From a virus, in IMG/VR virus record IMGVR_UViG_3300021964_000657, positions 1-21,461 of that record: a DNA stretch of 21,461 bases. One strand, written 5' to 3'. The translations under genes and the position numbers were made by a program. The notes under the pieces are model-generated. The model worked only from the letters and a program-made list of their open reading frames with translations, did not search any database and was not told where the DNA came from. Shown here one piece after another: positions 1-21,461 of this stretch (its first letter is position 1; every line of letters starts with the position of its first letter).

Positions 1-65
1 CCAAGCAGTATCAACACACCACTTGTTATCAATAGTATCACTATGTCTTTGAAATTTTTTATCAT
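1..65 (-). CDS. N-terminus of a small membrane protein (runs off window)
   Basis: The first 21 codons of a gene that continues past base 1. The visible peptide starts MIKNFKD and then runs into an unbroken hydrophobic stretch (IVILLITSGVLILL), a transmembrane helix or uncleaved signal anchor. Its ATG at 65-63 overlaps the TGA stop of the lipoprotein gene (ATGA), so translation is probably coupled to it. Position at the end of an endolysin/spanin-like series makes a holin or another lysis membrane protein a reasonable guess, but too little is visible to assign a family. Confidence 0.5.
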   Translation of the reverse strand, partial: MIKNFKDIVILLITSGVLILL

Positions 66-430
66 TGTTTGTTCTCCTCTGTCCCTTCGTAGTATTTCTT
101 GTATTCCTCAAGTAGGTTGTTGGTCTCTTGTAGTTTCTGTCTTATCTGCGCGAAGTTCCGGGCTATCATCTCGTAGTCCTTGTCCGTCAGTCCGAACAGA
201 ACGGGGTCAATGCCCTCGGCCTCCAGTTTGGCGAAAACTTCCTGTGCGTTCTCTGATGTTATGATTATCCAACGCACCTTCTCTAGATCCAAGGACTCTG
301 GCTTGGGCAGGTTCAACTTGGCCCGGGGTTCCTCCACGGAGAACACCTTGATCCTCTTCTCGCCTATGCTACAGGCGGAGAGAAACAATATCATGGTTAT
401 CAAAATTATCTTATTCATCATCATCCTCAT
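62..430 (-). CDS. Small lipoprotein, candidate outer-membrane spanin
   Basis: A 122-residue protein with a classic lipoprotein signal: short positive start, hydrophobic run, then lipobox LSAC with Cys at residue 20. Cleavage and lipidation would anchor the rest in the periplasm. The mature part is charged, with a helical, coiled-coil-prone tail (about residues 85-120) rich in Glu, Lys and Gln. It lies two genes downstream of the endolysin and right after a membrane-anchored coiled-coil protein, which is the arrangement of two-component (Rz/Rz1-type) spanins; outer spanins are usually shorter and more Pro-rich, so the role is inferred. Start is uncertain: ATGs at 430, 424, 421 and 418 are all in frame, and the last gives a conventional MNKIILI signal. 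It overlaps the 36-codon ORF before it. Confidence 0.65.
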   Translation of the reverse strand: MRMMMNKIILITMILFLSACSIGEKRIKVFSVEEPRAKLNLPKPESLDLEKVRWIIITSENAQEVFAKLEAEGIDPVLFGLTDKDYEMIARNFAQIRQKLQETNNLLEEYKKYYEGTEENKQ

Positions 431-521
431 ACTTGTATCGATTCTCTAATTCGTACCGGTAATCCTCGGTGTATTCAAACTCCTGGAAGTTGCCTGCATT
501 GTATCCTGTTTCCTTATTCAT
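411..521 (-). CDS. 36-residue acidic, tyrosine-rich peptide in lysis block
   Basis: A short ORF not otherwise accounted for. Its ATG (521-519) lies inside the last codons of the inner-spanin-like gene and its TAA (413-411) lies inside the start of the lipoprotein gene, so it exactly bridges two genes in a third frame. The predicted peptide has six tyrosines and an acidic end (KYEDDDE), with no signal sequence or membrane segment. No Shine-Dalgarno sequence is visible; translation would depend on coupling to the upstream stop. No family recognised. It would fill an otherwise non-coding gap of about 80 bases, which is unusual in so packed a genome and supports it being real. Confidence 0.5.
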   Translation of the reverse strand: MNKETGYNAGNFQEFEYTEDYRYELENRYKYEDDDE

Positions 522-987
522 AGTTCACGTAGTTCGGGTTGGCCAATGACGGACACTCCGGGTTTATCTCCGAGTTCTTGGTCGCCTTCAGTTCCGCTTC
601 AGTGTGTTGGGCACCTGACGCCAACTCCACACACCTGGCGGCGTTGTCAGCCCCCTTGTTGATGATCCTCTCTATGGCCTTGGTCCTGTCTATGGCCAGT
701 TTGCCGATGTCTCGTTTGCCCTTGTTGAAACGCTTGTCGAGATCGTCCAGGTCCTTCTTGAATGTCATCACGAGAGCATTTAGTTTCTTGTTGCTCTCCA
801 TTATGGCGTTGAAGTCCTTCTTCTGCTGTTCCAGTAATTTGGTCTGTGATTCTATGCCCCGTTCCAGTTCTATCTGGTTGGCCTTGAGAGTGGCGTTGTC
901 CGCTCTGAGTTTCATGACATACACACCCGCACCCGCGATGCCGGTGATCAGCATGATGGCTATCGCCATTTTTATCGTTGAAAACAT
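514..987 (-). CDS. Membrane-anchored coiled-coil protein, candidate inner spanin
   Basis: A 157-residue protein with one N-terminal transmembrane helix (about residues 5-25), then a long heptad-like helical region (about 27-110) rich in Lys, Glu, Leu and Asn, and a C-terminal segment with two cysteines (119 and 145) and a Pro/Asn-rich end. This is the architecture of Rz-type inner spanins, which sit in the inner membrane with the coiled coil in the periplasm and join an outer lipoprotein to fuse the membranes at the last step of lysis. It follows the endolysin gene by 11 bases, and a late-type promoter motif lies 8 bases before its ATG inside the end of the endolysin gene. No sequence family was recognised; the call rests on architecture and position. 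Confidence 0.6.
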   Translation of the reverse strand: MFSTIKMAIAIMLITGIAGAGVYVMKLRADNATLKANQIELERGIESQTKLLEQQKKDFNAIMESNKKLNALVMTFKKDLDDLDKRFNKGKRDIGKLAIDRTKAIERIINKGADNAARCVELASGAQHTEAELKATKNSEINPECPSLANPNYVNYE

Positions 988-995
988 AATAGCAG

Positions 996-1003
996 TATTT
1001 ATT
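996..1003 (-). promoter_or_regulatory. Late-type promoter motif AATAAATA before the inner-spanin-like gene
   Basis: On the minus strand the sequence reads AATAAATACTGCTATT and then ATG, close to the T4 late promoter core TATAAATA with its common CTATT follow-on. Only 8 bases separate the octamer from the start codon and there is no Shine-Dalgarno sequence, so a transcript from here would be nearly leaderless. It lies in the last codons of the endolysin gene. Confidence 0.5.
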
Positions 1004-1469
1004 GTATGAGGCCGGGCTTGTAGACGGTCTTACCGTTCTCTTTCATGGCAGTCAGCACACTCTTGCGATTGCCCTCTGACTTGTATGAAACGTGTACCCA
1101 ACCCGAGTCTGGCACACCTGGCGTGTAGAATTCCAATATCAGTTGGTCGAAGTCCAGGTTGTCCTCGATCCACTTGGCCACGTCATAGTTGGGTGTGCCC
1201 GGACACTCTATGTCCACCGCTTCACCTTTGCAGTGCTGTGATGTGCTTGAACCACCCACCGCCTTGTTGAGTGCTTCTCCCCTGTAGCCCGAGTTGATCA
1301 CGGTCACACCAAAGTGGTCCCTGACCTTCTGCACCACGTTCCTGAACAGCGCCGTGGCGTTGCCCATGTGTTCCTCAGTGGGAGTGTTGTCGATGCCCTG
1401 TCTCAAGGCCGTCTGGCTCTTGATGTATTCCTGTATCGTGAAATTTTGACTTAACTTTACCATCCACAT
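999..1469 (-). CDS. Endolysin: M15-family zinc peptidase
   Basis: A 156-residue protein with the M15 (D-Ala-D-Ala carboxypeptidase-like, Peptidase_M15_3) signature: SGYR at 60-63, then QHCKGEAVDIE with zinc ligands His79 and Asp86, an ILEF segment with Glu113, and WVHVS with the third ligand His126. The family cuts peptide cross-links of peptidoglycan and serves as the endolysin in many phages; length is typical of a single-domain enzyme. There is no signal peptide, so export would need a holin. Downstream lie the spanin-like genes. The first ATG (1469) and the one two codons later (MVKLS, 1463) are both plausible; both overlap the end of the preceding gene. Confidence 0.85.
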   Translation of the reverse strand: MWMVKLSQNFTIQEYIKSQTALRQGIDNTPTEEHMGNATALFRNVVQKVRDHFGVTVINSGYRGEALNKAVGGSSTSQHCKGEAVDIECPGTPNYDVAKWIEDNLDFDQLILEFYTPGVPDSGWVHVSYKSEGNRKSVLTAMKENGKTVYKPGLIQ

Positions 1470-2197
1470 TTACTTAACAGAGCGGACTCCCCTCCCTTGC
1501 TGAAAATGAATCTGTCCTCTGTCGTTTTGGTTATCTGGTATGGTCCGAAGTACTTGGTCAGCCACATGCACTCGCTCATAGCCGATTCGTCCAATCTGAA
1601 TGCTTTCACTTCGTTCATTATGATATTTGTTGTTCCGAACGCGTGTAGTTCGAACTTCAAAGTGTCCGCGTTGCGTTTCTTGATGGACACTATGTTGTTG
1701 TCCAGTTTGAATTCCATCATCTGGAACTTGTCGAAGAACGTCTTGACCTCTCCCAATCTCATGCCCTGTATCTTCTGTGTGTAGGCTATGGCAGTGAGCG
1801 GCAGTATCTTGGCCATGTTCGCCGCCGAGGCCTCGAAAGGTGTTGGGTCCTTGTGGTAAGTGAATTCGAATGTGTCTATGTTTGTGAGTTTCTTCAGGTC
1901 TTCTAGGAACTTGTAGATGTGTCTGTCCACTCCCTCTGTCCTCGCGAACTCCACGAACACCCTGTGCTTGCCGTCCTCCAGCGTGCCTGGTGTTGCGTCA
2001 GCGTCCAATACTTCCTTGTATCCGGTCTCCGCGAACCTCTCTAGGTCCTTGGCTGGCGCCAGTCCGTCCACCGTGAATGCCAACACCATGATGTTCCTAT
2101 CATCACCCATCTTGGATTTGAACTGGTCCACCGAGAATCGCTTGTGTACGACCCCGTCTAGGTCTCCGGCTTTCAGTCCTTCTTTTAGAAATGTCAT
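1457..2197 (-). CDS. Unrecognised 246-residue protein, probably late-expressed
   Basis: A soluble-looking mixed alpha/beta protein with no signal peptide or membrane segment. I recognise no family. The N-terminal third (MVLAFTVDGLAPAKDLERF) looks like a beta-strand/helix module, and the middle holds a helical stretch (ANMAKILPLTAIAYTQKIQG). The gene starts in a TAATG overlap with the gene before it, has a late-type motif (CCTAAATA) 7 bases from its ATG, and overlaps the endolysin start at its end. Placement between late-type signals and the lysis genes suggests a structural or assembly role, which is inference only. Confidence 0.8.
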   Translation of the reverse strand: MTFLKEGLKAGDLDGVVHKRFSVDQFKSKMGDDRNIMVLAFTVDGLAPAKDLERFAETGYKEVLDADATPGTLEDGKHRVFVEFARTEGVDRHIYKFLEDLKKLTNIDTFEFTYHKDPTPFEASAANMAKILPLTAIAYTQKIQGMRLGEVKTFFDKFQMMEFKLDNNIVSIKKRNADTLKFELHAFGTTNIIMNEVKAFRLDESAMSECMWLTKYFGPYQITKTTEDRFIFSKGGESALLSKCGW

Positions 2198-2667
2198 TAT
2201 AAACTATTTAGGTCCCCCGAGGCCATGTCTGTCTCGTCCTGGCTCTCGATCTCGTCCCTGCCGTGTTTGAAGTTGCCGATCAGTTCCTTGGGCATCCTGA
2301 TCTCCACCACCCAAATGTCATGGCTGTCGATCTTGCCCTTTGTGGTGCCGGGCCTGTAGTCTTCCGGTCCCTTGATCTGTCTCGGTTTTAATAATTCGTC
2401 TCGTTTGTAGAATACCTTGCATCCACGGTCTAGCAATCTCTGGCCTCCCGCTGGGTCTGGCATCTTGTCCGCTGGCCACATGAAACTGCATGTGACGAAG
2501 TGTCTAGAGTCAACCGGTCCCGACAGCAGTTCACCATCCTCCCAGTTCTTGAACACGTACACGTCCAGTTCATCCACCACGCGCTCGAAGTCCTTCAGTA
2601 TCGATAGGGTAGGACCCACCGCGTATAAGGATTGTACGTTTCTGATTATGTCTAGGACGTCATGCAT
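2197..2667 (-). CDS. Unrecognised 156-residue protein
   Basis: A soluble protein beginning MHDVLDIIRNVQSLYAVG, followed by a likely helix (LSILKDFERVVDELDVYVF) and a beta-rich middle with tryptophans (NWEDGEL, FMWPADKMPDP) and a conserved-looking HDIWVVEIRMPKEL segment near residue 115. No catalytic motif, signal or membrane segment is seen, and I do not recognise the family. It is the first gene of the minus-strand run reading into the lysis genes, with a late-type motif 9 bases before its ATG. Its TAA overlaps the next ATG (TAATG), implying coupled translation with the 246-residue protein, perhaps a functional pair. Confidence 0.8.
   Translation of the reverse strand: MHDVLDIIRNVQSLYAVGPTLSILKDFERVVDELDVYVFKNWEDGELLSGPVDSRHFVTCSFMWPADKMPDPAGGQRLLDRGCKVFYKRDELLKPRQIKGPEDYRPGTTKGKIDSHDIWVVEIRMPKELIGNFKHGRDEIESQDETDMASGDLNSL
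2205..2212 (-). promoter_or_regulatory. Possible late-type motif CCTAAATA
   Basis: Minus-strand CCTAAATA lies 7 bases before the ATG at 2197, with no Shine-Dalgarno sequence between. It matches six of eight positions of the T4 late core TATAAATA and repeats the close spacing seen elsewhere here. It overlaps the end of the preceding gene, so chance coding sequence is possible. Confidence 0.3.
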
Positions 2668-2676
2668 AGCAAGTGT

Positions 2677-2684
2677 TATTTATC
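2677..2684 (-). promoter_or_regulatory. Late-type promoter motif GATAAATA
   Basis: Minus-strand GATAAATA in true intergenic sequence, matching seven of eight bases of the T4 late core. It lies 9 bases from the ATG at 2667 with no Shine-Dalgarno sequence. It would drive the two unknown genes and, by read-through, the lysis block. A plus-strand motif of the same kind lies about 50 bases away, so this is a divergent control region. Confidence 0.55.
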
Positions 2685-2732
2685 AGATATATCTGTGTTG
2701 TAAAATATGCACTGTTTATCTGGTAATCCCAC

Positions 2733-2740
2733 AGTAAATA
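2733..2740 (+). promoter_or_regulatory. Plus-strand late-type motif AGTAAATA
   Basis: Plus-strand AGTAAATA, followed by ATTGTAC and an ATG at 2748. Six of eight bases match the T4 late core, with the same 7-base gap to the ATG and no Shine-Dalgarno sequence. It would serve the small plus-strand locus. Confidence 0.4.
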
Positions 2741-2747
2741 ATTGTAC

Positions 2748-2954
2748 ATGAGTCCAACACAGAGACACATCAAATCACTATCCAACACAACCTACGAGGA
2801 GCCCTATGCTACCATATCAGAGCCTACAAATGCGACCTTTATTCCAGAGGAAACTGTGGAAACTAATGAGGAAGAAACGTGTTTACGACAAGCGAGTCAA
2901 GATGTACTTGCTGAACCAGGGCTGGCTCAAGATACGGAAACAGAAGGATCGTAG
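2748..2954 (+). CDS. Acidic small ORF overlapping the basic one in another frame
   Basis: A 68-residue frame that starts at the ATG 7 bases after a late-type motif. The product (MSPTQRHIKSLSNTTYEEPY, then a Thr/Glu-rich run) is acidic and low in complexity, with no recognised domain. From about base 2806 it shares sequence with a basic ORF in the +1 frame whose codon choices look more like the other genes here. Three readings are possible: only the second frame is a gene; both are used; or the first 20 or so codons of this frame join the second by a +1 shift (or a sequence error). The start site favours this frame, the codon use of the second half favours the other. Confidence 0.3.
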   Translation: MSPTQRHIKSLSNTTYEEPYATISEPTNATFIPEETVETNEEETCLRQASQDVLAEPGLAQDTETEGS

Positions 2955-3024
2955 GCGGAGAAGAGTGCTCAGGAAGTTGTGGAAGGCCGAGCAACTGGCC
3001 TATCTTCGACGTGTTTGTGCGTAG
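2806..3024 (+). CDS. Small, very basic protein on the plus strand
   Basis: A 72-residue ORF with very high Arg/Lys content (for example KLMRKKRVYDKR and RKQKDRRRRRVLRKLWK), probably nucleic-acid binding or ribosome associated; it does not match the bS21 protein known from some marine phages. Codons with AAG, CTG, CAG and GTG resemble those of neighbouring genes, which supports it over the overlapping acidic frame. It ends directly against the minus-strand gene at 3025 with no bases between the two stop codons. Its own ATG has no visible ribosome-binding site, so it may be reached from the upstream frame. Confidence 0.45.
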   Translation: MLPYQSLQMRPLFQRKLWKLMRKKRVYDKRVKMYLLNQGWLKIRKQKDRRRRRVLRKLWKAEQLAYLRRVCA

Positions 3025-3300
3025 TTATTTGACGAACTGATCCATCGCTTCAGCGTACCACTGACGGTAGTGCTGTTCGACGCGTTCATAGGGGATTTGG
3101 TCCCGTTGGGCCACTGGTATGCCCGGTAGCTCGTTCTTTATCACTTCCTTGTTGACGAGATCCAACACCACCGTGTATTCCCTCATCTTGCCTGTGCCGA
3201 TCTTCTTCTTTGAAAGTTCAACGAACTCATCGAACTTCTTGTCTGCCTTTATTATGTACTTCACACAGAAGTATCTCTTCTTGTTGTGTTTGCTACCCAT
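3025..3300 (-). CDS. Unrecognised 91-residue basic protein after the clamp loader gene
   Basis: A small lysine-rich protein (MGSKHNKKRYFCVKYIIKAD, then a helix DKKFDEFVELSKKKIG and a beta segment MREYTVVLDL). It overlaps the end of the clamp-loader gene by 8 bases and is probably co-translated with it. In T4 and its marine relatives the small clamp-loader subunit gp62 and the repressor RegA lie next to gp44, but I cannot see gp62 or RegA features here, and it is shorter than either. The role is unassigned. Confidence 0.75.
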   Translation of the reverse strand: MGSKHNKKRYFCVKYIIKADKKFDEFVELSKKKIGTGKMREYTVVLDLVNKEVIKNELPGIPVAQRDQIPYERVEQHYRQWYAEAMDQFVK

Positions 3301-4219
3301 TTGATAACCTCGCTAATTTTATCATGCATGACGCAAGATTGATTTCTGGATCTGCTACGAAACTGTGATCCACTAACGCCTGCTTGATAATTAGCACGGC
3401 CTTGTCCTGTGCATCCTCATCTTTGGATATGATGTCCAGGTTGTCATACATCCATCTGTATATCTCCTCACACTCCTCTGGCCTTGCCTGGGCACAAACC
3501 AATTTCCTTGCTTCTTGTATCTTGCCTTGCTTGAACAGTTCAACCATCTGTAGCCTGTAGTCCTGTTGTCCTGAATCGCCCGTTGCCGGCGGCATCAATT
3601 TTCCATCCCTGCAGTTCTGTTGTAGCATGTTGATGCACTTCCTCAGATCTGGATAACTGGCCTTCACGTATGTGTCCAGCACATCTATGTCTGGTGTTAT
3701 ACCTTCCTGTATCAGGATCTCCGCGGTCCTCGCCGTGAATTCTGTTTTATCAATCGTCTCCATGTGGAAGCCTTGGCATCTGCTGTGCAGTGCGGGTATC
3801 ACCCTGTTGGGATAGTTACAGGTCAGTATGAACCTCGCTGACGTGTGATACATCTCCATCACACCACGCAGTGCGGCCTGTCCGTTTGGACTCATGTAGT
3901 CTGCCTCATCAAGCAACACATATTTGTATGCACCAAAAGGCATTATCTGTACAAATGAATTAATTTTTTCTCTGACTGTGTCCACGGAGTTCTCCCTGGA
4001 TGCGTTTATCTCCAGGATGTCATAACTGCTGACGTCCAGTTCCGCGAACAGCACCTTGGCCAGTGTGGTCTTGCCCACGCCTGGTGCACCACTCAATAAC
4101 AAGTGTGGTATGGCCTTGTCGTCTATCCATGACTGTATCTGTTTGCGTTGTGCCTCGTCCCTGACCACGTACTCTTTCAGAGTCTTAGGTCTATATTTTT
4201 CTACCCAGAGTTCTTTCAT
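3293..4219 (-). CDS. 44: Sliding-clamp loader large subunit, gp44-like AAA+ ATPase
   Basis: A 308-residue AAA+ protein. Walker A GAPGVGKT is at residues 44-51, Walker B LLDEAD at 102-107, sensor 1 region ILTCNYPNRV at 131-140, and the SRC motif with the arginine finger at 146-148. The start WVEKYRPKTL is the RFC-box-like opening of gp44/RFC small subunits. Four copies with gp62 normally load the gp45 ring clamp at primer ends for the phage polymerase. Length matches T4 gp44. The ATG overlaps the stop of the gene before it (ATGA). Neither gp45 nor an obvious gp62 is adjacent, which differs from the T4 order. Confidence 0.95.
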   Translation of the reverse strand: MKELWVEKYRPKTLKEYVVRDEAQRKQIQSWIDDKAIPHLLLSGAPGVGKTTLAKVLFAELDVSSYDILEINASRENSVDTVREKINSFVQIMPFGAYKYVLLDEADYMSPNGQAALRGVMEMYHTSARFILTCNYPNRVIPALHSRCQGFHMETIDKTEFTARTAEILIQEGITPDIDVLDTYVKASYPDLRKCINMLQQNCRDGKLMPPATGDSGQQDYRLQMVELFKQGKIQEARKLVCAQARPEECEEIYRWMYDNLDIISKDEDAQDKAVLIIKQALVDHSFVADPEINLASCMIKLARLSNG

Positions 4220-4443
4220 TTGGTTCTTTCCATTAGTATTTTCTTCTTGCCCTTGAATCTAAATCCCTTGTCAACAACAGCGTCCAAGTTGTAGTTTAAC
4301 AGTTTCCTCTTGCCTTTGCTAGTGTGGATTACGGGTTGTCCCTTCGCGTCAATCTCTATCGCGGTGATCTTGGCTCGGACATTTTTAAATCTGCCGATCC
4401 ATATCACGTCACCCACGTTCACCGTAAGATTGTATTGCTTCAT
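4216..4443 (-). CDS. Small basic beta-rich protein upstream of the clamp loader
   Basis: A 75-residue protein starting MKQYNLTVNVGDVIWIGRF. Alternating hydrophobic and charged residues, then a Lys/Arg-rich region (TSKGKRKLLNY, RFKGKKKILMERTK), suggest a small SH3- or KOW-like beta barrel that may bind nucleic acid. Small proteins of this appearance are common in T4-like marine phages, function unknown. The start is ATG 4443; a TTG one codon earlier is less likely because the promoter -10 box ends 7 bases before the ATG. It is the first gene of a unit reading into gp44 (ATGA overlap) and the 91-residue gene. Confidence 0.75.
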   Translation of the reverse strand: MKQYNLTVNVGDVIWIGRFKNVRAKITAIEIDAKGQPVIHTSKGKRKLLNYNLDAVVDKGFRFKGKKKILMERTK

Positions 4444-4448
4444 CAATA

Positions 4449-5492
4449 CTATATTACAGAATTTTCTACCGCTTGTCTATATAATTGTTCGGAGGCCATG
4501 TTTTTACCTTTCGCCTCCACTTGTATATCGAAGTTCTCTGAGAATGATAGTGCCCAGTCATTCACTGCACGATTTGGTAACAGGTCCGAGTGTGCCCGCA
4601 GTTTCTGTTTCTTGCAACCACGTTCCAATAACATTTTGATATCATGCATCTCGGTGTGTGTCTTTTCACCTAGTCCTGCCACTTCTAGATGTTCATCCCT
4701 TGAATAGGAGTAGTGCATACTGGGTCTCACACCACGCCACGAATCTATCACACGTTTGACCCTGTCATCAGTGGGTTCTATGTATTCCTCGTCACGGATC
4801 CAGTGGTGATGGACATCTAGAACTAGTGCCAGGTCCTTCTCCAGTTCTAGACTCCTCTCAAGCCCATGTCCCATCTCGTCATTCTCGATTGTGATCAGAT
4901 TACGTGCTTCTTGAGAGAGTTTAGGTAGTGCCCGACGTATGCCGTCTGGTCCTTGCCTGCCTGAGATGTGTACGTTGATCTTACAACCATCCTGGAACGT
5001 TTTGCCAAATCCCATCCAACGTGCCATGTCCGCGTGATATTCAAATTCTTCTATGCTTCGCTCCACTATGTCTGGAGTCTCACTTGCGAGCACACAGAAC
5101 TGTCCTGGATGGAAACTGACCTTGACGTCTAGTTTCCGGGCCATCTCGCCCACCGGTGCGAATAGATTTGCTAGATGATCCTGTATGTCCTGTTGTTGCC
5201 ACCATGACTTCCAGTCCTTCTCTGTGTAGCCCTGTAGCATCTCCGAACCTAATCTAACCATTCTGCGTTCGGGTGGCAGTGTGCCCACACGCTCTATGAG
5301 CCTACGTGCGGCCGTGGTGTTGTGTGTCATGATGTCCCACTGTCGCTGTTCGGCTTCGTCTTTATGTTCACGTAGCCAACGCATGGTGGTGCTTCTGCCG
5401 TTTAGATCCCTGTCCTTGGCGTTCACCTTCATACCGCCAAACTCCGACTCGTCATTGAGCCATTTGCAACAGAAACCAAAACGTTTTACCAT
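4449..5492 (-). CDS. uvsE: UV damage endonuclease, UvdE/UvsE family
   Basis: A 347-residue TIM-barrel DNA repair enzyme that nicks 5' to UV photoproducts and other lesions. Family landmarks in order: RFGFCCKWL near the N-terminus, HPGQ at 128-131, IEND at 202-205 (metal-binding Glu203), LDVHHH at 225-230 (Asp226, His229), MHYS with His260, HTEMHD around 279-284, HSD at 301-303, and VEAKGKN at 325-331 (Glu326). Length fits the family. T4 itself uses DenV, a different glycosylase, for this job. Odd point: the residue two before His260, a carboxylated lysine in the Thermus enzyme, appears to be Ser258. A sigma70-like promoter lies immediately before the ATG. Confidence 0.9.
   Translation of the reverse strand: MVKRFGFCCKWLNDESEFGGMKVNAKDRDLNGRSTTMRWLREHKDEAEQRQWDIMTHNTTAARRLIERVGTLPPERRMVRLGSEMLQGYTEKDWKSWWQQQDIQDHLANLFAPVGEMARKLDVKVSFHPGQFCVLASETPDIVERSIEEFEYHADMARWMGFGKTFQDGCKINVHISGRQGPDGIRRALPKLSQEARNLITIENDEMGHGLERSLELEKDLALVLDVHHHWIRDEEYIEPTDDRVKRVIDSWRGVRPSMHYSYSRDEHLEVAGLGEKTHTEMHDIKMLLERGCKKQKLRAHSDLLPNRAVNDWALSFSENFDIQVEAKGKNMASEQLYRQAVENSVI
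4451..4479 (-). promoter_or_regulatory. Sigma70-like promoter for the clamp-loader unit, near-leaderless
   Basis: On the minus strand: -35 TAGACA (4479-4474), 17-base spacer, -10 TAATAT (4456-4451), then 7 bases to the ATG at 4443. The predicted +1 falls at or beside the start codon and no Shine-Dalgarno sequence is present. The boxes lie across the end of the UvdE gene. Confidence 0.6.
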
Positions 5493-5498
5493 GTTTCT

Positions 5499-5526
5499 AT
5501 TATAACAGATATTTGAAAAATGTCTA
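5499..5526 (-). promoter_or_regulatory. Extended -10 sigma70-like promoter of the UvdE gene, leaderless
   Basis: On the minus strand: TAGACA (5526-5521), 16-base spacer, TGT then TATAAT (5504-5499), a consensus -10 with an extended TGn. Six bases separate the -10 box from the ATG at 5492, so +1 should fall on or just before the A of ATG. There is no Shine-Dalgarno sequence. The -35 lies at the end of the ParB-like gene. Confidence 0.7.
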
Positions 5527-5913
5527 CTCCAACAGTGTTTCCATCATGGCCCAGTGTCCTATGATGTCGCTACAGTGCAGTCGGAAGCCGTGTTCCCTGT
5601 CGATATCCCTCAATATCTTGTTGGCTTTGGCCATGCTTAGTCCCACGTTGGCAGGAAGTTGCAAGGCATTGATTGTTCTACGTTTCAGACCTTTTGCGGC
5701 CTGTACCCTGTGCCATCCGTCTGTCAACAGGAAGTATCCCGACCCCTTTATTGGAGTGACCAGTATTGGATCCCAAGCACCGTCCTTCTTTAACTTGTTG
5801 ATCCATGACCTTTTCTCTTTGTTAAGAGGACGTTCTACACCCAATCCCATCTCTGCCATGGTGACTAATTTGCTTAATTCAACTTTAATTTTTTTGATCT
5901 TAATCGCTTTCAT
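5524..5913 (-). CDS. ParB/sulfiredoxin-fold protein
   Basis: A 129-residue protein with a ParB-like N-terminal nuclease/CTPase fold: DPILVTPIKGSGYFLLTDGW at 48-67, followed by HRVQAAKGLKRRTINALQLP. The TDGWHRVQAAK segment (64-74) is the counterpart of the GxxRxxA motif (usually G.HR..A) of the superfamily. Phages carry such domains in DNA-binding, modification and nuclease proteins. The C-terminus (REHGFRLHCSDIIGHWAMM) is helical. It lacks the helix-turn-helix part of plasmid ParB, so a partition role is unlikely. It overlaps the zinc-knuckle gene before it by 14 bases. Confidence 0.7.
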   Translation of the reverse strand: MKAIKIKKIKVELSKLVTMAEMGLGVERPLNKEKRSWINKLKKDGAWDPILVTPIKGSGYFLLTDGWHRVQAAKGLKRRTINALQLPANVGLSMAKANKILRDIDREHGFRLHCSDIIGHWAMMETLLE

Positions 5914-6148
5914 ACTCTATGTTATCTATGTCCTGTATTATCTGCCATTCCGGACCACGTGGCCATGGTTTCTCCCTTGCAGGGTAACTGTTCTCATCTG
6001 ATATCTCCCTGAACTTGTTTGCACAAGGTGGCCCACAGAAGGGCTTTATCAGTCTCTTGTCGTATTTGGAATCGTGTATGCTGTCGTACCAGTATATCGC
6101 GTTGTGGAAGGTCTTCTTGCAGACGTAACAGGTGTGTGGTCTATACAT
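5900..6148 (-). CDS. Small zinc-knuckle-like protein (CxxC, CxxxC)
   Basis: An 82-residue protein with CYVC near residues 7-10 and CGPPC near 38-42, four cysteines placed as in a small zinc-binding knuckle or treble clef, followed by an acidic C-terminus (DIDNIEYESD). Between them is an aromatic and His-containing loop (FHNAIYWYDSIHDSKYD). No enzyme motif is seen. It overlaps the genes on both sides (8 and 14 bases) and so is probably translated with the ParB-like gene. It may bind nucleic acid or another protein; family not recognised. Confidence 0.7.
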   Translation of the reverse strand: MYRPHTCYVCKKTFHNAIYWYDSIHDSKYDKRLIKPFCGPPCANKFREISDENSYPAREKPWPRGPEWQIIQDIDNIEYESD

Positions 6149-7013
6149 TTTTGTTGATTAAGAGTTTTGCCACACCTACGTTTTTCCCTCTTTCGGTGCA
6201 GTAGGCATTCATGATAGTTTTTCCAGGAACAAGTTTATACAAACTGCATAATTCTAAATAAGATTTTTTGTATTTCGTTACAAGAAAATCCATATCAAAA
6301 CGATCCAGATAATATTTTCCTATCATTACATTTGGATAAGAAACCATTCTGTATTCATTTTCAATTTTAATAGTGTCATTGGTTTCGGTTTTTAGCCATC
6401 TCACTCCGATTCTGCTCCAGTGGAGACCAAAACACTTGCTAAGACTCATGGCTACACCTTTTATGCATTCTTTGGATAAATCAAGATCAAGATCCCATCC
6501 GATTGGTAACCATGCACAATCGAGGTAAACATCTACACCAATATTGTTGGCCTTGTCTAAGATTTCATTATACATCGGATGTGGCGCTCTAGCGTTAGGA
6601 AAAGGATATTCAATAATCAAAGGTTTACCCGCCACGATACTATCTAGATCCACACGTTTCAAACTAGGTTTTAATTTATTGTAGTAAGGATATCCATTTT
6701 TAAGCACCTGTAAATTATCTAATCCGTGCGTCATGATCATTTGATCTAAGAAATTTTGACATCCTGTTATTACATCTTTTTGCACGAAAAGTTCCAAACC
6801 GTTAACTTTTACATATCGGTGTTTTAACAAGGAGTCTTCGAATTTTTTTATAAATGTTGAATATTCGGTTGTGATGTATGATATTGTTTTCTTATCTGAA
6901 TTTTTGAAAAAATCTATCCTGGCTTTCAGTAGATCTCTATCGTTAGAAAATGTTGGAATCCAATCTAAGGCAAATCCTTTATCGTCTAATGCTTTTTCGT
7001 GTTGGTTAGTCAT
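6141..7013 (-). CDS. Short PLP-dependent aminotransferase-like (fold type I) protein
   Basis: A 290-residue protein with the core signature of class I/II aminotransferases. VYLDCAW (Asp165) corresponds to the Asp that pairs with the PLP ring nitrogen, and SLSKCFGLHWSRIG places Lys193 and Arg201 exactly eight residues apart, as Lys258 and Arg266 are in aspartate aminotransferase (Schiff base and phosphate contacts). Before these, EYPFPNARAPHPMYNEI resembles the NPxxPtG region. The family is usually 380-420 residues, so the N-terminal arm and much of the C-terminal small domain are missing or reduced. The gene is clearly AT-richer than its neighbours, pointing to separate origin. It could act on an amino sugar or amino acid, or have lost activity. 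Its ATG overlaps the GroES-like gene by 8 bases. Confidence 0.65.
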   Translation of the reverse strand: MTNQHEKALDDKGFALDWIPTFSNDRDLLKARIDFFKNSDKKTISYITTEYSTFIKKFEDSLLKHRYVKVNGLELFVQKDVITGCQNFLDQMIMTHGLDNLQVLKNGYPYYNKLKPSLKRVDLDSIVAGKPLIIEYPFPNARAPHPMYNEILDKANNIGVDVYLDCAWLPIGWDLDLDLSKECIKGVAMSLSKCFGLHWSRIGVRWLKTETNDTIKIENEYRMVSYPNVMIGKYYLDRFDMDFLVTKYKKSYLELCSLYKLVPGKTIMNAYCTERGKNVGVAKLLINKNV

Positions 7014-7449
7014 TACCCGGCAGTGATGTCATCTGACTCATGCCACCTGTGTTCACGTAGCCGGCTTTGGTCCTGTTTTGCTCAGGCTCCTCATCTGACA
7101 CTAGTAAGATGTCATTCTCATCTATCATTCTTACTTCTAGTTCCACGCCCTCTTTCTTGACCTTGAATCCTCTGCTCCATCTTCCGTGTGACACCATGAC
7201 CCATTGTCCAACAGTCACGTCTTCCTGTTGGTCACCTATGGCGTAGACCTTGCCCCATCTAGGGTGTATTCCTGATTCTGATCCGTCATCGTCCGTAAGT
7301 ATTATGCCACCTTTGGTCTTTGTCTCTCCGAAGTGCATGTCGGAGACCAACACACGTTTCTTGAGTGGTGTAATGTCGTAGTCAACCGTGTACTGCTGTC
7401 CGCCGTGTGATCCAAATCCCTTTGATTGTAAGTCTTCTATTGTTCCCAT
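7006..7449 (-). CDS. GroES-like co-chaperonin (functional analogue of T4 gp31)
   Basis: A 147-residue protein containing the GroES fold: ITPLKKRVLV at 26-35, the mobile loop HFGETKTKGGIILTDDDG at 39-56 (GGIIL is the GroEL-contacting part), WGKVYAIGDQQEDVTVGQWV at 65-84, and MIDENDILLV at 108-117. In T4, gp31 replaces host GroES so that GroEL can fold the major capsid protein. The loop here is closer to bacterial GroES (ETKSAGGIVLT) than to T4 gp31. There is an extra N-terminal stretch of about 25 residues and a polar C-terminal tail of about 28. A strong extended -10 promoter lies 10 bases before the ATG. The gene has higher GC than the two AT-rich genes around it. Confidence 0.85.
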   Translation of the reverse strand: MGTIEDLQSKGFGSHGGQQYTVDYDITPLKKRVLVSDMHFGETKTKGGIILTDDDGSESGIHPRWGKVYAIGDQQEDVTVGQWVMVSHGRWSRGFKVKKEGVELEVRMIDENDILLVSDEEPEQNRTKAGYVNTGGMSQMTSLPGND

Positions 7450-7458
7450 GATAATAAC

Positions 7459-7486
7459 ATTATAGCATATTTTATGTTTTTTGCAA
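7459..7486 (-). promoter_or_regulatory. Extended -10 sigma70-like promoter of the GroES-like gene
   Basis: On the minus strand: TTGCAA (7486-7481), 16-base spacer, TGC then TATAAT (7464-7459), a consensus -10 with an extended TGn. Ten bases separate the -10 box from the ATG at 7449, so a leader of only about 2-4 bases is expected. No Shine-Dalgarno sequence is present. The -35 lies in the last codons of the SGNH-like gene. Confidence 0.75.
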
Positions 7487-8233
7487 GTTCAAAAAAACAT
7501 TTTCTAAAAAATCTTCGTATGGTTTATAGTGATCTGGATGAAGTGTTTCATCGATATTGTCATGGGATAATAGAAAGTTCTTAAGTTGTAATGCTTTGTC
7601 AACATCGTCTGCAAAATCGAAATGGAAGATTTTACTCCTATCTTTTAAAAACTCAAAAATACCATAACTATAAACTGAGAAAACATCTTTTGGCCTGATA
7701 AGTTTACTATGACCACAGAAGTCTACAATAGATTTATTTGGATTAAAATTGTTTGTGATAAACGCTGTGGTAATAAAATTTGGATATCCATTGATAGTTT
7801 CTTGTACAGATTGGTATTGTTTTTTTAATATTTCTCCAAAGTACTCGTGTGTGTTTGAATAATGCTTTGGATCCACTAACTTGAGTTCCAGCAAGGTCCT
7901 ACCCACTTCACTGAACGCTACTAGGAAGACTATATCAACGTCTAGATTTTTCAAAAATACCACGTCTTCCTTTAACATAGTGTTTATAGCACTATTGCTG
8001 AGTCCACCTATAGACCTGTTGATTAGGAAATATTCAGGGTATTGATTATGGAATACTCTATCGAAGAATACCGAGTCTAACCAACTGTCTCCAATCGCAT
8101 AAAATATCTTTTTCCTAATTGTAAGTTTTTCTTTGGCGTGAAAGAGCCATGGATACCCGCTTTCGTCATGACTGCCTACTAAATCTTTTTTATTCCTACT
8201 ATTAAAGATGTCACTTAGTTTTTTATCATACAT
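7472..8233 (-). CDS. SGNH/GDSL-like hydrolase or related protein, AT-rich
   Basis: A 253-residue protein with SGNH-like blocks: AIGDSWLD with candidate nucleophile Ser50 (46-53), NRSIGGLSNSAIN with the block II glycine (72-84), FLVAFSEVG after a predicted strand (block III position, where the usual Asn is not evident), and DETLHPDHYKPY near 228-239 with candidate catalytic His232. Such proteins hydrolyse esters, often removing acetyl groups from sugars. The altered block III and the one-residue-longer Asp-His spacing leave activity uncertain. The gene is markedly AT-rich compared with 8297-13257. It has its own sigma70-like promoter. With the PLP-transferase-like gene it may belong to a surface- or sugar-modifying accessory set. 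Confidence 0.6.
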   Translation of the reverse strand: MYDKKLSDIFNSRNKKDLVGSHDESGYPWLFHAKEKLTIRKKIFYAIGDSWLDSVFFDRVFHNQYPEYFLINRSIGGLSNSAINTMLKEDVVFLKNLDVDIVFLVAFSEVGRTLLELKLVDPKHYSNTHEYFGEILKKQYQSVQETINGYPNFITTAFITNNFNPNKSIVDFCGHSKLIRPKDVFSVYSYGIFEFLKDRSKIFHFDFADDVDKALQLKNFLLSHDNIDETLHPDHYKPYEDFLENVFLNLQKT

Positions 8234-8240
8234 GACTTAA

Positions 8241-8269
8241 ATGTTACAATCTTTAAATTGTAAAGTCAA
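8241..8269 (-). promoter_or_regulatory. Sigma70-like promoter of the SGNH-like gene, leaderless
   Basis: On the minus strand: TTGACT (8269-8264), 17-base spacer, TAACAT (8246-8241), then 7 bases to the ATG at 8233. The site is truly intergenic. Predicted +1 is at or next to the start codon and there is no Shine-Dalgarno sequence. Confidence 0.65.
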
Positions 8270-8296
8270 TTCACACAAACTGTAAAAGTCTCGATT

Positions 8297-8743
8297 TTAT
8301 TCCAAGCCGTCAAGAGCCGCGTCTATGCCCTTCTTGTCCGTGCTCTCTGTCTTGGGTTTGAAAGTCGTCACCGGAGTTGTTTCCACCTCGACTTTTTGTT
8401 CCACCACGGATTCTGGTTTGGGTTGTGTTTTCTTAACTTCTCTTTTGGCAACGGGCGTCATCTTCTGAATGGTCTTCACTGGTTCCACTGTGGGTGCCGG
8501 TGTTGGCTTGTTCTTGGTCGGCGTGTCATCCACCATTCCCTTGGGTTGCTCGTAATACTTTCTGATGATGGTCTCTTTGGATGTGACCACCTGTCCACCC
8601 GCTCCCAACACATCGCCTCTAGCGTTGACTTTCATATTACCGACCGCTGGGATCGACTCATTGGCCGCCCTCAGTTTCTCTATGTCTATCATGCGTCCCT
8701 GCATGGTCCTGTACATTTTTTTTCTGGGTGCTCTTGCTACCAT
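8297..8743 (-). CDS. Conserved-type marine phage protein with Pro/Thr/Lys-rich tail
   Basis: A 148-residue protein in two parts. The first 70 residues (KKMYRTMQGRMIDIEKLR, then PAVGNMKVNARGDVLGAGGQ) form a compact basic module of a type I associate with T4-like cyanophage and pelagiphage genomes, function unknown. The rest is low in complexity, rich in Pro, Thr, Lys, Val and Glu (PTPAPTVEPVK, VETTPVTTFKPK), probably disordered, ending in a short acidic helix (DAALDGLE). A ribosome-binding site AGGAG lies 9 bases before the ATG, unlike the leaderless genes next to it. It could be a virion or scaffold-associated protein. Confidence 0.75.
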   Translation of the reverse strand: MVARAPRKKMYRTMQGRMIDIEKLRAANESIPAVGNMKVNARGDVLGAGGQVVTSKETIIRKYYEQPKGMVDDTPTKNKPTPAPTVEPVKTIQKMTPVAKREVKKTQPKPESVVEQKVEVETTPVTTFKPKTESTDKKGIDAALDGLE

Positions 8744-8771
8744 AATAATATGCTCCTATATTGATTACTTA

Positions 8772-9293
8772 TCATCGCAGGAATTCGGTGATGTCCAAAT
8801 TGTACAGCAAGGGATTGATCTTGTGTACTCCTATCAGGAACAGGCAGAAACTGGCCACGCTGGACCCCCTGCCCACACCCCATACTATGTTGTTTGCTCG
8901 CAGTGTGTCCACGAAGTAGATCAGGAACTGTAGCACACGTATGAATCGTTTCTTCTCGAACAGGTCATACTCCAACTGTACCCTCATTCTCTCCTCATCG
9001 GTCTGGCATTTGTCCAACAGCCATTGTAACACGTTGATCTGGTAGTATGATTCCGGCATGTGCCATTGTTCGCAATTCTTGTTATCGAAATCCTGTAGTG
9101 ATTCCCGTAAGGGTACTTGATTTATTTTTGGTAGATCCAGCCCTAGCTCTTTCAGTGCCGCGTCATACTTGTCGGTGTCCTCGAAGAATAATTTTGATAT
9201 GTCGAAGTCAGGGCTGGTGTATAATAGATCTATCGCGTCGTCTTCCGTGAATATGACGTCACCGTGCTCATTTGTCTTTGTCTTTTCCACCAT
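8772..9293 (-). CDS. Fragment of the DNA polymerase III alpha (DnaE) fold
   Basis: A 173-residue protein whose C-terminal half follows the palm-entry region of bacterial PolIII alpha: ERMRVQLEYDLFEKKRF and LQFLIYFVDTLRAN match the segment usually reading ERL..EL..I...GF..YFLIV.D, and VGRGSSVASFCLFLIGV (140-156) with INPLLYN matches GPGRGSAAGSLV...LGIT.IDPL.YNL. It ends right after LDITEFLR, where DnaE would continue to the catalytic PDIDID motif. The active-site aspartates are therefore missing, so it cannot be a polymerase alone. The N-terminal 75 residues are acidic and unassigned. It overlaps the gene before it by 26 bases. Its role might be to bind nucleotides, DNA or host replisome parts. 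Confidence 0.65.
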   Translation of the reverse strand: MVEKTKTNEHGDVIFTEDDAIDLLYTSPDFDISKLFFEDTDKYDAALKELGLDLPKINQVPLRESLQDFDNKNCEQWHMPESYYQINVLQWLLDKCQTDEERMRVQLEYDLFEKKRFIRVLQFLIYFVDTLRANNIVWGVGRGSSVASFCLFLIGVHKINPLLYNLDITEFLR

Positions 9294-9903
9294 CTAGAAC
9301 CTTTGGGTTGAACTCGAATATTTTAGCATGTTCCTGGTGTCGCTTGTCAATGTTAATCTGTTCTGTGTTCCAACTGTAGTGTCCCGTGTATATGCCCTTG
9401 TCCAGTTCCTGATCATAAGTTGCCGTGTCCGGCCTCAACCACCACGGATCGAACTTGTTGAATTTCGCCGAGAACCAGTCAGGCCTATCTAACAGTATAA
9501 GCTCATTGCTGTCCTTGTCAACCGTGTAGGTAATACCATCTCCCTGCCACGAGCTGAGTTCTATGTGGTTTATGGTTATCTTGCTATCCAGTATCGAGTT
9601 GGCCTTGCAGAAACACACCGCGGCCATGATCTGGTCATAGGGTGGTTTTGGTAATTCAATGAACCTGTTGGTGCTGTTCTTCTTCAGCACATTATAGAGG
9701 GGTTCTTCACGCCACGTGGTTATGGTGTTGGCGAACACCTGTTCGAATAAGTTCTTTAGCCTCTCGAAGTATTCGGTCTGCTCTTTGAGGCTTGCTGTGT
9801 GAGGTGTCAGTGATATGTTTAACTTATATTCATTGGCGAACAGTTCACCGTCCACTATGATAATGCTCTTGAATCGGGTCTTCCAGGTGAATGTGTTTGA
9901 CAT
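9268..9903 (-). CDS. Unrecognised 211-residue protein
   Basis: A soluble protein starting MSNTFTWKTRFKSIIIVDGE. It has beta-type segments (ITINHIELSSW, ITYTVDKDSNELILLDRP), a helical stretch (EYFERLKNLFEQVFANTITT), several Trp-rich motifs (FDPWWLRPD), and a Lys/Asp-rich tail (GGKDKDK). No family is recognised. The tail overlaps the start of the DnaE-like gene by 26 bases, so the two are likely made together. A late-type motif (AGTAAATA) is 6 bases before the ATG, overlapping the stop of the previous gene, which hints at late expression and a virion or assembly role. Confidence 0.75.
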   Translation of the reverse strand: MSNTFTWKTRFKSIIIVDGELFANEYKLNISLTPHTASLKEQTEYFERLKNLFEQVFANTITTWREEPLYNVLKKNSTNRFIELPKPPYDQIMAAVCFCKANSILDSKITINHIELSSWQGDGITYTVDKDSNELILLDRPDWFSAKFNKFDPWWLRPDTATYDQELDKGIYTGHYSWNTEQINIDKRHQEHAKIFEFNPKVLDGGKDKDK

Positions 9904-9909
9904 CGGGAA

Positions 9910-9917
9910 TATTTACT
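9910..9917 (-). promoter_or_regulatory. Late-type motif AGTAAATA, 6 bases from ATG
   Basis: Minus-strand AGTAAATA followed by TTCCCG and ATG (9903). It overlaps the TAG stop of the preceding gene, and the core is partly made by that stop, so chance is a real alternative. The gap and the absence of a Shine-Dalgarno sequence match the other close-set late-type motifs. Confidence 0.35.
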
Positions 9918-10167
9918 ATTCCATGTTGATCAGGTCGCCTAGGTCTGGTTCGTTCCTCAACTTCTTGTGATTCTTGTGCCACTCCTCTATCCTTCTCTCG
10001 CGGATGGCGTTCTGGTAGGTCTGTAGGGCGTGTTGGAGGTTCATCAGCATCTCTGGATTACGTCCACGACGTGCTATGGCCACCTTTCTCGAAAGTTCCT
10101 TGATGCGTTTGGAGATGTCCTCGTCACTCATGTTGGCTATCTCTTCTTGTAGTGGATGGAAGTACAT
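9916..10167 (-). CDS. Small all-helical basic protein
   Basis: An 83-residue protein that is nearly all predicted helix: EIANMSDEDISKRIKELSRK, then VAIARRGRNPEMLMNLQHAL and YQNAIRERRIEEWHKNHKKL, ending acidic (DLGDLINME). The heptad-like pattern suggests a helical hairpin or coiled coil. Proteins of this shape are common near structural genes in T4-like marine phages. A strong ribosome-binding site AAAGGAGG lies 4 bases before the ATG. It follows the first fibre-like gene by 16 bases, so it may be a fibre-assembly helper; that is only inference from position. Confidence 0.7.
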   Translation of the reverse strand: MYFHPLQEEIANMSDEDISKRIKELSRKVAIARRGRNPEMLMNLQHALQTYQNAIRERRIEEWHKNHKKLRNEPDLGDLINME

Positions 10168-10183
10168 GGTCCTCCTTTATTGT

Positions 10184-10747
10184 TTATGCGTACTGTTTGC
10201 CCAGTTGGTGCATCAGTATGGTCGTGCCACCGTCTGGTGACATGAATTCGTACAGTGCCCTACCCAACCCAGGTTGGATGGTGTCAGACGTACCGTCACT
10301 TCCTGTAACATTGTCTGCCTTGATCACTGCTGTTGGGAAAATAAGATTGGTTGCTCCGACGGATACCGTTATGTCTAATATGATCCTGCCCAGTGATCCG
10401 GATGTTGGTAGATTCAAAAAGGAAAATGTTGTGTCCGCGGTTATGGTTGCGGTCTGGTAATGTCCGTTTTCGTGATTCAATGTAATTGTGCCACTGCTTA
10501 CCGTGCCGTGCTCGTACACTGTCTCACCGTTGTCTTTGAGCACTGCGTTTGATATTGTGTTGCCGCTGAAATTATTCGTGGCATTCAGATTCGCTTTGTT
10601 CGTCTGTAGTGTTTCTATCTCGGTCTTGGCTTCCGTGAAGTTGTTCTTGATCGCGTTGAAGTTGTCCCTGAAGCCCTGTGAACTGTTGTCCTGTCCGGCT
10701 ACCGGATACGTCCCATCTATGTTTCCTGGTACTATATTGCTCGCCAT
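10184..10747 (-). CDS. Short fibre-like virion protein, divergent member of the array
   Basis: A 187-residue protein. Its N-terminus (GQDNSSQGFRDNFNAIKNNF) is a divergent version of the opening module of the four fibre-like genes at 13482-17663, whose matching segment ends in a NF.ELY-like motif. A helical linker (EAKTEIETLQTNKANL) follows, then a beta-rich body (SSGTITLNHENGHYQTATIT) with glycine and serine typical of phage fibres or baseplate-associated proteins, and GGTTILMHQLGKQYA at the end. It begins in a TAATG overlap with the 836-residue protein. A late-type motif and a ribosome-binding site (AAGGAA) precede it. Exact virion location is not shown by the sequence. Confidence 0.7.
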   Translation of the reverse strand: MASNIVPGNIDGTYPVAGQDNSSQGFRDNFNAIKNNFTEAKTEIETLQTNKANLNATNNFSGNTISNAVLKDNGETVYEHGTVSSGTITLNHENGHYQTATITADTTFSFLNLPTSGSLGRIILDITVSVGATNLIFPTAVIKADNVTGSDGTSDTIQPGLGRALYEFMSPDGGTTILMHQLGKQYA

Positions 10748-13257
10748 TATTGTATTCCTTTGTCTCTGAATCTTAGATATTTATCGTTGGCTCTCTCCAC
10801 CCTGATAATTGTGCCTGATGCGGGCACTTCCTTGGTAAAGGTTATCGTGGTCTTGTTGTTGGTGGTGTCGTATGATAGTGTAATACCATATTCATGATCA
10901 GCAGATCTCAACTCTGTATCTGCTGTTGGATTTAAACTTCCTGCAAAACCGCTAGCGGTCCATCCTTCTCCTGCCAGCACAGTTTGAGTTCCTTCCTTAA
11001 CAAGAATGTCTTCTTGGTGCACTAATTCATTAACTACAAATGCTGTTGTGGATCCGTCTGCCGTGAACTCCTCTGGGGATACCACGCTCTTGTTTACCTG
11101 GTATCTGTCTATGGTGAACGCTATGTTCTTAAAATTCAATGCCTTGTCCTCTATCCTCTTCTTGATCAGTGCGGCGGTTCCTGGTTTACAGTAGCATATT
11201 GGCACTGCCATGACATAGCCCAGTGGCGCCAGTCCGCCCACCTGTGTGGTCTTCATCCACAGTGGCAGGTAGTCCCACTCCTTGTGTCCCAGGCTCTTCA
11301 TCCTGGACCTCATGTTGGCCACCGCGTTTGGATATATCTTCTCCATGTATCCCAAGTCAGCGCTCATTTGGTTGGCGTACCTGACCTTGGATCCTGATGT
11401 GCTGAATGACAGGCCACCGTCCGTTGTGACTTCGTAGTACATGTAGTCCGCGGTGGCGTTCATGCTTGACGCCCTAGGACCCAGCATGGGTTTGACCACG
11501 GCGCCCCTCAGTGTTATCGAGCTCGAAACGGCCTGACCATTTTTGTTGACCAGGTTGTCCTTGATCTCTATGTAGACCACTTCGTATTTGGTTGTTGTGC
11601 CTTCCTTGGCTATTGCGGTCTTGAGATCACCGAAGTATAAAGTCTTGGGCGCATGGTTCTGCTCCATCTGTTGTTGGAATTCGGTCAGTGTCTGCGCCTC
11701 CAGTCCCGCCATCATCAGCATGTCAGGTTTGACTCGCATTCCGAAGTTGCTGTCCTCTGGCCTGTAGATGTAGGCCGGTGAGTTGATGTTGGGATCCTGT
11801 GCTATGTTGTAGAATATGTTCTGGTCTATGAATGAGGTGGCGTGTCCGGTCATGTTGCCATACTCGGTCTGCGTGTATGGTATGTTGATGTTGAGCGTGA
11901 ACTCCTTGGATGTGGCCGCCGCCTGGTACTGATCGCTCACTGTCACAGTGAACGTGAAACTCCTAGTGGAGTCCGTGAAGTCGCTGGGGTCTATGGTGCC
12001 TATCAGGTTTCCCTGCTCCGACAGTGTTATGCCCATGGGAAGTGTGCCAGATGTTACCGAGTAACTCAACACACGATTGGTCTCTTCCGCCACCGCCTCT
12101 ATGGCCAGTGTGCTTGGTATGTCTGCGGTCAGTGTGCCTATAACTGTGGGAGTGGTGAATGCTATGCCTATGTCTATCTCACCTATCACCTTCATTGTGA
12201 AGGTCTGATCTGTGAAAACGTTTATGCCCGTGGCCACTACCCTGTTTGCCCTGACGATGAATGAATAATCGACCTCGACCGCGGCCTGTCTGGCCAACTG
12301 ACCGTAGATCTCCCCGGAGTTGATGTCTATCGACAACCCTGTTGGTAGTGACCCAGACTGTATGATGTATTCTAGGTCCGCCTGCAGAGGATCGAAATCC
12401 TCCACGTCAATTTTTATCACGACCTGGTTATCGTGCCTGAACGTGCCCAGGTCCGAGGCTGTCCTGAACACCGGTCTCCTGTTGGCGCTGAGGTCCATGG
12501 TCAACGGTGAACCGTCGATCTCTGTGGCGTCTATCGTGATAGCCGTGTTGGAAACCCTCCAGAAGTCAGCGGAGTAGACGAATATGGAATTGTTCTGTTC
12601 CACGTAACTGGTGCCGTCGGACACCCTGACTATGAAGTCAAAATTCTTGCTGATGCTTTTCGTTGTCACTGTGCGGTCATACACCACATCATCGTAGTCT
12701 TCCTGGTTGGCGTCATACCCACCACGTGCACCGTATCTCTGGTCCTCTGTGAGTTGTACTATGCCTGATATCAGTCCGGTCTTGCTCATGGTCACACCTG
12801 GTGGCAGTGATCCCTGCACTATCTCGTACACCAAAGTCTGCCCGGCTTCCGTGTCTGTGTCCGTGGCCTGCATTTGCAGTGAAACGCTGGACCCATCTAT
12901 GACCCAGTACAATCCTACACGCGTGGAATCATCTAATCTGAGTTGTCCAGAGGCCGTGGTGAAAGTGGGTGTGTCTGCTCCTTGAACATCTAGACTGAAA
13001 GTCCTGTCTGTGATCTGGGCACCGGCCGTGGCTCGCACGACGAAGGTGTAAAGAGTTCTCTTGGCAACCTCAGCCGGAGTGCCCGTCAGTAGGCCCGTTG
13101 TCGTCACCTGCATTCCTGCGGGTAGGCTTCCTGCGATCACGGAGTACGTAATGGCTGTGGAGTCGCTGGTGTTCGCTTCTAACTGTAGCGAATAAGCGAC
13201 CTGTTCATCGATAGATGCTAGTTTACCTGCCGTGGTCGTCCACACTGGTGTTGCCAT
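10747..13257 (-). CDS. Large virion protein with four He_PIG (Ig-like) repeats
   Basis: An 836-residue protein. The first 460 residues contain four repeats of the putative-Ig He_PIG type, each with a GSLP-G core and a G.I.G or G.L.G strand: GSLPAG near 43, GSLPPG near 149, GSLPTG near 302 and GTLPMG near 403. Each is followed by a F.F.V.V strand pair (YTFVVRA, FDFIVRVSD, YSFIVRAN, FTFTVTVSD). Such domains are stalk or spacer modules that often mediate surface binding. Residues 460-836 have a different composition, including AYIYRPEDSNFGMRVKPD and YANQMSADLGYMEKIYP, and probably form a distinct structural domain. It has the best ribosome-binding site of the block (AAGGAG) and a late-type motif. 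It may be a fibre or decoration-type protein. Confidence 0.85.
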   Translation of the reverse strand: MATPVWTTTAGKLASIDEQVAYSLQLEANTSDSTAITYSVIAGSLPAGMQVTTTGLLTGTPAEVAKRTLYTFVVRATAGAQITDRTFSLDVQGADTPTFTTASGQLRLDDSTRVGLYWVIDGSSVSLQMQATDTDTEAGQTLVYEIVQGSLPPGVTMSKTGLISGIVQLTEDQRYGARGGYDANQEDYDDVVYDRTVTTKSISKNFDFIVRVSDGTSYVEQNNSIFVYSADFWRVSNTAITIDATEIDGSPLTMDLSANRRPVFRTASDLGTFRHDNQVVIKIDVEDFDPLQADLEYIIQSGSLPTGLSIDINSGEIYGQLARQAAVEVDYSFIVRANRVVATGINVFTDQTFTMKVIGEIDIGIAFTTPTVIGTLTADIPSTLAIEAVAEETNRVLSYSVTSGTLPMGITLSEQGNLIGTIDPSDFTDSTRSFTFTVTVSDQYQAAATSKEFTLNINIPYTQTEYGNMTGHATSFIDQNIFYNIAQDPNINSPAYIYRPEDSNFGMRVKPDMLMMAGLEAQTLTEFQQQMEQNHAPKTLYFGDLKTAIAKEGTTTKYEVVYIEIKDNLVNKNGQAVSSSITLRGAVVKPMLGPRASSMNATADYMYYEVTTDGGLSFSTSGSKVRYANQMSADLGYMEKIYPNAVANMRSRMKSLGHKEWDYLPLWMKTTQVGGLAPLGYVMAVPICYCKPGTAALIKKRIEDKALNFKNIAFTIDRYQVNKSVVSPEEFTADGSTTAFVVNELVHQEDILVKEGTQTVLAGEGWTASGFAGSLNPTADTELRSADHEYGITLSYDTTNNKTTITFTKEVPASGTIIRVERANDKYLRFRDKGIQ
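10778..10785 (-). promoter_or_regulatory. Late-type promoter motif GATAAATA with a normal leader
   Basis: Minus-strand GATAAATATC, 30 bases before the ATG at 10747. The leader contains AAGGAA as ribosome-binding site. It lies within the last codons of the He_PIG protein. Unlike the close-set motifs, this has room for a conventional 5' UTR. Confidence 0.5.
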
Positions 13258-13277
13258 TAAAATACTCCTTACATGGG

Positions 13278-13285
13278 TATTTATT
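13278..13285 (-). promoter_or_regulatory. Late-type promoter motif AATAAATA with a normal leader
   Basis: Minus-strand AATAAATACC in intergenic sequence, 20 bases before the ATG at 13257. The leader holds AAGGAG at 13270-13265. This is the clearest late promoter plus ribosome-binding site in the window and drives the 836-residue protein. Confidence 0.6.
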
Positions 13286-13290
13286 GCCTA

Positions 13291-13446
13291 CTACCTGCTA
13301 TTATTCTGTGTACGAATCCAGTGTTCCTGTTGCTGTCTGAGTCGTTCACGCTCGATCTTGTCTGATTCACGCCGTATGGCCTCCTCCAGCCGTGCGATCT
13401 CGGATCGTGGTGATCTTCCCCTTCTGTTGTCGTGGTTCCTCTTCAT
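13291..13446 (-). CDS. 51-residue basic helical protein between fibre genes
   Basis: A small ORF filling the gap between two virion genes. The product begins MKRNHDNRRGRSPRSEIARL and continues as a charged helix (EEAIRRESDKIERERLRQQQ), so a basic disordered head joins a short coiled coil. It has two stop codons in a row (TAGTAG). No strong ribosome-binding site is visible. The preceding 35 bases contain an inverted repeat. Alternating Arg/Glu residues are unlikely from random antisense sequence, which supports the call. It might be a small assembly or DNA-binding protein; no family is recognised. Confidence 0.6.
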   Translation of the reverse strand: MKRNHDNRRGRSPRSEIARLEEAIRRESDKIERERLRQQQEHWIRTQNNSR

Positions 13447-13456
13447 AATGATCTTT

Positions 13457-13485
13457 GTAATAGGTTACTGTTGTTATCCTATTAC
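13457..13485 (-). other. Inverted repeat at the end of a fibre gene
   Basis: GTAATAGG at 13457-13464 and CCTATTAC at 13478-13485 can pair as a perfect 8-base stem around a 13-base loop. The fibre gene's stop codon lies inside the stem. No T-run follows on the minus strand, so it is not a classical Rho-independent terminator; it could stabilise or process the mRNA end. Confidence 0.4.
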
Positions 13486-15017
13486 GCTTCGTCGTAGAAC
13501 GGTATTACCCTGGTGGTTCCAGCGATCTTGATCTTGATGTATCCTGTAGGTGTGGCTGGTAGTGCGTTGGCTCCCCCTGCTGATCCCACTGTGGTCTGTG
13601 TTGGGGTCAGGATGTCAATCAGTCCAGTTCCATCGGTATCCAGTTGTAAGTCGGCGTTAGAAACGTGGGTAGTGATCTTGTTATCTGTGATCGAAACTTG
13701 ATCGATTACCACAGATCCTGTACCATTTGATTCTATGACAACGTCATCGTTTGTCACGTTTGCTTGAATCTTGGCTCCATCGTTCATGAACAGCGTGTTC
13801 TGTACCAATGCTGTTGACAAGGCCATGATGCCAGGAACAGATATGGTCGTCGCGTTAAGAGTAATCGCTCCAGACCCGTTGGGCTCGATTGTTATTCCTC
13901 CGTTACTGTTCGTGGTGCTTATCGTGTTGCCGTTGATTCTGATGTTGTCCACATCGGCTTGTCCATTGACACTTATGTCTCCAGTTATTGTCTGTCCCAC
14001 TGTGGTCATAGCATTTTGGACATCAACCACTCCTGTGCCTGACGCCGCAAGTTCTAGGTTGGCGTTGGTGGCGTTTGTGGTTATCTTGTTGTCCTTAATC
14101 CTGACATAGTCGATGTCTGATTGTCCGGTGATGGTATGTGTTCCTGTCGTTGTAATATCAGCAGTGGTTAGTGTGCCTGACACCGAAGCGTTGCCTGTGA
14201 CATTGGTGTTAGACAGCATTTCCACCGTTCCTGTGCCTGAAGCGGTCAACTCGAGGTTAGCGTTCGAGGCGTTGGTTGTGATGGTGTTGTCAGCAAAAGA
14301 TAAAGAATCGATTGTCACTGTTCCAGTCATTGTGGCCGCGTTGATTGTTGGTGCGGTCAGAGTCTTTCCAGAAAGTGTTTGTGTATCGGTCAGTGTGGCC
14401 ACTGTAGAATCAATGTTGATCGTAAGTGTTTGGCCTGAACCTGCTGTGTCTATTCCCGTACCACCTGCTATGGTGAAGGTCTGTGAATCGAGATCTACAG
14501 ACAGTGCTCCACCTGAGTCTCCCTGGAAGTCTAGGTCCTGTGCTGTGACCTGTGAGTCAACGTAGGCCTTGATCGACTGCTGTGTGGCCAAGGCAGTTGC
14601 CGAATCTGATCCCATGGCGTCCTCGTCTAGGATTGATGTGACTGTGGCTCCCGATGCTAGTGCTAGTGAAGTGCTTAATGTGGCGGCGCCTGACACATTC
14701 AGTGTGCCCGTGGTTTGGATGTTCTCCGCTATGGTGATCTGTGTTGAGTCGTCCGAGCTGATTGTGGTGCCCGCTATCCTAACCGCCGAAGCGACAACCC
14801 CGCCCGTGCCTGCTGGTAGGATCCTGATGTCCTCGTTTGATCTCGATGATATGATGTTCCACCCGTTGATGTCCAGGTTGCCGGCCAGGGTGTTCGAGTC
14901 ACCGTCCGTGCCGTATAATTCTATGAAGTTGTCATTGATCTTGTCAAATGCTGTTCTTAATGGATCACCCGTGCCGTCATTGGCGCTAGATCCTATGTTG
15001 ATGTTCTGTCTTGCCAT
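13482..15017 (-). CDS. Fibre-like virion protein with about six beta repeats
   Basis: A 511-residue protein, the largest of the paralogous set. N-terminal module (about 1-36): NIGSSANDGTGDPLRTAFDK then INDNFIELYG. The body carries about six copies of a roughly 27-residue unit, with core DNKITT..SNA.L.L...GTG.V.I (for example ADNTITTNASNANLELTASG), separated by Thr/Ser/Ala-rich beta spacers such as TLSGKTLTAPTINAATMTGT. The C-terminus (GYIKIKIAGTTRVIPFYDEA) is a compact tip of a type I associate with marine phage fibres. Repeats of this kind form long trimeric beta shafts. A late-type motif and AGAAGGAA lie before the ATG. The neighbouring paralogs share the N-terminal module. Confidence 0.8.
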   Translation of the reverse strand: MARQNINIGSSANDGTGDPLRTAFDKINDNFIELYGTDGDSNTLAGNLDINGWNIISSRSNEDIRILPAGTGGVVASAVRIAGTTISSDDSTQITIAENIQTTGTLNVSGAATLSTSLALASGATVTSILDEDAMGSDSATALATQQSIKAYVDSQVTAQDLDFQGDSGGALSVDLDSQTFTIAGGTGIDTAGSGQTLTINIDSTVATLTDTQTLSGKTLTAPTINAATMTGTVTIDSLSFADNTITTNASNANLELTASGTGTVEMLSNTNVTGNASVSGTLTTADITTTGTHTITGQSDIDYVRIKDNKITTNATNANLELAASGTGVVDVQNAMTTVGQTITGDISVNGQADVDNIRINGNTISTTNSNGGITIEPNGSGAITLNATTISVPGIMALSTALVQNTLFMNDGAKIQANVTNDDVVIESNGTGSVVIDQVSITDNKITTHVSNADLQLDTDGTGLIDILTPTQTTVGSAGGANALPATPTGYIKIKIAGTTRVIPFYDEA

Positions 15018-15042
15018 GTGTTGTTTTTCCTTCTGTTATGGA

Positions 15043-15050
15043 TATTTATC
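15043..15050 (-). promoter_or_regulatory. Late-type promoter motif GATAAATA with a normal leader
   Basis: Minus-strand GATAAATATCC, 25 bases before the ATG at 15017, in intergenic sequence. The leader contains AGAAGGAA as ribosome-binding site. It is the same arrangement as the motifs before 13257 and 10747. Confidence 0.55.
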
Positions 15051-15077
15051 GTAGATTCTATAAACCTAATGTAATTA

Positions 15078-16049
15078 TTACAGGTCTATCAAGGTCCTCT
15101 GGAACTTGAACTCTAGTGTGCCGGCGGACTCGTTTGTACCACGTAGTCTCACATTGCCGTTGTTGACATCCGCGGTGAACGATGCTAATGGAGACGTGTG
15201 TGATGTCGTGCTACCAAAAGAAGTCACGTAGGCTTCTATGGTGCTGTCAGCACTGGGACCATGTATCACGTTGGCCTCCACTATCTCGTACCTGCTGTTT
15301 GTGGCATCTGAAATGGAGATGTGATACTTTGCGCTCCTATACAACGTTGAATCAAAACTGTCCACTGTGTCGGTTGCGGATGATGTGATAGAAGCGGTGT
15401 TGTCATTGATGTCTGAATGGTTCAGTGTGGCACTTGCCGTCGCAAATCCTAGGTTACCACTGCCGTCGGTCTTTAGGAACTGTCCCGTGCTACCGTCCGA
15501 CGTTGGGAACAGGAGTCCACTCACTGACACGGTGCCCGTGCCGTTGCCTGAAAGTTCCAGATTGGCGTTCGACGTGTTCGTCGAGATGGTGTTGTCCGTT
15601 ATTGTTACCGCATCGATGGTCATTGAGTTGTTCACAGCGAGCGTGGTGAATGTGGCCGCCGCGGCCGAACTGGCCCCTATGATTGTTCCGTCTATGTTAC
15701 CACCGTTGATATCTGCATTGTCTATAACAACACTGCCAGTCCCAGAGGCCGAAAGCACCAGGTCTGAGTTTGATTGCGTCGTTGTTATCTCGTTGTCGGT
15801 GATGGATATGTTAGAGTCTATCAGTATCTTGGTTGCGGTGACCGATCCCGTGCCGCTGGCTGACAGTACCAAGTCATCGTTGCTCCTGTTGGCGGAGATG
15901 TTGTTGCCGCTCACTGTGATGTCACCCGAGAACAACGGAGATGCGTACAGTTCCGTGAACATTGTGTTCACGTTCTGCATGGCACTGCGTAAAGTGTCAC
16001 CCGTGCCGTCGTTAGCGTTTGATCCTACGTTTAGCGTTATCTGTGCCAT
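15078..16049 (-). CDS. Fibre-like virion protein, paralog of its upstream neighbour
   Basis: A 323-residue protein. N-terminal module NVGSNANDGTGDTLRSAMQN then VNTMFTELYA. Three copies of the DN.I.T..SN..L.L...GTG.V unit follow (VSGNNISANRSNDDLVLSAS, ITDNEITTTQSNSDLVLSAS, ITDNTISTNTSNANLELSGN), with ADINGGNIDGTIIGASSAAA between. The C-terminal 100 residues (FDSTLYRSAKYHISISDATN, then NGNVRLRGTNESAGTLEFKF) are clearly homologous to those of the gene at 16052-17032, so the two are a recent duplication. Ribosome-binding site GAGGAG precedes the ATG, in the tail of the upstream gene. An AGTAAATA about 52 bases upstream may be a late promoter. Confidence 0.8.
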   Translation of the reverse strand: MAQITLNVGSNANDGTGDTLRSAMQNVNTMFTELYASPLFSGDITVSGNNISANRSNDDLVLSASGTGSVTATKILIDSNISITDNEITTTQSNSDLVLSASGTGSVVIDNADINGGNIDGTIIGASSAAAATFTTLAVNNSMTIDAVTITDNTISTNTSNANLELSGNGTGTVSVSGLLFPTSDGSTGQFLKTDGSGNLGFATASATLNHSDINDNTASITSSATDTVDSFDSTLYRSAKYHISISDATNSRYEIVEANVIHGPSADSTIEAYVTSFGSTTSHTSPLASFTADVNNGNVRLRGTNESAGTLEFKFQRTLIDL

Positions 16050-16051
16050 AA

Positions 16052-17032
16052 TTAAACTTTTATTACTCTCCTCACGAATTTCACGACCTGCGTGTTAGTG
16101 TTATTTACTGTTCCTCGCAACCTAACGTTGCCGCCTGAAACATCTGCAGAAAAATCCAAAGATTCGTACACGGATGACCCGTCACCCGCACCATTGGAAG
16201 CACCACCGGTTAGACTTATGTACGCAGTGGAACCATCATGTGTTATGTTTGCTTCCACCAGTTTGTACCTATCTGCTGTGGCGTCTGAGATCTGTACGTG
16301 ATACTTGGCACTCCTGTAGATAGAACCGTCAAAAGAATCTATGGTCTGTGTTGATGAATCACCGGAAATGGTCGCTGTGCCGTCGGATATCAAGGTCTGA
16401 TCGAACAGCAATGGAGATGTGAACCATGACAGTTGTCCGCTCCCGTCCGTCTGCAGTACCTGTCCTGCCGTACCATCACTGTTGGGTAGGTTTATTGCGT
16501 TTATGCTGACATACCCACTGCCATTGGGACTCAGTTCAAGGTTTGAATTTGATGCGTTGGCCTTGATCGTGTTGTCCACTATGGTCACACCGTCTATCAC
16601 CAAGGCGGAGTTGTTGTAACTGACCGTCGTGAATGTCCCGGCCGCGGGCGTTGAAGCACCTATGACCGTGCCGTCTATGTTGCCTCCATTTATATCCGCT
16701 ACGGATGTTTCAATCACTCCCGTTCCGGAGGCAGTAAGAACCAAGTCGGCGTTTGACGTGTTGGTCCTTATCCTGTTGTCCGACATCCTTATGGTGTGAT
16801 CTATGGTGAGGTCCGAGAATCTCACCACCCCCGTGCCGTTACCTCCCAAAGAAATATCCGAGTTTGATTCTGTGGCACTTATGTTGTTCTGTATGAAAGT
16901 GATTTGTGACGAGCCAGAACTGGTGGCGTACAGTTCTGTGAAGTTGTTGTTGATCTTGATGCCGGCTCCCCTGATGGTATCACCCGTGCCATCATCAGCC
17001 GTTACTCCGATGTTGATTAATTCCTGGGCCAT
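16052..17032 (-). CDS. Fibre-like virion protein, duplicate of the next gene
   Basis: A 326-residue protein. N-terminal module NIGVTADDGTGDTIRGAGIK then INNNFTELYA. It carries three beta units (IQNNISATESNSDISLGGNG, MSDNRIRTNTSNADLVLTAS, IVDNTIKANASNSNLELSPN), the same ADINGGNIDGTVIGASTPAA linker as its neighbour, and the shared C-terminal domain (FDGSIYRSAKYHVQISDATA, then GGNVRLRGTVNNTNTQVVKF). It starts one base after the stop of the preceding gene (TAAAATG) without a Shine-Dalgarno sequence, so it is probably translated by coupling. The two copies differ by many substitutions across the C-terminal domain, which suggests divergence of receptor or partner contacts. Confidence 0.8.
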   Translation of the reverse strand: MAQELINIGVTADDGTGDTIRGAGIKINNNFTELYATSSGSSQITFIQNNISATESNSDISLGGNGTGVVRFSDLTIDHTIRMSDNRIRTNTSNADLVLTASGTGVIETSVADINGGNIDGTVIGASTPAAGTFTTVSYNNSALVIDGVTIVDNTIKANASNSNLELSPNGSGYVSINAINLPNSDGTAGQVLQTDGSGQLSWFTSPLLFDQTLISDGTATISGDSSTQTIDSFDGSIYRSAKYHVQISDATADRYKLVEANITHDGSTAYISLTGGASNGAGDGSSVYESLDFSADVSGGNVRLRGTVNNTNTQVVKFVRRVIKV

Positions 17033-17033
17033 T

Positions 17034-17663
17034 TTATATCGCCTGTAGTACTAGTTTCTTCCAGATGGTAGTCACTCCATCATGATCTGCTGTGCAGACA
17101 TATAGATTTGTACCATCCCATGATATTGATCCTGCTCGGTCTCCGGAACTGCCCAAACCAGTAGCCGTCTTGCTAGTGTTGATCACTATCCTGTCATCAT
17201 TGACAACTATGTTTCCTGTGCCCGATGCCGAAAGTTTCAAGTCGTCATTCGATCTCGTGGCAGAGATGTTATTGCCACTGAATGTGAAATCACCGATTCT
17301 GTTCAGAGAACCATCAAAAGTCACGTTGCCGGAAACCCCAAAAGTGCCCTGTACCGATGAATTGTCGGACAGTATTATCGTGCCTGTGCCGTTGCTCTGC
17401 AGTGTCAGGCTGGCGTTGGTGGTTATGGGTGTTATGGTGGTGTTTGAGATCTGAAGTTGATCAACTTCTATGACCCCTGTGCCATTGGCCTGCAGTTTGA
17501 GGTCACCGTTCGTTATCGCAGTCGTGATCAGACCTGTGGAACCGTCTCCAACCAACTGGTACACTTCGTCGAAGTTGGAGTTGACCTTGGTCATGGCGGT
17601 ACGTAAAGTGTCGCCCGTCGCTGGATTTCCTAGTGTTCCCGTGTCTATCGTAAGTTTAGCCAT
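17034..17663 (-). CDS. Shortest fibre-like paralog of the array, first in transcription
   Basis: A 209-residue protein. N-terminal module DTGTLGNPATGDTLRTAMTK then VNSNFDEVYQLVGD. Three beta units (ITNGDLKLQANGTGVIEV, ISNTTITPITTNASLTLQSN, FSGNNISATRSNDDLKLSAS). The C-terminus differs from the others: GLGSSGDRAGSISWDGTNLY then VCTADHDGVTTIWKKLVL, a small beta domain often seen as the last segment of marine phage fibre proteins. It opens the fibre transcription unit, 13 bases after a late-type motif that shares a palindrome with the plus-strand zinc-protein promoter. No Shine-Dalgarno sequence is visible. Its stop overlaps the next start region. Confidence 0.75.
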   Translation of the reverse strand: MAKLTIDTGTLGNPATGDTLRTAMTKVNSNFDEVYQLVGDGSTGLITTAITNGDLKLQANGTGVIEVDQLQISNTTITPITTNASLTLQSNGTGTIILSDNSSVQGTFGVSGNVTFDGSLNRIGDFTFSGNNISATRSNDDLKLSASGTGNIVVNDDRIVINTSKTATGLGSSGDRAGSISWDGTNLYVCTADHDGVTTIWKKLVLQAI

Positions 17664-17675
17664 AATCTGTTATGC

Positions 17676-17690
17676 GTATTTATTAAATAC
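17676..17690. promoter_or_regulatory. Palindromic divergent late-type promoter
   Basis: GTATTTATTAAATAC is a perfect palindrome around one central base. Read on the minus strand it gives AATAAATA (17684-17677) for the fibre unit starting at 17663; on the plus strand it gives ATTAAATA (17682-17689) for the gene starting at 17695, with only 5 bases to its ATG. The two octamers overlap, so polymerase could bind in only one direction at a time. Confidence 0.55.
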
Positions 17691-17694
17691 TGGT

Positions 17695-17973
17695 ATGTTC
17701 ATAGAAACCCTAAAGACGATGAAATTGTACAAGAGGGAGAGCAAACTGGGTACCATGCACACCTACCACAGGAAGAACCTGATCTACGTGTTCCGGTGTG
17801 ACGCCTGTTCAGACACATTCATGAGGCCCAAGTCAAAGGTGGATCCGGCCCGTGCGTCGAACGACTACAAGCACGTGTGCAACAAGTGTGATTCCAAGAA
17901 GTTCGCCCAGAGTGTGGGCGTCAAGATGCGTCGTGTGTATCAGTTGGACGCCAGCAGTACCAGGACTTTATAA
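17695..17973 (+). CDS. Small CxxC/CxxC zinc-binding basic protein
   Basis: A 92-residue plus-strand protein. Cys35 and Cys38 (FRCDAC) and Cys62 and Cys65 (HVCNKC) make a four-cysteine zinc site, with a basic spacer (RPKSKVDPARASNDY) and a basic end (KKFAQSVGVKMRRVY). The shape fits a zinc ribbon or treble clef that binds nucleic acid; HNH-type residues are not evident. The start was taken as the ATG at 17695, just after the divergent late-type motif; reading further upstream enters antisense fibre sequence. Its TAA shares the palindrome TTATAA with the stop of the converging minus-strand gene. It is one of only two plus-strand loci, so it may have its own regulation. Confidence 0.75.
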   Translation: MFIETLKTMKLYKRESKLGTMHTYHRKNLIYVFRCDACSDTFMRPKSKVDPARASNDYKHVCNKCDSKKFAQSVGVKMRRVYQLDASSTRTL

Positions 17974-18711
17974 CTTACGCCATTTGATGTCATCACGGGC
18001 TCCCGTGATCCATCTCTGTAGGTCGGCGTATATGCCCGACTTTATATTTGGTTGATCGAAGTACCATCGCAGGAACGGATTGCCCTCGAGGTATTCACGC
18101 CTGTTTATGAAGTAGAAATTAGTTTCAGGGAATCTACGGAACGTCTGCCTCAGTTGGTACATCCATTCATATTTCAAATAGGCCTTCATGCTCTCGCGAC
18201 CTGGGTAGTTTATCGAATCCTTGTAGATGTTGTTCTGTATCCGGCTGGGCGTGTCCATCTCCCACTGCTGGGCACCCATGATGTCGAACGCCAGTATCAC
18301 TATGTTCCTAATGCCAGACTCCGCCGCCATCAGCACCGCACTGCATCCTGACCCCTTGGCCATAGAGAAGTCGTTAGTCTTGATTCGGCCACCTTTTTTT
18401 ATATTGCCACCACGCCAGATTCTGTAGATTTTCAATCCTTCGGGTACATCGGTTTCTCTATCACCTTCGCATATGAAATTCCATTTTGAAATGTCCTCTG
18501 GTCCATGTATGCTTGGTGACTCTTTGCCATGGTTATGCCAATTGGCCAGTTCTGCGTACATGGGAGGATTGACTGCCACTATGTGATCACACAGTTTGGG
18601 ATGGTCCCTATAGATGGCGTTGCAACCATATATGATCCCATGACCTTTTAATTTCTCTATTGGAAATATGTTTCTAGATTCACCGTTGCCTATCACGAAT
18701 GCGGTGTCCAT
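17968..18711 (-). CDS. GNGES-motif protein, possibly DUF115/GT42-like
   Basis: A 247-residue protein beginning MDTAFVIGNGESRNIFPIEK. A beta strand, a GNGxS loop and then IIYGCNAIYRDHPKLCDHIV with AVNPPMY resemble the nucleotide-binding start of MAF_flag10/DUF115 (MptE-like) proteins and of CST-type sialyltransferases. Later segments include GSGCSAVLMAAESGIRNIVI then LAFDIMG, a second Rossmann-like strand/helix pair. If the resemblance is right, it may transfer or modify a sugar. The start is set at 18711 because TGATG links it to the Fe-S carrier stop; a start 10 codons earlier would lie inside that gene. A glycosyltransferase is encoded two genes upstream. Family assignment is tentative. Confidence 0.6.
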   Translation of the reverse strand: MDTAFVIGNGESRNIFPIEKLKGHGIIYGCNAIYRDHPKLCDHIVAVNPPMYAELANWHNHGKESPSIHGPEDISKWNFICEGDRETDVPEGLKIYRIWRGGNIKKGGRIKTNDFSMAKGSGCSAVLMAAESGIRNIVILAFDIMGAQQWEMDTPSRIQNNIYKDSINYPGRESMKAYLKYEWMYQLRQTFRRFPETNFYFINRREYLEGNPFLRWYFDQPNIKSGIYADLQRWITGARDDIKWRKL

Positions 18712-19046
18712 CAGATGCCAAATGACTCTCCACAACCGCATGCGGAAGTTGAATTGGGGTTGCTTATCTCGAACTGTGATCCAAAGGTCTCCTCTACCCA
18801 GTCCACCTTGGTTCCGGCCACGTACAGCATGGATGTCTCGTCCACCACGAAACGACCGGTGCCCCAGTCCTCCACGTGATCACCCTCGGCGATGTCTTCC
18901 TGTTTGTCCACGAAGGCCCACTCGTACTTGAATCCAGCACAGCCTCCGCCCAACACCATCAGGCTCACCGCCCACTTGTCTGGGTTCCTGGCCAACAGTC
19001 GTTCCATCTGTTGTTTGGCGGCGTCTGTTATGGTGAATAGGCTCAT
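18711..19046 (-). CDS. A-type iron-sulfur cluster carrier (IscA/ErpA/HesB family)
   Basis: A 111-residue protein with the family signature: FTITDAAKQQMERLLARN at the start, GGGCAGFKYEW with Cys36, and NPNSTSACGCGESF near the end with Cys103 and Cys105. These match the three conserved cysteines of IscA (35, 99 and 101). Such carriers accept Fe-S clusters from the scaffold and deliver them to apo-enzymes. Some marine T4-like phages carry one as an auxiliary metabolic gene. I chose ATG 19046 (MSLFTIT), which gives the normal family length; an upstream ATG at 19112 would add 22 residues read from the end of the previous gene. A weak GATAAT lies 7 bases before the ATG. Confidence 0.9.
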   Translation of the reverse strand: MSLFTITDAAKQQMERLLARNPDKWAVSLMVLGGGCAGFKYEWAFVDKQEDIAEGDHVEDWGTGRFVVDETSMLYVAGTKVDWVEETFGSQFEISNPNSTSACGCGESFGI

Positions 19047-19059
19047 GCTAGTAATTATC

Positions 19060-19374
19060 TTATCTTTGTCCCATGTTCTTGATTCCCACGGCCAACCAGA
19101 ATCGGGTGGCATCTCGTTTCCGCTGGAAGCTCATGTAGGCATTCTGGTGTTCCCAGTGGTTCTTGGGGTTCTCTATCTCCCCTACGGGCTCAAACCACCA
19201 ACCCCACTTGCCCTCGCAGTTGACCTGGCACCACTCTATGCAGTCACCCATTATGCCGTTCGAGTTCATGTCTATGTTGAATCGGAACTTCTTCATGTAC
19301 CCGCAGTCATTAGGCACTTCGTCTAAACCTGGTTTGGCCCTCTTCACTTCCACCTTTCCATAACTTTGTTTCAT
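19060..19374 (-). CDS. Unrecognised 104-residue Trp- and Cys-rich protein
   Basis: A small protein starting MKQSYGKVEVKRAKPGLDEV. It holds cysteines at about 24, 45, 49 and 53 (DCGYM, GDCIEWCQVNCEGKWGWWF) and a dense aromatic region, followed by a helical, basic end (RKRDATRFWLAVGIKNMG). The aromatic and charged pattern (IEWCQVNCEGKWGWW) looks like a small compact domain, perhaps with a metal or disulfides, but no family is recognised. I chose ATG 19374, which forms a TAATG overlap with the glycosyltransferase stop; an in-frame ATG 12 codons earlier lies inside that gene. The two are probably translated together. Confidence 0.7.
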   Translation of the reverse strand: MKQSYGKVEVKRAKPGLDEVPNDCGYMKKFRFNIDMNSNGIMGDCIEWCQVNCEGKWGWWFEPVGEIENPKNHWEHQNAYMSFQRKRDATRFWLAVGIKNMGQR

Positions 19375-20069
19375 TATTGCCAGTGTTTTATTACCCATTC
19401 GTCCGCGCACTCCATGGGGTTGGGTGATCCGTGGAACACCGCCACCCGGTTGCCTGGTGCCACCTTGCAGGGTTCACGGAAGAACTTGCGTCCATCCTTG
19501 GTCAGTAATTTTGTATCTTTCAATCCTATCATCTCCCACTTGTATGACCTTATCCACTCATCAGGGAACCACGTGATGTCCCCAGAGGCCCTCTTTGTTA
19601 TCCAGTCCTGGTCACCGTGGTTCTGTTGCATTATCTGTGCGGATCGATCTTTGAACTCCATCCATAGGTAGTCCATGGTGCCCGCCTGCCATCTCATGCA
19701 ACTGGAATTTGATAGTTTCCAGTCCTTGATCCTACACCTGTTGAAATCTCGTATGATGTTGAACTTGCCTGGGTGTGTGAACAGGGGATCTATGTTGTCA
19801 AATATAACGACATCCAGGTCGAAAAATAGAATGTTGCCCTTGATCGGCATCTCGGGTGCGAACATCCACAGTTTGCTCCACCATGACTTGATCCAAGGAT
19901 CCTTGGGCAGTCTGACCACGTTGATGTCTGTGTCTAATCCCGTGGGATCATCCGTGAGGCAGTGGAACTGGTATGGCACAGTGATGTGCCTCTTGACCAT
20001 GCTGTTGAGAACATTGGCGTACTTGGAGATGTATTTGTTGCCCCACTTAACGCATACCACGTGATTCAT
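19374..20069 (-). CDS. Glycosyltransferase (DxD type, GT8-like)
   Basis: A 231-residue protein with GT-A features: CVKWGNKYISKYANVLNSM then YQFHCLTDDP at the start, as in GT8-like and related families, WWSKLWMF near 63-70, ILFFDLDVVIFDNIDPLF at 80-97 with a metal-binding DLD at 84-86, HGDQDWI at 151-157, and HGSPNP at 213-218, the last two being the acceptor/metal-binding motifs. It should move a nucleotide sugar's sugar onto an acceptor such as a virion protein, DNA base or host surface glycan. The start is ATG 20069, 5 bases after the ribosome-binding site AAGGAG; a GTG two codons earlier lies within that site's spacing. It overlaps the preceding gene by 23 bases. Confidence 0.8.
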   Translation of the reverse strand: MNHVVCVKWGNKYISKYANVLNSMVKRHITVPYQFHCLTDDPTGLDTDINVVRLPKDPWIKSWWSKLWMFAPEMPIKGNILFFDLDVVIFDNIDPLFTHPGKFNIIRDFNRCRIKDWKLSNSSCMRWQAGTMDYLWMEFKDRSAQIMQQNHGDQDWITKRASGDITWFPDEWIRSYKWEMIGLKDTKLLTKDGRKFFREPCKVAPGNRVAVFHGSPNPMECADEWVIKHWQ

Positions 20070-21189
20070 ATCCACTCCTTAGACCTTCCATCTGTATCTG
20101 TTTCCAATCTTCACTGTCGAGTGTGTATGGGTAGTCACATTTCACGACATCGTCTGAAACTGTTTTGATACTTTTAATATTTAAATTTTTACTCATTGTT
20201 TTGTGTATTTCTATGATATTTTCGTGACCAAATGTTTCTATCAAATCTATCTGTCCTAATTTTATGTATCCTAAACTTAATTTAGGATTCTCCCAATCAT
20301 ACTCGTTTCGTTTGAGCCAACTTCTAAAAGGATCCATTTCCTCTTTCTTGAATTCGTTTTGCTGTTCGGTTACCGACTTCCCCCATTCCACGTCAAACTC
20401 CCCGGAGTAGTATTTTTGATGATTTATTTGTGAACACAAAGTATCGGTCATTGTGGGTGCGTTTTCATCTCTGAAAACTTCATATAACGTTTTACCCACT
20501 TGTGACCAGTGTAGGTACACTCCCCCTAGTTCTCGGTCGTACCTGTTCTTCTTGAACAATTCATAGTCCTCATCATGAAGTTCGTACCTTGGTGCGTTCA
20601 AGAATGTTGTAATCTGTGACGGACGCATCCATTCCGGTTCAAATGCCTTTTTACGATCCGAGCCCACCCACGCCTCTATCTCATGACATATATTGTTTAG
20701 TTGTCTTATTGCATATTTTGTTTCGTGATCGGCCTGCTTGTAGAAAACAGATAAATTCCATGAAGTTCCTTGTAGATCTTCAAAATATCTGTGTAATAGA
20801 TTACACGATTCGTGTTTGAGTCTTTTTCCAGGGGTGGCCATTTCGTCACCGTTAACAGACTTACCTATCGGCAGTGAGCTACTATATTGGAAATCATCTG
20901 CGACGAACGGATGTATTTTTTCATATCCTGGACGAAAATTGAACGAATTTATCTGATCTATGCTCTTGTTCAATTCTTTCACAAGATAGTTTAGATTTCT
21001 TTTTGAATCCGCAAAGCCCAGGAAACAAAAATTTTTTTCTAGAATTTTTTCCTGTCGCAGGTTATCGTTCAGCGCTGATAACCACCTCCGGCCCAGCGGT
21101 GTGTCGTAGACATCGATGGTGTAGGACAAGTTGTCCAGTCCCACTTCCACCCGGTCTTCGAGAAATTTATTTCCTGCTGTAGATGGCAC
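20047..21189 (-). CDS. Unrecognised 380-residue protein with an AT-rich core
   Basis: A soluble protein with no signal peptide, membrane segment or known catalytic motif. Visible segments include VEVGLDNLSYTIDVYDTPLG at the start, a long helical region (SKRNLNYLVKELNKSIDQIN), ESCNLLHRYFEDLQGTSWNL, RELGGVYLHWSQVGKTLYEV, and an acidic-basic mix near the end. Codons for the first 40 or so residues look like those of the GC-richer neighbours, while about 20150-21050 is strikingly AT-rich. It overlaps QueD before it by 23 bases and the glycosyltransferase after it by 23 bases. Position suggests a role in sugar or cofactor biochemistry, but nothing in the protein shows that directly. Confidence 0.75.
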   Translation of the reverse strand: MPSTAGNKFLEDRVEVGLDNLSYTIDVYDTPLGRRWLSALNDNLRQEKILEKNFCFLGFADSKRNLNYLVKELNKSIDQINSFNFRPGYEKIHPFVADDFQYSSSLPIGKSVNGDEMATPGKRLKHESCNLLHRYFEDLQGTSWNLSVFYKQADHETKYAIRQLNNICHEIEAWVGSDRKKAFEPEWMRPSQITTFLNAPRYELHDEDYELFKKNRYDRELGGVYLHWSQVGKTLYEVFRDENAPTMTDTLCSQINHQKYYSGEFDVEWGKSVTEQQNEFKKEEMDPFRSWLKRNEYDWENPKLSLGYIKLGQIDLIETFGHENIIEIHKTMSKNLNIKSIKTVSDDVVKCDYPYTLDSEDWKQIQMEGLRSGYESRGMR

Positions 21190-21461
21190 TGTTGGCTCCG
21201 TGTTCCATACACTCCACGCTCTCCACGAAACACCTGCCGTCGGTCTTGTCCTTCACTAATTGGTCAGCGAAATGGAAGGCGTGCTCCGCGAACTTCTCCG
21301 CTCCCACACCGTCGAACATCCTGATCTCGGCCAGGTCCAGTTGCTCCAGTTCTTTCAACTTCTCCAGGTGTGGATCCTTGTTGTCCAGCGCCAGTTTGTG
21401 GTCGAACTTGTCCTCCAGCCATGCCTTCAAGGGTTTCAGTCCCCCGAAGTCCACAGCCCAG
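21167..21461 (-). CDS. queD: 6-carboxytetrahydropterin synthase (QueD), 3' part
   Basis: The last 97 or so codons of a gene whose start lies beyond the window. The reading frame is open to the window edge. AVDFGGLKPLKAWLEDKFDH is the family's VDFG.LK......DH segment, the Asp-His pair belonging to the catalytic site, and FVESVECMEHGANSAIY resembles the C-terminal V.V.ET....A.Y segment containing the catalytic glutamate. QueD makes 6-carboxy-tetrahydropterin, the second step to 7-deazaguanine (preQ0), used for queuosine or, in several phages, for protecting DNA bases. The zinc-binding histidines and catalytic Cys would be in the missing N-terminal half. The end overlaps the next gene by 23 bases. 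Confidence 0.75.
   Translation of the reverse strand, partial: WAVDFGGLKPLKAWLEDKFDHKLALDNKDPHLEKLKELEQLDLAEIRMFDGVGAEKFAEHAFHFADQLVKDKTDGRCFVESVECMEHGANSAIYSRK

Follow-up and report, generated by a model that had tools for sequence, protein, structure and literature searches.

How are genes translated whose promoter leaves hardly any room for a leader? The question is raised by a virus locus in which four sigma70-like -35/-10 pairs end within a few bases of an ATG. In phages, leaderless mRNAs have been described mostly as exceptions, and promoters placed for them are rare among the phages known so far. The reading preferred here, with a probability of about 0.85, is that a whole phage clade makes leaderless mRNAs from both host-sigma70 and gp55-type late promoters, beside genes led by a Shine-Dalgarno (SD) sequence, as suggested by the motifs in its DNA.

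The window and its relatives

The window, meaning the whole stretch of DNA analysed, is the 21,461-base IMG/VR virus fragment IMGVR_UViG_3300021964_000657. It bears T4-like replication, tail, lysis and accessory genes, almost all on the minus strand, and its clamp loader shares 55% identity with the counterpart from jumbo myophages of the PA5oct group. No near DNA match was found among GenBank phages, relatives are plentiful in IMG/VR, and Rfam and tRNA searches of the window returned nothing. The window very probably belongs to a large, uncultured marine clade of T4-like phages.

Adjoining the structural genes, positions 8772-9293 (minus strand) encode a 173-aa stand-alone piece of the DNA polymerase III alpha NTPase domain, which is kept in relatives, with an SD sequence. 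The genes at 6141-7013 and 7472-8233 (minus strand) are locally low in GC (36-39% against 45-50%) and have very few orthologs in relatives.

Sigma70-like sites in the window

An earlier note on this DNA had placed four -35/-10 pairs ahead of the starts 4443, 5492, 7449 and 8233, and all are present on the minus strand. The spacings given there agree with the sequence except at 7449, where the gap is 9 and not 10 bases, and the extended TGn reported for two sites is found, as TGT precedes the -10 box at 5492 and TGC at 7449. The sites and the two genes that matter most are as follows:

4444..4479, minus strand: promoter-like TAGACA-17-TAATAT within the uvdE 3' end, 7 bases to ATG 4443
5493..5526, minus strand: sigma70 promoter of uvdE, TAGACA (5526-5521), 16 bases with TG at 5507-5506, TATAAT (5504-5499), 6 bases to ATG 5492
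4449..5492, minus strand: uvdE, UvdE-type UV-damage endonuclease gene, 347 aa (PF03851, E 3e-30; phrog_8420), predicted leaderless
7450..7486, minus strand: sigma70 promoter of groES, TTGCAA (7486-7481), 16 bases, TATAAT (7464-7459) with TGn, 9 bases to ATG 7449
7006..7449, minus strand: groES, GroES (Cpn10)-like co-chaperonin gene (PF00166, E 2.9e-9), predicted leaderless or nearly so
8234..8269, minus strand: candidate sigma70 promoter TTGACT-17-TAACAT, 7 bases to ATG 8233

A first alternative is that AT-rich upstream regions simply yield -10-like words near ATGs that have no function. It gains from the whole-window count of sigma70-like sites, which shows no excess (34 against 27.6 +/- 6.0 in shuffles), and from the 4443 site, which looks accidental. 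Because that count shows no excess, the signal lies in position and not in number: a promoter scoring at least 9/12 lies 5-9 bases before the start in 4 of the 30 window genes, where dinucleotide shuffles average 0.24 (P=0.0005), and the same scan in five other 5-base bins gave 0, 0, 0, 2 and 0 genes. There is a slight circularity in this test, as the threshold of 9/12 is the score of the weakest site; the tests on the relatives are free of it.

Conservation separates the sites. At 4443, the -10 box lies in uvdE codons, none of nine orthologs passes the sigma70 test, and the box is absent in relatives whose upstream gene differs; it is probably not a promoter and likely arose by chance. For 8233, only two ortholog starts can be aligned, one of them nearly identical to the window, and a chance origin of this candidate is possible. 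Thus, the leaderless transcription proposed for all four genes is not supported at 4443 but is strongly supported as a prediction for uvdE and groES, through conservation in the relatives and the genome-wide test described below.

uvdE and groES

Among the uvdE orthologs, 50 of 62 have a sigma70 promoter whose distance from the ATG is 5-6 bases, in upstream sequences that fall into 16 distinct contexts, and an SD sequence occurs in four of the 62. Most positions of the -35 box, the TG and the -10 box are 92-100% conserved, compared with much lower values at most spacer positions.

Regarding groES, the promoter is found at a gap of 5-9 bases in 58 of 70 orthologs, none of which (0/70) has an SD sequence, and a leader of about 2-3 nt, rather than zero, is predicted in the window. 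In most relatives the -35 box seems to lie within the 3' end of the preceding g148-family gene, as 'TTGACGG'. The window carries an inserted gene (7472-8233) that separates groES from the g148-family gene, and groES has there a promoter of similar geometry that is not the usual one of the relatives.

Promoter placement across the large relatives

The genome-wide scan of -10-to-ATG distances with shuffled controls, which the earlier note had proposed, was run on five, then six, large relatives, with ORFs called mechanically from the first ATG and dinucleotide shuffles as control, and it produced sharp peaks at gaps of 5-8 bases. In five relatives (739 ORFs), sigma70 pairs at gaps 5/6/7 number 10/27/10, against about 1.3 each in shuffles, and ATAAATA at gaps 5-8 occurs 19/11/13/11 times, against about 0.5 each; outside the peak gaps, sigma70 pairs are low and ATAAATA is rare. 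Extending the sample to six relatives, 154 of 894 genes carry a sigma70 -10 box or the T4-late-like HTAAATA 5-9 bases before the start. The Poisson and Fisher values quoted for these genomes assume independent samples, which the relatives are not.

The chief signals in an unbiased k-mer search at fixed distances were TAAATA at gap 5-6, TTGACA at 28-29 together with TATAAT at 6, and the SD sequence. The features of a sigma70 promoter, TTGACA and TATAAT separated by 16-18 bases, appear both in these fixed-gap k-mers and in the uvdE conservation profile, and a motif resembling the T4-type late promoter TATAAATA appears in the clade as the HTAAATA peak. The same holds when ORF calls are ignored, as ATG follows HTAAATA 52/35/24/24 times at gaps 5-8 over a background of 10, and follows a sigma70 -10 box 36 times at gap 6 over a background of about 7.6; in this ORF-independent scan, GTG and TTG show no excess at the peak gaps.

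These genes also have the hallmarks of leaderless transcripts, with a -10 box ending about 5-8 bases before the start, a preference for AUG and a missing SD sequence: SD motifs precede 7 of the 154 leaderless-type genes (5%), compared with 345 of the 740 others (47%; Fisher 3e-27). In addition, codon-position bias, with the greatest variation at third positions, starts at codon 2 in most genes tested (uvdE, groES and late-type genes), which makes the AUG the true start.

Against a chance origin of the placement stand the sharp peaks at gaps 5-8 relative to both shuffles and neighbouring gaps, the -35 box at a fixed spacing, the conservation across the 16 upstream contexts and the lack of a peak in other AT-rich phages. 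Chance is therefore most improbable as the explanation, and for the clade as a whole it is already refuted.

Regarding the kinds of genes involved, the sigma70-type leaderless families include uvdE, groES, thymidylate synthase, a QueE-like protein and exonucleases, and probably a DnaJ-like protein, as its N-terminus is read. The late-type families comprise an Rz-like spanin, virion proteins, terminase and a tail-tube-like protein, and the two sets match the early and late classes of T4-like phages. The description of the four window genes as early-type was thus too narrow, as late-type promoters are placed in the same manner, in the window too (987, 2197, 2667, 9903 and 17695).

Late-type elements in the window

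62-1469, minus strand: lysis cassette, with an M15 peptidase endolysin and two Rz-like spanins
988..1002, minus strand: late-type promoter ATAAATA (1002-996), 8 bases to ATG 987 of an Rz-like spanin (phrog_739), predicted leaderless
2198..2211, minus strand: late-type promoter CTAAATA, 7 bases to ATG 2197 of a virion structural protein (phrog_13138)
2668..2683, minus strand: late-type promoter ATAAATA, 9 bases to ATG 2667 of a virion structural protein (phrog_12928)
9904..9916, minus strand: late-type element GTAAATA, which shares bases with the upstream stop codon, 6 bases to ATG 9903
17683..17694, plus strand: late-type TTAAATA, called from the sequence, 5 bases to ATG 17695 of a 92-aa protein
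19047..19058, minus strand: late-type variant ATAATTA, including GATAAT, 5 bases to ATG 19046 of an A-type Fe-S carrier (PF01521)
13278..13284, minus strand: for contrast, late promoter ATAAATA at 20 bases from ATG 13257, with the SD sequence AAGGAG in between

In the lysis cassette, the spanin at 514-987 carries the leaderless-type late promoter, and TAAATA is found at gap 4-9 in 33 of its 37 orthologs. The late motif recurs in orthologs of the gene at 2667 (45/62, gap 4-9), of that at 2197 (9/29) and of that at 9903, where TAAATA is present at gap 4-9 in 37 of 72 and an SD sequence in none of the 72. The gene at 17695 has an apparent ortholog in relative G002 (40885-41163) that belongs to a late-leaderless family, and its element overlaps the divergent late promoter of the minus-strand gene at 17663. 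The stretch 17664-17694 is the near-palindromic GTATTTATTAAATAC, which could represent overlapping divergent late promoters for the genes at 17663 (minus strand) and 17695 (plus strand).

The Fe-S carrier had been put forward as a weaker sigma70 case. GATAAT does occur 7 bases before ATG 19046, but 9 of 13 orthologs keep ATAATTA at gap 4-6, and the sigma70 assignment was dropped; as ATAATTA lies at about 5 bases mostly without a -35 box, it fits a late-type element better.

The same late motif also precedes genes of the ordinary kind. TAAATA lies 10-40 bases upstream of the tail gene at 13257 in 77/77 orthologs, with an SD sequence in 74 of them, and for the tail gene at 10747 the figures are 98/98 for the late motif at 10-40 bases and 87/98 for the SD sequence. 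Since these SD-led tail genes share the motif, leaderlessness appears to be set gene by gene.

This bears on a second alternative, which takes the AU-rich element ahead of the ATG for a translation signal, read by S1 or as a start context of the Bacteroidetes type, instead of a promoter. AU-rich start contexts do substitute for the SD sequence in some bacteria (PMC3160421), but a TTGACA hexamer is found at the exact sigma70 spacing, the phages also have TAAATA 10-40 bases ahead of their SD-led tail genes, and SD sequences are common among the remaining genes. It is very unlikely, and the promoter reading is retained.

From promoter to start codon

A sizeable share of the genes in this clade would therefore be transcribed as leaderless or nearly leaderless mRNA. 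Host-sigma70 promoters (TTGACA, about 16-17 bases, TGnTATAAT) would serve early genes and genes of metabolism (among them uvdE, groES, thymidylate synthase and exonucleases), and HTAAATA, presumably recognised by a late sigma of gp55 type, would serve late genes such as the spanin, virion proteins and terminase. By standard geometry, the sigma70 -10 box lies at -12 to -7 and the T4 late octamer at -13 to -6, so that the A of the AUG becomes +1 at a sigma70 gap of 6 and a late gap of 5; the geometry is taken from E. coli and T4 and may not be that of the host. Where the late box is followed by a gap of 8-9, a leader of about 3-4 nt would result. The holoenzymes of the host and of gp55 type would start at or beside this A, and the 5' end of the mRNA of many genes, early and late, is expected on the AUG or no more than a few bases away. 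With such RNA ends, the ribosome must bind the 5'-terminal AUG without an SD sequence, and other genes, including the tail genes under the same late promoter, would keep leader and SD.

Alternatively, the promoters could be real and serve mainly downstream genes, with the first AUG translated from a longer read-through mRNA. As many as 91 of the 154 leaderless-type genes lie less than 30 nt from an upstream gene on the same strand, and read-through mRNA may exist too; however, the SD sequence is absent exactly at these genes, which would be a disadvantage if they were translated chiefly from leadered mRNA, and both the exclusive use of AUG and the position of +1 would be left without explanation. 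Improbable as it is, this is the least remote of the three alternatives, and leaderless transcription from these promoters is still favoured.

A gp55-like late sigma gene was detected in relative G001 (77360-77013; 30% identity, E 4e-12), with no match in the window fragment itself, and tblastn of gp45 from T4 and HTVC008M against the fragments gave no match.

Comparison with known phages and bacteria

T4 late promoters read TATAAATA (gp55/gp33/gp45) and those of cyanophages NATAAATA (PMC2984593); the clade shares their core motif and late-type genes, as well as a gp55-like gene in G001. The difference is one of placement. In T4, P-TIM40, P-SSM2, S-SKS1, PA5oct, Vibrio phage 2.275.O, Atu_ph07, Cr30 and phiM12, 0-2 late motifs were found at gap 4-9, at or below background; in the clade, gaps 5-8 are the commonest position, one with only 0-2 cases, at or below background, in T4, P-TIM40, P-SSM2, S-SKS1, PA5oct, Cr30 and phiM12. 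The pattern is also absent from the more distant relative G004, and its absence extends to most relatives.

Among Pelagibacter phages, late motifs at gap 5-8 number 10 in HTVC008M, where 1.0 is expected, and Mosig shows a weak pattern (7 against 2.4, P=0.01); both differ from the clade in family (Kyanoviridae) and in having few sigma70 leaderless-type genes (2 and 4). Melnitz lacks the late-motif placement, and the paper describing it lists early and late promoters, with 'leaderless' solely in the title of a cited work (PMC9004378). In SAR11 genomes, collected with a 16S probe, SD sequences are few and no peak stands out clearly; the pooled 16S loci gave 11 against 4.8 (P=0.01). A habit of alphaproteobacterial hosts was rejected as the cause, as the T4-like Cr30 and phiM12 are without the late pattern.

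The closest system is the Thermus phage phiYS40, in which most middle and late mRNAs are reported to be leaderless (PMC3594737). Run as a positive control through the same pipeline, it gave a -10 box at gap 6 and TTGACA at gap 29, the same sigma70-to-AUG geometry as in the clade, and both mix leaderless-type and SD-led genes. However, phiYS40 belongs to another lineage, the phylum of its host itself makes many leaderless mRNAs, and shifted host initiation factors (IF2 up, IF3 down) are a mark of phages of its kind, whereas the clade is known here from sequence alone and involves a T4-type late promoter as well. In bacteria, TA-led or leaderless genes, recognised by a -10 box some 10-12 bases ahead of the start codon, are established (Zheng et al. 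2011, PMC3160421; PMC12340547), and in Deinococcus-Thermus the -10 box is adjacent to the ORF (PMC12340547). The clade agrees with them in the -10 placement and the lack of SD, but adds a strong -35 box and the second, late promoter type. No report of leaderless T4-type late transcripts was found in the open-access literature, to which the search was confined, subscription papers being outside its scope.

Possible reasons and initiation factors

If this reading is correct, the T4 late system, well studied as it is, would prove able to support translation without an SD sequence, and predictions of start codons, promoters and expression would fail for such phages wherever an SD sequence is required. 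As HTVC008M shares the late-promoter pattern, Mosig weakly so, and has a named cultured host (Pelagibacter), a test in culture is possible.

The reason for leaderlessness may lie in compact promoters, often near or inside the preceding gene, or in a separate class of translation; the earlier note suggested that it may favour translation in the host. It is conceivable, though doubtful, that the two translation classes are maintained on purpose, with a leaderless regulon spanning early and late promoters that would stay translatable when SD-dependent 30S initiation changes in the infected cell, e.g. by way of 70S initiation or altered initiation factors. An adjustment of initiation factors as in phiYS40 was rejected, IF3 being found in one of 14 records only. 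The title of Tedin et al. 1999, as cited in PMC12340547, presents IF3 as antagonistic to leaderless starts, so that a phage-encoded IF3 would, if anything, oppose leaderless translation. The single IF3 gene (PF00707, E 5e-19) is in relative G005, at 7791-8042 (plus strand), directly upstream of an S21-like ribosomal protein gene at 8171-8329 (plus strand), and the same IF3/S21-like neighbours appear in the annotation of Vibrio phage 2.275.O.
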